The notes beneath the pieces are model-generated. The model made no database searches. It saw nothing but the letters and a program-made list of their open reading frames with translations, and had not been told where the DNA came from. Shown here piece after piece: positions 1 to 64,000 of a stretch of DNA of 64,000 bases; within the stretch, counting starts at the first letter, position 1, and each line of letters opens with the position of its first letter. The stretch comes from Sphingomonas sp. DG1-23. GTDB lineage: Bacteria > Pseudomonadota > Alphaproteobacteria > Sphingomonadales > Sphingomonadaceae. The stretch lies in the NCBI RefSeq assembly GCF_030730875.1, contig NZ_JAVAMA010000016.1:1-64000 (forward strand). The letters are read 5' to 3'. A program made the position numbers and the translations under genes.

Positions 1-1210
1 GCGAGCGGCCGTCATCGTGCCGCCACAGGATGTCGGACTTGCCGTCGCCGTCGAAATCGTCGGGCGTGAACGGGCGGGTGACATGGTCGGGCTGGAGCGC
101 GACGATCACGCCGGGAGTCCTGCCGCCCTGCGAGGGGGCGAGCGCCGCGATATCGAGCGCGCCGCCGCCGTTCAGGTCGAGGAGTTCGACATCGTAGATG
201 CCCGAATCGAACAGGGGGGTCCGCGGCTGGAAGCTGGCATTGCCGTTGTTGACGAACAGCGAGGTGCGTGCGCTGCCGTTGGCGGGGAGGTTGACGGAGA
301 CGATATCGACGGTCCCGTCGCCGTTCATGTCGCCGGCCTTGATCGCCCATAGCGCCCCGCCGGCGGCGAGCGTCTGCGCCGTCGTGAATGCGCCGCTGCC
401 GTTCCCGGTGAGGATGGAGATGGACGTGCCCGTACCCATCGCGAGATCGCTGATCCCGTCCCCGTTGAAGTCGCCGACGACAACCTTGGAAGCGCCGCCG
501 CCGATGACGGCGCTCGTGGTATTGAAGGTGCCGTCGCCGTTGCCGAGCAGCACCGAATATCCCGTCGCGGTCGTCAGCACGAGATCGAGGAAAGAATCAC
601 CATTGAAATTGCCGCTCGCAACGCCGGTATGCTCCGGCACAACCTGCTTGATTTCGGCACCGAACGTCCCGCCGGCGGCGCCGAGGCGTACCGATACCAG
701 CACCTGGGACGTGTAAGGATCGCTATACTGACGCTTGGTGGTTATCAGGTCGATGCCACCATCGCCGTTCAGATCGCCGAGGAGCAATGCTCCGCCGATT
801 CCCGGATTCTGGTACCCGCCGCCGGAGGTGAAACTGCCAGCGCCATTGCCGAGGAAGATCCGGATCGCGCTCTGCCCGATGTTCGGCATCGAATAGTCAG
901 CAGGATTGTTGAGCGCAGTCACAAAGTCGAGATGGCCGTCGCCATTCACGTCCGCGACGGCCAGGACACCGCCATTCGCGCTTTGACCACCGACTCTAAC
1001 CGGCGCGCCAAAGCTGCCGTTGCCGTTGTTGGTAAGCAGCGTGAAGAAGCCGCCGCCGAAACTGCTGTCGAAATTCCGGACGAGCAGATCGATATCGCCG
1101 TCCTCGTCGAAATCGCCGCCCGCAATGTCGACCGCCGGGGTCGCCATGTTCGGAGGATTGGTCGGATAATAAACGGGCGGCTCGAATGTGGGGACGGGGG
1201 CAGCGGGCAT
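1..1210 (-). CDS. FG-GAP/VCBS repeat protein, 3' part beyond window
   Basis: The gene reads leftwards off the window edge, so only about 403 N-terminal residues are visible. Several calcium-binding FG-GAP/VCBS type loops repeat roughly every 50-60 residues: GGDFDEDGDIDLL, VADVNGDGHLDFV, LGDLNGDGGIDLI, VGDFNGDGISDLA, AGDMNGDGTVDIV and, near the edge, DDFDGDGKSDILW. Such repeats fold as beta-propeller blades in secreted or surface proteins. ATG at 1210 is preceded by AAGGAG eight bases upstream, which fixes the start. The N-terminus (MPAAPVPTFEPP) is not a signal peptide, so export, if any, would need a C-terminal signal lying outside the window. No catalytic domain is visible, and substrate and partner are unknown. 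The reading frame is continuous through a run of six G at 215-220. Confidence 0.85.
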   Translation of the reverse strand, partial: MPAAPVPTFEPPVYYPTNPPNMATPAVDIAGGDFDEDGDIDLLVRNFDSSFGGGFFTLLTNNGNGSFGAPVRVGGQSANGGVLAVADVNGDGHLDFVTALNNPADYSMPNIGQSAIRIFLGNGAGSFTSGGGYQNPGIGGALLLGDLNGDGGIDLITTKRQYSDPYTSQVLVSVRLGAAGGTFGAEIKQVVPEHTGVASGNFNGDSFLDLVLTTATGYSVLLGNGDGTFNTTSAVIGGGASKVVVGDFNGDGISDLAMGTGTSISILTGNGSGAFTTAQTLAAGGALWAIKAGDMNGDGTVDIVSVNLPANGSARTSLFVNNGNASFQPRTPLFDSGIYDVELLDLNGGGALDIAALAPSQGGRTPGVIVALQPDHVTRPFTPDDFDGDGKSDILWRHDDGRS

Positions 1211-1500
1211 CTTCTCGGCTCCTTGTCGTTCGCGGCACGGGCGTATCGGCCGCCATTCGGCACTTGGGCAATAACCATGACGCCGCCGCGACGGGGCGGC
1301 GGGAGCCCGGCAGGACTACCGAGCGATATCAGCACTCTATCGGCGGATGCTGTCCCAAACAAGCGAGGCAGCGACAACGCGATTGAACCCTTGTCTCAGC
1401 GGGAAGGATGCCGCCGTCGGACCTTGGCCAGCGCGCGCATTTTCGCCTAGGCTGATCGCGCCGGCAACGAGTCCGGTCCCGAGAGGAAGGTTTGGCTCAG
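1211..1500. other. Intergenic region between divergent genes
   Basis: These 290 bases separate the leftward FG-GAP gene from the rightward small secreted protein and must hold both promoters. Short overlapping frames exist but have no ribosome binding site and no recognisable product. I see no RNA gene or strong terminator. Confidence 0.5.
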
Positions 1501-1812
1501 ATGAAGTTGATCGTACCGGCGGCCGCTGCGCTTGCCTTGCTGGCGCCCGCCGCCTTCGCGCAGACCGCGCCGGCCGCCGCTCCCGCACCGGCGGCAGCGG
1601 CGAAGTTCACGCTCGACACGCCGATCGAGGCGCTGGTCGCCGATCCCAAGGCCAAGGCGGTGCTCGATGCCGATCTGCCCGGCGTCACCGCCCATCCTTC
1701 CTATGACATGTTCAAGGGCATGAGCCTGCGCGCAGTCCAGCCGATGTCGAACGGCAAGCTCACCGACGAGGCGCTCAAAAAGGTCGAGACCGACCTCGCC
1801 GCGATCAAGTAG
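1501..1812 (+). CDS. Small secreted hypothetical protein
   Basis: A 103-residue protein with a clear signal peptide (MKLIVPAAAALALLAPAAFA, cleavage after A-x-A near residue 20), an Ala/Pro-rich stretch, and about 65 residues of mature domain with DTPIEALVADPKAKAVLD. The sequence TPIEALVADPKAKAVLDADLPG resembles short periplasmic segments found next to esterase or hydrolase domains in sphingomonads, but I cannot assign a function. ATG 1501 is chosen because AGGAAGG (1484-1490) lies 10 bases upstream; a TTG at 1492 in the same frame is too close to it. It is followed by a strong bidirectional terminator shared with dps. Confidence 0.7.
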   Translation: MKLIVPAAAALALLAPAAFAQTAPAAAPAPAAAAKFTLDTPIEALVADPKAKAVLDADLPGVTAHPSYDMFKGMSLRAVQPMSNGKLTDEALKKVETDLAAIK

Positions 1813-1826
1813 ACCGAAGATACAAA

Positions 1827-1852
1827 AAGGGCCGGGGATCGCCCCGGCCCTT
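1827..1852. terminator. Bidirectional terminator between the secreted protein gene and dps
   Basis: Perfect 11-bp stem AAGGGCCGGGG / CCCCGGCCCTT with a 4-base loop. A run of A precedes it on the plus strand, giving a U-rich tail for the leftward dps transcript. It sits between two convergent stop codons (1812 and 1859). Confidence 0.85.
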
Positions 1853-1858
1853 CGATAT

Positions 1859-2356
1859 TCAGCCCTTGCGGCTCGCCTCGAACAGGAACCAGGCGCGTTC
1901 CTCGGCCTGATCGGTCCATTCGTCGACGATCCCCGAGGTCGCGTTGTCGCCGGCATCCTCGGCCGCCTGCTTCACCGCGCGGAAGCTCTCGACCAGCTTG
2001 AGATTGTCGTCGCGCAGCTCGGCGAGCATGTCGCCCGGAGCGACGAAATCCTCGTCGTTGTCCTTGATCGTCTGGCGCCGCGCGATGTCGCCGATCGAGC
2101 GAATCGTGACGTTGCCGGTCTTGCGGACGCGCTCGGCGATCGCATCGGTGACGCCGTAGATTTGCGCGGCCTGATCGTCGAGCAGCAGATGATAGTCGCG
2201 GAAATGCGGGCCCGAGACGTGCCAGTGGAAATTCTTGGTCTTGAAATAGAGCGTGAAGCAATCCGCCAGCGCGCTGTTCAGCGCGTCCGCCACGCTCCTG
2301 GTGTCGTTGCGGTTGAGATCGGTGGGCGTCGCGAGTGCCGCCTTGGTGTCTGCCAT
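1859..2356 (-). CDS. dps: Dps family ferroxidase / DNA-protecting protein
   Basis: A 165-residue ferritin-like Dps protein that oxidises Fe(II) with peroxide, stores iron inside a dodecamer and shields DNA during starvation and oxidative stress in the cytoplasm. The inter-subunit ferroxidase ligands can all be placed by comparison with the E. coli Dps pattern: H44 in FHWHVSGPHF, H56 and D60 in DYHLLLD, and D71 and E75 in TDAIAER. ATG 2356 is chosen over the adjacent ATG 2359 because GGAGGA (2361-2366) is then 4 bases away instead of 1. The gene is monocistronic and ends at a strong shared terminator. I saw no clear OxyR or Fur site in the short upstream region. Confidence 0.95.
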   Translation of the reverse strand: MADTKAALATPTDLNRNDTRSVADALNSALADCFTLYFKTKNFHWHVSGPHFRDYHLLLDDQAAQIYGVTDAIAERVRKTGNVTIRSIGDIARRQTIKDNDEDFVAPGDMLAELRDDNLKLVESFRAVKQAAEDAGDNATSGIVDEWTDQAEERAWFLFEASRKG

Positions 2357-2459
2357 CATGTCCTCCGGAAAAACGATACGTGAGCCCAACGAAGCGCATA
2401 TAGGACGGGCTCCGCGGGCTGCCACGGCAATTTTCGATGACTGCGATCAGCCCTTTCGA

Positions 2460-3026
2460 TCAGCCGGTCAGCCGCAACGCGCCGAGGCCGATCGCCGTCC
2501 CCGCGATCAGGAACAGCGCCGAGGACGCAAACCGCAGCCAGCGCAGCGGCAGATTGCTCCATCCGGCTTCGCCCAGGACAGCGGCGACGATCGCCACGAC
2601 GAGCGCGCCCAGCGTCGTGCCCGCTGCCGCGAGCCACGGATTCCCGCCGGCAGCCAGCGCGAAGGTGAAGAATTGCGTCTGCTCGCCCAATGCGAGCACG
2701 AAGACACCGAGCAACGGGGTGAACAGCGGCCCGAAGCGCCAGCGATCGAGCCGGCTCGGCAGCCTGGTGCGGATCATCCCGGTGACCGCGCCGGCCAGCA
2801 AGGCGACCGCGAGCAGCAGCGACCGGGCCTCGGGCGTGAGCGTCGGCGCGACCGCCGCTCCGGCCCATGCGGCGAGCAGGCTGCCGGCGCCATGCGCGAG
2901 CCCCGCTACGAGCGCGACCGTCAGCGGCCGCCCGAACCGATCGGCGAGGATCGCGGTCAGCAGCGCCGGCCGATCGCCGGGCTGGGCGAGCAAGGCGAGC
3001 AGAAAGGCAGGGACGATCGCTTCCAT
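2460..3026 (-). CDS. TMEM165/GDT1 family membrane protein, degenerate motifs
   Basis: A 188-residue, six-helix inner membrane protein with the two-fold repeat of the GDT1/UPF0016 family, whose members exchange Mn2+ or Ca2+ for protons. The family signature E-x-G-D-[KR]-[TS] is weakened in both halves: the first reads AQPGDRPA (residues about 14-21) and the second LGEQTQFF (about 112-119). The first glutamate and the hydroxyl residue of motif one are missing, and motif two lacks G-D-K. Transport activity is therefore doubtful although the fold looks intact. The start at 3026 has AAGAGG upstream. It is divergent from the TonB-dependent receptor. Confidence 0.75.
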   Translation of the reverse strand: MEAIVPAFLLALLAQPGDRPALLTAILADRFGRPLTVALVAGLAHGAGSLLAAWAGAAVAPTLTPEARSLLLAVALLAGAVTGMIRTRLPSRLDRWRFGPLFTPLLGVFVLALGEQTQFFTFALAAGGNPWLAAAGTTLGALVVAIVAAVLGEAGWSNLPLRWLRFASSALFLIAGTAIGLGALRLTG

Positions 3027-3158
3027 TGCCTCTTATCGTCACATCGTTCCGGCCCCGGCAACTCGTATGCGCGCCGGCTGCGAGCTGCTGCCATTGATAC
3101 TTACTTGCAACAAGCCGTGCGCCGCGCTAGGCGCCGCGCCGCTTCATCAGGGGTAATC

Positions 3159-5297
3159 ATGCGTATCCGGGTCCGTTCGCTGCTCGCCGTCTCTTCGCTC
3201 GCACTCGCTGCGCCCGCGCTCGCGCAACAGGCGCACGACCCGTCGGAAGCCGAGGAGCAAGGCGAGATCGTCGTCACCGGCGCACGCACCGTCCTGCCCG
3301 CCAACGCTCTGCCGCTGACCATCGACGTGATCGATCGCGCGGCACTCGACCAGCAGGTGGCGATCGCCGGTTCGGTGGTCGACGCGGTCGCCAATCTCAC
3401 CCCCAGCTTCTCGCCGACTCGGCAGAAATTGTCGGGCGCGGGCGAGACGCTGCGCGGCCGCTCGCCGCTCTACGCGATCAACGGCATCCCGCAATCGACG
3501 CCCTTGCGCGACGGCGCCCGCGACGGATTCACCATCGATCCGTTCTTCATCGATCGTGTCGAACTGATCTATGGATCGAATGCGCTGCAGGGGATCGGAG
3601 GCACTGGCGGCATCGTCAATCAGGTCACCGTCGCCCCGCCAGCGGCCGAAGGACTGAGCGGCCGCGCGCTGGTGCAGGGCAATGCCGATACCGGCTTCCG
3701 CGACGATGGAATGGGCGGCAAGCTTGCCGGGCTGCTCGCATGGCGTTCGGGGCGCTTCGACGCGATGGTGGGCGCGGCCTATGAGAAGCGCGGCGCCTTT
3801 TACGACGGCGCGGGCCGCCGCGTCGGCACCGACCTCACCCAGGGAGAGACGCAGGATTCGCAGAGCTGGTCGCTGTTCGCGCGGCTGGGCTATGCGGTCA
3901 GCGACACGATGCGGCTCGATCTCACTGCCAGCCGCTTCGAGCTGAAGGGCGACGGCGATTATGTCGCGGTCAATGGCGATTACCGGATCGACCTGCCGAC
4001 CAGCTCGGTGCGCGGCACTCCGCCCGGGGTCCCCGCGACCAACCGGACCGAGAGCGTCGCGCTGTCGCTGACCGATTCGTCGCTATGGGGCGGCAATCTG
4101 GTCAGCCAGCTCTTCTACAATCGCTCGCGCGACACCTATGGCGGCGAGATCGCCCCGATCGCCACCTTCCAGGACGCGCGGATCGCGCCGGTCGGCACCC
4201 TGTTCGATCAGTCGCAGAACCGCTCGCGCAAGTTCGGCGGCAAATTGAGCTATGAGCGCGCGATCCCGGGCTTCGAGGCGCTCACCGCCACGCTCGGCTT
4301 CGACGCATTGTTCGACAAGACCGAGCAGCGTCTGATCGCCACCGATCGCGTCTGGGTTCCGCCCGCCGAATTCCGCAGTCTCGCGCCGTTCGCGCAGGCC
4401 AATCTGGCGCTGTTCGACAAGAAGCTGCGGCTCGCCGGCGGCGTGCGCCACGAGAGCGTCAAGATCACCATCGACGATTACACCACCCTGGCGTCCTATG
4501 CCGGCGGCCATTTCGTCTCGGGCGGAAGCCCCGAGTTCAGCGACACGCTGCTCAACGGTGGCGTGATCGTCGAGCCGTGGGCGGGCATCCGGGCATATGC
4601 GAGCTATGCCGAGGGCTATACCGTGCCCGATGTCGGCCGCATCGCCCGCGCGATCAATCGCGACGGGGTCGATCTCGACCATTATCTCGATCTCACTCCG
4701 ATCGTGTCGAACAATCGCGAAGTCGGGTTCGAGCTCAAGCGCGGGCCGCTCGACGCGAGCGCCAGCTATTTCTGGTCGAGCAGCGATCAGGGCTCGCTGC
4801 TCGTTTTGGTCGGCGGCTCGTACGAGGTCCAGCGCCAGCGCGTCGAGATCGAGGGGCTCGAGCTCAACCTCGCGGTGCGCACCCCGCTGGACGGGCTCAG
4901 GATCTCGACCGGCTATGCGCATCTGATCGGGCGTACCGATGCGGACGGCGACGGCAGCGTCGATCAGGACCTCGACGGCGCCAATATCTCGCCCGACCGG
5001 TTCAACCTCGCCGCCACCTATGCGGCCGGCCCGATCTCGGCGCGGGTTCAGACCCAATTCTATCTGTCGCGCCGCTATGACGGTCTCGCCCGCGTCTTCG
5101 ATTTCGGTGGCTACAACGTCACCGATGCCAGCATCCGCTACCAGACCGGCTTCGGCGGAGTGACGCTCAGCGCCCAGAACCTCTTCGACGCCTTCTATAT
5201 CGACTATTACAGCGACACCGTCCGCCCCACCGACAATGCCCATTATTTCGCCGGCCGCGGGCGCAACTTCACGCTCGGCTGGGACCTGCGGTTCTGA
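3159..5297 (+). CDS. TonB-dependent receptor, siderophore type
   Basis: A 712-residue outer membrane receptor. The signal peptide (MRIRVRSLLAVSSLALAAPA, ending ALAQQ) is followed by a TonB box, GEIVVTGARTV. A plug domain occupies about residues 40-160 (LRGRSPLYAINGIPQS, RVELIYGSNALQGIGG), then comes the 22-strand barrel, ending in the aromatic signature LGWDLRF. Such receptors import ferric siderophores with energy from TonB-ExbBD. The PepSY membrane protein starts 4 bases after the stop, so the pair is an operon, and this pairing with a reductase-like protein supports iron as the cargo. The reading frame stays open far upstream, but ATG 3159 at the signal peptide is the true start. An exact Fur box is not evident in the 130-base upstream region. 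Confidence 0.93.
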   Translation: MRIRVRSLLAVSSLALAAPALAQQAHDPSEAEEQGEIVVTGARTVLPANALPLTIDVIDRAALDQQVAIAGSVVDAVANLTPSFSPTRQKLSGAGETLRGRSPLYAINGIPQSTPLRDGARDGFTIDPFFIDRVELIYGSNALQGIGGTGGIVNQVTVAPPAAEGLSGRALVQGNADTGFRDDGMGGKLAGLLAWRSGRFDAMVGAAYEKRGAFYDGAGRRVGTDLTQGETQDSQSWSLFARLGYAVSDTMRLDLTASRFELKGDGDYVAVNGDYRIDLPTSSVRGTPPGVPATNRTESVALSLTDSSLWGGNLVSQLFYNRSRDTYGGEIAPIATFQDARIAPVGTLFDQSQNRSRKFGGKLSYERAIPGFEALTATLGFDALFDKTEQRLIATDRVWVPPAEFRSLAPFAQANLALFDKKLRLAGGVRHESVKITIDDYTTLASYAGGHFVSGGSPEFSDTLLNGGVIVEPWAGIRAYASYAEGYTVPDVGRIARAINRDGVDLDHYLDLTPIVSNNREVGFELKRGPLDASASYFWSSSDQGSLLVLVGGSYEVQRQRVEIEGLELNLAVRTPLDGLRISTGYAHLIGRTDADGDGSVDQDLDGANISPDRFNLAATYAAGPISARVQTQFYLSRRYDGLARVFDFGGYNVTDASIRYQTGFGGVTLSAQNLFDAFYIDYYSDTVRPTDNAHYFAGRGRNFTLGWDLRF

Positions 5298-5301
5298 CGC
5301 G

Positions 5302-6399
5302 ATGAAGCTGCTCGATCTCCTCCACCGCTGGACCGGCGGGCTGATCGGGCTGCTGCTCGCCTTGATGGGGCTTTCGGGAGCGATCCTCGTCCATCGCGAC
5401 GCGTGGGTGATGCTGCCGCACGCCGGCGATGCGCAGGTCCAGTCGACCGCGGCGATCGCCGCGGTGACCGAGAAACTGTTCGCCGATCCCGCAGCGCGCC
5501 CCCAGAGCCTCACTTTCGCCAATGCCAATTTCGGGCTCGACCGGATGGCGACGCCGGGCGGCGGCGGCGCCTATACCGATCAGGCCGGGAACATAGTGCT
5601 CAGCTGGAGCAGTCAATGGGCGCGCCCCGAGCTCTGGCTGTTCGACTTCCACCACCATCTCTTCGCCGGCGACACCGGCGAGACGGTGATCGGGGTGGCC
5701 GCGCTGATCGGGCTGTTCTTCGTGATCTCGGGCGTGATCCTGTGGTGGCGCACCCGCAAGACTTTCGCGTTTCGCCTGTGGCCCGCGCGGATGACCCGGC
5801 CGGCGATCGTCCGCCAGCACCGCGATCTCGGCGTGGTCATGGCGCCTTTGCTGGCGTTGTCGCTGCTCACCGGCGCGACCCTGGTGTTCCGGCCGCTCAC
5901 TGCGGTCTTTCTCGGCCCTTCGGCGCCCGCGACGATCGACGAGGCGATGAAAGCCCCAAAGGCGCCGCCTGCGAAGCTCGCCGACCGTCTCGACTGGCGC
6001 AACATGATCGTCACGGCGCGCACGCTCTATCCCGATGCCGAAATCCGCAGCCTCGCGATGCCGCGCGGCAAGAGCGGCACGATCACCCTGCGCATGCGCA
6101 AGCCCGACGAATGGCTCCCGAACGGCCGCACCACCTTGTGGTTCGCCGCCGACACCGGTGCGCTGATCGCACATCGCGACGACTCGGCGCTTCCGCGGGT
6201 CGTGAAGGCCTACAACACGCTCTACCCGCTCCATGCCGCCAAGGTCGGCGGCCTCGGCTATCGGCTGGTGATGACGCTGTCCGGCCTCACGCTGGCGATG
6301 CTGGGGAGCTTCGCGGTGTGGAGCTTCTGGTTCCGCCGCCCGCGCCCGGTCAGGCGAGCGCCGGCCCGCGGAACGGGATATCCCGCCGCCAGTAAGTGA
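5302..6399 (+). CDS. PepSY-associated membrane protein, putative siderophore-iron reductase
   Basis: A 365-residue inner membrane protein with the PepSY_TM layout: helix 1 (HRWTGGLIGLLLALMGLSGA), a periplasmic domain, helix 2 after FDFHHHLFAGDTGE, helix 3 after RQHRDLG, a second periplasmic domain, and helix 4 near the C-terminus (GLTLAMLGSFAVWSFWF). Histidines beside the helices (HRW, HHH, RQH) are typical haem ligands in this family. Members paired with TonB-dependent receptors are thought to reduce ferric siderophores in the periplasm; that role is inferred here from context. It is translated in an operon with the upstream receptor. The last 50 bases overlap the end of the convergent DUF418 gene. 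Confidence 0.85.
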   Translation: MKLLDLLHRWTGGLIGLLLALMGLSGAILVHRDAWVMLPHAGDAQVQSTAAIAAVTEKLFADPAARPQSLTFANANFGLDRMATPGGGGAYTDQAGNIVLSWSSQWARPELWLFDFHHHLFAGDTGETVIGVAALIGLFFVISGVILWWRTRKTFAFRLWPARMTRPAIVRQHRDLGVVMAPLLALSLLTGATLVFRPLTAVFLGPSAPATIDEAMKAPKAPPAKLADRLDWRNMIVTARTLYPDAEIRSLAMPRGKSGTITLRMRKPDEWLPNGRTTLWFAADTGALIAHRDDSALPRVVKAYNTLYPLHAAKVGGLGYRLVMTLSGLTLAMLGSFAVWSFWFRRPRPVRRAPARGTGYPAASK

Positions 6400-7549
6400 G
6401 CGCCCGCCACAGCCATTCGACCGGGCCGTAGCGGAAACGCCGCAGCCACCAATGCGCCAGCGCCAGCTGCGCCGCGATCGCGCCGAGCCCGACCCATAAT
6501 CGGGTCAGCTGGTTCCAATCGTCGTACAATCCGAGCCCGAAGCCGTAGAAGATCGGCACGAAGATCAGCGACTGGAGGATGTACAGCGTCAACGTGGTGC
6601 GCCCGACCGCAGCGAGCGGGCGGAGCAATGCGCGCGCCGGGCTCTCGTACAAGGCGAGGAGCAACAGAAGCCACAATGTCGTCCCGGCCAGCTCGAACCA
6701 GCTGCCGAGCAGATAGGAGAGCAGCCGGTCCGACGCCTCGCCGTGATGCTGCGCGGCGAACCATGCCTTGAAGCCGTCGCGCCCCAGATAGAGCCCGACC
6801 GCCACCACCGCCGCGACCGCGAAGGCGATCCACCGCGCCCGCGCGAATTCGCCGAGCCGCGCGAAGAATCCGATCCGTCCGAGCACCATCCCGACCAGGT
6901 ACAGCCCGAGGATCTGCACCATGCGTCCCGATTCGACCATGAACCACCATTTGGGCAGTTGCCCGGCCCAGAGATTGGCGCGGACATGCTCGATCCAGTT
7001 GCCGTGCAGATAGACCGCCATCGCCGGGTCGTCGAAATGGTGCGGCGGCTGGTTGGCCCAGGGCGCGCCCGCCATCGCCGCCCAGAGCTGGACCAGCATC
7101 ACCGGGCTGGCGAAGCAGAATGCGGCGATCGCGATCAGCACGCGATTGTCGCATATCCGGTGGAAGGCGAGCAGCAGGAAGCCCATCAAGGCGAGCAGCT
7201 GGATGATGTCGCCGCGATAGATCACCGCATGGGCGAAACCGATGCCGAACAGGACGGTCAGCCGCCATGCGAAGCGCGCCGTGAAATCCACGCCGCGCCG
7301 GGCCGCGCGGCCCATCAGGATGAAGAAGCTGAAGCCGAAGCACAAAGCGAGCAGCGAGAAGCTCTTGCCCATGAACAGCAGATAGACCGTGTCCGACACC
7401 GGCCCATTCTTCGGATCGGCCCAATAGAGCTCGTAGCTTTCGATCATGTGGACGAGGAACAGCGCCATCAGCGCGAAGCCGCGCACGATATCCACCGATT
7501 CCAGCCGTGCGTCCGTGGCAGCGTGCCGCGCGGCCGTTGCTTCTTCCAT
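6350..7549 (-). CDS. DUF418 domain-containing membrane protein
   Basis: A 399-residue multi-pass inner membrane protein of the DUF418/heparan-alpha-glucosaminide acyltransferase-like group. The N-terminus RLESVDIVRGFALMALFLVH is the family opening, and the C-terminal half holds GRTTLTLYILQSLIFVPIFY, matching the DUF418 core. About ten hydrophobic segments can be counted. The biochemical role is unknown; acyl transfer across the membrane is suggested only by distant similarity to acyltransferase-3 proteins. ATG 7549 is preceded by AAGGAG. It converges on and overlaps the PepSY gene by 50 bases, leaving no room for a terminator between the two stops. Confidence 0.85.
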   Translation of the reverse strand: MEEATAARHAATDARLESVDIVRGFALMALFLVHMIESYELYWADPKNGPVSDTVYLLFMGKSFSLLALCFGFSFFILMGRAARRGVDFTARFAWRLTVLFGIGFAHAVIYRGDIIQLLALMGFLLLAFHRICDNRVLIAIAAFCFASPVMLVQLWAAMAGAPWANQPPHHFDDPAMAVYLHGNWIEHVRANLWAGQLPKWWFMVESGRMVQILGLYLVGMVLGRIGFFARLGEFARARWIAFAVAAVVAVGLYLGRDGFKAWFAAQHHGEASDRLLSYLLGSWFELAGTTLWLLLLLALYESPARALLRPLAAVGRTTLTLYILQSLIFVPIFYGFGLGLYDDWNQLTRLWVGLGAIAAQLALAHWWLRRFRYGPVEWLWRALTYWRRDIPFRGPALA

Positions 7550-7655
7550 TGGCGACTCCTTTTGCGCGGGCACGCTAGGGGGGGCTTTCGCCGAAATCCA
7601 GCAACCTGCGCGCGATCTTTACCGGTTGTTCGTCCTGCTGCCGTAGCTATCGGAC

Positions 7656-9338
7656 ATGGTCGGGGGGATCATCAGGCTGTTGCTGGCGCTTGCCGGATGC
7701 ATCGCATTGCTCTGCGGTGCTCCCGCGCATGCGCAGAAGGGCGTGGCCGGCAAGCCGCTTGCGGTCTGCATCTTGCGCGACACCGGCGGCATGGATCCGG
7801 CCGCGCTGATCCGCCAGCCCGGGCGTTTCGATTGCAGAACCGACCAATATCGTTTCGGCCCCGGCAATTACTGGGTGATCTCGCAGAATATCGACCAGAT
7901 TTCGCACCCCCATCTGCCGCTCAACGTGCGGGTGGCGAGCCTGTGGCAGCGGGGCCTGACGCTGCACACCCTCTATGCCGACGGCAGCATCGCCACCCAG
8001 ACCACCGACGCCCGCGGCATCACGCCGCTGATCCAGCTCGGCGCGATCGCCGAGCAGCCGCTTCCCGCCCGCGAGTCGAAGGTGGTTCGGCTGCTCTGGC
8101 GGGTCGAAGGGGCCACCAATCTGCGCGGCGTGTTGCTCGGCGCGCGCCTGTCGACCGCGAAGGAGAGCGCGCACGCCAATCTGGCGATGGCGGCGCTCTA
8201 TGCGGGATTTGCCGGGCTCTCGATCGCGCTGATCATCTACAATCTCGCATTGTGGGGCGCGCTGCGGCATCGCTTCCAGCTTTATTACTGCCTGATGGTC
8301 GGCTTGCTGCTGGCCTATGTCTTCTCTTCCTCGGGCGCGCTCGCCTGGGCATGGCCGGAGATCGCCAACAACACCCGGCTGCGCACCAATTTCCTTTTGC
8401 TCGGCGGCACCGGCACCGCAGCGCTCGTCTTCGCGCGCAGCTTCTTCGAGGAGCGCGTCTTTGCCGGCTGGCTCGGCCGCTACGCCACTGCAGTCGGATT
8501 CGCGATGAGTGGAATCGGGCTGTTCTATTTCCTCACCGCGCCCTTCGCGATCCGCATCTCGGACACGGCGTTCACCTGCTCGTTCGTCGCGCTCTCCGCC
8601 GCGGTCTTCCCCTTGTTGTGGCGCGCTTGGCGGCTGCGCAGCAACTATCTCTGGCTGTTCGCCTTCGCCTGGGGCGCGCCGATCCTCACCGCCGCGCTCC
8701 GCGCGGTCGCCAATCTGCATCTGATCCCATGGGGTTTCTGGATCGACAATTCGACGATCCTCGCGATGATGATCGAGGCGATCGTCTCGTCGCTCGCAGT
8801 CGCCTATCGCATCAAGCTGCTCCGCGACGAGCGCGACGACGCGATCGAGCGCGAAGTGATGATGCGCCGCCTCGCCGACACCGATCCGCTCACCGGGCTG
8901 CTCAATCGCCGCGCCTTTCTCAGCCAGGCGATCGGCCGTACCGGCGAGCAACTGCTGCTGATCATCGATCTCGACCATTTCAAGCGCGTCAACGAGACGC
9001 TCGGCCATGACGGCGGCGACGAAGTGCTCCGCGTGTTCGCGCGGATGCTGCGCACGTCGGTGCCGCAAGGCACGCTGGTTGCGCGGATCGGCGGCGAGGA
9101 GTTCGCGGTCCTCACCCCCGTCGATGCGCCGGTCGAACCCGAAGCGGTGCTCGCCCGGCTCCGCCAGATGCGCATGCCGTTCGACATCCAGGTGACCGCC
9201 AGCATCGGCACGTGCCGCGGCACGCTGACCAGCGAAGTCGAATGGAAGGCATTGTACCGCATCGCCGATTCCGCATTGTTCGACGCCAAGTCCGCCGGAC
9301 GCGATCGGGTTCGCAACGCCCTGCGCGAAGCCGCCTGA
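7656..9338 (+). CDS. Diguanylate cyclase with 7TM sensor (7TMR-DISM plus GGDEF)
   Basis: A 560-residue membrane signalling protein. A signal sequence (residues 1-26) is followed by a periplasmic DISMED2-like beta domain (about 27-170), seven membrane helices (about 175-385), a short coiled linker (RDERDDAIEREVMMRRLA) and a GGDEF domain (about 405-555). The active site is intact: DPLTGLLNRRAF, DLDHFKRVNETLGHDGGDE and GGEEF at 479-483. The product would be cyclic di-GMP. The allosteric I-site RxxD five residues before GGEEF is absent (PQGT instead), so feedback inhibition through that site is not expected. ATG 7656 has only a weak ribosome binding site. It is divergent from the DUF418 gene. Confidence 0.92.
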   Translation: MVGGIIRLLLALAGCIALLCGAPAHAQKGVAGKPLAVCILRDTGGMDPAALIRQPGRFDCRTDQYRFGPGNYWVISQNIDQISHPHLPLNVRVASLWQRGLTLHTLYADGSIATQTTDARGITPLIQLGAIAEQPLPARESKVVRLLWRVEGATNLRGVLLGARLSTAKESAHANLAMAALYAGFAGLSIALIIYNLALWGALRHRFQLYYCLMVGLLLAYVFSSSGALAWAWPEIANNTRLRTNFLLLGGTGTAALVFARSFFEERVFAGWLGRYATAVGFAMSGIGLFYFLTAPFAIRISDTAFTCSFVALSAAVFPLLWRAWRLRSNYLWLFAFAWGAPILTAALRAVANLHLIPWGFWIDNSTILAMMIEAIVSSLAVAYRIKLLRDERDDAIEREVMMRRLADTDPLTGLLNRRAFLSQAIGRTGEQLLLIIDLDHFKRVNETLGHDGGDEVLRVFARMLRTSVPQGTLVARIGGEEFAVLTPVDAPVEPEAVLARLRQMRMPFDIQVTASIGTCRGTLTSEVEWKALYRIADSALFDAKSAGRDRVRNALREAA

Positions 9339-9392
9339 TTCGCTTGCCGCGCGCGGTGCCGGAGCCTATGGGCGTCGGCGAAGGGAATGGGG

Positions 9393-9599
9393 ATGTTCAA
9401 GCGTAACCGCATCGTGCTGATCGCGTCCGCCGCGGCGCTCGCCTTGCTGGCATGGGCCTCGCCCGATCATCGCGCCGACATTCGCATCCTCGCGCATCGT
9501 CCCGGCGACCTCGCCCCGCAAAAGGCACAGGCGATCATCGATATCGGCCTCGCCTCGGTCTCGGTGCTCGTCACGTGGAGCAAGCGGCTGGGCTATTGA
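9393..9599 (+). CDS. Small membrane-anchored hypothetical protein
   Basis: A 68-residue frame with one N-terminal hydrophobic segment (IVLIASAAALALLAWA) and a short polar-then-apolar tail ending WSKRLGY. ATG 9393 is placed 7 bases after AAGGG (9381-9385); ATG 9387 in the same frame is too close. Codon use is GC-rich at third positions, as in the neighbours. It may be a small lipid-associated or exported protein. No family is recognised, and its short length leaves real doubt. Confidence 0.5.
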   Translation: MFKRNRIVLIASAAALALLAWASPDHRADIRILAHRPGDLAPQKAQAIIDIGLASVSVLVTWSKRLGY

Positions 9600-9631
9600 A
9601 CGATCGCCGCGGCTTGCTTACACCCGTGTAA

Positions 9632-11323
9632 ATGACCGATCCCGAGCACGTCTGGCGCACCGCGTTTAATCATCCGGGCCAATGGGATACCAGCTTCCCG
9701 CCCGCGTCGATGGTCGACCTTTTCGAAGCGAGCGCCACCGCGCATCCGCACGACCCGTTGCTCGACTTCATGGGCCGCAAATACAGCTATGGCGAGACGC
9801 TCGACGGGGTCCACCGCGTCGCCTGCGGACTGAAGGCGCTCGGCTATGGCCGCGGCGACCGGATCGGGCTGTTCCTGCCCAACGTCCCGCATTATGTCGC
9901 GGCCTATTACGGCATCCTCAAGCTCGGCGCGACCGTGGTCAATTTCTCGCCGCTTTACTCGGTCGAGGAACTGGCGGCGCAGGTCGAGGATTCGGGCACC
10001 CGATTGCTCTTCACCCTGTCCGCCTCGGCATTGCTGCCCACCGCGCTCAAGGTGCTCGAGCAAAGCGGGCTCGAGCGGCTGGTGGTCGGCTCGGTGGCGG
10101 GGGCACTCCCCCCCGCCAAGTCGCTTTTCTATCGCTGGTTCAAGACCAGGGAAGTCGCCGAGCGCCCCGATGATCCGCGCATCCTCGCTTTCTCGCAGCT
10201 GATCGCCAACAAGGGCGGCTGCGACCCGGTGGCGCTGGATCCCGAACGCGACGTCGCGCTGATCCAATATACCGGCGGCACCACCGGCACGCCCAAGGGC
10301 GCCGTGCTCACCCATCAGAATCTCTCGGCCAATGCCCGGCAGGTCGCCCAGCTCGACCCCGAATTCGGCAAGAACAAGGATTCGATCCTCGGCGTCCTGC
10401 CCTTCTTCCACGTCTTCGCCAATACCTGCGTGCTCAACCGCACGGTGCTGACCGGCGGCGAGATCGTCATGCTGCCGCGTTTCAACGCCAAGCAGGCGCT
10501 TGCCGAGCTGCGCCGCACCCGCCCGCGCTCGCTGCCGGGCGTCCCGACCATGTACCAGGCCTTGCTCGACGCGCCGGGAATGAAGCCCGGCGACTTCAGC
10601 TCGCTGCGTTATTGCATCTCGGGCGGCGCGCCGCTCCCGGCCCAGCTCAAGGAAGAATGGGAGCGCATCACCGGCGCACGCGTGATCGAGGGCTATGGCT
10701 TGTCCGAAAGCTCGGGCGTGGTCTCGACCAACCCCTATGACGGGATCAACAAGCCCGGCACGATCGGCCAGCCGCTCGCCGCCACCCGCGTCCGACTCGT
10801 CGACAAGGAAGACCCCACCCGGCCGCCGCCGCCGGGCGAGCCCGGCGAGATCGTCGTCTCGGGCCCGCAGATCATGCGGGGCTATTGGAACCGCCCCGAC
10901 GCCGACGCCGAGACGTTCGCCGAAGTCGATGGTGAGGGGCATTGGCTGCGCACCGGCGATGTCGGGACGATCGACGCGGACGGCTATATCCGCATCGTCG
11001 ACCGGCTCAAGGACATGATCGCGGTCGGCGGCTTCAAGGTATTCCCGAGCCAGATCGAGGCAGTGCTCTATCGCCATCCGGCGATCAAGGAAGCGCTCGT
11101 GATCGGCCTGCCCGATGCCTATCATGGCGAACTCCCGCACGCTTATGTCGTGCTCGACCCCGAAGCCGATCCGGTCTCCGGGCCCGAGCTCTGCCTCTGG
11201 CTCAACGGCCAGCTCGGCAAGCACGAACGCGTCTCGCAGGTCGTGGTGCGCGAGAGCCTGCCCAAGACGATGATCGGGAAATTGAGCCGCAAGGATCTGA
11301 TCGCCGAGGTCTCCGCAAAGTAA
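9632..11323 (+). CDS. Long-chain fatty acid / dicarboxylate--CoA ligase
   Basis: A 563-residue AMP-forming acyl-CoA synthetase of the ANL superfamily. The P-loop YTGGTTGTPKGAVLTH lies at about residues 212-227, the adenylation motif GYGLSESSG at about 354-362, the hinge region TGDVGTIDADGYIRIVDRLK near 447, and the catalytic lysine motif PKTMIGKLSRKDL at the C-terminus. It activates a carboxylic acid to acyl-AMP and then to acyl-CoA in the cytoplasm, feeding beta-oxidation or lipid synthesis. The substrate chain cannot be told from sequence. ATG 9632 starts right after the small upstream frame and may be co-transcribed with it. A hairpin follows the stop. Confidence 0.93.
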   Translation: MTDPEHVWRTAFNHPGQWDTSFPPASMVDLFEASATAHPHDPLLDFMGRKYSYGETLDGVHRVACGLKALGYGRGDRIGLFLPNVPHYVAAYYGILKLGATVVNFSPLYSVEELAAQVEDSGTRLLFTLSASALLPTALKVLEQSGLERLVVGSVAGALPPAKSLFYRWFKTREVAERPDDPRILAFSQLIANKGGCDPVALDPERDVALIQYTGGTTGTPKGAVLTHQNLSANARQVAQLDPEFGKNKDSILGVLPFFHVFANTCVLNRTVLTGGEIVMLPRFNAKQALAELRRTRPRSLPGVPTMYQALLDAPGMKPGDFSSLRYCISGGAPLPAQLKEEWERITGARVIEGYGLSESSGVVSTNPYDGINKPGTIGQPLAATRVRLVDKEDPTRPPPPGEPGEIVVSGPQIMRGYWNRPDADAETFAEVDGEGHWLRTGDVGTIDADGYIRIVDRLKDMIAVGGFKVFPSQIEAVLYRHPAIKEALVIGLPDAYHGELPHAYVVLDPEADPVSGPELCLWLNGQLGKHERVSQVVVRESLPKTMIGKLSRKDLIAEVSAK

Positions 11324-11325
11324 AA

Positions 11326-11351
11326 TCCTCCCTCGCGCAGCGGGGGGAGGA
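11326..11351. terminator. Possible terminator after the acyl-CoA ligase
   Basis: Stem TCCTCCC / GGGAGGA with a 12-base loop, directly after the stop codon at 11323 and before the convergent aldehyde dehydrogenase stop at 11389. No U-run follows, so termination strength is uncertain. Confidence 0.4.
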
Positions 11352-11388
11352 GTCGAACAGTGCCCTCCAGCAGGGCTTGATGGAGCGC

Positions 11389-12768
11389 TCAATCCCCGGC
11401 TTTGCCCCCGCCGAACATCACTGCCTTCAGGTTCATGAACTCGTGCATCCCCCAAGGGCCAAGCTCGCGCCCGTGCCCCGACAGCTTTACCCCACCGAAC
11501 GGCGCTTCGGGGGTCGAGGCGAGCAAGGAATTGACCGCGGTCATTCCCGACTGAATGTCGCGCGCGAACCGCTCGATTTCGGCCTCGTCCTGCGTCCACA
11601 CCGCCGAACCCAGCCCATAGGGCACGTCATTCGCCAGCGCGATCGCGGCGTCGATGTCGTCGGCCTTGTACACAGCGGCGACCGGCCCGAAAATCTCTTC
11701 CTTCGCCACATCGCTCTCCGGATCGAGCCCGACCAGCACCCCGGGCGTCATCCACGCGCCCTCACGGTCGATCTTCTCGGCGCCGTGCAGCAAGGTCGCC
11801 CCCGCCGCCCTGGCGCGTTCGACCTGTTCGAGCACGGTATCGCGCTGCCCCACGCTCGAAAGCGGCCCCATCACCGTCGTGTCGTCCATCGGGTCGCCGA
11901 TCTTCACTGCCTTCATCCCCGCCGAGAATTTGTCGAGGAACGCGTCATAGATTTCGGCGTGGACGATCATCCGCTTCGCGCAGATGCAGCTCTGCCCGGC
12001 ATTCTGCACGCGTGCGGTCACCGCGGTCTTCGCCGCGAGGTCGAGATCGGCCGAAGGCATCACGATCAGCGGATCCGATCCGCCGAGCTCGAGCACGACT
12101 TTCTTGAGCGCCCTGCCCGCCGCCGCCGCGACCTTGGCGCCCGCGCCTTCGCTGCCGGTGAGCGTCACTGCCACCACGCGCTTGTCGGCGATGATGTCGG
12201 AGACCCTGTCCGATTTGATCGCGAGGTTCTGGAACAGTCCGTCGGGCGCGCCCGCCGCACTCGCCAATTGCTGCATCAGCGCCGCGCAGCCCTGCACGCT
12301 CGACGCGTGCTTCAGCAGCGCGACATTGCCCGCCATGATCGTCGGCGCGAGGAAGCGCACCACCTGCCAATAGGGAAAATTCCACGGCATTACTGCGAGC
12401 ACCGGCCCCATGGGGAGCCAGCGCGCCACGGCATGCCCGGCCGGAGTCTGTACTTCGGCCGGCTCGAGATAGTCCGGTCCGCGCTCGGCATAATGCCGGA
12501 ATCCCGATATGCATTTCTCGACCTCGGCGATCGCGCCGGTGATCGGCTTGCCCATCTCCTTCACTGCGGTCTCGGCGAGGTGCCGCTTGTTCGCCTCCCA
12601 TTGATCGGCGATCGCGGAGAGCAATTGCGTCCGCTGATCGAGCGGCGAATCGCGCCACGCCGCGAAACAGGTCTGCGCACGGCTCAGCGCCAGCTCGACG
12701 CCGTCGGCATCCAGTTCGTCGAAGCTCTCCCCGGCCTCGCCGGTCGCGGGATTGATGCTGGTGAACAT
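11389..12768 (-). CDS. NAD(P)-dependent succinate-semialdehyde dehydrogenase family protein
   Basis: A 459-residue aldehyde dehydrogenase. The N-terminus FTSINPATGE is typical of the succinate-semialdehyde branch. The general-base glutamate lies in VVLELGGSDP (about residue 225), the catalytic cysteine in NAGQSCICAKR (about 259), and the C-terminal motif reads PFGGVKLSGHGRELG. It oxidises an aldehyde, probably succinate semialdehyde, to the acid with NAD(P)+. The size fits the short bacterial SSADH type. ATG 12768 has GAGGAGA upstream. The neighbouring acyl-CoA ligase is convergent, so a shared pathway is not implied. Confidence 0.9.
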   Translation of the reverse strand: MFTSINPATGEAGESFDELDADGVELALSRAQTCFAAWRDSPLDQRTQLLSAIADQWEANKRHLAETAVKEMGKPITGAIAEVEKCISGFRHYAERGPDYLEPAEVQTPAGHAVARWLPMGPVLAVMPWNFPYWQVVRFLAPTIMAGNVALLKHASSVQGCAALMQQLASAAGAPDGLFQNLAIKSDRVSDIIADKRVVAVTLTGSEGAGAKVAAAAGRALKKVVLELGGSDPLIVMPSADLDLAAKTAVTARVQNAGQSCICAKRMIVHAEIYDAFLDKFSAGMKAVKIGDPMDDTTVMGPLSSVGQRDTVLEQVERARAAGATLLHGAEKIDREGAWMTPGVLVGLDPESDVAKEEIFGPVAAVYKADDIDAAIALANDVPYGLGSAVWTQDEAEIERFARDIQSGMTAVNSLLASTPEAPFGGVKLSGHGRELGPWGMHEFMNLKAVMFGGGKAGD

Positions 12769-12911
12769 GAGCGCTTCTCCTCGGATTGCGCCCTCTAGAT
12801 GTGGCGCGGTCCGGCGGTTGCAACCCAATCCTCCCCGGGCTCGCTGGAGGATTTCTCTGCTCGCCCGCCGCACTGTTGCAATCCCCGCCTGCCCTGCCGC
12901 ATAGCGACGAC

Positions 12912-13157
12912 ATGGCAGACGAAGCGCAGATTACGGAACTCTCGTTCGAAGAGGCCCTCAAGGAGCTCGAGCGAATCGTGAGTCGGCTCGAGAGCGGCGA
13001 CGCGCAGCTTCAGGAGGCGATCGACCTGTACGAGCGCGGCGACCAGCTTCGCCGCCAATGCGCCGCACGGCTCGATTCGGCGCAGGCGCGCATCGAGGCG
13101 ATCCGCACCGACGCGCAGGGCCGTGCCGTGGGCACCGCTCCCTTCGCCGCCGGCTGA
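12912..13157 (+). CDS. xseB: Exodeoxyribonuclease VII small subunit
   Basis: An 81-residue XseB protein, the usual length. The core SFEEALKELERIVSRLESG followed by LQEAIDLYERGDQLRRQCAARLDSAQARIE is diagnostic and forms the helical hairpin that binds XseA. With XseA it degrades single-stranded DNA processively. xseA is not in the window. The ispA-type gene follows 4 bases after the stop, a common alphaproteobacterial arrangement, although the dxs gene that often follows is absent here. Confidence 0.95.
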   Translation: MADEAQITELSFEEALKELERIVSRLESGDAQLQEAIDLYERGDQLRRQCAARLDSAQARIEAIRTDAQGRAVGTAPFAAG

Positions 13158-13161
13158 CCGA

Positions 13162-14070
13162 GTGCAGCGCGTGGCCGATGCGTCCCTCGCGCTCCAGGCG
13201 GCGCTCCGGCAAGTCTCCACCGAGATCGATCGCCAGTTCGATCTGCTGCTCGCGATTCCCGACGATCCGCGCAAAGGGCTCTATCGCGCGATGCGCCATG
13301 CCGCGATCGGCGGCGGCAAGAGGCTGCGGCCCTTGCTCGTATTCGGAACCGCGGGCCTGTTCGGCGTCAACCGCACCGCGATCGCCCGCGTCGCCACCGC
13401 GCTCGAATGCATCCATGTCTATTCGCTGATCCATGACGATCTGCCTGCGATGGATGATGACGATATGCGCCGCGGCAAGCCGACGGTGCACAAGGCGTTC
13501 GACGAGGCGACCGCGATCCTCGCCGGCGATTGCCTCCACGCGCTCGCCTTCGAGATCCTCGCCGACGATGCCACCCATCCCGATCCGTTCGTGCGGGTCG
13601 AATTGGTCGGCGCGCTCGCCCATGCCTCGGGCCCGGCGGGGATGGCCGGGGGGCAGATGATGGATCTCGAAGCCGAGAAAACCGGCTTCGACCTGCCGAC
13701 GGTGACCCGGCTGCAGGCGATGAAGACCGGTGCGCTGATCAGTTGCGCGGTCGAGAGCGGCGCGATCCTCGGCCGGGTGCCGCCCGAGGGCCGCACCGGG
13801 CTGCGCGGCTATGCCCGCGACGTCGGCCTCGCCTTCCAGATCGCCGACGACATTCTCGACGCTGAGGGCGACGAGGAACTGGCCGGCAAGAAATTGCGCA
13901 AGGACGAAGCGGCGGGCAAGGAGACCTTCCTCACCTTGCTCGGGCTCGAGCGTGCCCGCGAGCAGGCCCGGTTGCTCGTCGACCAGGCGATAGCCCATCT
14001 CAAGCCTTATGGTGCGGAAGCCGACCTGCTCCGCGATATCGCACGCTACACGTTGGAGAGGGATCGATGA
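13162..14070 (+). CDS. ispA: Polyprenyl synthetase, farnesyl diphosphate synthase type
   Basis: About 302 residues. It condenses DMAPP/GPP with IPP to make farnesyl diphosphate for quinones, hopanoids, carotenoids and undecaprenyl carriers. The first aspartate-rich motif DDLPAMDDDDMRRG (about residues 92-105) has the two-residue insertion of bacterial FPP synthases; the second, DDILDAEGD, lies at about 229. GGGKRLRPLL and GDCLHALAFEIL are also family landmarks. The start is uncertain: GTG 13162 and GTG 13171 both fit, and neither has a strong ribosome binding site. Translation is probably coupled to xseB. The stop overlaps the coaD start (ATGA). Confidence 0.93.
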   Translation: MQRVADASLALQAALRQVSTEIDRQFDLLLAIPDDPRKGLYRAMRHAAIGGGKRLRPLLVFGTAGLFGVNRTAIARVATALECIHVYSLIHDDLPAMDDDDMRRGKPTVHKAFDEATAILAGDCLHALAFEILADDATHPDPFVRVELVGALAHASGPAGMAGGQMMDLEAEKTGFDLPTVTRLQAMKTGALISCAVESGAILGRVPPEGRTGLRGYARDVGLAFQIADDILDAEGDEELAGKKLRKDEAAGKETFLTLLGLERAREQARLLVDQAIAHLKPYGAEADLLRDIARYTLERDR

Positions 14071-14573
14071 CCATCCGCACCGGCGTCTATCCCGGCACCT
14101 TCGATCCGATCACCCGCGGCCATATGGACATCATCCGCCGCGGCGCGAAGCTGGTCGACCGGCTGGTGATCGGGGTGACCACCAATCCGTCCAAATCGCC
14201 GATGTTCACGATCGAGGAACGGATGGAGATGGTGAAGCGCGAGACCGCCGACATCCGCGGCGAAATCCACGTCGTCAGCTTCGATTCGCTGCTGATGGAC
14301 TTTGCCGAGCGCGAAGGCGCCAACATGATCGTCCGCGGACTCCGCGCCGTCGCCGACTTCGAATATGAATATCAGATGGCGGGGATGAACCAGCAGCTCA
14401 ACGATCGGGTCGAGACGGTCTTCCTGATGGCCGACGTCTCGCTCCAGCCGATCGCCAGCCGGCTGGTAAAGGAGATCGCGCTCTATGGCGGCGCGATCCG
14501 CAAGTTCGTCAGCCCCGCGGTCGAAGCCGACGTCGCGCGCCGCGTCTCGGAGATCGGCCGCAAAGGGTCCTGA
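14067..14573 (+). CDS. coaD: Pantetheine-phosphate adenylyltransferase
   Basis: A 168-residue CoaD, standard length. It transfers AMP from ATP to 4'-phosphopantetheine in coenzyme A synthesis. The nucleotidyltransferase motif reads GVYPGTFDPITRGHMD (T-x-G-H near residue 16-19). The C-terminal catalytic segment SLQPIASRLVKEIALYGG carries the expected S-S/A-[ST]-x-[ILVM]-[RK] pattern. Its start codon overlaps the ispA stop by four bases, indicating translational coupling. Confidence 0.96.
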   Translation: MTIRTGVYPGTFDPITRGHMDIIRRGAKLVDRLVIGVTTNPSKSPMFTIEERMEMVKRETADIRGEIHVVSFDSLLMDFAEREGANMIVRGLRAVADFEYEYQMAGMNQQLNDRVETVFLMADVSLQPIASRLVKEIALYGGAIRKFVSPAVEADVARRVSEIGRKGS

Positions 14574-14654
14574 GCCAGCCGAAACGCTGCCTTTCCGCCG
14601 CCACACCTTTGTTCTAGACCCTTTTCCGACAAGAAGATCCGAGTGGGGATATCG

Positions 14655-15356
14655 ATGCGTTTCGTTGCCGCCCTGGCCGCTGCTGCCGCCATGATGTTTG
14701 CCGTGCCCGCCGCCGCGCAGGGCGGGGGTGGCCCGCCGGCCAAGCCGGAGATCGAGACCTTCAAGGGCGTCGCCGCCGATCCCAAGGCTGCGGTCGCCAC
14801 CACCGTCGCCGCCGATCCCGAAAACACCTGGGTGCTCGATCTCTCGACCGGCGGCCGCGTCACCATCCGGCTGCGCCCCGATGTCGCGCCCAAGATGGTC
14901 GAGCAGATCAAGACGCTCACCCGCCGCAAATTCTATGACGGCACCATTTTCCACCGTGTGATCGACGGCCCCGAGAACATGGCGCAGGGCGGCGATCCCA
15001 CCGGCACCGGCACCGGCGAATCCGATCTCCCCGACGTGGTCGCCGAGTTCAACAATCTGCCGCACGTCCGCGGTGCGGTCTCGGCCGCGCGGACCAAGGA
15101 CCCGAACAGCGCCAACAGCCAGTTCTTCATCATGTTCGGTCCGCGCCTCGGCTTCGACCATGATTATACCGTGTTCGGCCGGGTGGTCGGCGGCATGCAA
15201 TGGGTCGACAAGATCGAGCGCGGCGAGCCGCCTGCGAGCCCGACCAGGATCCTCCATGCCTATATCGCGGCGGACAATCCGCCGGCCTATCAGGCGCCGC
15301 CGGTCGCCGCTCCGGCGCTGCCGGAGGGCGAGACCAAGGTCACGCTGCCGCAATAG
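14655..15356 (+). CDS. Secreted cyclophilin-type peptidyl-prolyl cis-trans isomerase
   Basis: A 233-residue periplasmic rotamase. The signal peptide [20 protein letters not shown] ends at AQ. The cyclophilin core contains [27 protein letters not shown] and [20 protein letters not shown], the last carrying the usual active-site segment. It isomerises prolyl bonds and helps fold outer membrane and periplasmic proteins. A C-terminal tail of about 35 residues ([18 protein letters not shown]) is proline-rich. ATG 14655 is chosen over GTG 14643 because the signal peptide begins there. queA follows 13 bases later. Confidence 0.93.
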
Positions 15357-15369
15357 TGCCACGTATCAG

Positions 15370-16395
15370 GTGAACGTCGAACTATTCGATTTCGCGCTGC
15401 CGCCGGAGCGGATCGCATTGCGCCCGGCGGCGCCGCGCGATTCCGCCCGGCTGCTGGTGCTCGACGGCGCGGATACGCGCGATGCCCGTGTCGGCGACTT
15501 GCCCGCATGCCTGCGCAAGGGCGACTTGCTGGTGTTCAACGACACCCGCGTCATTCCCGCCCAGCTCGAGGGACTGCGCGGCGCGGCAAGGATCGGCGCG
15601 ACCCTGCACAAGCGCGAGGGGCCGCGGCGCTGGCGCGCCTTCATCCGCAACGCCAAAAGGCTGCGCGAAGGCGACAGCGTGGATTTCGGCGAGGGCGTCA
15701 CCGCGACCGCTTCGGACCGTGCCGAGGATGGCAGCTTCGCGCTCGATTTCGCCGGCGACGCGCCGGTCGAATTGCTCCTCGAACGCTGCGGCCGGATGCC
15801 GCTGCCGCCCTATATCGCCTCGAAGCGCCCGACCGACGCGCGCGACGCCGACGACTATCAGACGATGTTCGCCAGCGAACCCGGCGCGGTGGCGGCGCCG
15901 ACCGCGGCGCTGCATTTCACGCCCCAACTGCTCGCCGCGCTCGATGCCGCCGGCATCGGCCATGCCACGCTGACTCTCCATGTCGGCGCGGGCACTTTCC
16001 TGCCGGTCAAGGCCGAGGACACCGATGCGCACAAGATGCACGCCGAATGGGGCCGGATCGACGCGGCGACCGCAGACCGGCTCAATGCGGTCCGCGCCGC
16101 GGGCGGCCGGGTGATCGCGGTCGGCACCACCAGCCTGCGCCTGATCGAGAGCGCCGCTCGCGAGGACGGCATCATCGCGCCGTTCGAAGGCGACACCGCG
16201 ATCTTCATCACCCCGGGCTATCGCTTTCGCGGGATCGACGGGCTGGTCACCAACTTCCATCTGCCGCGCTCGACCTTGTTCATGCTGGTATCGGCGCTGA
16301 TGGGGCTCGAGCGGATGCAGGCGGCCTATGCGCATGCCATTGCCACCGACTATCGCTTCTATAGCTATGGCGATGCCAGCCTGTTGCTGCCCTGA
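15370..16395 (+). CDS. queA: tRNA preQ1(34) S-adenosylmethionine ribosyltransferase-isomerase
   Basis: A 341-residue QueA, standard length. It moves the ribosyl part of SAM onto preQ1 at the tRNA wobble position, making epoxyqueuosine. Family landmarks are [54 protein letters not shown] and [11 protein letters not shown] 15370 is the only start that gives the expected N-terminus ([20 protein letters not shown]) and overlaps no other gene. Tgt, the preceding step of the same pathway, is encoded at 19339. Confidence 0.96.
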
Positions 16396-16408
16396 CGAGA
16401 GGATGAGG

Positions 16409-16915
16409 ATGCGCCTGTTCCTGATGCTCGCCGCGCTCGCCGCGACGCCCGCTTTGGCCCAGCAGGCGCCGGTCACGCCGGTCGTCCCCGGCCCGCAGGC
16501 CCAGCCCGCCGCGACGGTGATGGTCGAGCCGGTCGGCATGATGATCGCGGCGTTCGACGGCGACGGCGACGCCAGGGTCAGCCGCGCCGAATTCGATGCC
16601 GGGCTGCGCCGCAGCTTCGACAGCGTGGACACGGGCAAGACCGGGTCGCTCGGCTATATCGCCTTTTCCGACTGGTCCGAGCGCTGGCTCGGGGACCGCA
16701 ATACCTTGCCCAGCCCGTTCGAGACCGACCGCGACGGCGACAATCGCATCACCTGGGACGAGCTCGCCGCGCGCTTCGACCTGCTGTTCGCGCGGTTCGA
16801 TGCCAACAAGGACAATGCGATCACGCGCAGCGAATTGCTGACGCTGCGTCCGCAGCTGTTCGACCGGGATCGCCGCGGGCGGCCGATGGGCAAGTCCGCC
16901 CGGCCGCGTAATTGA
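16409..16915 (+). CDS. Secreted EF-hand calcium-binding protein
   Basis: A 168-residue protein with signal peptide MRLFLMLAALAATPALAQ. Four EF-hand loops are visible: residues 50-61 (DGDGDARVSRAE), 74-85 (DTGKTGSLGYIA, degenerate with G at 3 and A at 12), 107-118 (DRDGDNRITWDE) and 131-142 (DANKDNAITRSE). Three loops have canonical D/N at 1, 3, 5 and E at 12, so Ca2+ binding in the periplasm is likely. The physiological role is unknown. ATG 16409 is preferred to ATG 16403 because AGAGGA then has normal spacing. It is close behind queA (13 bases) but functionally unrelated. Confidence 0.88.
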   Translation: MRLFLMLAALAATPALAQQAPVTPVVPGPQAQPAATVMVEPVGMMIAAFDGDGDARVSRAEFDAGLRRSFDSVDTGKTGSLGYIAFSDWSERWLGDRNTLPSPFETDRDGDNRITWDELAARFDLLFARFDANKDNAITRSELLTLRPQLFDRDRRGRPMGKSARPRN

Positions 16916-16957
16916 GGTCCTAGCATCTCATGCGCATGCCCGGCTAAACCAGCTGCA

Positions 16958-17875
16958 ATGGCGGGACATCACGACCACGATCATCACCACGCGCACGGGC
17001 CGGCCGATTTCGGCCGCGCCTTCGCTTTGGGCGCCACGCTCAACATCGGGTTCGTGGCCGTCGAGGGCGCTGCCGGCTTCCTGACCGATTCGGTCGCGTT
17101 GCTCGCCGATGCCGGGCATAATCTCTCCGACGTGCTCGGTCTGCTCGTCGCCTGGGCCGGCGCCGAACTCGCCAAGCGCCCCGCCCCGAAGCGGTTCACC
17201 TATGGCTTTCGCGGCAGCTCGATCCTCGCCGCGCTGACCAATTCGGTGTTGCTGCTCGTCGCGGTCGGCGCGATCGGCTGGGAAGCGATACAGCGTTTCG
17301 CCGATCCTCCCGCGATCCCCGGCAAGGTGGTGATGATCGTCGCGGCGGTGGGCATCGTCGTCAACCTGTCGACTGCCTTGCTGTTCGTGCGCGGGCGCAA
17401 GCACGACATCAACATCCGCGGCGCATACCTCCACATGGCGACCGACGCCGCGGTCTCGGCCGGCGTGGTGATCGGCGGCGCGCTGATCCTGCTCACCGGC
17501 GCGCGCTGGATCGATCCGGCGATCAGCCTGATCATCGTCGCGGTGATCCTGTGGAGCAGCTGGGGCCTTGCGCGCGAATCGCTGACCATGGCGCTGCAGG
17601 CAGTGCCCGAAGGAATCGACGCCGACGCCGTCGAACGCGCGCTGACCGGGCTGCCCGGCGTGGCGCGTGTCCATGATCTCCACATCTGGCCGATGAGCAC
17701 CACCGAAGCGGCGCTGACCGCGCATCTCGTGATGCCGGACGGCCATCCCGGCGACGCGTTCCTGATCGATCTCCAGCACCGGCTGGCGCATGATTTCCGC
17801 ATCGATCACATCACCGTCCAGATCGAGCTCGGCGAAGGCGCCGAATGCCGCATGCACGGACGCGCCCATGGTTGA
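16958..17875 (+). CDS. Cation diffusion facilitator, zinc/cadmium exporter type
   Basis: A 305-residue CDF transporter that exports divalent metal in exchange for protons. The histidine-rich N-terminus (GHHDHDHHHAHG) probably captures metal. Six helices carry the two metal-site motifs: HNLSD in helix 2 (DAGHNLSDVLG) and HMATDAAVSAG in helix 5, the H-x3-D pattern typical of Zn/Cd transporters. A cytoplasmic C-terminal domain (VARVHDLHIWPMSTTEAALT) follows. The downstream HAD gene overlaps its last 8 bases, so the two are co-translated. Confidence 0.94.
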   Translation: MAGHHDHDHHHAHGPADFGRAFALGATLNIGFVAVEGAAGFLTDSVALLADAGHNLSDVLGLLVAWAGAELAKRPAPKRFTYGFRGSSILAALTNSVLLLVAVGAIGWEAIQRFADPPAIPGKVVMIVAAVGIVVNLSTALLFVRGRKHDINIRGAYLHMATDAAVSAGVVIGGALILLTGARWIDPAISLIIVAVILWSSWGLARESLTMALQAVPEGIDADAVERALTGLPGVARVHDLHIWPMSTTEAALTAHLVMPDGHPGDAFLIDLQHRLAHDFRIDHITVQIELGEGAECRMHGRAHG

Positions 17876-18542
17876 GACGGCGCCCGCGACCGGCACCCAC
17901 GGCCCGCCGATCCGGCTGGTGATCTTCGATTTCGACGGCACTTTGTCCGACAGCGGCGACTGGTTCCTGTCGGTGGTCGATCAGCTCGCCCGCCGCTTCC
18001 GCTTCCGCACCGTCGCCCCCGACGAGGTCGAGATGCTGCGCCACCGGAGTTCGCGCGAAGTGATCGATTTCCTCGGCATCTCGCGCTGGAAGATGCCGCT
18101 GATCGCGCGGCATCTGCGCAAGCTGGTCGGCCTCAATGCGCATCAGATCGAGCTGTTTCCCGGAACGCCCGATCTGCTCGAGCAATTGGCGGAGACCGGC
18201 GTGAAGATCGCGCTCGTCACCTCCAATTCCGAAGCCAATGCGCGGAAGATCCTCGGCGAGCAACACGCCGCCCGGATCGACCTCTACGCCTGCGGCTCTT
18301 CACTGTTCGGCAAGGCCCCCAAATTCCGCCGCGTGCTCAAGAAGATGGCGATCCCGGCCGGCGCAGCGCTGGCGATCGGCGACGAGACCCGCGACATCGA
18401 CGCGGCGCGCGAGGTGGGGATGCGCGCCGGCGCGGTCTTATGGGGCTATGCCAGCGAGGCAGTGCTCACCGCGCACGCGCCCGACACCTTGTTTCGGGCG
18501 CCGCAGGACATTCTCGACTACGTCGCCACGCATCGCGGCTGA
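17868..18542 (+). CDS. HAD-superfamily phosphatase, phosphoglycolate phosphatase-like
   Basis: A 224-residue haloacid dehalogenase-type phosphatase. Motif I is [13 protein letters not shown] (nucleophile and acid aspartates), motif II VTSNS, motif III the lysine in [11 protein letters not shown], and motif [16 protein letters not shown]. The helical C1 cap inserted after motif I matches the phosphoglycolate phosphatase group. The substrate is not determined by sequence; damaged or signalling phosphates are possible. Start MVETAP at 17868 lies inside the CDF gene end, an 8-base overlap. Confidence 0.88.
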
Positions 18543-18554
18543 CGCGTTCGCTCC

Positions 18555-19187
18555 TCAATCGAGGTGCACCGCCAGCCAGACCGTCGGACGGTCCTTTGCA
18601 GTCCATGTCACCCAATGCTTCTGCCCCGCGGCGATCCAGACATGGTCGCCGGCGTGCAGCGCCACTTCGTTCGAATCCTCGATTCGAAGCCCCGCTGCGC
18701 CTTCGAGCAACAGCACCCATTCGTCCTGCGCCTGCACCATCGGCGCGTCCTCGGGCGTCGCCTGCCCGCGCGAGACGATGCGCTCGACGCGGACGCCCGG
18801 GCGCGCGAGCAATTCGGTGAATGCCTCCGCCCGTTTCGCCGCCGGCAATCTGGTGAGCAGATTCTCAACCTTCACCTTGAAGCGTGGCTTCGGCCTGGGT
18901 TTGGACGCGGCTTTGGCCTTTGGTTCGGCCTTGGGCTTCGGCCGCGGTGTCGTGGAGCCCGCGGATTTGCTCCATGCATTGCTCGTCGCGCCGCGCAGAT
19001 ACTCCTCGATCGCCTCGGCGCTGGCGGTGAGGCCGTCCGCCCCCACCCCGAACACCGGCTCGCCCTTTGCGTCGTTCAATCCATATTTGCCGAAATCGCC
19101 CCCGGGCTTGCGCCGCCGCGACGCGACCAGCTTGAACCCGCGATGCACCGCCATCTCGCGCAGCTTTTCGGTGGCCTCGTTCGGCAT
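18555..19187 (-). CDS. Two-domain protein: small N-terminal domain, basic linker, C-terminal cupin
   Basis: A 210-residue protein. Residues 1-66 form a small domain ([40 protein letters not shown]) that I cannot name with confidence. It is joined by a Lys/Pro/Ala-rich linker (about 72-105, [18 protein letters not shown]) to a cupin of about 105 residues with [36 protein letters not shown]. The cupin has only one clear metal-type histidine pair region (GQKHWV), so catalysis is uncertain. The basic linker suggests nucleic acid or ribosome contact (inference). ATG 19187 has a near-perfect GGAGGAA. A palindromic repeat lies just upstream. Confidence 0.8.
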
Positions 19188-19201
19188 GCTTCCTCCAAAA
19201 A

Positions 19202-19297
19202 CCCTCTCCCACCGGGAGAGGGACAGAGCCGGCGGAAGGGTGAGGGTGAGCGGCTCGCCCTCACCCTGCCCACCTTCCCGCTCCCGACGGGAGCGGG
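19202..19297. repeat. Bipartite palindromic repeat, CCCTCTCCC family, copy 1
   Basis: Three nested inverted repeats: CCCTCTCCC/GGGAGAGGG (19202-19210 and 19214-19222), GGGTGAGGG/CCCTCACCC (19238-19246 and 19258-19266) and CCCGCTCCC/GGGAGCGGG (19277-19285 and 19289-19297). It lies between the divergent cupin gene and tgt. A second copy of the same family is at 41814-41965. Confidence 0.85.
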
Positions 19298-19338
19298 AGA
19301 ATGGACACATTGCGACGAAAGCGCCACAGCAACGCGCC

Positions 19339-20478
19339 ATGTCCACCGCTCGTTTCCAGTTCACCATCCACGCGACCGACGGCAAGGCCCGGCAGGGTAC
19401 CATCGCGATGCAGCGCGGCGAGATCCGCACCCCCGCCTTCATGCCGGTCGGCACCGCCGCCACGGTCAAGGCAGTCAAGCCGCAGGACGTGCGCGCGAGC
19501 GGCGCCGACATATTGCTCGGCAATACCTATCATTTGATGCTGCGCCCCACCGCCGAGCGCGTCCACAAGCTCGGCGGGCTCCATAAATTCATGGGTTGGG
19601 ACCGGCCGATTCTCACCGATTCGGGCGGCTATCAGGTGATGAGCCTGTCCGAACTGACCAAGCGCAGCGAGGAAGGCATCGTCTTCAAGTCGCATCTCGA
19701 CGGCTCGCGCCACATGCTCAGCCCCGAACGCTCGATGGAGATCCAGCGGCTGCTCGGCTCGAACATCGTCATGGCATTCGACGAGCTCGTCCCGACCACG
19801 TCGACGCGTGAGGTTCAGGCGGCGGCGATGGAGCGTTCGATGCGTTGGGCGAAGCGCAGCCGCGCGGGCTTCGACGCAGGCGGCGCGCATGCAGAGAGCA
19901 ATGCCCTGTTCGGCATCCAGCAAGGGGCGCTCGACGAAGGCCTGCGCAAAGCATCGGCCGATGCCTTGCTCGATATCGGCTTCGATGGTTATGCCATCGG
20001 CGGCCTCGCCGTCGGCGAGGGGCAGGAGGCGATGTTCGGGGTGCTCGATTACGCCCCCGGTCAGCTCGATGCAGCCAAGCCGCGCTATTTGATGGGCGTC
20101 GGCAAGCCCGACGACATCGTCGGCGCGGTCGAGCGCGGCGTGGACATGTTCGATTGCGTGCTTCCCACCCGCTCGGGCCGCACCGGCCAGGCGTTCACCC
20201 GCACCGGCCCGATCAACATCCGCAACGCGAGGTTCGCCGAGGATCAGGGCCCGCTCGATCCCGCTTGCGCCTGCCCGACCTGCGCCGGCTGGAGCCGGGC
20301 CTATGTCCACCATCTCGTCCGCGCGGGCGAGATCCTCGGCGCGATGCTGATGACCGAGCATAATCTGTGGTTCTACCAGCAATTGATGGCCGATCTGCGC
20401 GCCGCGATCGCCGAGGGCCGGCTCACCGCCTTCGCCGACGACTTCCGCCGCGACTATCGCAGCGCGCCCAAGGCTTAG
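19339..20478 (+). CDS. tgt: tRNA-guanine transglycosylase
   Basis: A 379-residue Tgt that exchanges guanine-34 for preQ1 in tRNAs with GUN anticodons. The general base lies in [12 protein letters not shown] (about D94) and the nucleophile in [17 protein letters not shown] (about D271). The zinc site is [17 protein letters not shown] (three Cys and one His). ATG 19339 begins [15 protein letters not shown], the usual N-terminus; the frame is open upstream through the repeat but has no ribosome binding site there. It works immediately before QueA (15370) in queuosine synthesis, although the two genes are 3 kb apart. Confidence 0.97.
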
Positions 20479-20617
20479 CTTAACCATCTTCTGTTCCGCG
20501 CCGGGACGCCGCAGAATCGGGGGGCGCCCTGTTCACGATTAGGCGATATATGGAGTGCCTTCGGGGCCCATCGGCTCGCACGAGGCACGCGATTTGTTCT
20601 GGCGGCGTTTTACTCGA

Positions 20618-21565
20618 ATGCAGATGCGCGGGCTGACCGCCGGGGCGATCGTATCGCTCGTCGGCGCCGGTTTCTCCGCGCAGGCGCTGAGCCCCGACGC
20701 GCCGGGCGCCGCCCCCAAGCCGGTCGTCACCGGCTATGAAGCCGAAGATCATTTCCCCGGCGCAGCTTTCTATACCGCAGTTCCCGACGAGGCCGCCATG
20801 GCAGCCGGCACCACCGGCACGATCGCATTGCCCGATCTGCCGGTCCCCGAAAACGCGATCATCGATTCGTCGATCCAGCCGGCCGCGCCGTTCCGCCTTG
20901 CCGGCAGCGCCACGGACAATGCCCGCGCGCTCCAATGCCTGACCCAGGCGATCTATTACGAAGCGGCGAGCGAACCCGATGACGGCCAGCGCGCCGTCGC
21001 GCAGGTGGTGCTCAATCGCGTGCGGCACCCCGCTTTCCCCGCCACCGTGTGCGGCGTGATCTTCCAGGGCTCCGAGAGAAGCGGCTGCCAGTTCAGCTTC
21101 GCCTGCGACGGCGCAATGGCGCGTATTCCGTCGCGCACCGCATGGGATCGTGCCGCGCGCGTCGCCGGGGCGGCGCTCGCCGGCAGCGTGTTCGCGCCGG
21201 TCGGCATGGCGACGCACTATCACACCTATGCGGTGACTCCGTCGTGGAACCGCAGCCTCGTGATGACCGGGGTGTTCGGCGCGCATTTCTTCCATCGCTG
21301 GAAAGGCTGGTGGGGAATGGCCGCGGCGTTCCGCCAGCCCTATCGCGGCGGCGAGCCCATCCCCGCGCCGCACATGGCTGCGGCTCCCGCGCCTTCCGCA
21401 GCCACGCCGGTTGCGGTCCCCGCCGCCACTCCCCGCGAGCCCGCACGCGATGTTCAGCCCGGCTATGCCGAGAGCGGCACGCCGACCGCCGCTTATGCGG
21501 AGGCGACGCTGCCCGATTCGCAGATTCTCGACAAATGGAAGGACAGCGGCAAGCCGCTGCGCTGA
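20618..21565 (+). CDS. Cell wall hydrolase, SleB/hydrolase_2 family
   Basis: About 315 residues. A hydrophobic N-terminus (GLTAGAIVSLVGAGFSAQA) is followed by a linker and the hydrolase_2 domain (about residues 100-225): CLTQAIYYEAASEPDDGQRA, VAQVVLNRVRHPAFP, SGCQFSFACDG and, further on, THYHTYAVTPSWNRSL. The first glutamate of the YYEA motif is the expected catalytic acid for peptidoglycan cleavage. The C-terminal 80 residues are Ala/Pro-rich. The start is uncertain: GTG 20555 would add 21 residues with atypical codon use, so ATG 20618 is preferred. Stacked hairpins follow the stop. Confidence 0.88.
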   Translation: MQMRGLTAGAIVSLVGAGFSAQALSPDAPGAAPKPVVTGYEAEDHFPGAAFYTAVPDEAAMAAGTTGTIALPDLPVPENAIIDSSIQPAAPFRLAGSATDNARALQCLTQAIYYEAASEPDDGQRAVAQVVLNRVRHPAFPATVCGVIFQGSERSGCQFSFACDGAMARIPSRTAWDRAARVAGAALAGSVFAPVGMATHYHTYAVTPSWNRSLVMTGVFGAHFFHRWKGWWGMAAAFRQPYRGGEPIPAPHMAAAPAPSAATPVAVPAATPREPARDVQPGYAESGTPTAAYAEATLPDSQILDKWKDSGKPLR

Positions 21566-21623
21566 ACGGGCGACGCCCGCGCGTCTTGGTCAATCCCGCG
21601 TCAAGCGCCGTCTCTTAGGGTAA

Positions 21624-21742
21624 GCGGGCGCTCTCGTTGCATGGGGCATTGAGAGCGCCCGCGCTGTCGCGTCCTGGTCATCCGGGGGGAAATGACACGC
21701 GACAGCTATCGGAAACAGCGGGACCGGCGGGCGCAGCGCCGG
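21624..21742. other. Three adjacent stem-loops between convergent genes
   Basis: A 12-bp perfect stem (21624-21635 with 21651-21662) is immediately followed by a 10-bp perfect stem (21663-21672 with 21697-21706) and a 6-bp stem (21724-21729 with 21737-21742). They fill the 229-base gap between the cell wall hydrolase and the fimbrial tip gene. None has a clear U-tract. They may be tandem terminators, a repeat element or a structured small RNA; sequence alone does not decide. Confidence 0.55.
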
Positions 21743-21794
21743 AACGTCCGGCACCAGCTGCGACACGCATAGGATTACGCCACAGATCAGCGAG

Positions 21795-22715
21795 TCATCG
21801 CGGCGCGATCGAAACCGTGATGAGGTCGCTGTAGAGGCCGGCGCGCTTGCCCGCGACGCTGCCGATCACGAAGCGCATCGGCAGTGCGTCGCGCGTCGGA
21901 TCGGTTCCTGCCGAATTATAGTTCGCCGTCGATGCCAGCGAGAGCGTGCTCTCGCCGATCATCAGTTGATAGGGCACGCTCCAATCGGCATTGGCCATCT
22001 TGAGCAGGCCATTGTTCTTCGAGGCGAATTCGAGCCGATAGGCGCGCGTGCTCGCCACGGTCATCTGCAGCGGCACCTTGGCGACGCCTTCGCTCAGTTC
22101 GCCGAGATCGACCAAAGCCTGGCCGCCGTTGCGGCGATACTGGCCCGACAATCCGAGCACCGCCGAAGGCAACACGTTGACGCCGAGCACGAACGAGCGC
22201 GAGGCGAGCAGGTCGCCACGCCCCTGCTGCTCGGCAACGAGCATCACGCGCTGGCTGTAGAGCCCGTCGGCGACCAGCCCGTCCTCGTTCGCCGCGAACT
22301 GGAAGCGCACCAGCTGCTGGCTCCGCGGCTGGACGACGACCGGGCGCTGCGTCGCGCGGGCGATCGTGCGGCCCGAGACCGGCGTCGCGTTGCTGTTCGA
22401 GAATTGGTCGAGCAAGGTATAGGTGACGCGTCCGGCGCTGCCCTCGCGCGCCAGACCGAACGGCTCCTGATCGACCACGAAGGCGGGAGCGAACACGCAG
22501 GCCGCGCCGCCTTCATTGTTGAACACCACGTCGAACGTCGCGATCGGCACGTTGGTCGCGAAGGGATCATAGCCCTGGATGATCCAGTTGCTCGCGCCGC
22601 TCTCGATGCGGAGCGCGCAATCGGCGCGCGATGCGACCGACGCGGACTGCGCCCATGCCGGGCTCGACGCCAGCGCCGCAGCGGCTGCCAGAGTGGCCGA
22701 AATCAGGGTCTTCAT
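21795..22715 (-). CDS. Chaperone-usher fimbrial two-domain minor (tip) subunit
   Basis: A 306-residue secreted protein with signal peptide MKTLISATLAAAAALASSPA ending at WAQ. The N-terminal half (about 27-170) has cysteines at CALRIESG and ACVFAPAF; the C-terminal half (about 175-306) reads as a pilin/spore-coat-U-like domain (VPLQMTVASTRAYRLEFASK, GLYSDLITVSIAPR). A receptor-binding domain plus pilin domain is the layout of tip adhesins, and its place as last gene after the usher supports that. Ligand is unknown. The usher stop (22723) overlaps the ribosome binding site GAGGTGA, so expression is coupled. Confidence 0.8.
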   Translation of the reverse strand: MKTLISATLAAAAALASSPAWAQSASVASRADCALRIESGASNWIIQGYDPFATNVPIATFDVVFNNEGGAACVFAPAFVVDQEPFGLAREGSAGRVTYTLLDQFSNSNATPVSGRTIARATQRPVVVQPRSQQLVRFQFAANEDGLVADGLYSQRVMLVAEQQGRGDLLASRSFVLGVNVLPSAVLGLSGQYRRNGGQALVDLGELSEGVAKVPLQMTVASTRAYRLEFASKNNGLLKMANADWSVPYQLMIGESTLSLASTANYNSAGTDPTRDALPMRFVIGSVAGKRAGLYSDLITVSIAPR

Positions 22716-22722
22716 GGTCACC

Positions 22723-25344
22723 TCAATTCGCCGGCTTCAGGACTATAGTTTTAAGATCGACGAGACCAGTGGTATCGGCCGGCACCTTGAACTCGAACAC
22801 CGTCGGTCCTGCGCCGAGTTCGACGCGATAGTCGGCCGCGGGGCGCAGATTCTGGATCGCGAAGCGCCCCACCGAATTGGTGAAGAAGGGAAGCGGCTCC
22901 TTGTCCTTGCCGTCGCGCGCGATGACGCGCCCGCCGGCGAGCGCCACCGGCTTGCCGTCGGGGAAGGTCAGCACGCCCGCCGCGCTGACGAATGCGTCGG
23001 TGCCGATCTTGAGCTTGTAGCCGCTGTGATAAGGCGGGTTCACCCGCACCGTGCCCGCACCGGTATCGTAGCCGACCGGCGGATTCTCGACATCATACTG
23101 GATCGGCTGGTTGACGTAGCTGTTGAGATAGCCGTTGACCGCCGCGCCGAAGGTGCCGCTCTTGCTCATATAGTCGCTGCTGACCAGCGACTGGCCGGCG
23201 ACGACGCTGTGCCCCTTCAGATTCTTGTGCGGATAGAGCAAAGCGAAGCTGTCGTTGACCCGGCGTCCGACGCCGACGACGCCGTCGGCAAAGGCGATCG
23301 AGGTGCCGACGCGCACCGACGAGACATTGACCTGGCCGAACCCGCCGAGATTGGGGCCATAGCTCGAATGGCTCACGGTCGCATCGAAGCGATTGGCGAT
23401 ATAGTCGGCAAAGCCCTGCGCGGCGACGGTGCGGTCGTCGCGGCTGACCACCGCGCCATAGCCGAGGCTGCCGATCTGGTTCGACGAGGCGTGGAGATAG
23501 GAGAGCGAGCTGGTGTCGGTGCTGCTCTCGTGGCGCGCCTCGAAACGATCGCGGAAGCTGGGCTGGAACACCAAAGCGATGTTGAATCCGAGCCCGCGGC
23601 CACGCCCGATCGTGGTATCGAACTTCGAATATTCGACACCGGCGCGGACGCTGACGCGGCGGTCGAAATAATAATTGGCCGAAGCGCCGATGCGATAGCT
23701 GTCGCCGCGATTGCGGCTCTTGAGATAGCTGCCGGTGATCAGCGCCGACAGGCGCTGGTTGATCTGGCGGGTATATTGGCCGCTGATCGTGATCGAGCTC
23801 GAATTGTCGGCTCGCGGCGAAGACAGAAAGGCATAATGCCGCGACAGATAATCGGCGCGGATGCTGGCCGAATCGACCAGTCCGCCACGATCGATCAGCT
23901 GGTCGAAGCCGATTCCGGTGGAAAAGCCTTCGCCGACTTCGCGCGAATGGCTGACGCCGCCGTCGAGCAACAGCCGCGAGCCGCCGCCGAGCACGAACTG
24001 GGTCTGGCCGGTCAGCGTCTGGACCTGCGCGCTTGCCTGCAGCCCGACGCCGATCGCCGGCGCGTCGACGAACGCCTTGCGGAAGAATCCCGAGAAGGCG
24101 ACCGGACCGGTATAATTGGGCGAACGGCCGAACCGGTTGCTGGTCGGCCCGATATAGGCGGCATATTCGAAATCGCCGGGCACCAGATCGATCGGATCGA
24201 GATATTGGCTGTAGGCGATCGACTGGACCGATCCGCTATTGTCGCGGACCTCGATCTGGACGTCGTTGCTGCCCGCGAGCAGCGGCAGCGAGCTGAAATC
24301 GTACGAACCTGCGTCGAGCCGCAGCTCGCGATACAGCACGCCGTTGCGCAGGATGCGGACGCTCGCGTCGCGCTGGAGCACGAGCTGGCGATTGCCCTGC
24401 AACACCGACGAACGATACGGATCGAAGCGCTGGCGCTGGCGGCTGACGCCGACGCCGCCGATCTGGACATAGCCTTGCTGGCCGCGCACTTCGGGATTTA
24501 GATCGCCCAGATACCAGCGGCGATACGCGGTCGGCTCGTCATAGACGAAGCGCGCATAATTGCGATCGAAGCGATAGGATCCGCCGCTGAAGCCCTGATT
24601 GCCGAACTGGCCATCGGCTTCGAGCACCACGCCGCCATAGCGCATCGCGCCGCTGAGCGCGATCGAGGGAGGGCCGTTGGCGGACGTGCCTTCCCAGGCC
24701 CGGGCATAATAGCCGTTGATGTTGAGAAACGCCGCGAAATCGGCCGGTGCGAGATCGATGCTCTCGTCGCCGGGGCTGGGCGGCGCGAACAATTGCTCGA
24801 GTGCGCGCTTCGACGGATCGATCGTCAGCACCACCACCGCGAGGCTGCTCGGATCATACTCGAACGAGATGCCGAGCGGTTTGAGATCTTCCGATTCGAG
24901 CCGTTCCTTGCCCGCCGCCGCCTTCAGCAATTGGTCGCGCGCCTCGGGATTGAGCAGCGGACCGATCAGCCCTTCGAACGGCTTGCGCTCGGCCAGTAGG
25001 CGATCGTCATAGGTGAGCCGGATCGGCATATCGCCGAGCGCACGCTGCTTGAACAGCAGCGGCACGGTCAGGTCCATGTCGCGATCGTACGGGTTGATGT
25101 CGGGACGGCCATATTTGCCGATCGGCAGCGCCGCGGTGCCCGTCTGCCCGACCACGGGCAGCGCGTCGATGTCGGGCCTGGCGCCGGGCAAAGGCACCGT
25201 CGTGCTCTGCGGGGGCGCCGATGTCGGCGGCGTGGTCTGCGGCGCAGGCTGCGTGCGCGGCAACGGCACAGAAACCTGCGCCGCGGCGGTTCCGCCGGTG
25301 AGGCAGAACCATGCCGTCGCGCTGAGCAGCCTGCCGCGCTTCAT
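22723..25344 (-). CDS. Fimbrial outer membrane usher protein
   Basis: An 873-residue usher that forms the outer membrane pore through which chaperone-bound pilins are assembled. After the signal peptide (MKRGRLLSATAWFCLTGGTA) comes a Pro-rich stretch (residues about 24-55), then an N-terminal chaperone-binding region, a long beta-barrel (SYRFDRNYARFVYDEPTAY, YLGDLNPEVRGQQGY, QLVLQRDASVRILRNG, YDFSSLPLLAGSNDVQIEV) and C-terminal domains with FPDGKPVALAGGRVI and SVGRFAIQNLRPAADYRVEL. Its ATG overlaps the chaperone stop (ATGA at 25341-25344). Gene order pilin, chaperone, usher, tip resembles archaic (Csu-like) and alternate CUP loci; I cannot fix the clade. Confidence 0.9.
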   Translation of the reverse strand: MKRGRLLSATAWFCLTGGTAAAQVSVPLPRTQPAPQTTPPTSAPPQSTTVPLPGARPDIDALPVVGQTGTAALPIGKYGRPDINPYDRDMDLTVPLLFKQRALGDMPIRLTYDDRLLAERKPFEGLIGPLLNPEARDQLLKAAAGKERLESEDLKPLGISFEYDPSSLAVVVLTIDPSKRALEQLFAPPSPGDESIDLAPADFAAFLNINGYYARAWEGTSANGPPSIALSGAMRYGGVVLEADGQFGNQGFSGGSYRFDRNYARFVYDEPTAYRRWYLGDLNPEVRGQQGYVQIGGVGVSRQRQRFDPYRSSVLQGNRQLVLQRDASVRILRNGVLYRELRLDAGSYDFSSLPLLAGSNDVQIEVRDNSGSVQSIAYSQYLDPIDLVPGDFEYAAYIGPTSNRFGRSPNYTGPVAFSGFFRKAFVDAPAIGVGLQASAQVQTLTGQTQFVLGGGSRLLLDGGVSHSREVGEGFSTGIGFDQLIDRGGLVDSASIRADYLSRHYAFLSSPRADNSSSITISGQYTRQINQRLSALITGSYLKSRNRGDSYRIGASANYYFDRRVSVRAGVEYSKFDTTIGRGRGLGFNIALVFQPSFRDRFEARHESSTDTSSLSYLHASSNQIGSLGYGAVVSRDDRTVAAQGFADYIANRFDATVSHSSYGPNLGGFGQVNVSSVRVGTSIAFADGVVGVGRRVNDSFALLYPHKNLKGHSVVAGQSLVSSDYMSKSGTFGAAVNGYLNSYVNQPIQYDVENPPVGYDTGAGTVRVNPPYHSGYKLKIGTDAFVSAAGVLTFPDGKPVALAGGRVIARDGKDKEPLPFFTNSVGRFAIQNLRPAADYRVELGAGPTVFEFKVPADTTGLVDLKTIVLKPAN

Positions 25345-26141
25345 TTCAGGAACTTGACGTTGATCGGTCCCGGGCCGAACGCCTTGACGAGCGGCAGGCG
25401 GAAGACGCGCGTGCCGCCGCCGCCGGCGACATAGCCGCTGCCGACGATGCGGTTGAGTTCCTCTTCGGAAATCAGGATCCTGAGCGGCTTGCCGGCGACA
25501 TCCTTGCCCTCGAGCCCCCATTTGAGCGCCGACATCATCGCGTGGCGACGCCCGGTATTCTTCATGACGATCTCGACGCCGGGCACCTTGGGCGGCAGCG
25601 GATCGCCCTGCTTCGCGGCGGGCGGCTGATAGTCGATCGTCTTCACCGAAGCCGCCGCGACATTGGGCTGGGCGTTCGGCGGCGCGACCACGATCAGCGC
25701 CTTCATGTGATAGACCACCTGCACCTGCGCAGCCTGCGCGCCTGTCGTCGGATCGGCGGGAATCGGGAGCTGGTTCACCGACAAATAATAGGCCTGCGAG
25801 GTCGGGATCTCGGCGCCGCCGACCCATTGCAGACGGACGACCTGGCGCGCGCCCTGCGGCAGCATGCCCTGCGGCGGGAAGACGATGAAATCGGCATCGG
25901 CGGGCGTTTCGCTCGGCACGCCATTCTCGTCGAAATTGAGGCGGGTGATACGGGTCTCGAACGGCAATTTGCCCGCGTTGAGATTCTGCACTTCCACGCG
26001 CGCGACCGAATCGCTGCCCGTAGTGGTCATCTCGACGATCATCGGCGAAACGCGCATCGCGTAAACCGTGGCGGCACCGGCGACCAGCGCGGTCGCGACA
26101 ATGGCCGAACGGACGGCCGTCCGCTGGAAACTGCTATACAC
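25341..26141 (-). CDS. Fimbrial biogenesis chaperone, PapD-like
   Basis: About 266 residues with an N-terminal signal anchor (AIVATALVAGAATVYA) and two immunoglobulin-like domains. Domain one has MRVSPMIVEMTTTGSDSVARVEV, PFETRITRLNFDENG and FIVFPPQGMLPQGARQVVRLQW, the G1-strand-type hydrophobic segment that donates to pilins. Domain two has VVYHMKALIVVAPPNAQPNV and KNTGRRHAMMSALKWGL. It caps and folds pilins in the periplasm. The start is uncertain: GTG 26141 is preferred for its place before the signal; GTG 26183 is also possible. It lies behind a terminator that separates it from the major pilin. Confidence 0.88.
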   Translation of the reverse strand: MYSSFQRTAVRSAIVATALVAGAATVYAMRVSPMIVEMTTTGSDSVARVEVQNLNAGKLPFETRITRLNFDENGVPSETPADADFIVFPPQGMLPQGARQVVRLQWVGGAEIPTSQAYYLSVNQLPIPADPTTGAQAAQVQVVYHMKALIVVAPPNAQPNVAAASVKTIDYQPPAAKQGDPLPPKVPGVEIVMKNTGRRHAMMSALKWGLEGKDVAGKPLRILISEEELNRIVGSGYVAGGGGTRVFRLPLVKAFGPGPINVKFLK

Positions 26142-26202
26142 TGGCGAGGCCCCCACCCCTATGACTACGCGCGAACTACGCACGCATTCTTACGCAATAC
26201 TC

Positions 26203-26231
26203 AAAAGGGGGAGGATTGTCTCCTCCCCCTT
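26203..26231 (-). terminator. Intrinsic terminator between major pilin and chaperone genes
   Basis: On the minus strand AAGGGGGAGGA pairs with TCCTCCCCCTT (11 bp) across a 5-base loop and is followed by TTTTGAG. It stands 34 bases after the major pilin stop and about 60 bases before the chaperone start. Partial read-through would make pilin mRNA more abundant than the assembly genes, a usual feature of fimbrial operons. Confidence 0.8.
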
Positions 26232-26264
26232 CCTTAAGTCGACATTACTGCCGGACTTGCTGGA

Positions 26265-27005
26265 TCAGAGAGCCTTGAGCTCGACGGTCAGCGTGTCCGA
26301 GTAGTTGCCGGCGACCAGCGCCTTGCCGGTCGGGTTCGGCGCGTTGATCGTCAGGGTCATGTCCGAGCGCCATGCGCCACCGGTCCAGACCTTCGACGCG
26401 TCGCCTTCGGCGGCGGTCACGGTCAGCGGGCTGCCGACGGCACCGGCCGAGGTGTTGGTGGTGGCGGTGAAGCTGGCGCCGACCGAGTAGGGGATGTTCG
26501 CCTGGAACTGGTTGCTGTCATAGCCGCCAGCCGCGAGGTTACGCAGACCCTGCGCGCCGTTCGCCTTGGTCAGCGTCACGGTGTTGTTGAAGTTGCAGCC
26601 CGCGGTGGTCGAGTTGACGACGGCGCTGGCCGGCGAAACCATCTCGAACGCGCTGTTCACGTTGGTGTTCGAGTTGGTGTTCACGCCGATCGTGCCGAAG
26701 TCGAGCGTGTGCGAGGTGCTGCTGCCGCCGTAATAGGAGCAATCCTTGGTGACGGTGCCCTTGATCAGCCAGGTGTTGGTGACGGTCGGCGACGCGGTCT
26801 GCGTGTTGCCGTCGTTCAGACCCCACTGGTTGTAGCCGACGCCGCCGCTGAGGGCGAGGCCGATGCCGTAGCCGAGCAGCGACGAGTGATCGGTGGTGCC
26901 GCCAAAGATGCCCGGGGTCTGACCCGAGAACGCGATGTCGTTGGCCTGCGCGACGCCGGCGGTCGAGAGCAGCGCGACAGCGGCTGCCGAGAGAAGCTTC
27001 TTCAT
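26265..27005 (-). CDS. Fimbrial major structural subunit
   Basis: A 246-residue exported pilin. Signal peptide MKKLLSAAAVALLSTAGVAQ, cleaved after AQA. The mature part is rich in Thr, Asn, Ser and Gly (TVTNTWLIKGTVTKDCSYYG, GVNTNSNTNVNSAFEM, NSTTAGCNFNNTVTLTKANG), with a cysteine pair at DCSYYG and GCNFNN likely to form the pilin disulfide. The C-terminus GNYSDTLTVELKAL has the alternating pattern of a pilin F strand. Upstream is a 223-base AT-rich promoter region; downstream is an intrinsic terminator. This is the best candidate for the abundant shaft protein. Confidence 0.85.
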   Translation of the reverse strand: MKKLLSAAAVALLSTAGVAQANDIAFSGQTPGIFGGTTDHSSLLGYGIGLALSGGVGYNQWGLNDGNTQTASPTVTNTWLIKGTVTKDCSYYGGSSTSHTLDFGTIGVNTNSNTNVNSAFEMVSPASAVVNSTTAGCNFNNTVTLTKANGAQGLRNLAAGGYDSNQFQANIPYSVGASFTATTNTSAGAVGSPLTVTAAEGDASKVWTGGAWRSDMTLTINAPNPTGKALVAGNYSDTLTVELKAL

Positions 27006-27228
27006 GTGCAAATCCCCACTTCTGGTTCGGCGCCCCCCGGCATTATTGCCGAGTCGTTCACCGACGGTTGATATTTAACAAGTATCCGCAAACGTTCAAC
27101 AATTATTTAGTTTGCGTTAACCACTATTGCTTCAATAGAGAAACAACAATGATGGCATTTGATCTTCACTAGATTGAACCAGTGCCGACCTTAACTCGAC
27201 CCGTTATTTTAGGTTTTATTTTTGAATA
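27006..27228 (-). promoter_or_regulatory. AT-rich promoter region of the major pilin gene, with a CtrA-like site
   Basis: This stretch is much richer in A and T than the surrounding genes, particularly 27070-27235. At 27106-27120 TTTA-N7-TTAA differs by one base from the CtrA consensus TTAA-N7-TTAA and continues into TTAACC. GGGGAT precedes the pilin ATG at a usable distance. No gene is visible. Confidence 0.45.
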
Positions 27229-27771
27229 TTAATTCGGCGCGATGGTGATCTCGATCACTTCACCATATTGACCGGCAAGAAGCCCCGCCTCGCTGGAAAC
27301 GCTGCCGAGGCTGAGCCGCAGCAACAGCCCGTCGACGGCGATGCCGCCGGCGCTCGAAATGGCCTGGCCGCCGGTCAGCGAACGCCCCTCGAACACCTTG
27401 GAGATCATCTCGGTGGTCGGGCGCCGCACCGGCAGCTCGATGTCGAGGCTGTATGGAACCGATCCCGCATAGGGACCCTGGCCGTGCGGCATGGCCGAAT
27501 GGGTGAGCGCGCCGTTCTGCGCCTTGATCAGCATCGTGAACGGCATGTTGCAGTCGAGCGCGACCTTGGCCGCGGCCGACTTGCCCGGGCGAGTCAGATC
27601 GCCGAAATCCGCGGTCGGGATTGCGCCCATCTGGCAGCGCTGGACAATGCTGCCCTGCACCGCGATGTCGACCGACTTGACGTTGGAGATCTCCTGCGCC
27701 GCGGCAGGCGCCGCGGTCGCGCCGAGAACAAGCGCGACGCCGAGCGCCACGCTGCCGAGACGCGAACGCAC
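27229..27771 (-). CDS. Pilin-like secreted protein of the fimbrial locus
   Basis: About 180 residues if started at GTG 27771, where a typical signal peptide begins (RSRLGSVALGVALVLGATAA, ending AAAQ). The mature part looks like a pilin/spore-coat-U domain: VDIAVQGSIVQRCQMG, DFGDLTRPGKSAAAKVALDC, MPFTMLIKAQNGALTHS, SVPYSLDIELPV and the terminal GQYGEVIEITIAPN. The two cysteines could form the pilin disulfide. An upstream ATG at 27948 has a better ribosome binding site (GGGGAG) but would add 59 residues in front of the signal, which is unusual; the start is therefore open. It has its own space upstream of the major pilin and may be a minor subunit. Confidence 0.72.
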   Translation of the reverse strand: MRSRLGSVALGVALVLGATAAPAAAQEISNVKSVDIAVQGSIVQRCQMGAIPTADFGDLTRPGKSAAAKVALDCNMPFTMLIKAQNGALTHSAMPHGQGPYAGSVPYSLDIELPVRRPTTEMISKVFEGRSLTGGQAISSAGGIAVDGLLLRLSLGSVSSEAGLLAGQYGEVIEITIAPN

Positions 27772-28323
27772 CGATGCGCGGAGTCGATCTGCAAAGCTGA
27801 CTGGAAATGTTTCGCGCTGCGCGCCCTGCGGTGCCGCGCTCACCCAATAGTCCGCCGCTGCACCCACCAAACCGCTCTTCTGCGCGCCTCCAGGGGCGCG
27901 CAGGCTCTCGGTTCGCGGATGGCGCGGGCGGCTCCCCCCGGAGCACATACCCTCAACTCCCCGTCCATCGTTAAAACTTTAATAAGGTTTTAGCGGGCAA
28001 GAAGTCGATCGAATTAAGTGGTTAACTCGTCCCGGATGCGCACATCGGGAGTTTTCCGGAATGTTTCCAACCGTTTAAGTGCGTATTTTTTTACGCAGGC
28101 AACGACCGATGGCAGGCGAAAAAGCCCGATCAGGACCCATCCACCTGTCGCGACTCGGCAGCCCGTCGAGTCGAACCAACGCCTCGCCGCAGATCGTGGA
28201 CCATTTAGGAACGGTCTCTTTGCCCCTGTCGTTGATACATTCTTAGATCATTAACCTTCCGTATCAATCATATTTTCAACGGGGCATGAGATCAGGCCTG
28301 ATCAGACAGCAACGGGTGTAACG
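27772..28323. promoter_or_regulatory. Divergent control region between two pilin-like genes
   Basis: If the pilin-like gene starts at 27771, these 552 bases have no gene; if it starts at 27948, 375 remain. Two TTAA-N4-TTAA pairs lie at 27971-27982 and 28014-28025, and TTAACC follows at about 28252. A 14-base perfect palindrome occupies 28290-28303. The A/T-rich run at about 28075-28095 stands out. No RNA gene is recognised. Confidence 0.5.
28290..28303. promoter_or_regulatory. Perfect 14-bp palindrome, possible operator
   Basis: GATCAGGCCTGATC lies 20 bases before the start of the 28324 pilin-like gene. It could be a regulator site in its leader, but its owner is unknown. Confidence 0.35.
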
Positions 28324-28740
28324 ATGCCGATCAGATCTCTACCCAAATACTCTGCGGTACTCCTGCTGTTGTGCGGATCCGCCGCGGGCGCGGAATCCAC
28401 TGCTACGGGCACGTTCAACATCCGCTTGACCGTGCCGGTAATCTGCACCGTGAGCCATCAGAGCGCGATCAGCGCGGCCGGCGCCGGCTATCGCCTCGGC
28501 GAGCTGCGCGAATTCTGCAATTCGCCCGGCGGTTACGCTTTGGTGGTGAACTATGCGCCCGGATCGATGAAGGGCGCAGTGGTCGCGGTCGGTGAGGAGC
28601 GCGTCGTGCTCGACGGCTCGGGCCGCGCCGTGATCGGGCGCGCATCCGGCCCGCAGATCCGCGATCGCGAGATCTTCGCCGAGCCCGGCGCCGCCGGGTT
28701 CGACACCGACCGGCTCGAATTCAACCTCGAAACCGCCTGA
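28324..28740 (+). CDS. Secreted pilin-like protein, divergent from the fimbrial operon
   Basis: A 138-residue protein with signal peptide (PKYSAVLLLLCGSAAGAES) and about 115 mature residues. The pattern FNIRLTVPVICTVSHQS, YRLGELREFCNSPGGYALVV and the final DRLEFNLETA resembles the cysteine-paired pilin-type beta-sandwich of the other subunits in the locus, with a shared C-N-S-P-G-G-Y turn. It is transcribed rightwards, away from the operon, and ends at a strong terminator, so it is probably separately controlled. It may be a minor pilin or a secreted accessory; that is inference from position and fold pattern. Confidence 0.72.
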   Translation: MPIRSLPKYSAVLLLLCGSAAGAESTATGTFNIRLTVPVICTVSHQSAISAAGAGYRLGELREFCNSPGGYALVVNYAPGSMKGAVVAVGEERVVLDGSGRAVIGRASGPQIRDREIFAEPGAAGFDTDRLEFNLETA

Positions 28741-28784
28741 GAATAGCGGGCGTCCGCGTCCGACTGTCCCGGATTGAACCTGCT

Positions 28785-28826
28785 GCCCTTCCGGAATCCG
28801 TTGCGCGGCTTCCGGAAGGGCTTCTA
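28785..28826 (+). terminator. Terminator after the 28324 pilin-like gene
   Basis: 12-bp perfect stem GCCCTTCCGGAA / TTCCGGAAGGGC with a 13-base loop, followed by TTCTAATTT. It lies 44 bases after the stop and just before the next small gene. Confidence 0.8.
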
Positions 28827-28835
28827 ATTTGCGGC

Positions 28836-29141
28836 ATGGAAACGCCCGTTCATCCCGAAGATCTCGGCGAGATCGTCGAAACGCTGATCGAGGCGCAGGC
28901 GCTGCTCGCTTCCTCCATCTATGTCGACCTCGTCAATCTGGGCCTGCTCGAAACCGACGCCGCGGCCCGCCGCCTCCACGCGCTCGGCGACATCGCCGCG
29001 AGCCCCCTCCAGCGCCATCCGGCGGTAGCTGCCGCACTGGGCGCGCGGATTCGCGATTATGCCGAAGGGTTCGATCAGGCGCATCGCAGCGGTTCCCGGC
29101 CCCGCTTCCAGCTCCAGCTGGTCCGCGGCGGCAAGGCCTGA
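28836..29141 (+). CDS. Small conserved-looking hypothetical protein
   Basis: A 101-residue, mostly helical cytoplasmic protein (EDLGEIVETLIEAQALLASS, LVNLGLLETDAAARRLHALG, VAAALGARIRDYAEGFDQAH) without signal peptide, membrane segment or known motif. Codon use is strongly GC-rich at third positions and no disruptive codons occur, supporting a real gene. There is no clear ribosome binding site before ATG 28836. It converges on the winged-helix regulator 19 bases away. Function not recognised. Confidence 0.6.
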   Translation: METPVHPEDLGEIVETLIEAQALLASSIYVDLVNLGLLETDAAARRLHALGDIAASPLQRHPAVAAALGARIRDYAEGFDQAHRSGSRPRFQLQLVRGGKA

Positions 29142-29160
29142 GTCTCACAAGGCCTGGGTT

Positions 29161-29835
29161 TCAGGCGCGCTGGCGGCTGTCCTCGACGGTGGCGCCGTCG
29201 CTGTGCGGACGGCTGCGGCAAAAATCGGCCTTGAGCGCCCAGCCCTGGCCGCGCACCGACTGGATGAAGTCCCGGCCGCCGCTGGCCAGCTTGAGCTTCT
29301 GACGAAGATTGGAGACGAACACGTCGATCGTCCCGATCGTCGCCTGCTCGCCATCCGCATAGAGCGCCTGATGGATGTGCCGGCGTGAGACCGGCTGGGG
29401 CATCGCCTGCCAGAGCAGGTCGAGTACCCGCTTCTCCGATTCGGTCAGGCCGACCTGGCGCCGGCCGACGCGATACTGGTTCTCCTCTTCGCGATAGACG
29501 AGCGAATTGAGATAATCGGTTCGCGTCTCGCGCGTCCTGCCGCTCTGCTCGAGCGCCGAAAGGACCAGACCGACCAGTTCGTCGCGGTGCGAATCGAGCA
29601 CCGCCTGAAGCGCAGGCGTCTCGCCTTCCGACGGCGCCTGCGCCAGGCCCGATGCACGCCTTACCAGCTCGAGCGCATCGTCCACGCTGCGCCGGCTCTC
29701 GACGAGGCGCGCTTCGCAATCGCGCAGCAGCCGGGCGATCGAGTCGCTAGCGGCCGGCACGAAAGCGGCTCCCGAAGTTGTTCGCGCGTTCGTCAGCCGA
29801 TTTGTCGACAGCCGCACCGGGCTGGGCAAATTCAC
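29161..29835 (-). CDS. Orphan OmpR/PhoB-type winged-helix transcriptional regulator
   Basis: About 224 residues. The C-terminal 95 residues form an OmpR-type winged helix: QVGLTESEKRVLDLLWQAM, QPVSRRHIHQALYADGEQ, GTIDVFVSNLRQKLKLASGG, IQSVRGQGWALKA. The recognition helix is in TIDVFVSNLRQKL. No receiver domain precedes it; instead about 120 residues of charged helical sequence (IARLLRDCEARLVESRRSVD) are present, which may mediate dimerisation or signal input. GTG 29835 is chosen because AAGGCGG lies 5 bases upstream. Beside the fimbrial locus and an AT-rich control region it is a plausible local regulator, but this is not shown. Confidence 0.8.
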   Translation of the reverse strand: MNLPSPVRLSTNRLTNARTTSGAAFVPAASDSIARLLRDCEARLVESRRSVDDALELVRRASGLAQAPSEGETPALQAVLDSHRDELVGLVLSALEQSGRTRETRTDYLNSLVYREEENQYRVGRRQVGLTESEKRVLDLLWQAMPQPVSRRHIHQALYADGEQATIGTIDVFVSNLRQKLKLASGGRDFIQSVRGQGWALKADFCRSRPHSDGATVEDSRQRA

Positions 29836-30109
29836 TATATGCCGCCTTGGGCAATCCTGACGCAACTTGAGTCACTGTAAGCCACTACCCGTCTGAAGAT
29901 AGGAACGCCTTTCGACATTCGTTTCTTATTAGACACAATCCGCCATTATGATCGCGGACGCAAGTGTGAAACCAGTACCTTTAAGTACTAAACTATACTT
30001 AATTATTTAATAATTGGTTAATTTCTGGTAACGATTTATTGAAGGTTGAGCAGTGGGCGGCGCGGCGCCGTCTCTTGCCCCGTTGACGCGGCAGGGCTAG
30101 CGCTCGGCG
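29836..30109. promoter_or_regulatory. AT-rich divergent promoter region with a CtrA consensus site
   Basis: This 274-base gap lies between the winged-helix regulator and the M20 peptidase. At 30007-30021 TTAA-TAATTGG-TTAA matches the CtrA consensus TTAA-N7-TTAA exactly. TTAA-N4-TTAA overlaps it at 29999-30010. An AGTAC/GTACT inverted repeat lies at about 29975-29990. The AT content from 29980 to 30025 is exceptional for this genome. CtrA binding is inferred from the motif only. Confidence 0.45.
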
Positions 30110-31522
30110 ATGACCGACTCCGCAACCGCGCTCGCTTATGTCGAGAGCCATCTCGACGACAGTCTCGATCGCCTGTTCGCGCTGATGCGCGTGCCTTCGA
30201 TCTCCACCGATCCGGCCTATGCCGAACAATGCCGCGCCGCCGCGCAAATGCTGACCGACGAATTGACTGCGCTCGGCTTCGCCGCGCGCGTCGCGCCGAC
30301 ACCGGGACACCCGATGGTGGTCGCGCATCACGACGGCGACGGGCCGCACGTGCTGTTCTATGGTCATTATGACGTCCAGCCGGTCGATCCGCTCGAACTC
30401 TGGAAGCGCGATCCGTTCGATCCGGTGCTCGAGACGCGCGCCGACGGCTCCAGGGCGATCGTCGGGCGTGGCGCCTCGGACGACAAGGGCCAGCTGCGCA
30501 CCTTTATCGAGGCTTGCCGCGCGTGGAAGGAGACCGCGGGCAGACTGCCGGTACGCGTCACCATCTTGTTCGAAGGTGAGGAGGAATCGGGCTCGGAGAG
30601 CCTCGAACCGTTCCTCCACGCCAATGCCGACGAGCTGCGCGCCGATTTCGCTTTGATCTGCGACACCTCGATGTGGGACACCGCGACGCCTGGCCTCACC
30701 ATCGGACTGCGCGGCATGGCCGGCGGGCAGGTGACCGTCCGCGGCCCGTCGCGCGACTTGCATTCGGGCCTCTATGGCGGACCGGCCCGCAATCCGATCC
30801 AGGTGCTGACCAACATTCTCGCCGAGCTCAAGGGTGCCGACGGCCGTGTCAGGCTGCCCGGCTTCTACGACGGCGTGCATCCGCTCAGCGCGGACGTCCA
30901 GGCGAGCTGGGACGCGCTCGGCTTCGACTCGAAGCAGTTCCTCGGCGATGTCGGCCTGAGCGTTCCCGCCGGCGAGGCAGGAATCGGCGTGCTCGAGCAG
31001 AGCTGGGCGCGCCCGACCGCCGAGATCAACGGCATCTGGGGCGGCTATACCGGCGAGGGATTCAAGACCGTCATCCCTGCCGAGGCGCATGCGAAAGTCA
31101 GCTTCCGGCTGGTCGGCGATCAGGACCCCGACCAGGTGTGGAACGCATTCGAGGCGCATGTCCGCGATCGCCTGCCGGCCGACTGCACCGCCGAGTTCAA
31201 CGTCCGCGGCGGATCGCGCGCGATCAGCCTCGCGAGCGACAGCCCGCCGCTCGCCGCGACCCGCGCCGCGCTCGACGCCGAATGGGGCAAGTCGGCATTG
31301 CTCGCCAGCGGCGGCTCGATCCCGGTGGTCAATTCGATCCGGTCGATCCTCGGGATGGACAGCGTGATGGTGGGCTTCGCGCTCAACGACGACAATATCC
31401 ACTCGCCCAACGAGAAATACGACCTCAACAGCTTCCACAAGGGCGTCCGGTCATGGGTGCGCATCCTCGACGGGCTGGGCGCGATGGCATCCGCGGACAG
31501 GCCGGAGACCGCAACGACCTGA
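30110..31522 (+). CDS. M20 family metallopeptidase (dipeptidase-like)
   Basis: A 470-residue zinc dipeptidase/deacylase of the M20 family. Metal and catalytic motifs: LFYGHYDVQPVDP (His and Asp), VGRGASDDKGQL (bridging Asp), ILFEGEEESGSES (general base Glu and metal Glu), ALICDTSMWD, DLHSGLYGG in the dimerisation domain and the last ligand in NDDNIHSPNEKYD. It lacks a signal peptide, so it acts in the cytoplasm on small peptides or N-acyl amino acids. The LysE family exporter starts 16 bases downstream; peptide breakdown and amino acid export could be linked. Exact substrate unknown. Confidence 0.93.
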   Translation: MTDSATALAYVESHLDDSLDRLFALMRVPSISTDPAYAEQCRAAAQMLTDELTALGFAARVAPTPGHPMVVAHHDGDGPHVLFYGHYDVQPVDPLELWKRDPFDPVLETRADGSRAIVGRGASDDKGQLRTFIEACRAWKETAGRLPVRVTILFEGEEESGSESLEPFLHANADELRADFALICDTSMWDTATPGLTIGLRGMAGGQVTVRGPSRDLHSGLYGGPARNPIQVLTNILAELKGADGRVRLPGFYDGVHPLSADVQASWDALGFDSKQFLGDVGLSVPAGEAGIGVLEQSWARPTAEINGIWGGYTGEGFKTVIPAEAHAKVSFRLVGDQDPDQVWNAFEAHVRDRLPADCTAEFNVRGGSRAISLASDSPPLAATRAALDAEWGKSALLASGGSIPVVNSIRSILGMDSVMVGFALNDDNIHSPNEKYDLNSFHKGVRSWVRILDGLGAMASADRPETATT

Positions 31523-31538
31523 TCGAAAGGGCAGAGCA

Positions 31539-32156
31539 ATGGCGATGCAGACCTGGTGGCTCTACGTCACTGCGGTGTTCCTGATCGCAGGAACGCCGGG
31601 ACCCAATATGCTCCACGTGATGGTACAGAGCATCCATCACCGCCCGCGCCGCGCGCTGTTTTCGATGGCCGGGCTGATGAGCGCGGTGTTGCTGTGCCTG
31701 CTCGCCTCCGCCGCCGGGCTCGGCGCATTGCTCAAGGCATCGCCGGCCTTGTACGACATATTGCGCTATGCCGGCGTCGCCTATCTCGTCTGGCTGGGGA
31801 TCAAGGCGTGGCGCGCGCCGGTGGGCACCGCGGCACGCGATCCGCACACGCGTCGCTCGGCGCACGCGCTCTACGCGACCGGGCTCGCCACCGGCCTGTC
31901 CAATCCCAAGCTGATCATCTTCGCCGCGGCGCTGTTTCCGCAGTTCATCGACATGAACCGGCCGTTCTGGAGCCAGCTGGCGATATTGGTGGCGAGCTTC
32001 GTGGTGATCGAAGGATTCTGGTACGGCGTCTATGCGCTGGGCGGACGCTCGCTCGCGGCTTGGCTGGCGCCGGCCAATCGCCAGAAATTGTTCAACCGCG
32101 CGACGGGCATGATGTTCATCGGCTTCGGCGGCGCGCTGCTCGGCAGTCGCGTATAG
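31539..32156 (+). CDS. LysE family amino acid exporter
   Basis: A 205-residue inner membrane protein of the LysE/RhtB family with six hydrophobic segments. The family signature is seen at the N-terminus (FLIAGTPGPNMLHVMVQS), with YLVWLGIKAWR in the middle and GLATGLSNPKLIIFAAALFP in the second half. It probably exports an amino acid or analogue. It is co-oriented with the M20 peptidase 16 bases upstream. Its stop codon abuts the stop codon of the opposing methyltransferase gene with no base in between. Confidence 0.92.
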   Translation: MAMQTWWLYVTAVFLIAGTPGPNMLHVMVQSIHHRPRRALFSMAGLMSAVLLCLLASAAGLGALLKASPALYDILRYAGVAYLVWLGIKAWRAPVGTAARDPHTRRSAHALYATGLATGLSNPKLIIFAAALFPQFIDMNRPFWSQLAILVASFVVIEGFWYGVYALGGRSLAAWLAPANRQKLFNRATGMMFIGFGGALLGSRV

Positions 32157-32990
32157 TCAGGCGTCCAGATACGCCCGATAAAATATGGTGCGGAACTTGC
32201 GCGTCCATGGGACGAACACGCGCGGTTTCGCCTTGAGCGCGCTCTTCACCATCTGTTTGGCTGCCCAGAGCGGATGATCGGTGCGGCGGCTGAAATGCTC
32301 GATCCGCCCGAAGCCCAGCCTGCCCAGCGTCTGCTTCATCTGCTCTATCCCCGAGAAGACCAGATGGTCGGGCAACAGCAACTCGCCGGGATAGTCGGCG
32401 CGCGAGGGCAGATCGCCGCCATTGCCGGTCTCGATGAACAGCGAGCCGCCGGGCTTGAGGCGCGCGCGAATCAGCCCGCCGAAATGCTGGAAGTCGGGGA
32501 TGTGCGAGAAGACGTTGATGATCGAGATCACATCGTAGCGGCCGGTCACTTCCTCGAGTGTCTGTGCAGTGATCGGTACGCCGCGTTGTTGCGCGCGCGC
32601 GACCTTCACTTCCATCGGATCGATGCCCATCGCTTCGGCGTCGGGGAGCGCGCGCCGCACCGCCTCGACGAACTCGCCATTGCCCGCACCGACATCGAGC
32701 CAGCTGAGACCCTTCTCGCCCTCGAAGAAGCGGCGGACGATGCCAGCATAAAAGGGCACCTTCCAACCCTGGCGGTGGAGTCGCTGGTCGAGCACGCCCT
32801 CGTCGGTCGGGTGGACGCCGTCGCGCGCCGCCGCAGAAATTTCTTCGCAACGCGGGCGCTGACGAATGTAGACCGTGCCACAACCGACGCATTTTACAGC
32901 ATTATACCCGTTCTCGGACGCCCAATGATCATGCTCGTCGCCGTCGCAACACGGACAATCGATCGTCTCCAGCTGCGCGCGCTGCAACAT
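32157..32990 (-). CDS. Class I SAM-dependent methyltransferase with N-terminal zinc-ribbon-like segment
   Basis: A 277-residue protein. Two CxxC pairs near the start (CPCCDGDEHDHW and KCVGCGTVYIRQ) look like a zinc ribbon. The methyltransferase domain carries motif I WLDVGAGNGEFVEAV, the acidic loop MGIDPMEVK, and post-motif YDVISIINVFSHI, then LKPGGSLFIETGNGG. This layout is found in proteins that methylate sugars or lipids of the cell surface, but the substrate here is unknown. ATG 32990 has AAGGA upstream. Its 3' end touches the LysE gene without a gap. Confidence 0.85.
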   Translation of the reverse strand: MLQRAQLETIDCPCCDGDEHDHWASENGYNAVKCVGCGTVYIRQRPRCEEISAAARDGVHPTDEGVLDQRLHRQGWKVPFYAGIVRRFFEGEKGLSWLDVGAGNGEFVEAVRRALPDAEAMGIDPMEVKVARAQQRGVPITAQTLEEVTGRYDVISIINVFSHIPDFQHFGGLIRARLKPGGSLFIETGNGGDLPSRADYPGELLLPDHLVFSGIEQMKQTLGRLGFGRIEHFSRRTDHPLWAAKQMVKSALKAKPRVFVPWTRKFRTIFYRAYLDA

Positions 32991-33074
32991 GGCGGCATTT
33001 TCCTTACGCAATACTTCGCGCCCTGCGTCTCACGACTTGCGAGGCGAGAGAAGCGGCGCTGCGTCGTCCTGCCC

Positions 33075-33102
33075 CGCGCCCGCGACGGATCGCGCGGGCG
33101 CG
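33075..33102 (+). promoter_or_regulatory. GC-rich hairpin in the pheS leader
   Basis: CGCGCCCGCG pairs with CGCGGGCGCG (10 bp, 8-base loop), 75 bases before the pheS start. It could be an attenuator or just a GC-rich palindrome; no U-tract follows and I found no phenylalanine-rich leader peptide. Confidence 0.35.
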
Positions 33103-33176
33103 TGAATCTCGCGCCGGAGGGTTGACCTCGCCCGCACTCTGGGGTTCGAGCCTCTTCGCACCATGAACGGAAATCC

Positions 33177-34253
33177 ATGACCACCGATCTCGAACAATTG
33201 CGCGGCGATCTGCTCGCCTCGATCCAGGCCGCGGCGGGGCTCGACGCCGTCGAGGCGCTGCGCGTCCATGCGCTCGGCAAGCAGGGCGCGGTCACCGGCC
33301 TCCTCAAGACGCTGGGCGGAATGAGCCCCGAGGAGCGGCAGGAACAGGGCCCGCGCATCCACGGCCTGCGCGAGGCAGTGACTGCGGCGCTGGCCGAGCG
33401 CAAGGCTGCGCTGGAACGGCTGGCGCTCGACGCGCGACTCGCCGCGGAGACGCTCGACATGACGCTGCCGGTGGACGGCGTCGCCCCGGGTTCGGTGCAT
33501 CCGGTCAGCCAGGTGATGGACGAGCTCGCCGAGATCTTCGCTGATCTGGGCTTCGCGGTCGCCACCGGCCCCGAGATCGAGGACGACTGGCACAATTTTA
33601 CGGCGCTCAACATCCCCGAAAGCCATCCCGCGCGGGCGATGCACGACACTTTCTATCTGGCCGGCGAGCACGACCAGCCGATGGTGCTGCGCACCCATAC
33701 CAGCCCGGTGCAGATCCGCACGATGATGGCGCAGAAACCGCCGATCCGGATCATCGCGCCCGGCCGGGTCTATCGCTCCGACTCGGATGCGACGCACACG
33801 CCGATGTTCCATCAGATCGAAGGTCTGGTGATCGACAAGGGAATCACGCTCGGCCATCTCAAATGGACGCTGGAGACCTTCCTCAAGGCATTCTTCGAGC
33901 GTGACGATATCGTGCTCCGCCTGCGCCCGAGCTATTTCCCGTTCACCGAGCCTTCGGCCGAAGTCGATGTCGGCTATTCGGTGGTCAACGGCAAGCGGGT
34001 GATCGGCGGCTCGGAAGGCTGGATGGAAGTGCTGGGTTCGGGGATGGTGCATCCCAAGGTGATCGCGGCTTGCGGCCTCGATCCGAACGAATGGCAGGGC
34101 TTCGCCTTCGGCACCGGCGTCGATCGCCTCGCGATGCTCAAATACGGAATGGACGATTTGCGCGCCTTTTTCGACGGCGACCTGCGCTGGCTCAGGCATT
34201 ACGGCTTCTCGGCGCTCGACGTGCCGACCTTGTCCGGGGGCGTAGGCGCATGA
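33177..34253 (+). CDS. pheS: Phenylalanine--tRNA ligase alpha subunit
   Basis: A 358-residue catalytic subunit of the heterotetrameric PheRS. The N-terminal helical hairpin (about 1-90) binds tRNA-Phe. The class II catalytic core contains motif 1 ([19 protein letters not shown]), motif 2 ([20 protein letters not shown]), [20 protein letters not shown], the active-site loop [17 protein letters not shown], and motif 3 ([20 protein letters not shown]). pheT follows after a 103-base gap filled with a palindromic repeat, wider than usual for this pair. Confidence 0.98.
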
Positions 34254-34265
34254 CCCACAGCCGTC

Positions 34266-34340
34266 ATCCCGGCGCAGGCCGGGATCTCCGCGTGGCGCGC
34301 ACTGCGCCTGGCCTCATCAAGACCCCGGCTTCCGCCGGGG
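34266..34340. repeat. Bipartite palindromic repeat, CCCGG family, copy 1, between pheS and pheT
   Basis: Two hairpins: ATCCCGGC/GCCGGGAT (34266-34273 and 34278-34285) and CCCCGGC/GCCGGGG (34323-34329 and 34334-34340). The element fills the gap inside the pheST operon. A related element is at 38786-38894. Confidence 0.75.
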
Positions 34341-34356
34341 CGACGGATATTGCGAA

Positions 34357-36723
34357 ATGAAGTTCACGCTGAACTGGCTCAAGGAGCATCTCGAAACGAC
34401 CGCCTCGCTCGACGTAGTCGTCGAGACGCTGACTCGCGTCGGCCTCGAAGTCGAAGGCGTCGAGAATCCGGGCGAGAAGCTCGCCGCATTCCGCGTGGCG
34501 AAAGTGCTCACCGCCGAGCGCCACCCGCAAGCCGACAAATTGCAAGTCCTCACCGTCGATACCGGCGAAGGTGCGCCGCTGCAGGTCGTGTGCGGAGCGC
34601 CCAATGCGCGTGCCGGGCTGGTCGGCGTGCTCGGGCTTCCCGGCGCGGTGGTCCCCGCCAACGGCATGCAGCTCAAGGTCGCCGCGGTACGCGGTGTCGA
34701 GTCGAACGGCATGATGTGTTCGACGCGCGAGCTCGAGCTCGGCGACGATCATGAAGGGATCATCGAGCTTCCCGCCGACGCCCCGATCGGCAAATCCTAT
34801 CCCGATTATGCCGGGCTCAACGACGCGGTGATCGACGTCTCGATCACCCCCAACCGGCAGGACTGCATGGGCGTGCGCGGCATCGCCCGTGATCTCGCCG
34901 CCGCCGGGCTCGGATCGCTCAAGCCGCTCAAGGTCGATCCGGTCGCCACCAGTGGCGCCGGACCGGAAGTACGGATTGAAGCCCCCGAGGGTTGCCCGGC
35001 CTATTTCGGCCAGACCGTCACCGGCGTGACCAACGGCGCTTCGCCCGACTGGATGCAGCGTCGCCTCAAGGCAATCGGCCAGCGTCCGATCTCGGCGCTG
35101 GTCGACATCACCAATTATGTGATGATCGATCTGGGCCGTCCGCTGCACGTCTATGACAAGGCGAAGCTCTCCGGCGCGTTGGTGGTGCGCAAGGCGAAGC
35201 CGGGCGAGCAGGTGCTCGCGCTCAACGAGAAGACCTATACGCTCGACGAGAGCGTCACCGTGATCGCCGACGACACCGGCGTCCACGATATCGGCGGGAT
35301 CATGGGCGGCGAGGATACCGGCGTGTCCGAAGCGACCACCGACGTGGTGATCGAATGCGCCTTTTTCGATCCCGACCATATCGCCCGGACGGGGCAGAAG
35401 CTCAATTTGACCAGCGACGCGCGTTCGCGCTTCGAGCGCGGCGTCGATCCGGCATTCCTCGGAGACGGCATCGCGATTGCGGCGCGCTATGTCGTCGATC
35501 TGTGCGGCGGCAGCGCGAGCGAGGTCACCTGCGCCGGGCAGGCCCCGACCGAAGCGCGCAGCTATCGCTACGATCCGCAACGCGCCGAGACGCTGGGCGG
35601 CCTCGCAGTGCCCGCCGATCGGCAGAAGGCGATCCTCGAAAGCCTCGGCTTCGTCGTCGACGGTGGCTGGAACGTCACCGTGCCGAGCTGGCGCCGCGAC
35701 GTGGATGGGCCCGCCGACCTCGTCGAGGAAGTCATCCGCATCGAGGGCATCGACAAGGTGCCCTCGACTCCGCTCGATCGCGTGCCCGGCGTCGCACGCC
35801 CGACCGCCACTGCCGAGCAGAAACTCGAACGCAAGCTACGCCGCACCGCGGCGGCGCGCGGGCTCAACGAAGCGGTGACCTGGAGCTTCATCTCCGAAGC
35901 CGAGGCAGCGCCGTTCGGCGGCGGGGCGTGGAGCCTCGCCAACCCGATCAGCGAGGACATGAAGGTCATGCGCCCGTCGCTGCTGCCCGGCCTGCTCGCC
36001 GCGGCCGGGCGCAATGCGAAGCGCGGCGCGACCGGAGTCCGGCTGTTCGAGATCGGCCGCCGCTATCTCGCCGACAAAGAGAGCCTCACGCTTGCGGTGG
36101 TGCTCGCCGGCTCGGCTGGCCCGCGCGACTGGAAGAGCGGCAAGGGGCAGCCCTTCGGCGCGTTCGACGCCAAGGCCGAAGCACTCGCGCTGCTCGAAGC
36201 CGCCGGCGCGCCGGTGGCGAACCTGCAGGTGATGGGCGAAGCCGGCCAGGTCTATCACCCCGGCCAATCGGCGACGTTGCGGCTGGGGCCCAAGACGGTG
36301 CTCGCCGCATTCGGCATGGTGCATCCGTCGGTGCTCAAGGCCTTCGACCTCGATGGCGACGTCGCCGCAATCGAGATCTACGTCGATGCACTGCCCGCAA
36401 AGCGCAGTGCCGGTTTCATGCGCCCCGCTTACACGCCCCCGGCGCTACAGGCCGTCACGCGCGACTTCGCCTTCCTCGTGCCGGCGGAGCTGGCGGCGGG
36501 CGATCTCGTCCGCACCGTGAAGGGCGCCGACAAGACGGCCATCGTCGATGCGCGGCTGTTCGACCTGTTCACCGGCACCGGCGTGCCCGAGGGGCAGAAG
36601 AGCCTCGCGGTCGAAGTGACGCTCCAGCCGGGCGAGAAGAGCTTCACCGACGTCGAGCTCAAGGCCGTCGCCGACAAGGTGGTCGCTGCTGCCGCCAGGC
36701 TCGGCGCGAGCTTGCGGGGCTGA
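34357..36723 (+). CDS. pheT: Phenylalanine--tRNA ligase beta subunit
   Basis: A 788-residue PheT, standard length. An N-terminal tRNA-binding domain (about 40-150; ERHPQADKLQVLTVDTGEGA, VCGAPNARAG) is followed by the B3/B4 editing domain (RRLKAIGQRPISALVDITNY), the B5 helix-turn-helix-like domain (YDPQRAETLGGLAVPADRQK), a catalytic-like domain (NPISEDMKVMRPSLLPGLL), and the C-terminal ferredoxin-like anticodon-binding domain (PALQAVTRDFAFLVPAELAA). It edits mischarged Tyr-tRNA-Phe and binds tRNA. Expression depends on read-through of the repeat after pheS. Confidence 0.98.
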   Translation: MKFTLNWLKEHLETTASLDVVVETLTRVGLEVEGVENPGEKLAAFRVAKVLTAERHPQADKLQVLTVDTGEGAPLQVVCGAPNARAGLVGVLGLPGAVVPANGMQLKVAAVRGVESNGMMCSTRELELGDDHEGIIELPADAPIGKSYPDYAGLNDAVIDVSITPNRQDCMGVRGIARDLAAAGLGSLKPLKVDPVATSGAGPEVRIEAPEGCPAYFGQTVTGVTNGASPDWMQRRLKAIGQRPISALVDITNYVMIDLGRPLHVYDKAKLSGALVVRKAKPGEQVLALNEKTYTLDESVTVIADDTGVHDIGGIMGGEDTGVSEATTDVVIECAFFDPDHIARTGQKLNLTSDARSRFERGVDPAFLGDGIAIAARYVVDLCGGSASEVTCAGQAPTEARSYRYDPQRAETLGGLAVPADRQKAILESLGFVVDGGWNVTVPSWRRDVDGPADLVEEVIRIEGIDKVPSTPLDRVPGVARPTATAEQKLERKLRRTAAARGLNEAVTWSFISEAEAAPFGGGAWSLANPISEDMKVMRPSLLPGLLAAAGRNAKRGATGVRLFEIGRRYLADKESLTLAVVLAGSAGPRDWKSGKGQPFGAFDAKAEALALLEAAGAPVANLQVMGEAGQVYHPGQSATLRLGPKTVLAAFGMVHPSVLKAFDLDGDVAAIEIYVDALPAKRSAGFMRPAYTPPALQAVTRDFAFLVPAELAAGDLVRTVKGADKTAIVDARLFDLFTGTGVPEGQKSLAVEVTLQPGEKSFTDVELKAVADKVVAAAARLGASLRG

Positions 36724-36727
36724 TCGC

Positions 36728-37138
36728 GTGATCGAACGGTTCCTCCACGGTCTTCGCGAGAAGATGGAGGACCCGGACGTCTATGAGATCATGACCGTGG
36801 TCGTCCCCGGGGACCTCGACCCGTTCGATCGCCACTATCGCTTCAGCATCCATATCGACGCCGAACTTCGGCTCGCCGGGCTCGGCTGCAGCGTCGGCGG
36901 TGGCACGCTCTATCGCAATGTGGAGTTCGAATCCGATGAGGAAGGCGAGGACGAGATCGTCTCGTGCATTCTCGACGTCGATGCCACCGATGTCGACGGT
37001 GCGCGGGCGCTGATCCGGCTGCACATGCCGGAGCTCGGCGCGCCGGCGGGAACGCTCGTCCAATATGGCGATCACGAAGACAGATATGACGGGGAGCGCT
37101 GGCATCTCGGCGAGCCGCGCAGCATCGAGGAGATCTGA
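36728..37138 (+). CDS. Hypothetical acidic protein downstream of pheT
   Basis: A 136-residue acidic cytoplasmic protein (GTG start 4 bases after the pheT stop). It has no signal peptide or membrane segment. Sequence such as FDRHYRFSIHIDAELRLAGL, GGGTLYRNVEFESDEEGEDE, ILDVDATDVDGARALIRLHM reads like a compact alpha/beta fold. An immunity-protein-like or small stress protein character is possible, but I do not recognise the family. It ends 3 bases before the SDR gene, so pheST, this gene and the next two form one transcription unit. Confidence 0.75.
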   Translation: MIERFLHGLREKMEDPDVYEIMTVVVPGDLDPFDRHYRFSIHIDAELRLAGLGCSVGGGTLYRNVEFESDEEGEDEIVSCILDVDATDVDGARALIRLHMPELGAPAGTLVQYGDHEDRYDGERWHLGEPRSIEEI

Positions 37139-37141
37139 AAC

Positions 37142-37888
37142 ATGCCCACCGTTCTCATCACCGGCGCGACCGCAGGCATCGGCGAGGCGTCGGTTCGCGC
37201 CTTCGCCGCTGCGGGCTGGCATGTCGTCGCCACCGGGCGCCGCAAGGAACGGCTCGACGCGCTTGCGGCGGACATGGGTGCGGATCGCGTCCACACCCTC
37301 GCCTTCGACATCCGCGACGAGGCGGCGCGCGACGAAGCGCTCGCGTCGCTTCCCGCACCGTTCGGCGAGATCGACCTGTTGATCAACAATGCCGGCCTCG
37401 CGCTCGGCCTCGAGCCGGCGCAGCAGGCCAGCCTGTCCAACTGGACGACGATGATCGACACCAACATCACCGCGTTGGTCTCGATCACCCACAAGCTCCT
37501 GCCGCAATTGGTGGCGCGCAAGGGCGCGATCATCAACCTGTCGTCGGTAGCGGCCAACTATCCCTATCCCGGCGGCAATGCCTATGGCGCGACCAAGGCC
37601 TTCGTCCGCCAGTTCAGCCTCAATCTGCGCTCGGACCTGATCGGTACCGGGGTGCGGGTCTGTTCGATCGAGCCGGGCATGGTCGAGACCGAGTTCAGCC
37701 TGGTGCGCACCGGCAGCCAGGAAGCTTCGGACAAGATCTACACCGGGGTGAATCCGATGACTGCAGAGGATATCGCCAAAGCGATGCTGTGGGTCGCCGA
37801 GCAGCCGCCGCACCTCAACATCAATGCGATAGAACTGATGCCGGTCAACCAGGCCTGGTCGCCCTTCCTCGTCCACCGCGAGGGCTGA
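37142..37888 (+). CDS. Short-chain dehydrogenase/reductase, YdfG-like
   Basis: A 248-residue classical SDR. The NAD(P) motif reads TGATAGIGEASVRAF with ATGRRKERL favouring NADP. The NNAG motif is at LLINNAGLALGL, the catalytic serine in INLSSVAANYPYPGG and Tyr/Lys in AYGATKAFVRQF. The post-catalytic segment CSIEPGMVETEFSLVR matches 3-hydroxy acid dehydrogenases such as YdfG, which oxidise serine, threonine or 3-hydroxypropionate. It sits 3 bases after the hypothetical protein and 3 bases before the epimerase-like gene. Confidence 0.92.
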   Translation: MPTVLITGATAGIGEASVRAFAAAGWHVVATGRRKERLDALAADMGADRVHTLAFDIRDEAARDEALASLPAPFGEIDLLINNAGLALGLEPAQQASLSNWTTMIDTNITALVSITHKLLPQLVARKGAIINLSSVAANYPYPGGNAYGATKAFVRQFSLNLRSDLIGTGVRVCSIEPGMVETEFSLVRTGSQEASDKIYTGVNPMTAEDIAKAMLWVAEQPPHLNINAIELMPVNQAWSPFLVHREG

Positions 37889-37891
37889 GCG

Positions 37892-38770
37892 ATGGCGGAG
37901 CCGTGGATCGAGATCGCCAGCGCGGAGTTGGCTGCCGCGATCAATCTGTTCGGGGCGGAACTGTCATCGCTTCGCGACGCCGACGGGCGGGAGCTGATGA
38001 CCGACGCCGATCCTGCTTTCTGGGCCGGCCGCGCGCCTTTGCTGTTCCCGATCGTCGGGCGGCTGATGGACGACAAATACCGGCTGGACGGCAAGGAATA
38101 TCCGCTGCCCCAGCACGGCTTTGCCCGGCGGCAGGCGTTCGCGCTGATCGAGCAATCCGCCGACCGCGCGGTGTTCCGCCTGACCGACAGTGCAGATACG
38201 CGCGCAGTCTACCCCTTCGCCTTCACCCTCGACGCGGCATTCACGGTGAGCGGCGCGACGCTGGCGACAGACATCAGGGTGACCAACGCCGGCGATCGCG
38301 ACATGCCCGCCAGCTTCGGCTTCCACCCCGCCTTCGCGTGGCCGCTGCCGTTCGGTCGCCCACGGGCCGAGCATCGCATCCTGTTCGATAAGGACGAGCC
38401 GGCGGACCTGTCTGCGATCGTGCTCGGCGGCTGGATCGCGCCCGAGACATGGCCCAGCCCGCTCGACGGCCGCGCGCTGAAGCTCGACGACGAACTGTTT
38501 GCGCGCGATGCGCTCGTCTGGGACAGTCTCGAAAGCGAGTCGCTGCGCTATGACGGCGGCGATGGCCCGGCGCTGGATATCGCCTTCGCCGGCATGCCGA
38601 AGCTGGGCATCTGGACCAGGCCCGGAGCGCGCTTCGTCTGCATCGAGCCGTGGCACGGCATCGCCGACCCGATCGGCTTCGCCGGCGAGATCTGGGACAA
38701 GCCCGGCATCCTCCGCTTCGCGCCCGGCGAGTCGCGCACCTTCAGCATGCAGGTGACGCTGGCGGGTTGA
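37892..38770 (+). CDS. Aldose 1-epimerase family protein
   Basis: A 292-residue galactose mutarotase-like beta-sandwich protein of the LacX/YeaD type. Landmarks are NLFGAELSSLRDADGRELM, the binding-site segment WAGRAPLLFPIVGRL, the histidine in LPQHGFARRQAF, the second histidine in ASFGFHPAFAWPLP, and the terminal CIEPWHGIADPIG. It probably interconverts anomers of a sugar or sugar phosphate. Last gene of the run that starts at pheS, followed by a large palindromic repeat. Confidence 0.9.
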   Translation: MAEPWIEIASAELAAAINLFGAELSSLRDADGRELMTDADPAFWAGRAPLLFPIVGRLMDDKYRLDGKEYPLPQHGFARRQAFALIEQSADRAVFRLTDSADTRAVYPFAFTLDAAFTVSGATLATDIRVTNAGDRDMPASFGFHPAFAWPLPFGRPRAEHRILFDKDEPADLSAIVLGGWIAPETWPSPLDGRALKLDDELFARDALVWDSLESESLRYDGGDGPALDIAFAGMPKLGIWTRPGARFVCIEPWHGIADPIGFAGEIWDKPGILRFAPGESRTFSMQVTLAG

Positions 38771-38785
38771 TTGCTCAATGTTTCC

Positions 38786-38894
38786 GTCACCCCGGACTTG
38801 TTCCGGGGTCCACTCTGCCTCCCGCGAGCAGCAAGGGGTTCGTACATTTCGCCCGGTATCCCGGTGGACCCCGGCACTTCGGCCGGGGTGACGA
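38786..38894. repeat. Bipartite palindromic repeat, CCCGG family, copy 2
   Basis: Two hairpins: ACCCCGGA/TCCGGGGT (38789-38796 and 38802-38809) and ACCCCGGC/GCCGGGGT (38868-38875 and 38882-38889). In addition the outer ends pair with each other (CGTCACCCCGG near 38786 with CCGGGGTGACG ending at 38894). It fills the gap between the epimerase gene and prfC and may act as a terminator. Confidence 0.8.
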
Positions 38895-38922
38895 TGGGGT
38901 ATTAACCCGCTAGAGCGCCGCG

Positions 38923-40500
38923 ATGCCTTCCGACCATATCAACGACCGCCGTACCTTCGCGATCATCTCGCACCCCGACGCCGGCAAGACCACGCTGACC
39001 GAGAAATTGCTGCTGTTCGGCGGCGCGATCCACTTGGCTGGCGAGGTCAAGGCGCGCGGCGCGGCGCGGCGCGCGCGCTCGGACTGGATGAAGATCGAGC
39101 AGCAGCGCGGCATCTCGGTCACGTCGAGCGTCATGACCTTCGAGCGGGAAGGGGTGACCTTCAACCTGCTCGACACCCCGGGCCACGAGGATTTCAGCGA
39201 GGACACCTATCGCACGCTGACCGCGGTCGACTCGGCGGTGATGGTGATCGACGTCGCCAAGGGCATCGAGAGCCAGACCCGGAAATTGTTCGAGGTCTGC
39301 CGGCTGCGCAACGTCCCGATCATCACCTTCGTCAACAAGGTCGACCGCGAGGGCCGCGAGGTGTTCGACATCCTCGACGAAGTGGCGAACCTTCTCGCGC
39401 TCGACGTCACCCCGATGACGTGGCCGGTCGGCATGGGCGGCAATTTCGAGGGGATTTACGACCTCGCCACCAAGCGCCTGCTGCTTCCCGAGGGCAATAG
39501 CCGCGAATTCCAGGGCAAGGTGATCCAGACGACCGGGCTCGACGATCCGCAACTCGACGCGATCCTGAGCGCCGACAACCTCGCCAAGCTGCGCGAGGAT
39601 GTCGAGCTCGGCCAGGCCGGCTATCCCGAATTCGACCCCGAGGCCTACCGCCACGGCGACCTGACTCCGGTCTATTTCGGCTCGGCACTCAAGGAGTTCG
39701 GCGTCGATTCGCTGATCGAGGCGCTCGCCGGCTTCGCGCCGCCGCCGCGGGCCCAGCCGGCCGAACCCGCGCCGGTCGAGCCCTCGCGCGACGAAGTCAC
39801 CGGCTTCGTGTTCAAGGTCCAGGCCAATATGGATCCCAATCACCGCGATCGCATCGCGTTCATGCGATTGTGCTCGGGCACCTTCAAGCGCGGCATGAAG
39901 CTGACACCCAGCGGGCATGGCAAGCCGATCGCGATCCACTCGCCGATCCTGTTCTTCGCGCGCGAACGCGAGCTCGCCGACGAGGCTTATCCCGGCGACA
40001 TCATCGGCATCCCCAATCACGGCACGCTGCGGGTGGGCGACACGCTGTCCGAGCGCGCCGATGTGCGCTTCACCGGCCTGCCCAATTTCGCGCCCGAAAT
40101 CCTCCGCCGCGTCGTGCTCAAGGATCCGACCAAGACCAAGCAGCTCCGCAAGGCGCTCGACGACATGGCCGAGGAGGGCGTGACGCAGGTCTTCTATCCC
40201 GATATCGGCTCCAACTGGGTCATCGGCGTGGTCGGCCAGCTCCAGCTCGACGTGCTGCTCAGCCGGCTCGATGCCGAATACAAGGTCGCGGCAGGGCTCG
40301 AGCCCGCGCCGTTCGAGACGGCGCGCTGGGTTTCGAGCGAGAATCCCAAGGACCTTGACGAGTTCATGGCGCTCAACCGCGGCGCGATGGCCAAGGACCG
40401 CGACGGCAACCCGGTGTTCCTCGCCAAATCGGCATGGGAAGTCGGCTATATCGCTGACCGCTATTCGAAGGTGAAGTTCGCGGCGACCAGGGAGCGGTAG
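38923..40500 (+). CDS. prfC: Peptide chain release factor 3
   Basis: A 525-residue RF3, standard length. It is the translational GTPase that removes RF1/RF2 from the ribosome after termination. G1 is SHPDAGKTTLTEKLLLFGGA, the switch I region contains MKIEQQRGISVTSSVMTFE, G3 is DTPGHEDFSEDTY, and G4 NKVDREGRE. Domains II and III follow from about residue 270 (FVFKVQANMDPNHRDRIAFM). It is followed by a long inverted repeat and the convergent MFS gene. Confidence 0.98.
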   Translation: MPSDHINDRRTFAIISHPDAGKTTLTEKLLLFGGAIHLAGEVKARGAARRARSDWMKIEQQRGISVTSSVMTFEREGVTFNLLDTPGHEDFSEDTYRTLTAVDSAVMVIDVAKGIESQTRKLFEVCRLRNVPIITFVNKVDREGREVFDILDEVANLLALDVTPMTWPVGMGGNFEGIYDLATKRLLLPEGNSREFQGKVIQTTGLDDPQLDAILSADNLAKLREDVELGQAGYPEFDPEAYRHGDLTPVYFGSALKEFGVDSLIEALAGFAPPPRAQPAEPAPVEPSRDEVTGFVFKVQANMDPNHRDRIAFMRLCSGTFKRGMKLTPSGHGKPIAIHSPILFFARERELADEAYPGDIIGIPNHGTLRVGDTLSERADVRFTGLPNFAPEILRRVVLKDPTKTKQLRKALDDMAEEGVTQVFYPDIGSNWVIGVVGQLQLDVLLSRLDAEYKVAAGLEPAPFETARWVSSENPKDLDEFMALNRGAMAKDRDGNPVFLAKSAWEVGYIADRYSKVKFAATRER

Positions 40501-40504
40501 GACG

Positions 40505-40585
40505 CCGTGCTCCTGCGAAAGCAGGGGCCAGGTTACAAAGGACGTCGCTTATGAACCCTGGGCTCCTGCTTTCGCAGGAGCACGG
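40505..40585. repeat. Inverted repeat, CTCCTGC family, copy 1
   Basis: Two 21-base arms are perfect reverse complements (40505-40525 and 40565-40585), each holding the local palindrome CCTGCGAAAGCAGG or its complement; near-complementarity continues inwards (GGCCAGG with CCTGGGC). It lies between prfC and the convergent MFS stop. Copy 2 is at 50811-50893 and shares about 25 bases of arm sequence. Confidence 0.9.
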
Positions 40586-40588
40586 AGA

Positions 40589-41824
40589 TCACTCCACCCA
40601 ATCGCGCGCCAGGAACCGGCTCGCCAGCGCCATCAGTGCGCCCGCGGCGACATACAGGCCCAGCCCCGCGGCGATCGCATAGCGCAGCGCCTCGTCGCCG
40701 TAGGTCGGGGCGAGCGCCTTCGACAGCGATCCGATCGCCCAGCTGCCAAGCCCCAGCCCGATCAGATTGTTGATCAGCAGGAAGCTCGCCGACGCCGTGG
40801 CGCGCATATGCGCCGGAACGAGATGCTGGACGGCGGTGAGCACCGGGCCGAGCCATACATAGACCAAAGCCTGCGGGAGCAGAAACAACGCGAATGCCAG
40901 TGGCCAGCTGCTCGATAGGACGCCCGCGACGAACAACGGCGCCCCCGCGACATAGCAGATCGCCGGCGCCAGCGCGTACCAGCGACGGTTTCGCGCGCCG
41001 AGCCGGTCGCCGAGCCAGCCGCCGAGCAAGATGCCCGCGACGCCCCCGGTCAGCAGCAATGCGCCGAAGAACTGGCCGGTCTCCACCAAGGTCAGCCCGA
41101 AGCTGCGCTGCATCAGGCTCGGCAGCCAGAAGGCGACGCCATAGCCGCACATCGATCCCGCCGCCGCGCCGAACGCCATCAGCCAGAAGCCGGGTTTGGC
41201 AGCGAGAATGCCGAACACCCGCGCGACCGGGACCTGATCGACGGAAGCCGGGACGCGCGGGCGATCGCGAACGACGAGGCGAAAGATCGGCGCGATCGCC
41301 ACGCCCGCCAGCCCGACCGCGATGAACGCCGTTCGCCATTCGACATTCTGCGCGATATAGCCGCCGAGCAGCACGCCGCCGGCGGCTCCCAGAGGAATGC
41401 CGAGCGAATAGATCGACAGCGCCCGCGCGCGCTTCCCGGGCGGGAAATAGTCCGAGATCAAGGCATAGCTAGGCGCCACGCCGCCGGCCTCGCCCACCCC
41501 GACGCCCAATCGGAACAGGAACATCTGGGCGAAGTTCTGCGCAAACCCGCAGAGCGCGGTGAACGCGCTCCACACGCCGAGCGAAATCGTGATCACCCAT
41601 GTCCGGCTGGTCCGGTCGGCAAGCAGGGCCAGCGGGATCGCCAGCGTCGAATAAAGCGCCGCGAAGGCGAGCCCGCCGAGCATGCCCAGCTGCGCATCGT
41701 CGAGCCCGAGATCCTTCTTCACCGGCTGAGCGAGAATGCTCAGGATCTGCCGGTCGAGGAAGTTGAAGGTGTAGACGAGCAGCAGCATCGCGAGGACGAT
41801 GGCGGGGTACTTCCCCTCTCCCAT
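40589..41824 (-). CDS. MFS transporter, spinster-like
   Basis: About 411 residues with twelve hydrophobic segments. The N-terminal region AMLLLVYTFNFLDRQILSIL and the loop motif ALLADRTSRTWVITISLG fit the spinster-like MFS group common in sphingomonads, whose substrates are organic acids or lipids. Motifs GVGVGEAGGVAPSYALISDY and PLGAAGGVLLGGYI are also present. The frame is open to 41887, but that extension is translated palindromic repeat (LPSPSRPASPSGPLPLP), so ATG 41824 is chosen; it lies in the repeat loop and lacks a good ribosome binding site. The true start is uncertain. Genomic neighbours are a TonB-dependent receptor, a TetR regulator and a hydrolase. Confidence 0.85.
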   Translation of the reverse strand: MGEGKYPAIVLAMLLLVYTFNFLDRQILSILAQPVKKDLGLDDAQLGMLGGLAFAALYSTLAIPLALLADRTSRTWVITISLGVWSAFTALCGFAQNFAQMFLFRLGVGVGEAGGVAPSYALISDYFPPGKRARALSIYSLGIPLGAAGGVLLGGYIAQNVEWRTAFIAVGLAGVAIAPIFRLVVRDRPRVPASVDQVPVARVFGILAAKPGFWLMAFGAAAGSMCGYGVAFWLPSLMQRSFGLTLVETGQFFGALLLTGGVAGILLGGWLGDRLGARNRRWYALAPAICYVAGAPLFVAGVLSSSWPLAFALFLLPQALVYVWLGPVLTAVQHLVPAHMRATASASFLLINNLIGLGLGSWAIGSLSKALAPTYGDEALRYAIAAGLGLYVAAGALMALASRFLARDWVE

Positions 41825-41965
41825 CGGGAGAGGGAGGGGCCCGCTCGGCGAAGCCGGGCGGGAGGGTGAAGGTAACCGGAAGTTCATTCGTTGCGCACCG
41901 CTTTTGGACCCTCACTCTTCCCCCCGCTACGCGGCGGACCCCTTCCCTCTCCCGACGGGAGAGGG
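41814..41965. repeat. Bipartite palindromic repeat, CCCTCTCCC family, copy 2
   Basis: CCCTCTCCC/GGGAGAGGG occurs twice: 41814-41822 with 41826-41834, and 41945-41953 with 41957-41965. The left hairpin contains the ATG proposed for the MFS gene; the right one ends 10 bases before the receptor stop codon. The space between holds divergent GC-rich sequence similar to copy 1. Confidence 0.85.
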
Positions 41966-41974
41966 AGGTTGCAA

Positions 41975-44317
41975 TCAGAACTTGACCGTCCCGGTCACGA
42001 ACACCTGGCGCGGATTGCCGTAATATGCAGTGAGCACGCCCTCGGTGCCGAGCGTCGGGACATAGGCGCCGGCCGGCGTGCGCAGGAACTCCCCGGTATC
42101 GGGGTTCTGCGCGAGGAAATTATAGCCCGACACGATGTAGCGCTTGTTGGTCAGGTTGCGGCCATGCACCCCGAGCGAGAAGGTCTGGTTGATGTCCCAC
42201 ACCAGATTGGCATCGAGCAAGGTATAGGCCGGCTGATCGAGCAAGGGCGTGCGCAATTCGAACTGCTGCGAATCGCCGCGATACGAGACGGTGGTGCTCG
42301 CGCTGATCGAGCCCTCGCCGACCGGCACCGTATAGGCCAGGGTGCCGCTCGCGGTCAGGTCCGGGGTATTCTGAATCTTGCGGCGGTCCGCCACGTCGAT
42401 ACCGCGCGCATCGATGAAGCGCAGATATTTCGCGTCGAGATAGCCGAGCGTCCAGCTGAGGTTGAGCGTGCCGCCGGGCGCGCCGAGATCGCGCGAGGCG
42501 ACCACATTGCCCTCGAATTCCACGCCCTTGATCCGCGCCTTGCCGGCATTGGTGGTGACGCCGATAAAGGTCTGCTGGCCGTTCACCGTGGTGCCGATCG
42601 AGCCGGGCACCTGAACGTCGGTATAGTCCGACTGGAAGGCGGCGATCGCCAGATTGACCCGCCGGTCGAACAGGCCTGTTTTGTAGCCCACCTCATAGGT
42701 CGTGACCTTTTCGGGATCGAAAGCGAGGAAATCGTATATCTGCTGCGGCGTGCACGCCCCGCCCGCCGGGGTGCGGCACGCGGTCGACTGGCCGCGCGGA
42801 TCGAAGCCGCCGCCCTTGAAGCCCTTGGCCCAGCTCGCATAGAGATTGTGATCGGCATTGGGCTTGAAGCTGATCGAGGCGCGCGGGGTGAACTGCGCAA
42901 AATCGGCCTCGCCGCGGAAGTTGGACGTGGTGGCGAACAAGGTGCCGGCGCCGCCGAAGAAAGGCGAGCCGCCGCCGAGGAAGGTCTGGCGCAGCACCGT
43001 CGACTGGCGCTGATCCCAGGTATAACGCCCGCCCGCCGAAACGCTGAACATCTCGCCGAGATCATAGGTGAAATCGCCGAAGATCGCGACGGTGTCGGTG
43101 AAGACATTGCCATAGGTCAGCGCGGTCACCCCGCCCGGCAGCCGCACGTCGAACACGGTGCGCGCCTCGGCGTCGAGATAATAGACGCCGAGCAGGCCCG
43201 AGAAGGATCCGGTGTCGACGAGGAGTTGCGCTTCCTGGCTGAACTGCTTGTTGTTGTAGAAGGCCGGTACGTCGACCTGCACCGCGGCGAGCGAATCGAA
43301 GTCGATCGGCGTCGCGCTGTCGTCCTTGCGATAGCTGGTGATCGAGCGGAAGGTCAGCCAGTCGGCGGGCTTCAATTCGATCAGCCCGGTGACGCCCCAT
43401 GCCTCGACTTCCTGCGCCGGACTGGTGAGGCCGGCGCGGGTGTCGTAGACATCGTCGAGCACGGGCGCGCCGGTGGCGATGCCGGGGATCAGGCGGTGGC
43501 CGCCGCGCGGCTGGCTGGTGTCCTTGGTATAGTCGCCCGAGATGCGGAAGAACGCCTCGGCGCTCGGCTCGAACTCGACCGTCCCGCGCGCGGCCCACAG
43601 ATCCTTGTCGTAATTCTCGGAGCCGGTCGTCAGATTCTCGCCGAAGCCGTCGCGCGTGAGCCTCGCATATGCCGCCCCGACGCGCAGCCCGCTATTGCCG
43701 ATCGGGGCGCTGGCGCTGACCACGGCGTCGATCTGGTTGTACGAGCCATAGCTGCCGCGCAGCTTGACCGTCGGCGTGTCGCCGAGCCGGCGCGTCACAT
43801 ATTTCACGGCGCCGCCGATGGTGTTGCGACCATAGAGCGTGCCCTGCGGCCCGCGCAGCACTTCGATCCGCTCGACATCGTAAATGTCGAGCACCGCGGC
43901 CTGCGGACGGTTGAGATAGACGTCGTCGAGATAGATGCCGACACCGGCTTCGAACCCGGCGACCGGATCCTGCTGGCCGACGCCGCGAATGAAAGCGGAC
44001 AGCGTCGAATTGGTACCGCGCGACACTTCGAGCGTGACGTTGGGGGTTGTGTTCGAGATGTCGGTGATGTCGAGCGCACCCGATGCCTCGAGCTGCTCGC
44101 CGGTAAAGGCAGTGACGGCGATCGGCACGTCACGCAGCGTCTCCTCGCGGCGGCGTGCGGTGACGACGATCTCGCCGTCATACCCTTGCGTCTCCGCTTG
44201 TTCTTCGACCGGCGCGGCAGTGCCGGCGTCCTGCGCAAGCGCCGGAAACGCGGCGAGCGCGGCCAAGGCGGTGCCGGCGTGGAGAATCGTGCGGGCAGAC
44301 GGCATCAGGCGTGACAT
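41975..44317 (-). CDS. TonB-dependent receptor, sphingomonad catabolic type
   Basis: A 780-residue outer membrane receptor. Signal peptide ending ALAALAAFPALAQ; TonB box DGEIVVTARRREETLRDVPI, of the kind typical for large sphingomonad receptor families. The plug (about 55-165) has FIRGVGQQDPVAGFEAGVGI, VYLNRPQAAVLDIYDVERIE and VLRGPQGTLYGRNTIGGAVK; the barrel ends FVTGTVKF. Receptors of this subtype import varied carbon sources rather than only siderophores. ATG 44317 has GGGGAGGA. It is divergent from a TetR gene, with a palindrome in between that is the likely operator, and is followed by the MFS gene in the same direction. Confidence 0.94.
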   Translation of the reverse strand: MSRLMPSARTILHAGTALAALAAFPALAQDAGTAAPVEEQAETQGYDGEIVVTARRREETLRDVPIAVTAFTGEQLEASGALDITDISNTTPNVTLEVSRGTNSTLSAFIRGVGQQDPVAGFEAGVGIYLDDVYLNRPQAAVLDIYDVERIEVLRGPQGTLYGRNTIGGAVKYVTRRLGDTPTVKLRGSYGSYNQIDAVVSASAPIGNSGLRVGAAYARLTRDGFGENLTTGSENYDKDLWAARGTVEFEPSAEAFFRISGDYTKDTSQPRGGHRLIPGIATGAPVLDDVYDTRAGLTSPAQEVEAWGVTGLIELKPADWLTFRSITSYRKDDSATPIDFDSLAAVQVDVPAFYNNKQFSQEAQLLVDTGSFSGLLGVYYLDAEARTVFDVRLPGGVTALTYGNVFTDTVAIFGDFTYDLGEMFSVSAGGRYTWDQRQSTVLRQTFLGGGSPFFGGAGTLFATTSNFRGEADFAQFTPRASISFKPNADHNLYASWAKGFKGGGFDPRGQSTACRTPAGGACTPQQIYDFLAFDPEKVTTYEVGYKTGLFDRRVNLAIAAFQSDYTDVQVPGSIGTTVNGQQTFIGVTTNAGKARIKGVEFEGNVVASRDLGAPGGTLNLSWTLGYLDAKYLRFIDARGIDVADRRKIQNTPDLTASGTLAYTVPVGEGSISASTTVSYRGDSQQFELRTPLLDQPAYTLLDANLVWDINQTFSLGVHGRNLTNKRYIVSGYNFLAQNPDTGEFLRTPAGAYVPTLGTEGVLTAYYGNPRQVFVTGTVKF

Positions 44318-44381
44318 GGTTTTCCTCCCCAGAATTCGACCCGGTCTTGTGCGGGTTGTAAGCTGTCGAAGGACGCTATAC

Positions 44382-44402
44382 TGAAACCTGAACCGGGTTT
44401 CA
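44382..44402. promoter_or_regulatory. Palindromic operator candidate between receptor and TetR genes
   Basis: TGAAACC-N7-GGTTTCA lies in the 110-base divergent region, 26 bases before the regulator start and 65 before the receptor start. Its size and symmetry suit a TetR-family dimer. A TATACT -10-like element on the plus strand lies just left of it (44377-44382). Confidence 0.6.
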
Positions 44403-44427
44403 ACTTGGAAGAACAGGAGGGGTGACG

Positions 44428-45081
44428 ATGACGAGCGAGAGGGGCACGAATGCCGCATCGCACTCCGCGGCGACTGCCGAGGCGGCGAGCGCCGGCAAGG
44501 AGCCGCGCACCGCGCGCGGCCGCAAGACGCTGCGCGCGATCCTTGACGCGGCGGCCGAGGAGTTCGGCGAAAAGGGTTTCCACGAGGGCTCGATCAGCGG
44601 GATCACCCGCCGCGCCGGCGTCGCGCTGGGCAGCTTCTACACCTATTTCGATTCGAAGGACGACGTGTTCCGCGCGCTCGTCCGCGACATGTCCGAACAG
44701 GTGCGTGAGCATGTCGCGCCGGCGCTCAAGGGCGCGCCGGGCCAGATCGCGGCCGAGCAGGCGGCGCTGCTCGCCTTCATCCGGTTCGCGCGCACCCACA
44801 AGGAGATCTACCGGATCATCGACGAAGCCGAGTTCGTCGACCCCGAGAGCTTCCGCATGCATTATGCCACCACCGCCGATCGCATCGCCAGACGTCTGCG
44901 CGCCGCCGCGGAACGCGGCGAGGTGCGCGACGATGTCGGCGAAGTTCATGCTTGGGCGATCATGGGCATGAACGTCTTTCTCGGGCTGCGCTACAGCGTC
45001 TGGGAAGAGGACGTCGCGCCCGAGGCGATCGCCGAGACCGTGGCGGCGATGCTGGCGCGGGGAATCGCCACCAGCACCTGA
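44428..45081 (+). CDS. TetR/AcrR family transcriptional regulator
   Basis: A 217-residue regulator. The N-terminal HTH spans about residues 30-80: ARGRKTLRAILDAAAEEFGE, KGFHEGSISGITRRAGVALG, SFYTYFDSKDDVFRALV, with the recognition helix in GSFYTYF. The C-terminal ligand domain (EIYRIIDEAEFVDPESFRMH, MGMNVFLGLRYSVWEE) resembles TetR members that sense acyl-CoA or hydrophobic ligands. It probably represses itself and the divergent receptor gene. ATG 44428 is chosen because AGGAGG is 7 bases upstream; GTG 44422 would be too close. Confidence 0.93.
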   Translation: MTSERGTNAASHSAATAEAASAGKEPRTARGRKTLRAILDAAAEEFGEKGFHEGSISGITRRAGVALGSFYTYFDSKDDVFRALVRDMSEQVREHVAPALKGAPGQIAAEQAALLAFIRFARTHKEIYRIIDEAEFVDPESFRMHYATTADRIARRLRAAAERGEVRDDVGEVHAWAIMGMNVFLGLRYSVWEEDVAPEAIAETVAAMLARGIATST

Positions 45082-45145
45082 TCTGCGAGCACAAGGCGCG
45101 ACCTGCCCCCGGCGGCGTTCGGATGCGTCACGCCGCTGCCCCTTC

Positions 45146-46105
45146 ATGACAAGCAATGAACTTCCGGATGGCTCGCGCTGTTCTTCCTTCATGGCACCGG
45201 AGGAAAGCGCCTTCCCCGGATTTGAATCGCTCTGGCTCGATTCCGGTCGAGAGCCGATCTTCGTGCGCCGGGGCGGCACCGGGCCCGCCGTGCTTCTGCT
45301 GCACGGCTTCCCCCAAACCGGCCTGATGTGGCGTGAAGTCGCGCCGCTGCTCGCAGCCGGCTTCACGGTCTTCGTCGCGGACTTGCCGGGATATGGGCGC
45401 AGTGGCTGCCCCCGCGACAGGGACGACCACGCCTCCATGTCCAAACGCGCAATGGCTGCGACGCTCACACGCGCCATGGGAAATGCCGGGTACGAACGCT
45501 TCGCGATCATCGGCCATGACCGCGGCGGCCGCGTCGCCTATCGCGCGGCTCTCGATCACCCCGATCGCATCTCGCATGTCGCCGTGCTCGATGTCGTCCC
45601 GACTTACGAAGTGTGGGACCGCGCAGACGCCCGCCTCGCCTTGGCGTTCTGGCCATTCTCCCTGCTCGCGCAGCCGGCACCGCTCCCCGAACGTCTGATA
45701 GCGGCGGCGCCGGATGCCGTTGTCGACAATGCGATCACCCATTGGGGATCGTCGCCGGACGCATTTCCCGCCTGGATTCGCGAAGCCTATGTCGAGGCGC
45801 TGCGCGACCCCGCGCATGTCCACGCCATCTGTGAGGAATATCGCGCCGCGGCGGGCGTGGATCGGGAGGTCGACAAAGCCGATCTCGACGCGGAGCATCG
45901 CATTGCCTGCCCGCTCCTGGCGCTATGGAGCGACCAGGGAGGACTCGCGGCCTGGTATGAGGATGCGGGGGGACCGCTCGGCCTGTGGCGGCGCTGGGCC
46001 GATGCGGTGCAAGGCCAGCCGGTATCGGGTGGCCATTTCTTCCCCGAGGAACATCCGGCCGGGACGGCGATGCTCCTCCGCAACTTTCTGACGCACCGCG
46101 GTTAA
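45146..46105 (+). CDS. Alpha/beta hydrolase, haloacetate dehalogenase-like
   Basis: A 319-residue alpha/beta hydrolase. Its nucleophile elbow reads IIGHDRGGRVAYRAALDHPD, with Asp (about D125) instead of Ser and arginines at 126 and 129, the pattern of fluoro/haloacetate dehalogenases and epoxide hydrolase relatives. H53 in HGFPQTG provides the oxyanion segment, VLDVVPTYEVWDRA follows as in fluoroacetate dehalogenase, and the base histidine lies in SGGHFFPEEHP (about H297). W169 is kept, but the neighbouring halide-binding His seems replaced by Phe, so defluorination is unproven. No ribosome binding site is clear; ATG 45191 is an alternative. It follows the TetR gene by 64 bases. Confidence 0.82.
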   Translation: MTSNELPDGSRCSSFMAPEESAFPGFESLWLDSGREPIFVRRGGTGPAVLLLHGFPQTGLMWREVAPLLAAGFTVFVADLPGYGRSGCPRDRDDHASMSKRAMAATLTRAMGNAGYERFAIIGHDRGGRVAYRAALDHPDRISHVAVLDVVPTYEVWDRADARLALAFWPFSLLAQPAPLPERLIAAAPDAVVDNAITHWGSSPDAFPAWIREAYVEALRDPAHVHAICEEYRAAAGVDREVDKADLDAEHRIACPLLALWSDQGGLAAWYEDAGGPLGLWRRWADAVQGQPVSGGHFFPEEHPAGTAMLLRNFLTHRG

Positions 46106-46129
46106 GGCTAGCGGCCCTGCGCGCGCTTT

Positions 46130-46660
46130 TCAGTCCTTGCCGAGCTTGCCCTTGAGCGCAGCGGCAAGGGGACTCAGCGGCCCCGCATCCTCGTCGCTGA
46201 TCACGCCGGCCTGCCGGAGCACTTCCGCCGCGTTCGGACTGCGCGGAAAGGGATCGAGCGCGAGCGCGAGGGTCTCCGCCGCCGCCTCGCCGAGATCCAG
46301 AACGCTCCCGATGTAAAACACGGTGTCCATCTCTTCCTCGTCGAGTTCGACATCGTCATGGCTTTCCTCTCCCTCGGGCTCGGGCAGGAAACGGATCGCG
46401 AAATCCTCGTCGATAGTCGCGGGCAGCGGATCGCCGGTGACGCCGCAGGACTGAGTCACCGCCGACGACAGATGGCCGGTCGCGAGAATTCCGATCGCGT
46501 CGCGGCGAAGCGCGAAGCGCGCGGCCAGCCGATCGATGCCGACCAGATCGAAGCGCCGGGCGAGCGCGGCGCATTCTTCGGGCGTGGCTTCTATCTCGAC
46601 GGCGGTTTCGCCGGCGCCGATCTGGTCGAGCCGATGCGGGCGCGGGAATTCGGAGGTCAT
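46130..46660 (-). CDS. YceD/DUF177 family protein
   Basis: A 176-residue acidic protein of the DUF177 (YceD) family. The core TQSCGVTGDPLPATIDEDFA and the acidic strand DVELDEEEMDTVFYIGSVLD followed by AAETLALALDPFPRSP are typical. In many bacteria the gene precedes rpmF and plsX and acts in rRNA maturation or lipid synthesis control; here that context is missing. Its ATG overlaps the stop of the cytochrome bc1 chaperone gene (ATGA, 46657-46660), a pairing common in alphaproteobacteria. Confidence 0.88.
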   Translation of the reverse strand: MTSEFPRPHRLDQIGAGETAVEIEATPEECAALARRFDLVGIDRLAARFALRRDAIGILATGHLSSAVTQSCGVTGDPLPATIDEDFAIRFLPEPEGEESHDDVELDEEEMDTVFYIGSVLDLGEAAAETLALALDPFPRSPNAAEVLRQAGVISDEDAGPLSPLAAALKGKLGKD

Positions 46661-47169
46661 TGCGGCACCTCCCCGGCGAGGACGGCGGCGGTGGGCAGGG
46701 CCGCCAGCCTGTCGCGCAATCCGAGCAAGTGCGTCTCGACATGGGCCAGCGCGGCGTCGGTCGGCGGATGCCCGCGATAGAGGTTGCGAACCAGCGCCGG
46801 GCCCAGCCCGTCACCCGCCAGGCCGGCGCGATAGGCGTCGAGCCGGCCGCCGACCATGCCCATCATCCGCCCCATATGCTTGCCGACGACGATATCGCCG
46901 ATGCCGATCTCGCGCAGTTGACCGTCCATGTCGTCGATGAAGCATTCGGCGAGCGCGGTGCTCGGCGCGATCGCTTGCGGATCGCTCTCGAGCCGCAGCA
47001 GCACCAGCGACAGAATCGCGGCGATCATGTCGAAGCGGCCGTCGATCGTGTCGGGAACTTCGCCTTGCAGATACCAATGCGGGGCGCGGCCGGCGGCGAC
47101 GATCGCGTCATAGAGCTTCGGCGCCGTGCCGCGATCGGAGGCGCCGAACAGGCGCTTGAGCAGTCCCAT
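46657..47169 (-). CDS. Ubiquinol-cytochrome c chaperone family protein (CBP3-like)
   Basis: A 170-residue protein of the Ubiq_cyt_C_chap family. Typical segments are KLYDAIVAAGRAPHWYLQG, GRFDMIAAILSLVLLRLE, ALAECFIDDMDGQLREIGIG, DIVVGKHMGRMMGMVGGRLD and ALVRNLYRG. Mitochondrial CBP3 helps cytochrome b assembly for the bc1 complex; a similar role is presumed for bacterial members. It is the first gene of a two-gene operon with the YceD-like gene, and is divergent from bamE, a gene arrangement seen across sphingomonads. Confidence 0.9.
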   Translation of the reverse strand: MGLLKRLFGASDRGTAPKLYDAIVAAGRAPHWYLQGEVPDTIDGRFDMIAAILSLVLLRLESDPQAIAPSTALAECFIDDMDGQLREIGIGDIVVGKHMGRMMGMVGGRLDAYRAGLAGDGLGPALVRNLYRGHPPTDAALAHVETHLLGLRDRLAALPTAAVLAGEVPQ

Positions 47170-47289
47170 GTTGGTTCTTCGTCCGTGTGAAAGCGGGCGC
47201 GACCTTGTTTGGCCGCATTTTGCCGCATATTGAGGCGAATGGCGCGCGATGCAATGCGCGCCGGTGCTCGCGTTGCCCTGGAGATTTCG

Positions 47290-47769
47290 ATGCCCTTCCC
47301 CGTTCGCCTTGCCGGTTGCGCCGCGCTCCTCGCCGCCATGGGCAGCACCGCCTGCGCGCCGATCAAGTCGCACCAGGGCTATGTGATCGACAAGGAGCTG
47401 GTCGATTCGGTGCAGCCCGGGGTCGATACCCGCGAATCGGTGATGCAGACGCTCGGCCGCCCGACGCTGACCAGCCAATTCAACCAGGGCGAATGGTATT
47501 ACGTGTCGCGCGACAGCCGGAATTTCGGCTATAGCGATCCCAAGGTCCGCGAGCAGACCACGATCCGCGTACGCTTCGATGCGGCCGGCAACGTCGCCGC
47601 GGTCGACCGGATGAACCAGGATCTGATCGCATCGGTCGATCCCTACGGCAAGACCACCCCGACCCTCGGTCGCAAGCGCAGCTTCTTCAGCGATCTGTTC
47701 GGCAATATCGGCACGGTCGGCGCGCCGGGCACCGGCGGCGCGGGCGCACCCGGTGGTTCGGGTCAGTAA
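47290..47769 (+). CDS. bamE: Outer membrane protein assembly factor BamE
   Basis: A 159-residue SmpA/OmlA lipoprotein, component of the BAM complex that inserts outer membrane barrels. The signal peptide ends at AAMGSTAC, placing the lipidated cysteine near residue 22. The core GYVIDKELVDSVQPGVDTRE, VMQTLGRPTLTSQFNQGEWY and IRVRFDAAGNVAAVDRM is diagnostic. The tail (about residues 125-159) is Gly/Pro-rich. ATG 47290 follows TGGAG; the frame is open upstream but lacks a signal peptide there. Confidence 0.93.
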   Translation: MPFPVRLAGCAALLAAMGSTACAPIKSHQGYVIDKELVDSVQPGVDTRESVMQTLGRPTLTSQFNQGEWYYVSRDSRNFGYSDPKVREQTTIRVRFDAAGNVAAVDRMNQDLIASVDPYGKTTPTLGRKRSFFSDLFGNIGTVGAPGTGGAGAPGGSGQ

Positions 47770-47869
47770 GCTTGCTGATTGCTGACCGCGGCATTCCCGC
47801 GCGGTTCAGCGAGCCTCCTCCAGAGTGCGAAGGTGCCGGAGAAAACCGGCCTGTGTCCGGAGGAACGAC

Positions 47870-48391
47870 ATGAAGAAGATCATCACCGCAGCCTTGCTGG
47901 CCGCCGTCGCGATGCCGGCGGTGGCGCTGCCGACCACAGCGAGCGCACAATCGAACCGCGAGCTGCGCCGCGACCGTCAGGATATTCGCGAGGAACAGCG
48001 CGAGCTGCGCGACGCCCGCCGCCGCGGCGATCGCAGCGACATCCGCGACGAGCGCCGCGACGTCCGCGAGGCCCGTCAGGAATATCGCGAGGATCTGCGC
48101 GACCGCAATCGCCGCTGGGGCGACAATGACTGGCGCGACTATCGCGGCCGCAACCGCGGCGTCTATGCCCGCGGCAATTGGCGCGCGCCGTTCGGCTATA
48201 CCCGCTTCCGCAGCGGCGTGCGGATCGCGCCGAATTATTGGGGTTCGCGCTACGTCATCTCCGATCCGTGGCGCTATCGCCTGCCCTCGGCCGGCCGCTA
48301 TCAGCGCTGGGTGCGCCATTATGACGACGTGCTGTTGATCGACACGCGCCGCGGCATCGTGATCCGGACGATCCCGGGCTTCTATTGGTAA
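47870..48391 (+). CDS. RcnB-like periplasmic protein with charged repeat region
   Basis: A 173-residue exported protein (signal peptide MKKIITAALLAAVAMPAVAL ending ASAQ). Residues about 28-95 are almost only Arg, Asp and Glu (RRDRQDIREEQRELRDARRR, DERRDVREARQEYREDLRDR), forming a charged helix. The C-terminal 60 residues (RFRSGVRIAPNYWGSRYVIS, YRLPSAGRYQRWVRHYDDVL, GIVIRTIPGFYW) match RcnB-family proteins, linked in E. coli to Ni/Co homeostasis. A metal role here is uncertain. GGAGG precedes ATG 47870, and a hairpin follows the stop. Confidence 0.88.
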   Translation: MKKIITAALLAAVAMPAVALPTTASAQSNRELRRDRQDIREEQRELRDARRRGDRSDIRDERRDVREARQEYREDLRDRNRRWGDNDWRDYRGRNRGVYARGNWRAPFGYTRFRSGVRIAPNYWGSRYVISDPWRYRLPSAGRYQRWVRHYDDVLLIDTRRGIVIRTIPGFYW

Positions 48392-48397
48392 AGCCCC

Positions 48398-48426
48398 ACC
48401 CCGGAGCGGCGGCGTCGCTCCGGGGT
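48398..48426. terminator. Hairpin after the RcnB-like gene
   Basis: ACCCCGGAGC pairs with GCTCCGGGGT (10 bp, 9-base loop) starting 7 bases after the stop. A short TT follows, so it is a plausible terminator. Confidence 0.6.
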
Positions 48427-48557
48427 TCGGCCGCGCCGATTGCGGCAGCGCGGCCGGTGCCCGTGAGCACAGTCCCGAAAGGGGTAGGACCGCGCGATTG
48501 AACGCGCGAAAAAGCATTTCGCTCCCGTAGCGACTTTCGAATTTCGGCGGCCGAATT

Positions 48558-50801
48558 TCAGCGAATCGTGAAGAGGATCTGATCGACCACCCGGCCGCCG
48601 AGATCCACCAGCTTGAGCCGGTGCTGGCCGCGCCGCGGGAGGATCAGCGGCCGGGTATCGGCGGTGCCGAGATCGTCGCGATCGAGCAGCAGGCGATGCC
48701 CGGCGACTTCCCCTGCCACGGCGATCGCGAGGCGCTGGCGGTCGAGCGGAATATCGGGATCCAGCGCATAGACGCTTCCCGCCACCGGGTTGACGATGTG
48801 GGGGCGCCGTGCCGCGGCAGGCGCCGAGGCGACTTCGCTGAGCGCCGTACCCTTTATGAAATATTCGCGGCGCGGCTGCTCGATGCCTTCGGCAAAACGG
48901 ATCGTCCGTGACTCGATCCCGGGCGGCGGTGGCGACGCTCTTCCGGGGGTGGCGCTGTGCAGTGCCATCATGACGTCACGCCAGACCGGCGCCGCGCCGC
49001 TGGTTCCCGAGACCGCGCGCATCGGATCGCCCTCGAGATTGCCCACCCAGACGCCGACCGTGAACCGGTCGCTGAAGCCGATGCACCAATTGTCGCGCAT
49101 CGCCTTTGAGGTGCCCGTCTTGGCTGCCGCCCAGAATGGCAGCCGCAACGCCGAATCGACTCCGAAGGTGCCGGCGCGGGCATTGGGATCGGCCAGAATG
49201 TCGGCGACGATCCATGCCGCCTCCGGCGAAACGATCTTCCGCAGCGGCGCCTTGTGCGTGGCGCGAGTAAGTCGCAGCGGCGACCAGCGTCCGCCGAGCG
49301 CGAGGCTGCGAAACGCAGCAACCTGTTCTAGCAAAGTCACTTCCGCCGAGCCCAGAGCGAGCGAATAGCCGTAATATTGGCCGTCCTCGACCAGCCCGCG
49401 ATAGCCGGTATCCCATAGCCGGTCGCGAAACGCATCGACTCCGGTGAGCAGCAAGGCGCGCACCGCCGGCACGTTGAGCGACCCCGCCAGCGCGACCCGC
49501 GCCGAGACCGGCCCCTTGAACGCACGATCGTAATTTTGCGGGACGTATAGCCCCGAAGCAGTGTCGAGCTGGACCGGCGAATCGTCGAGGATCGAAGCAG
49601 CGGTGAGATAGCCCTTCTCGATCGCCTGCGCGTAGAGGAACGGCTTGAGCGTCGAGCCCGCCTGCCGGTACGCCGACGCGCCGTCGACAGCGGCCGCAGT
49701 CGATTCGCCGCCGATCCCGCCGACATAAGCGAGCACGTCGCCGCTGGCATTGTCGACCACCACCACCGCGCCGTCGCGTGCGCGGGTGCCGCCCAGCCCC
49801 TGCAGCTGCCGCCGCAGCGCCGCGATCGCGACCGACTGGATCCGCGCGTCGAGCGTGGAGGTGATCCGTGCGCCGGGCTTGTCGAGCAGCTTGGCCGACA
49901 GATGCGGCGCGAGCCCCGGATCGAGCGCGAGGCTGCGCGCCGGCCCCAGCATCGACGCCGCTGCGCCGGCGAAACGGCTGCAATCCTTGTCGTGGCCGAG
50001 CGCGCAGGCGCGCCGCGCGACTTCGGTCGATCCCGCCCCCGGATTGGGCAGCAACGCCGCGAGCAGCAGCGCATCGTCGCGGGTGAGCGTCGCCGGGGTC
50101 TTGCCGAACAGCCCGAGCGCGGCGGCGGCGATCCCCTGCGCCTCGCCGCGAAAGCCGGCGAGGTTGAGATACGCCTCGAGGATCTGGTCCTTGCTCCAGC
50201 GCGCCTCGAGCCCTGCACCCGCGCGCATCTGGCGGAGCTTATCCCATGTGCCGCGATGCCCCGGCGCGGCGAGCTCGGGGGCGAGATAGGCGGCGACCTG
50301 CATCGACAAGGTCGAGGCGCCGCGCGCGCGCTTGCCCTCGAGCCGGTCGCGGAGCGCGCCGCCCAGCGCCCACCAGTCGACGCCGTCATGGCTGCGGAAG
50401 CGCCGGTCCTCGGCGGCGACCAAGGTGTCGCGCGCGACTTGCGAGACGTCGGCGAGCCGGACCCAGCCGAGCCGGCGCGCCCGATAATCGACGCGGCTGC
50501 TGTCTATCAGGCGACCGTTGCGGTCGTACAGCCAGGCTTCAGACGGCTTCCAGTTGGCGACCACCGCGGCATAGCCGGGCAGCGGCGGCGGGCGGGTGAT
50601 CCATGACAGGGTGACGAAGGTGCCGATCAGCAGCGCGGCAGCGGCGAGCACGATGCGCATCGGGGTGAAGACCCCGCGCCAGCCGCGTTCGCGAAAAGCG
50701 GCGCGCTGGCCACGTGCCCATGCGGCGAGCGCTTCGGGGAAGCGGTCTATCCTGCCGGCGACGACGCCAAGTGCCGCCAGCAGATCTCCGAAACGACGCA
50801 T
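48558..50801 (-). CDS. pbpC: Penicillin-binding protein 1C
   Basis: A 747-residue bifunctional class A PBP. After a cytoplasmic segment and one membrane helix (RIVLAAAALLIGTFVTLSWI) comes the GT51 glycosyltransferase domain (AAEDRRFRSHDGVDWWALGG, GASTLSMQVAAYL), then the transpeptidase with SxxK in AGSTLKPFLYAQ (about residue 387), SxN in AGSLNVPAV and KTGTS, and a C-terminal PBP1C-specific beta domain (ALDPDIPLDRQRLAIAVAGE). It builds peptidoglycan in the periplasm. In many bacteria pbpC is paired with an alpha-2-macroglobulin gene, as here; a long inverted repeat lies between. Confidence 0.95.
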   Translation of the reverse strand: MRRFGDLLAALGVVAGRIDRFPEALAAWARGQRAAFRERGWRGVFTPMRIVLAAAALLIGTFVTLSWITRPPPLPGYAAVVANWKPSEAWLYDRNGRLIDSSRVDYRARRLGWVRLADVSQVARDTLVAAEDRRFRSHDGVDWWALGGALRDRLEGKRARGASTLSMQVAAYLAPELAAPGHRGTWDKLRQMRAGAGLEARWSKDQILEAYLNLAGFRGEAQGIAAAALGLFGKTPATLTRDDALLLAALLPNPGAGSTEVARRACALGHDKDCSRFAGAAASMLGPARSLALDPGLAPHLSAKLLDKPGARITSTLDARIQSVAIAALRRQLQGLGGTRARDGAVVVVDNASGDVLAYVGGIGGESTAAAVDGASAYRQAGSTLKPFLYAQAIEKGYLTAASILDDSPVQLDTASGLYVPQNYDRAFKGPVSARVALAGSLNVPAVRALLLTGVDAFRDRLWDTGYRGLVEDGQYYGYSLALGSAEVTLLEQVAAFRSLALGGRWSPLRLTRATHKAPLRKIVSPEAAWIVADILADPNARAGTFGVDSALRLPFWAAAKTGTSKAMRDNWCIGFSDRFTVGVWVGNLEGDPMRAVSGTSGAAPVWRDVMMALHSATPGRASPPPPGIESRTIRFAEGIEQPRREYFIKGTALSEVASAPAAARRPHIVNPVAGSVYALDPDIPLDRQRLAIAVAGEVAGHRLLLDRDDLGTADTRPLILPRRGQHRLKLVDLGGRVVDQILFTIR

Positions 50802-50810
50802 CAGCCTAGG

Positions 50811-50893
50811 TTCGTGCTCCTGCGGAAGCAGGAGCCCAGAGTCCCGAGCGCACGGCTTGCCGCCCTGGGCTCCTGCTTCCGCAGGAGCACGAA
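50811..50893. repeat. Inverted repeat, CTCCTGC family, copy 2
   Basis: Two 29-base arms (50811-50839 and 50865-50893) are perfect reverse complements around a 25-base centre. The arms share GTGCTCCTGCG and AAGCAGG with the element at 40505-40585. It lies between pbpC and the alpha-2-macroglobulin gene, which are transcribed in the same direction. Confidence 0.92.
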
Positions 50894-50912
50894 GATATTA
50901 CGATGCCACGCA

Positions 50913-53900
50913 TCACCGCTCCGCCACCGTCATCACCGCATTGGGCAGCTGTGCGCGGATTTCGGGCGAATACATCGCTTCGACGCGCGTCGCCGGCAGG
51001 CTGAACCGGCCCGCGGCATTGAGCCGCATCACGTAGGAGATCGTGAAGCTGCCGCGCGGCACCCAGCCATAATAAGCCCGCCACGAGCCCTGGCCGCGCT
51101 CGATCCAGTTGGGCGAGACGCCTTCGGCGGTTCCGGCTTGCTGGTTGAGCATTTCGGATTGGCCGCCAAGACTGCCGATCACCGTCGCGCCGCTCGGCAC
51201 CGGATCGTTGATCACCACCCAGTTGCGTTCGGCCGAGGCCTCGACGCTGATCGTCACCTTGATCACGTCGCCGCGGGTGTGGCGCCCGGGCGCGAGCCCC
51301 TGCACCACGCTGACCTGCTTCGTCATCTTGTACCCGGCCATCAGCGGCTGGGTGAGCGGCACCGCCGCCTTGACCCGGACGAACGCCCACGGCCCCGCAC
51401 CGCCCGACTGACGCATCACCAACGGCGTCGCCGCCGTCGGCAGCGGCAGGCTGAAGCTGCGCTGCGGCTCGAGCAAGGGCCAGGGGCGGCTGACGCTGGC
51501 GCTGCCGAGGCTGGCGGTGGTGATCCCCGCGATCGCCTCGGCCGGATAGGCCGCCATGAATTTGCGCGCCGCGATCGTCCCCCAGGCGTTGCCGGTGGTG
51601 GTACCCCAATGACCGCGCTGCTGGCGCATCGCCACGCCGACCATCATCTTGGGCGTGTCGGCCTGCCAGCCGGGGCGGCCGAGCGTCACCATCACTGCCT
51701 TGATCGCCGCTTCGTCGTCCGACGACATCAGCCACCACGGCATGTTGCCCTTGTCGCTCAAGTCGATCCGGGTGCCTTCATAGACCAATCGGGTGCGCAG
51801 CACCTGCTCGGCATCGGCGCGGAGCTGCGTGCCGTTGGCGAGGCCGGGCACCTTGGCCAAGGCTGCGAGATAATCGGCGAGCGACGAGGTCGGCATTTCG
51901 TTCGGCGCGATGCCGAGCTGGCCGAGCATCGCAGCGGTCGCCGCGCCCTGCCGCGCGAGCGCCGAGAATGCCGCGATCCGCTGGAGCCGGACATCGCCAT
52001 AATCCTCGCGGCGCAGCCGACCGTCGAGCACTGCCTTCATCGCGTCGATCGCCTTGGCGCGCGGGCCGTCGGGCAGCGGCAGCCCCGCCTCGGCGGTGAT
52101 CGACAGGATATAGGCAGTGAGCGCTTCCGATCCCGCCCATTCGCCGGGGAAGTAACGCAGCAGCCCGTCACCGTCCTGATAGGCGGGAAGCTCGCCGGCA
52201 ATGCCGTTCCACATGCCGGTGTCGCCGAGCGCGATCGCGCGCGAGGTGCGCTGCTCGAGGCAGCCATAGGGATAGGCCGCCATATAATCGCGCACCCCCT
52301 GCAGCGGCGGCGCGAGCGTGTCGGCCAAGGTCACGTCGACCATGCCCAAGCCCGGCAAAGCGCCCGCCGGCGGGGCGATCGAGAAGCTGGTGCCTTCGCC
52401 GACCCGGGCGAGCGTCGCCGCCCAGGTCTCGACCGGTACCGCGGGGATCACGTCCTGCGCCACCGTCACCTTGTCGACTGCCTTGCCGTCGGCCGACCTG
52501 GCCGAGACGGTCCAGCTGAGCTGGCCCGCCGCGTTCGGCGCGGTGAGGTTCCAGCTGACCGGCGCGGCGCCGCCCGCCGGGATCTCGACGGTCAGCGGCT
52601 TGCCTTGGGCGACCGCCGGAGTGAGCGCGACCGTCGCGGTCACCCGCATCGGCTTGTCCGATCCGTTGCGCAGCGTGAACATCGCCCCGAACGTGTCGCC
52701 GGTGCGCACCACCTGCGGCACGCCCGGATAGATGCTGAGATCCTGATGGGTGCGGACGCTCGCTTCGCCGGTGCCGAAGAGTTGCGCGCCGTTGGTGGCG
52801 ATCGCAACCAGCTTGAACGAAGTCAGCGCATCCGACAGTGGCACCTGCACTCGCGCGTGGCCCTTGTCGTCGAGCGGGACCTTGCCCTTCCACAGCAATA
52901 CCGGCTGGAAATTCTCGCGGTTGAGCCCCGAGAGATCGCCGCCACCGCCGCCGCCGGCCTCGACCGCCTTCTTGCCGTAATGGCGCTTGCCGACCACCTG
53001 GGTCTGCGCCGTCGAGGTCAGCACCGAGATCGGCCGATCGCCCATCATCGCCGTCAGCACGTCCCAGCTCTCATTGGGGGCGAGCTGGAGCAGCGCCTCG
53101 TCGACCGCAGCGAACGCCACGTCCGCCTCGCGTGCCGACGATCCGTCGGGGTTCTTCACCTGAATGTCGACGTTGGCCATGTCGCGCGCCGCATAGGTCG
53201 CCTTCTCGGCCTTGACCGCGACGCCGAGCCGATGCCCTTCCCAGCCGACCTTCACCTTGGCGATGCCGAGCCGATACGCCGGCTTGGCGAGGTCGACCGT
53301 CGCGGTCGGCTTGCCGCCATCCTGCGAGAAGGGCAGTCCCCAATCGCGCGCAAGGTTCGAGCGCCAATTGGCGAAGCCCGAAACACGCCCGCGCACTGCC
53401 ATCACCGAAACGTAGACGTCGGGCGCATAGGCGGCCGGCATCGGGACTTCGATCACCGGATCCTTGCCGCTCAGCCCGACGACGAAGCTCGACAGCACGC
53501 CCTCCCGCTCGACCGTGACCAGTGCGGTGGCCTCGCGGAACGGCATGCGGACCTGGAATTTGGCGGTCTCGCCGGCCTTGTACTCGAGCTGCTCGGGGAT
53601 GACGTCCATGCGGTCGCCATTGTCGCCGCCAAACCACCAATCGTCGTCGCCGACCAGCCAGGTCGAGCGCGTCGCGCGCGCGACATTGCCTTCTGCGTCC
53701 CTGGTCGTGGCGACGGCATAGACCTCGCCCGACACGCCCGGGTCGAGCTGGCAGCTCGCCAGCCCCTGCGCATCGGTCGTCGCGGAGCAGGTCGCGCCCA
53801 GCTTCGTCGTCTTCATCTGATTGTCGTACGCGTAGAAGCCGCCGATCAGCCGGCGCCGCGCCGTCAATATCTCGCGGCTGTACAGCTCGACGGATATGGC

Positions 53901-56669
53901 CTGATTGGCGATCGGCTTGCCCGAGGTATCAAGCGCGACGAAGCGCAGCCGCAAATCGTCCTGCTTCATCAGCCAGCCGTCGGTCTTGATGCCGAGCTGG
54001 ACCGCGCTGGTGTAGATCGGGATTCGCCGCGATGCGGTCAGGATCTCGCCATTGGCGTCCTGATAATCCATCTCGATCTGCATATTGGTCGGCTGGTCGA
54101 GACTCTGCGGCACCTCGACCGAGGTCCGCGCAGTGCCGTCGCCGCCCAAGGTGACCGGCAAGGTCTGGGTCGGCGGCAGCGGAGTCGATTCCTCGTCGGT
54201 CTCGTCGTCGCCATTCAGGGGTTTGACGCCTTCGGTCAGCGCGCGGCCGCCGAAGCTGTAGCTGTCATAGCCGTCCGGAGTGCTGATTCCCTCGAACCAG
54301 CCGACGCGGAGCTCGACCGGCAGATTGCCCGCGCCGCCGCCCGACAAATAGCCGACGAACAGGTCGAGCGGCAGCGTGCTTGGCCGCACCGCGGCTTCCT
54401 TGGGCCCGGCGACCGAGGCCTTCATCGTCGGGAGCTTGTATTCGTCGATCTTGAACGACTGGCTGGTGTAGACGACTTTCTCGTCGCCATCCTCGGTGCG
54501 CACGACCTGGACGTCGTAATCGCCCATCTTGGCGCCCTGCGGCGCGGTCCATTCGGTCTCGCCGATGCCGTTGGCGTCGATGCTCAGCGGCAGATCGTAC
54601 TTGGTGTCCGAGCCGCGATGCGACAGGCGCAGCGTGCCGGTAAAGGCCGGCGACGTGCCGAAGCCGCCGGCGATCGGCTGGCGGACGATGTGCTTCATGT
54701 GGATCGTCTCGCCCTGGCGGACGAGCGCGCGATCGAACACCGTGTGGAAAATCTGCTCCTGCTTCTGCCAGCCATAAGGCAGGTCGAAATCGAAGGGGCG
54801 GATGCCCTCGCCCCATTGGGTCAGGGTGAAGCTGAAATCGTCGGCCTTGCGCGCCGAGATCATCAGTGGCGAATCATTGCCGCCTTCGCAGCTCGAATAG
54901 GTCTCGGGCTCAGGTAGTCCGGCAGGAACGCCGAGCCGGCCCGACGCATCGGTGGTGCCCTTGGCGAGGACCTGCCCGGTACAGCTGTCGGTGATGCGCA
55001 CCTCGGCGCTGCCGACGCCCTTGCCGCTGTCGAGCGCAGTCACCCAGACCAGCGACTGGTCGCGGCCCCATTTGAAATGCACGCTCATATTGGTGACGAG
55101 CGCGCCAGCCGCGACGTAGCGCGGGCTGTTGCGGCCGAGCAGCGCATTGCCGAGCCGCGGGCTGGCGAGCTCGACGACGTAGAATCCGGGCTTGGTCAGC
55201 GGGATCCCGACGACTTCGAAATCCTTGCCCTTGCCGGGGAGCGAGACCTGGAACGGCTTGCCGGTCGCCGGGGTGAGCAAGGGCTTCGCCCCCGTCTGGT
55301 TGATCTGGATCGTCTCTTCGCCGCGCCGGATGTTGTCGCTCTTGGTCTCGGCGGCATCGTCGATCGCGCGCAGCCATCTGGCGATCTCGCCGTCGCCGCC
55401 CTCGACCTTGAGGCTCTGGCCGCCGACCGCCATCTGGTTGCCGGCGAGCTGGCCCTCGACGTTGCGCACGGTGACCGGGAGCACTCCGCCCTCGGCGGCT
55501 TCGAGGATGCCGAAATCGGCGGCGAACTTTACCAGCGGCGGCGCCTCGTCGAAGCGCACGTCGAGCGGGAAGCGCTCGCCATTGGAGAGTTTCCGGCCGC
55601 TTTCGTCGGTGACATTGGCCGGCAGCGTCAGCTTCGCGGTCACCGCCGCAGGGAGCGGCGCCTTGAACTTGACGTCGGCGATCGTAGCCTTGCGCTTCTC
55701 CTCGTCGGAGAAGACCGGGGTCAGCGCCTTGCCGTCGGGCAAGGTGATGCGGATCGCCTCGGCCTGCGCGCGCGGGATCGGCGCCGAGAAGCGCACCCAT
55801 GCGTCCTGCACCGGGCTGCAGCCGGCCTGCGCATTGACTCGCGAGCATTCGAAGCGCGCGGCGAACGGCTTGCGCACGGTGAAGTCGAAGCGCTGGTCGG
55901 TGCCCGCGGTGCGGGCGCCGGCCGCAATGTCCTTGCCCCAGACCAAGGCGACGTCGCGGCCCGGCGGGAGCGGCCGGCGGCATTTGAGCGCGACGACGCT
56001 GGCGGTCGCTTTGGCGCGATCGGCCTCGCTGGCGGGAAGCGCCTTGGGCAGCCCGGCTTCTTCGAGGAAGCTCTGCACTGCCCATTGATCGGTGCCGAGC
56101 CCGGCGAGCAATTTGCCCGGCACGTCGGCGGGAAGCACGTCGACCGGGATCTTCTCGCCGACGCCGTCGACCGCGCAATAGGCATGCGCGCCGACCGAAG
56201 CGCGATCCGGCGCGATGTTGGCGGCGACGAGGAACGTCTGGTCCTCCTCGATCTGCCCGCCATAGCGGCTCGGCAGTACCGCGCGGGCGATCGGGCCGCC
56301 GCTGTCGACGGTGAATTTGGTCTGGCCGGTCAGCGCGTAGCCGGCGAGGCTCTTGAGCTTGTCCCTCAGGGTGAAGGTGCAGGTCACCCCGCCGGGGAGC
56401 GGGCTGGCGAATTCGTGGACGAAGGTCTGCTGGTCGACCCAACGCCCTTCGCCCCCGACCGGGCATTCGACGTTGAACGGCCCTGCCGCGCGCGGATCGC
56501 CGAGGGGAACCATCGCCTGGTTGAACCGCGCGGTGAACCGCTCGATCGCGCCGCCCCCGACGCCGGGCGTGGCCATTTCCACCTGCGGGCTGTTGTCGCC
56601 CATCGCCAGTGTCGCGCCGAGCGGCGCGGCGATCAACGCCAGGATCCCCAGCCGGGCAGCGAGCTTCAT
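50913..56669 (-). CDS. Bacterial alpha-2-macroglobulin family protein
   Basis: A 1918-residue periplasmic protease trap. The N-terminus MKLAARLGILALIAAPLGAT is a signal peptide without an evident lipobox, unlike E. coli YfhM, which is a lipoprotein. A series of macroglobulin domains precedes the bait-like region; the thioester motif is YPYGCLEQRTSR (Cys near residue 1470, C-L-E-Q), followed by the alpha-helical complement-like domain and a receptor-binding-like C-terminal domain (YSPEIRAQLPNAVMTVAER). The thioester is intact, so covalent capture of proteases is expected. It precedes pbpC, matching the view that both respond to cell wall breach. Confidence 0.95.
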   Translation of the reverse strand: MKLAARLGILALIAAPLGATLAMGDNSPQVEMATPGVGGGAIERFTARFNQAMVPLGDPRAAGPFNVECPVGGEGRWVDQQTFVHEFASPLPGGVTCTFTLRDKLKSLAGYALTGQTKFTVDSGGPIARAVLPSRYGGQIEEDQTFLVAANIAPDRASVGAHAYCAVDGVGEKIPVDVLPADVPGKLLAGLGTDQWAVQSFLEEAGLPKALPASEADRAKATASVVALKCRRPLPPGRDVALVWGKDIAAGARTAGTDQRFDFTVRKPFAARFECSRVNAQAGCSPVQDAWVRFSAPIPRAQAEAIRITLPDGKALTPVFSDEEKRKATIADVKFKAPLPAAVTAKLTLPANVTDESGRKLSNGERFPLDVRFDEAPPLVKFAADFGILEAAEGGVLPVTVRNVEGQLAGNQMAVGGQSLKVEGGDGEIARWLRAIDDAAETKSDNIRRGEETIQINQTGAKPLLTPATGKPFQVSLPGKGKDFEVVGIPLTKPGFYVVELASPRLGNALLGRNSPRYVAAGALVTNMSVHFKWGRDQSLVWVTALDSGKGVGSAEVRITDSCTGQVLAKGTTDASGRLGVPAGLPEPETYSSCEGGNDSPLMISARKADDFSFTLTQWGEGIRPFDFDLPYGWQKQEQIFHTVFDRALVRQGETIHMKHIVRQPIAGGFGTSPAFTGTLRLSHRGSDTKYDLPLSIDANGIGETEWTAPQGAKMGDYDVQVVRTEDGDEKVVYTSQSFKIDEYKLPTMKASVAGPKEAAVRPSTLPLDLFVGYLSGGGAGNLPVELRVGWFEGISTPDGYDSYSFGGRALTEGVKPLNGDDETDEESTPLPPTQTLPVTLGGDGTARTSVEVPQSLDQPTNMQIEMDYQDANGEILTASRRIPIYTSAVQLGIKTDGWLMKQDDLRLRFVALDTSGKPIANQAISVELYSREILTARRRLIGGFYAYDNQMKTTKLGATCSATTDAQGLASCQLDPGVSGEVYAVATTRDAEGNVARATRSTWLVGDDDWWFGGDNGDRMDVIPEQLEYKAGETAKFQVRMPFREATALVTVEREGVLSSFVVGLSGKDPVIEVPMPAAYAPDVYVSVMAVRGRVSGFANWRSNLARDWGLPFSQDGGKPTATVDLAKPAYRLGIAKVKVGWEGHRLGVAVKAEKATYAARDMANVDIQVKNPDGSSAREADVAFAAVDEALLQLAPNESWDVLTAMMGDRPISVLTSTAQTQVVGKRHYGKKAVEAGGGGGGDLSGLNRENFQPVLLWKGKVPLDDKGHARVQVPLSDALTSFKLVAIATNGAQLFGTGEASVRTHQDLSIYPGVPQVVRTGDTFGAMFTLRNGSDKPMRVTATVALTPAVAQGKPLTVEIPAGGAAPVSWNLTAPNAAGQLSWTVSARSADGKAVDKVTVAQDVIPAVPVETWAATLARVGEGTSFSIAPPAGALPGLGMVDVTLADTLAPPLQGVRDYMAAYPYGCLEQRTSRAIALGDTGMWNGIAGELPAYQDGDGLLRYFPGEWAGSEALTAYILSITAEAGLPLPDGPRAKAIDAMKAVLDGRLRREDYGDVRLQRIAAFSALARQGAATAAMLGQLGIAPNEMPTSSLADYLAALAKVPGLANGTQLRADAEQVLRTRLVYEGTRIDLSDKGNMPWWLMSSDDEAAIKAVMVTLGRPGWQADTPKMMVGVAMRQQRGHWGTTTGNAWGTIAARKFMAAYPAEAIAGITTASLGSASVSRPWPLLEPQRSFSLPLPTAATPLVMRQSGGAGPWAFVRVKAAVPLTQPLMAGYKMTKQVSVVQGLAPGRHTRGDVIKVTISVEASAERNWVVINDPVPSGATVIGSLGGQSEMLNQQAGTAEGVSPNWIERGQGSWRAYYGWVPRGSFTISYVMRLNAAGRFSLPATRVEAMYSPEIRAQLPNAVMTVAER

Positions 56670-56854
56670 TGCAACCAATCCCCCAAAAGGCGCGCGCACC
56701 CTAGCCGTCACGGAGAGTCAGGCCAACGCCGAATTGACTGACTCCGAAACGGACAGGAATCGACCTGCGCACGCGCCAGTCAACTTGATCATTTAATAAA
56801 CAATGCGGAAGATGACTGCATCCGAATCGGAGATATGGCGGTGATGGGACGATC

Positions 56855-58243
56855 ATGCTGGTCACCGCGATAGATGCAATTGCCCGCGAAGCGACTCTGT
56901 TCGCTGCGATCTGGTTCCTTGTCGGCGGCGTTGACGATCTTCTGGTCGACCTCATCTACGGCGCAAGATGCCTTCATCTGGCGACGTTTTGCCGGATTCG
57001 GGCGTCGCACGTGATTTCGATGCCGGATACCGGGATTCCGCCCGGCCGGATCGTCGTCTTCGTTGCGGCGTGGGACGAGGCGCGGGTGATCGGCCGAATG
57101 CTGCATACCGCGCTCGCCCGCTTCGCCCATGAGGATTACCGTATCTATGTCGGCACCTATCCCAATGACCCTGCGACGATCGCGGCGGTCGCCGACGTGG
57201 CGGAGGCGGATCCGCGCGTCCGGCTGGTGATCGGCAGTGCGCCGGGACCGACGACAAAGGCCGATTGCCTCAATGCCTTGTGGCGCGCGCTGCTGCGCGA
57301 CGAGGTGGCCGAAGGCTTCACCACGCTGGGCATCGCACTCCACGACGCCGAGGACATCGTCCACCCGCAGGAACTCGCTGTCTATGCCCGCTGGCTCCGG
57401 CATTGCGCGACCGTCCAGCTCCCGGTCATCCCGCTTCCCCATCCCCGGTCGCGGTTCGTCGCAGGGCATTATTGCGACGAGTTCGCCGAGGCGCATGGCA
57501 AGGTGCTCGTCGTCCGCCAGGCGCTCGGGGCGGGGCTGCCGCTCGCCGGCGTGGGCTGCGCGATCCGCCGCGACATGCTCGGCGCGATCGCCGCGGCGCG
57601 GGGCGGCGCGCCGTTCGACGCGACCAGCCTCACCGAGGATTACGAGCTCGGCCTGACGATCGGCGCGATGGGCGGTCGCGTGTGCCTCGCGCGCGTCGCC
57701 GAAAGTCCCGGCGGCCCGCCCGTGGCGGTGCGGGCGTATTTCCCCGACACGCCGGCCGCCGCGATCCGGCAAAAGGCGCGCTGGCTGACCGGCATCGCAC
57801 TCGCCGGCTGGGACCGCACCGGCTGGCGCGCGACATTGCACCCCGGCGATCACTGGATGCGGATGCGCGATCGCCGCGCGACGCTCGCGCTGCCGGTGCT
57901 CGCGATCGCCTATGCCACCTTGCTGCTGTGGAGCGCCTCGGCATTGCTCCATCTGCTCGATCGCTCGGCGATGCCTGCACTTTCTTCGGCGGTGCGCGCA
58001 TTGCTCTGGACCAATTTCGCGCTGCTGCTCTGGCTGCTGCTCGTGCGCGCGGCGTTCGTCCAGCGTGCTTATGGCTGGCGCGAGGCATTGTGGTCGGCGC
58101 CGCGAGTGCTGGTCGGCAATTACATCGCCTTGTTCGCCGCCCGCCGCGCGATCGCGCTCTATGTCCGGATCCTCTTCGGCGCCGCGCCGCGCTGGGACAA
58201 GACCGACCATCAATTTCCCGACTTGCCGCAGGCCACTCCGTGA
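56855..58243 (+). CDS. NfrB-type membrane glycosyltransferase, short form
   Basis: A 462-residue family 2 glycosyltransferase. An N-terminal membrane segment (about 12-38) is followed by the GT-A domain with VVFVAAWDEARVIGRML, HDAEDIVHP (DAED at 164-167), the acceptor motif TEDYELG (260-266) and RQKARW (305-310, Q-x2-RW type), then three or four C-terminal helices. This matches NfrB (phage N4 adsorption protein B) but ends at residue 462, whereas E. coli NfrB continues with a cyclic di-GMP-binding MshEN domain. It probably makes and exports a glycan across the inner membrane. Its stop overlaps the start of the barrel protein (GTGA). Confidence 0.88.
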   Translation: MLVTAIDAIAREATLFAAIWFLVGGVDDLLVDLIYGARCLHLATFCRIRASHVISMPDTGIPPGRIVVFVAAWDEARVIGRMLHTALARFAHEDYRIYVGTYPNDPATIAAVADVAEADPRVRLVIGSAPGPTTKADCLNALWRALLRDEVAEGFTTLGIALHDAEDIVHPQELAVYARWLRHCATVQLPVIPLPHPRSRFVAGHYCDEFAEAHGKVLVVRQALGAGLPLAGVGCAIRRDMLGAIAAARGGAPFDATSLTEDYELGLTIGAMGGRVCLARVAESPGGPPVAVRAYFPDTPAAAIRQKARWLTGIALAGWDRTGWRATLHPGDHWMRMRDRRATLALPVLAIAYATLLLWSASALLHLLDRSAMPALSSAVRALLWTNFALLLWLLLVRAAFVQRAYGWREALWSAPRVLVGNYIALFAARRAIALYVRILFGAAPRWDKTDHQFPDLPQATP

Positions 58244-59259
58244 CCGGCCAGGGGCGGCCGATCCGGTTCCTCGCCCTGGTCCTGTTGGGCTGGGTCGGCG
58301 TCCGCATCGCCTTGCTCTGGTCCGCGACCGGATCGCTGCCCGAGGCGATCCGCGCCTTTTCACCCATCGCAGCGGCGCCCGATCCGTCTCCCGCGCCGCG
58401 GCAGGTGCGCCGCCTCACGCTGTCCGCCGAACCCCGGGCAAACCCTTCGCCACTTCCGTACGCGCCCGCCGCAGCGCCCCGGGCGCGACCCATGGCTGTC
58501 TCCGCCGCGGACCCGGAGCGCGTTCAAATGGCGCTGATGGGCCTGATCCAATATGGCGTACCGGCGATCGTCGGCGCCGCCGCCACGCCGTTGCCGCGCG
58601 CTGCCCAGCCCGAGACTCTCCCCGCTTCGCCTTCGCGCTGGTCCGCCAGCGCATGGCTGGTCACCCGCCCCGGCACCGGCCTCGGCGCGGCCCCCGGCGC
58701 GAGCCAGCTCGGCGGCAGCCAGGCTGGGCTCCGCGTCGCGTGGATGCTGTGGCCCGACCAGCGTCTCGCCGCCTTCGGCCGATTGGCGGCGCCGCTTCGC
58801 GGCAAAGGCACCGAAGCATCGCTCGGCCTCGAATGGCAGCCGGGCCGGGCACCGGTGCGCCTCGTCGCCGAGCAGAGGTTCGGGATCGACGGGACTCCCG
58901 GCGGGCCCGGGCTGGGGATCGTCACAGGTTACGATGGACCGGTCGCGCCGGGCTTCAGGCTCGAGACCTATGGCCAGGCCGGCGCGATCCGCCGCCATCG
59001 CACCGAACCCTATGCCGATGGTGCCGCGCGGGCGATGCTGACGCTGACCGAGACCAGCGGCATGCGCCTCGCGCTCGGTGGCGGCGCATGGGGCGCGGCG
59101 CAACGCGATGCGGCGCGCTTCGACATCGGTCCCTCGGCCACGCTCGCGGTGCCGCTCGGCAAGCGTAATGTCCGCCTCGCGCTCGACTGGCGGCAGCGCG
59201 TCGCGGGCGATGCGCGTCCGGGATCGGGCCTCGCGCTCACGCTAGGGAGCGATTTCTAG
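58240..59259 (+). CDS. NfrA C-terminal-like outer membrane barrel protein with N-terminal helix
   Basis: A 339-residue protein starting at GTG 58240, overlapping the glycosyltransferase stop. Residues 9-26 (FLALVLLGWVGVRIALLW) are a membrane segment or uncleaved signal. Residues about 40-130 are Pro/Ala-rich linker. The rest is a beta-barrel-like domain with the NfrA C-terminal pattern: LGGSQAGLRVAWML, ASLGLEWQPGRAPVRLVAEQ, GFRLETYGQAGAIRRH, LALGGGAWGAAQRDAARFDI, LALDWRQRVAGDARPGSGLA, ending LTLGSDF. The TPR part of full-length NfrA is absent. It probably forms the outer membrane exit for the NfrB glycan. Confidence 0.82.
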   Translation: MTGQGRPIRFLALVLLGWVGVRIALLWSATGSLPEAIRAFSPIAAAPDPSPAPRQVRRLTLSAEPRANPSPLPYAPAAAPRARPMAVSAADPERVQMALMGLIQYGVPAIVGAAATPLPRAAQPETLPASPSRWSASAWLVTRPGTGLGAAPGASQLGGSQAGLRVAWMLWPDQRLAAFGRLAAPLRGKGTEASLGLEWQPGRAPVRLVAEQRFGIDGTPGGPGLGIVTGYDGPVAPGFRLETYGQAGAIRRHRTEPYADGAARAMLTLTETSGMRLALGGGAWGAAQRDAARFDIGPSATLAVPLGKRNVRLALDWRQRVAGDARPGSGLALTLGSDF

Positions 59260-59308
59260 GCCAACGGGCTTTTGCAGCACGGCGCAAACGCGGTATCGCC
59301 TGCAGCCG

Positions 59309-60223
59309 ATGGATCTGTATCTTCCAATCGCCAATCTCTCGGTCAATGCGCTGGTGATCGTGGCTCTCGGCCTCGGCGTCGGGCTGCTTTCGGGCATGTT
59401 CGGGGTCGGCGGCGGGTTCCTCACCACGCCGCTGCTGATCTTCTACGGCATCCCGCCCACCGTCGCCGCCGCCTCCGCCGCGAGCCAGGTGACCGGCGCC
59501 AGCGTCTCGGGGGTGTTCGCCCATTTCCGGCGCGGCGGCGTAGACGTGCATATGGGGCTGGTGCTCGTCGCCGGCGGCGTGATCGGAAGCATTGTCGGCG
59601 CCGGCGTGTTCACCTTGCTCCAGGCCACCGGCGTGATCGATACGGTGATCGCGATCCTCTATGTGCTGATGCTCGGCTCGATCGGCGGGCTGATGCTCCA
59701 CGAATCGGTCACTGCGGTCCGCGTCGGCCGCGGCGCGGTGCCGCCGCGACCGCGCAAGCGCCGCCACCACCCGCTCGTCGCGATGCTCCCCTTGCGCTGG
59801 CGCTTCTACCGCTCGGGCCTGTACATCTCCCCGCTCGCGCCGCTGCTGCTCGGCTTCTTCACCGGCATCCTCACCGTGCTGCTCGGCGTCGGCGGCGGCT
59901 TCATCCTCGTCCCCGCGATGCTCTATCTGCTCGGCATGGGGACGCAGGTCGTCGTCGGCACCTCGCTGTTCCAGATCCTGTTCGTCACCGCCGCGGCGAC
60001 GATGGTCCACGCCACCACCACCAAGGCAGTCGACATCGTCCTCGCGGCCCTGCTGCTGCTCGGATCGGTGGCGGGGGCGCAGCTCGGCGCGCGCTTCGCT
60101 CAGAAGGCCAAGCCCGAATATCTCCGCCTCGCGCTGGCGCTGATCGTCCTCGCAGTCGCTTTGCGCATGTTGCTCGGCCTCGCCTGGCGGCCCGACGAAA
60201 TCTATTCGGTCGAGTTGCTGTGA
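59309..60223 (+). CDS. TauE/SafE family sulfite/anion exporter
   Basis: A 304-residue, eight-helix inner membrane protein. The duplicated motif is plain: GLLSGMFGVGGGFLTTPLLI in half one and GFFTGILTVLLGVGGGFILV in half two. A basic loop (RVGRGAVPPRPRKRRHHP) separates the halves. Family members export sulfite, sulfoacetate or other organosulfur anions. Its stop overlaps the GTG of the following TIGR02186 gene by 4 bases; the pair is conserved in alphaproteobacteria, suggesting a joint function. Confidence 0.92.
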   Translation: MDLYLPIANLSVNALVIVALGLGVGLLSGMFGVGGGFLTTPLLIFYGIPPTVAAASAASQVTGASVSGVFAHFRRGGVDVHMGLVLVAGGVIGSIVGAGVFTLLQATGVIDTVIAILYVLMLGSIGGLMLHESVTAVRVGRGAVPPRPRKRRHHPLVAMLPLRWRFYRSGLYISPLAPLLLGFFTGILTVLLGVGGGFILVPAMLYLLGMGTQVVVGTSLFQILFVTAAATMVHATTTKAVDIVLAALLLLGSVAGAQLGARFAQKAKPEYLRLALALIVLAVALRMLLGLAWRPDEIYSVELL

Positions 60224-60990
60224 GGCGCGCTGCCGCCGCCCTGCTGACGCTCGCCGCGCCGTTGCTGATGGGGCAGGCCAAGCCGGTGCTCGTCCCCGAC
60301 GTGTCGCAACGCAATATCGAGATCGCCTATTCGTTCACCGGCGCCGAATTGCTGCTGTTCGGCGCGATTCTCTATCCGCGCGGACGTGCCCCCGATCCCG
60401 AGGACGGCCCCGTCGACATCGTCGTGGTGGTGCGCGGCCCGAGCCAGGCGGTACTGGTGCGCGAGAAGGAGAAGCTCGCGGGCATCTGGCTCAACGCCGA
60501 ATCGACGCGCTATCGCTCGGCGCCGAGCTTCTACGCAGTCGCCTCGTCGCGCCCGATCCGCCGAATCGTCGACGAAAGGACCCGCGCGATCTACGAGCTC
60601 GGCGTCGACAGCCTCCAGCTCTCGCCCGCCTCGGGCGCGGCGCCCGAGGTGCAGGACCGGTTCGATCGCGGGCTGGTCGATCTGCGCACCCGCAGCGGCC
60701 TGTTCTACGAGGATTCGAACGCCGTCGAGATCACCGGCGGCGTGCTGTACCGGGCGCGGATCGACATTCCGGCGCGCGTTCCGGTCGGGCGGTTCACTGC
60801 CGAGACCTTCCTGATCCAGAACGGCCGGGTGCTCGCCGCCGCGGTGCGCCCGATCGACATCCGCAAATCGGGCTTCGAGCGCTTCGTCGCGACCAGCGCC
60901 GAGCGCTATTCGGTGCCTTATGGCTTGGTCGCGGTGGCGCTTTCGGTGCTGTTCGGCTGGGGTGCCGGCGCGCTTTGGCGGCGCTTCTGA
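60220..60990 (+). CDS. TIGR02186 family periplasmic/membrane protein
   Basis: A 256-residue protein beginning at GTG 60220 within the end of the TauE gene. A signal sequence (AAAALLTLAAPLLMGQAK) is followed by the family core: LVPDVSQRNIEIAYSFTGAE, LLLFGAILYPRG, IVVVVRGPSQAVLVREKEK, IWLNAESTRYRSAPSFYAVA, and a C-terminal helix (YGLVAVALSVLFGWGAGALW). TIGR02186 proteins are known only as partners of TauE-like exporters. The periplasmic domain may bind the exported anion; this is inference. Confidence 0.88.
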   Translation: MRRAAAALLTLAAPLLMGQAKPVLVPDVSQRNIEIAYSFTGAELLLFGAILYPRGRAPDPEDGPVDIVVVVRGPSQAVLVREKEKLAGIWLNAESTRYRSAPSFYAVASSRPIRRIVDERTRAIYELGVDSLQLSPASGAAPEVQDRFDRGLVDLRTRSGLFYEDSNAVEITGGVLYRARIDIPARVPVGRFTAETFLIQNGRVLAAAVRPIDIRKSGFERFVATSAERYSVPYGLVAVALSVLFGWGAGALWRRF

Positions 60991-61072
60991 TTCATCGGAC
61001 AAGTCGTTCGCGAACAACCCAATATTTACCCTCTTCGGGCATGGTGCGCTGCGTAACCCCGGGGAGTATCCG

Positions 61073-62746
61073 ATGGAAGGTCAGTTCGGCGCGCGCGCCT
61101 TCGATAATGCCGCGCCCGTTTCGTCGGCAGATTCGGTGCCGGCGCGCAGCCAGGCGCGCGCGATCGGCGCCGTGCTCGAAATCGCCGGCTCGTCGAGCCA
61201 GGTGATGTTCGATCCCGCCGAGATCGAGGCGCTCGGCGCCAGCAGCGACGTCGCAGTCGCCAATTCGGGGCAGGTCGGCAGCCAGGTCAAGATGCGCGTC
61301 GGCAGCACATGGCTGATCGCCAATGTCCGCGCGCTCCGCCTCGACTCGAGCGGCGACCGGATCCTCGCCCAGGTCGATTTCCTCGGCGAGGGCGACGAAG
61401 AGAAGCTCACCGGCAAGCTCTACAAGTTCCGCCGCGGCGTCACCCGCTATCCTACTCCCGGCTGCGCGGTGTTCCCGGTCTCGACCGCCGATCTCAAGCA
61501 GATCTACGCCGCCGACGATCGCGCCCATATCGAGATCGGCAACGTCTATCCGACCAAGGACATCCGCGCCGCGCTCTATGTCGATGCGATGCTCGGCAAG
61601 CACTTCGCGTTGCTCGGCTCGACCGGTACCGGCAAGTCGACCGCCGCCGCCCTGATCCTCCACCGCATCTGCGAGCTCTCGCCGCAGGGCCATATCGTGA
61701 TGATCGATCCGCACGGCGAATATGCCAGCGCGTTCAAGACCACCGGCGCACTCTACGACGTCTCGAACCTGCAGATGCCCTATTGGCTGATGAACTTCGA
61801 GGAGCATTGCGAGGTGTTCCTCACCACGCAGGGCTCGGACCGCCAGGTCGATGCCGACATCCTCGCCAAGTGCATCCTGCTCGCCAAGGGCAAGAACCGG
61901 CTCGCCCAGGAATTCGGCAAGCTCACCGTCGACGCGCCGATCCCGTATCTGCTCTCGGACCTCACCCAGATACTCCAGCTCGAAATGGGCAAGATGGACA
62001 AGGCGACCGATACGGCGCCCTATCTCCGCCTGCGCAGCAAGATCGACGAGATCAAGGGCGACCCGCGCTATACCTTCATGTTCTCGGGCATGCTCGTCGC
62101 CGATTCGATGGCGAACTTCCTCGCGCGCATCTTCCGCCTGCCGGGCGACGGCAAGCCGATCTCGATCATCGACGTGTCGGGTGTGCCTTCGGAAATCACG
62201 TCCGTGGTCGTCGCCGTGCTCAGCCGGATGGTGTTCGACTTCGCGATCTGGTCGCGCGGCGAGGCCAAGCGCCCGGTGCTTCTGGTCTGCGAGGAGGCGC
62301 ACCGCTACGTTCCCAACGAGCGCAACGCCGACGGCTCTTCGGTAGGCCGGATCCTCAGCCGGATCGCCAAGGAAGGGCGCAAATACGGCGTATCGCTCGG
62401 ACTGATCACCCAGCGTCCGTCGGATCTCGCCGAAGGCGTGCTCTCGCAATGCGGCACGATCCTGTCGATGCGGCTCAACAACGAACGCGACCAGGCCTTC
62501 GTCAAGGCAGCGATGCCCGAAGGCGCGCGCGGCTTCCTCGATTCGATCCCCGCGCTGCGCAATCGCGAATGCATCGCCGTGGGCGAAGGCGTCGCGACGC
62601 CGATCCGTCTGCTTTTCGATCCCCTCGAGGATGGCAAACGCCCGGCATCGGACGACCCGCTCTTCTCCGAACTGTGGCGCGAAAGCGGCGGCGAGGAACT
62701 GATGCTCGAGCGCACGATCAAGCGCTGGCGGTCGCAGGGAAGATAA
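61073..62746 (+). CDS. HerA-like ATP-binding protein (DUF87)
   Basis: A 557-residue cytoplasmic hexameric ATPase of the HerA/FtsK class. An N-terminal HAS-barrel-like domain (about 1-150; AIGAVLEIAGSSSQVMFDPA, GDRILAQVDFLGEGDEEKLT) precedes the motor with Walker A LLGSTGTGKSTAAAL (about 180-194), MIDPHGEYASAFK, Walker B PVLLVCEEAHRYVPNE, and the sensor region GVSLGLITQRPSDL. In archaea and some bacteria HerA works with the NurA nuclease in end resection; no nurA is next to it. GGGGAG precedes ATG 61073. DNA translocation is expected, the partner is unknown. Confidence 0.9.
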   Translation: MEGQFGARAFDNAAPVSSADSVPARSQARAIGAVLEIAGSSSQVMFDPAEIEALGASSDVAVANSGQVGSQVKMRVGSTWLIANVRALRLDSSGDRILAQVDFLGEGDEEKLTGKLYKFRRGVTRYPTPGCAVFPVSTADLKQIYAADDRAHIEIGNVYPTKDIRAALYVDAMLGKHFALLGSTGTGKSTAAALILHRICELSPQGHIVMIDPHGEYASAFKTTGALYDVSNLQMPYWLMNFEEHCEVFLTTQGSDRQVDADILAKCILLAKGKNRLAQEFGKLTVDAPIPYLLSDLTQILQLEMGKMDKATDTAPYLRLRSKIDEIKGDPRYTFMFSGMLVADSMANFLARIFRLPGDGKPISIIDVSGVPSEITSVVVAVLSRMVFDFAIWSRGEAKRPVLLVCEEAHRYVPNERNADGSSVGRILSRIAKEGRKYGVSLGLITQRPSDLAEGVLSQCGTILSMRLNNERDQAFVKAAMPEGARGFLDSIPALRNRECIAVGEGVATPIRLLFDPLEDGKRPASDDPLFSELWRESGGEELMLERTIKRWRSQGR

Positions 62747-62856
62747 GACCTTTCACGCTGTGGGCGAGGCGCGTGCCGGTCCTCGGCAGAAAGCGCCGGC
62801 CTATCCGGCCCGATCGACCTGGTTTTCGACAATAGCGAGGCGATCGCGCGCCGGCG

Positions 62857-63318
62857 TCAAGTATCGCGTGGATCGGCCAGATCGGGGAACAGCGCTTCGA
62901 TCGCGCCGCGCAGATCGTTGGTGCCGGGAAGCAGGGCGTAATGGTCGAGCAAGCGCTTCACCAACGCCGCCTTGTGCGGACCGATGCCCGGCATCGCTTC
63001 CAGACCGGGGAGGTCCGGGTCGGAAAGCCTGTCCGCCAGATCGCCGAGCGTTCGATAGCCCGCGGCGGCCAGCTGCCGCCGCAAACCCGAAGGCAATACC
63101 GACCGGCTCACCGGAAGGTCGCGATCGGTGGCGTCCGGCACGGCGCGCAGCAATCGCGTGCTGCCCGCTTTCTCCCGCGAGAGCGTCCGGCGAATATGAC
63201 CCAATTGGCCGGAACTGAGCTCAAGCTGCCGTCCGATCTGTCGATAGGTACAGCCCGATGCGCGCAGCGCACGCGCCTCCTCCAGATTAAGCGTAGCTTG
63301 CTGCGACCGGCTCAACAT
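62857..63318 (-). CDS. Small HTH plus helix-hairpin-helix protein
   Basis: A 153-residue protein. The N-terminus (SQQATLNLEEARALRASGCT, YRQIGRQLELSSGQLGHIRR) is a resolvase/sigma-like helix-turn-helix. Residues about 85-140 contain a helix-hairpin-helix: LRRQLAAAGYRTLGDLADRL and LEAMPGIGPHKAALVKRLLD, the G-I-G-x-x-K-A hairpin that binds the DNA backbone. Both halves suggest DNA binding without a catalytic domain. The function is unknown. It ends 110 bases from the convergent HerA-like gene and lies 44 bases after the M23 peptidase, so it may share that gene's transcript. Confidence 0.78.
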   Translation of the reverse strand: MLSRSQQATLNLEEARALRASGCTYRQIGRQLELSSGQLGHIRRTLSREKAGSTRLLRAVPDATDRDLPVSRSVLPSGLRRQLAAAGYRTLGDLADRLSDPDLPGLEAMPGIGPHKAALVKRLLDHYALLPGTNDLRGAIEALFPDLADPRDT

Positions 63319-63362
63319 CGATCCCGCGTGCCTTCGATGCCGCACCGCCCCGCTCGGGCAGC

Positions 63363-64000
63363 TCAGTCCTCGTCCTTCACCGCGCCGCGGCCCACCGGGA
63401 CCGACAGCAATTGGTGAAGCTTCGAGCGGAACGCGCCGAGATCGCTTCCGGTCAGCTGGCGCATCGAGGTGAACGACACCGAACGCGGATTCACCGCACC
63501 GCCATTCTTGTAGAGTTCGTAATGGAGATGCGGCCCGGTCGACATGCCGGTGCTGCCCACCGCGCCGATCTGCTGCCCCTTGCGCACGCTCTGCCCGTTC
63601 CGGACGAGGATCCGGCTCAAATGGCCATAGCCGGTGCCGAACGCGCCGCCATGGTTGAGCTTGATGAAATTGCCATAGCCCGAGCTGCGCCCGGCGAACT
63701 GCACGACGCCGTCGGTCGCGGCATAGACCGGCGCGCCCCAAGGCGCGGCGATGTCGATGCCCTTGTGCATGCGGGTATAGCCGAGCAGGGGATGGCGGCG
63801 CATGCCGAAGCTCGAAGAGATGCGGCCGGCTGCGGGCATCGCCATCATGCCGGTCTTGCTGCCCTTGCCGAGCCCATCGAACCATTCGGTCTTGCCGTTC
63901 GATTCCCACGGCATCATCTGGACCTTGTTGTCGCAGCCGCTGACACCCGCATAGAGCAGATTGCCGAGCTGGACCTCGCCGGTCGCGGCGCGCGCCTGCT
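63363..64000 (-). CDS. M23 peptidoglycan metallopeptidase, 5' part beyond window
   Basis: The visible C-terminal 211 residues hold a LytM/M23 domain. Zinc ligands and catalytic residues are in GRISSSFGMRRHPLLGYTRM with MHKGIDIAA (H-x3-D) and in STGPHLHYELYKNGG (H-x-H). The pattern with YAATDGVVQFAGRSSGYGNF and GYGHLSRILVRNGQSVRKGQ is that of active D,D-endopeptidases that cut peptide cross-bridges in the periplasm. The C-terminal tail (about 50 residues) follows the domain. The frame runs to the window edge, so the start and any LysM or coiled-coil parts are not seen. Confidence 0.93.
   Translation of the reverse strand, partial: QARAATGEVQLGNLLYAGVSGCDNKVQMMPWESNGKTEWFDGLGKGSKTGMMAMPAAGRISSSFGMRRHPLLGYTRMHKGIDIAAPWGAPVYAATDGVVQFAGRSSGYGNFIKLNHGGAFGTGYGHLSRILVRNGQSVRKGQQIGAVGSTGMSTGPHLHYELYKNGGAVNPRSVSFTSMRQLTGSDLGAFRSKLHQLLSVPVGRGAVKDED

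Follow-up and report, generated by a model that had tools for sequence, protein, structure and literature searches.

A reduced NfrBA-type gene pair, probably a glycan exporter, in Sphingomonas and related genera

Two genes in the window, that is, the whole 64,000-nucleotide stretch of DNA analysed here, encode a short NfrB-type glycosyltransferase (GT) and a partner protein whose C-terminal barrel, according to profile computations on the sequences, is homologous to the barrel of NfrA, the TPRs being gone. The genes overlap, nearly every locus examined has kept the two side by side, and the homology of the pair to NfrBA is firm. Judged from its sequences, the pair is a real, conserved variant of NfrBA. 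It is not peculiar to one genome; the short pair is the usual form across a whole bacterial family. We consider it fairly probable that the pair descends from NfrBA and serves, in reduced form throughout the family, as a synthase-dependent glycan exporter, with an outlet that would probably be tethered to the inner membrane. If this is right, a widespread pair in a large environmental group gains a likely function; libraries give 'glycosyl transferase family protein' for the GT and nothing for the partner. In what follows, f1 denotes the family of the window's genome, whose named members are Sphingomonas and its kin, while the sister families (f3, f4, f6, f8 and others) belong to the same order.

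Two overlapping genes and a short NfrB-type glycosyltransferase

Both open reading frames (ORFs) are present at the coordinates from which the original prediction started (Table 1). They overlap by 4 nt, the GTG of the partner sitting within the stop of the GT (GTGA), and their GC contents at the three codon positions (0.712/0.522/0.829 for the GT and 0.758/0.637/0.835 for the partner) are similar to those of neighbouring genes. The arrangement is not a matter of chance, because an exact 4-nt overlap with the GT is seen in 150 of 158 f1 ORFs picked by position. A search for Rfam elements in 54000–63000 found none, and none of the sigma-70-type promoters sought in 56600–61050 were found; terminator-like sites in the latter interval were at shuffle level, with 2 found against a mean of 2.1.

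Table 1. Coordinates of the gene pair, of segments of the partner and of the two genes downstream
Feature	Position	Strand	Basis or remarks
Short NfrB-type family-2 glycosyltransferase (GT), 462 aa	56855..58243	+	ATG 56855 to TGA 58243
Partner, outer membrane barrel protein of divergent NfrA type, TPRs absent, 339 aa (assigned by profile comparison)	58240..59259	+	GTG start, TAG end
Partner segment G5-W27, hydrophobic helix with W/Y-x3-R (here W18, R22)	58252..58320	+	
Partner linker, Pro/Ala-rich, mostly low-confidence, residues ~41-132	58360..58635	+	AlphaFold, composition
Partner predicted 12-stranded transmembrane barrel, residues 134-339, C-terminal end ...GSGLALTLGSDF	58639..59256	+	
TauE/SafE-family (TSUP) transporter, PF01925, next in cassette	59309..60223	+	Pfam
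PF09608 (Alph_Pro_TM) protein, after TauE in cassette	60202..60990 (start codon approximate)	+	Pfam

The GT belongs to the NfrB clade and has its catalytic signatures, together with a predicted fold like that of cellulose and hyaluronan synthases. The best curated family is NCBIfam NF011307 (PRK14716.1-5, 464 positions), of which the GT is a member with 536 bits, above the cut-off of 431; this model covers the GT alone, and not the partner, the architecture or the function. NCBI thus already models the short GT, which is the usual form in f1. The E. coli-type NfrB model NF008411 reaches 303 bits over positions 12–478, far under its cut-off of 1170. The assignment to the NfrB type made at the outset therefore stands, and NfrB itself is among the best curated matches, where its absence had been named as the finding that would speak against the assignment. 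The window GT carries the motifs HDAED, LTEDYE and QKARW. In an alignment of 14 family GTs, HDAED, LTEDYE and QK.RW are invariant; when 20 GTs including E. coli NfrB and the sisters are aligned, HDAED, ED and Q..RW do not vary, and at least 90% keep the T of TED. The AlphaFold model of the GT is confident (mean pLDDT 89.6), and its best Foldseek matches among solved structures are bacterial cellulose synthase and viral hyaluronan synthase, with TM-scores of about 0.4–0.6. A sequence search of solved structures gave no match for either of the two profiles used. The nearest named relative of the GT comes from Sphingomonas gei, at 84–85% identity.

The protein ends just before the point at which NfrB has its c-di-GMP motif: its last residue lies 10 residues past the conserved WDKTxH motif and ahead of the site of the first such motif in E. 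coli NfrB. In the latter, two LG-type motifs, at 490 and 518, come after a WDKTTHDFP stretch. According to PMC8669469, L490, G491 and L537 of E. coli NfrB are residues mutated in c-di-GMP work, and a survey described in the same paper found MshEN in 1,705 of 1,841 NfrB homologs, with alphaproteobacterial members only occasional. The predicted lack of MshEN in the window GT was confirmed, as neither a Pfam match nor the tandem motif was found. The window genome likewise gave no Pfam MshEN match with a positive E. coli control, using a model that also misses short tandem motifs. The sister families illustrate this behaviour of the model. From 29 genomes of the order outside f1 with a GT match, 20 were chosen and 18 analysed; both tandem motifs stand right after the W-KT-H tail in 7 of these 18 GTs (L181, L183, L184, L187, L189, L190 and L193) and 11 are without them, and Pfam MshEN gives no score to the seven that bear them. 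In f1, 152 of 159 loci yielded a GT tail (7 gave none); the longest tail is 28 aa, and the tandem motif occurs in 0 of the 152. It is also missing in the f3, f4 and f6 GTs examined.

Helix, linker and barrel of the partner

The description of the partner as a single helix followed by a Pro/Ala linker holds up well. The AlphaFold model, built on 71 sequences, contains a helix at residues 6–26, short helices at 33–40 and 92–101, a low-confidence linker and 12 strands between residues 134 and 337. Most of the barrel strands have pLDDT above 90, and confidence in the helix is moderate (means of 52, 76 and 69 for blocks of 10 residues). Residues 41–120 of 74 Sphingomonas-type rows consist of 18% Pro and 20% Ala.

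Computation on these sequences points to strong constraint on the N-terminal helix. A W/Y-x3-R motif, which lies within the hydrophobic helix, is found in the first 60 residues of 155 of 158 f1 ORFs picked by position (133 of 136 distinct sequences), versus 2 of 18 sisters. This count, based on ORF position alone, is the unbiased one. The partner rows of alignment A2 and of L031–L060 were first picked by patterns that contain W/Y-x3-R, and the corresponding values of 74/74 and 28/28, as well as the invariance of G5, R6, P7, W18 and R22, are biased. Alignment A2 draws on 70 of 80 loci, leaving out L071, L072, L088, L096, L132, L138, L123 (contig end) and L085, L090 and L125, which do not end in F. 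In A2, R9 and F10 are present in all 71 rows, and a charge lies inside the helix core in 73 of 74 Sphingomonas-type rows. In the helix columns of A2 the top residue accounts on average for a fraction of 0.67, compared with 0.28 in the linker and 0.62 in the barrel; the N-terminal columns are partly biased by the choice of rows.

The recurrent charged residue in the helix core argues against a plain signal peptide. It would still be possible for the same exporter to carry an unusual signal peptide that is cleaved, leaving the partner as an outer membrane protein of the usual kind whose long periplasmic tail is disordered, and we regard this reading as unlikely. Outer membrane barrels normally lose their signal, and a crude rule finds AxA-like sites after the helix core in some f1 partners, 23 of the 74 of Sphingomonas type and 12 of the 28 others; signal peptides, however, are not normally fixed residue by residue in the way that the W/Y-x3-R motif, R9, F10 and the core charge are here. 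In the sister families f8 and f3, too, partners have both a hydrophobic N-terminal stretch and one rich in Pro, which again speaks against cleavage. An uncleaved helix that tethers the barrel to the inner membrane is plausible, and the suggestion that one protein could span the envelope is supported as an inference.

The AlphaFold model, the fold matches and the alternation of charges all predict a transmembrane barrel for the C-terminal part, and not the soluble beta-sandwich that had been considered as an alternative. In Foldseek and VIA-align, the partner matches outer membrane barrels, including FapF (Z 12.8), the COG4313 channel (12.7), autotransporter domains and KdgM/NanC (about 10–11); the families compared are those listed by VIA-align, and Z values of such size indicate fold and not family. 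The KdgM/NanC porins have 12 strands. They have the barrel fold in common with the partner (VIA Z 10–11), the structurally aligned residues being 5–9% identical and sequence searches giving no match; to our knowledge, they possess neither an inner membrane helix nor a synthase partner. Charged residues make up 20 of 73 presumed lumen-facing positions versus 3 of 74 on the outer face, a contrast that is partly built in, since facing was assigned by hydrophobicity. The conserved lumen-facing charges comprise 11 R/K and 9 D/E, and in the model they could plug the barrel as well as line a pore. The C-terminal residue is F in 144 of 153 complete f1 ORFs behind the GT; the altered C-termini include those of L085, L090 and L125.

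A phage origin was also looked for: there was no PHROGs match, and the best viral fold matches were phage porins, outer membrane proteins or uncharacterised proteins, with E 3e-4 or weaker.

Distribution, losses and gene neighbourhood

Matches to NF011307 occur in 231 of 296 genomes of the order, 189 of them over its cut-off. Within f1, a GT match (E<=1e-3, one survey table) was obtained in 202 of 213 genomes, of which three are weak, leaving 199 with a strong match; 11 genomes have no match, and 14 of the 213 have no strong one. A helix-bearing partner ORF stands behind the GT in 155 of 159 f1 loci, as judged by ORF position and motif, some of these loci representing the same genome or species twice. 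The survey of Sphingomonadales called for in the original prediction thus finds the pair recurring throughout f1, so that it is no peculiarity of one genome. The four uncounted loci are L138 and L230, which have no partner, L078, in which the partner is present, and L022, from genome G034, with no GT match at 1e-20. Homology of the barrel was confirmed by tblastn in 79 of 80 and 19 of 20 f1 loci. A single partner sequence used as query found matches in 33 of 37 genomes of the same genus (its own included) and in 0 of 24 genomes from other families of the order; of the four same-genus genomes without a partner match, two are 99–100% complete. A class-wide sample gave an NfrB-like GT (E<=1e-40) in 15 of 385 genomes, five of them from f1 and the other 10 also having NfrA_C, and among 289 class genomes the f1 partner profile had matches in 4, every one from f1.

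The pair is not indispensable and is absent or decayed in some genomes. In L138 and L230, whose GTs are near-identical, the GT is present without a partner, and directly behind it lies a gene on the other strand, which from its sequence we take to resemble xseA. In G034 (L022, L258), what tblastn detects ahead of TauE and PF09608 is limited to 37 residues of the GT and to residues 116–339 of the partner; by its sequence, this locus is a decayed pair.

A conserved four-gene cassette, which the original prediction did not mention, includes the pair in f1. The order is transferase, barrel, TauE and PF09608, the pair usually standing at the head. Of 70 Sphingomonas-type loci with complete flanks, 63 have TauE directly after the partner and 64 have PF09608 directly after TauE; of 20 loci belonging to 15 further f1 genera, 19 have all four genes. 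Beside the sister pairs, TauE and PF09608 were found in 0 of 18 cases (tblastn 1e-5, 8–12 kb), under a search in which the partner query was also blank, so that divergence could hide a gene. A link of TauE and PF09608 to a sulfur-bearing glycan is speculation.

The cassette also bears on a reading in which the barrel does something other than let a polymer out. The GT would then add or polymerise a sugar for a lipid or periplasmic glycan of the envelope, while the tethered barrel would serve as a structural or signalling link between the membranes, tied to the TauE–PF09608 unit. The constancy of the four genes, the persistence in G034 of the barrel part ahead of TauE and PF09608 though most of the GT is undetected, and a 12-stranded barrel with many lumen charges, which could be narrow or plugged, all fit such a role. 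Nevertheless, we judge it quite improbable, given that both parts are homologous to NfrB and NfrA, a system tied to exopolysaccharide and phage by evidence from E. coli, that the fold of the GT is like that of a processive synthase, and that conserved gene order is no proof of shared function.

Probable derivation from NfrBA and a putative export mechanism

The original prediction also held that the partner keeps an NfrA-like C-terminal barrel and is missing the TPR part of NfrA, and both statements agree with our results, the former by way of profile–profile comparison. The link to NfrA rests on this type of comparison because Pfam NfrA_C does not detect f1 partners (0/71 and 0/31 rows, and none in the window genome either); the window partner has no Pfam or NCBIfam match at E<=1. 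The proposed HMM check of both proteins yielded the NfrB-type match for the GT, with no MshEN in the GT and no NfrA_C in the partner. The profile of f1 partners matches that of sister partners with E 4e-17 over 221 columns (score 133), and the latter matches NfrA (E. coli and nine alphaproteobacterial sequences) with E 8e-68, while the direct match of the f1 partner to the NfrA profile is modest (E 2e-5, score 47.2, hhalign probability 76%). The sister partner alignment (A5, 16 rows) is without L183, which is split by a frame change, and L195, which has no clear partner. NfrA_C matches every one of the 16 aligned sister partners and TPR_2 matches 13 of them, so that at least 13 have TPRs, whereas TPR families match f1 partners in 0/71 and 0/31 rows. 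The C-terminal motifs are alike (DWR..VAG.....SG.A.T and YR.K.AG.....SG).

That the likeness to NfrA is generic similarity among outer membrane barrels, and the pair unrelated to NfrBA apart from its GT, is very improbable and was rejected, for although no f1 partner scanned matches Pfam NfrA_C and the direct NfrA match reaches just 76%, all controls against the f1 profile stay at noise (at most 18.9 for 40 column shuffles and 17.9 for reversed alignments, 17.1 for BcsC_C with 5 rows, and 19.1 for Phenol_MetA_deg with 15 rows, a 12-strand family) compared with 133 for the sisters and 47 for NfrA, and the partner occupies the same gene position behind the same GT with a similar C-terminal motif.

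In the GT tree, all 17 f1 rows form one clade (100/100, stem 0.83). It adjoins f6 (92/83) and f3 (88/96), both without the tandem motif and both at forks under the program's star threshold, and f8, in which 6 of 7 GTs have the motif, is placed elsewhere; L207 sits on a long branch, and several forks are unsettled. On the simplest reading, the tail motif was lost earlier than the TPRs and more than once, and the TPRs were lost on the f1 stem. The sister pairs (L178–L194) have the GT and the NfrA_C barrel in common with the window pair, and those of f3, f4 and f6 are also without the tandem motif; they differ in the NfrA_C and TPR_2 matches of their partners and in having no TauE or PF09608 nearby. 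Together, the families would offer a naturally graded set (motif plus TPRs, TPRs without the motif, neither of the two) in which the roles of the c-di-GMP tail and the TPR scaffold of synthase-dependent exporters could be examined.

The literature on E. coli describes NfrB–NfrA–YbcH as the exporter of the N4 glycan receptor, with exopolysaccharide and phage evidence (PMC8669469, PMC8669472), and NfrA as 16-stranded (PMC8669472). As in E. coli NfrBA, the window has a GT2 synthase gene that overlaps the gene of an outer membrane barrel, and each part is homologous to its E. coli counterpart. Unlike E. coli NfrBA, the window pair has no MshEN or tandem motif and no TPRs, and shows a constrained N-terminal helix and a Pro/Ala linker instead; its barrel is predicted to have 12 strands and not 16, and the third gene is TauE/SafE where the E. 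coli operon has YbcH. The combination of a synthase with an outer membrane barrel is also the logic of the BcsA–BcsC and PgaC–PgaA exporters. The fold of the window GT is like that of BcsA; a cellulose system of the BcsC type was nonetheless rejected, as BcsC_C has no match in the window genome and its profile compares with the partner at noise. No title or abstract on this Sphingomonad pair was found in the literature, most subscription papers being outside the scope of the search.

A role of the pair as an exporter is likely. The GT would polymerise an activated sugar and push it through the inner membrane. The helix of the partner would escape cleavage and stay next to the GT in the inner membrane, with the face that carries the recurrent Trp/Tyr and Arg holding it there, and the Pro/Ala linker of about 100 aa would bridge the periplasm, taking over from the TPR scaffold. 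The 12-stranded barrel in the outer membrane would then form the outlet, and control would no longer operate via c-di-GMP binding to the GT's own tail. The fullest version of this model is advanced tentatively, as something rather less than probable: the partner would be a single chain fixed in both membranes, made up of a GT-docked helix, a disordered strap and an exit barrel, replacing both the TPR scaffold and the c-di-GMP switch of NfrBA in a two-protein, tether-type exporter coupled to the TauE–PF09608 unit. If right, the partner may be an example of a single chain with an anchor in each membrane, an architecture that is, as far as we know, rare; a surface glycan would also become a candidate phage receptor. 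UDP-ManNAc as the sugar is a suggestion carried over from E. coli; a WecB-type epimerase is represented in the window genome by one Pfam Epimerase_2 match, which lies on another contig.

Conserved genes behind the pair

In the family of the window's genome (f1, Sphingomonas and kin), the TauE/SafE and PF09608 genes lie directly 3' of the pair of NfrB-type glycosyltransferase (GT) and barrel partner, and this association is kept: all four genes are present in 19 of 20 f1 loci of other genera. The two downstream genes were found in none of the 18 sister loci (NfrBA-like loci of other families) searched. A literature search for TIGR02186/PF09608 found no paper.

Coordinates of the pair's neighbours and of incomplete pairs (L, locus of another genome)
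Feature	Position	Strand	Remark
TauE/SafE gene and PF09608 gene	59309-60990		directly downstream of GT-barrel pair
Alpha-2-macroglobulin gene, bacterial type, large, 1932 aa	50913-56711	-	Pfam
HerA/DUF87-type ATPase	61073-62746	+	downstream of cassette
Decayed GT-barrel pair	L258:3570-5457	-	one same-genus genome
Solitary f1 GT	L138:517-1923		barrel partner absent
Solitary f1 GT	L230:2539-3945		barrel partner absent

Incomplete pairs and short-tailed sister GTs

The remnants in L258 comprise a 37-residue GT stretch and the barrel portion of the partner, both ahead of TauE. Behind each solitary GT lies a gene in opposite orientation, which we take from its sequence to be xseA-like.

In seven NfrB-like sister GTs (L181, L183, L184, L187, L189, L190, L193), the C-terminal tail consists only of a tandem c-di-GMP-type motif resembling that of NfrB; Pfam detects no MshEN domain in them. 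This tail is possibly a minimal c-di-GMP receiver.

Flanking genes

The HerA/DUF87-type ATPase matches the NCBIfam 'anti-phage-associated helicase HerA' models with scores far under their cut-offs. The alpha-2-macroglobulin gene is divergent to the pair; of 80 Sphingomonas-type loci, 28 have such a gene next to their GT.
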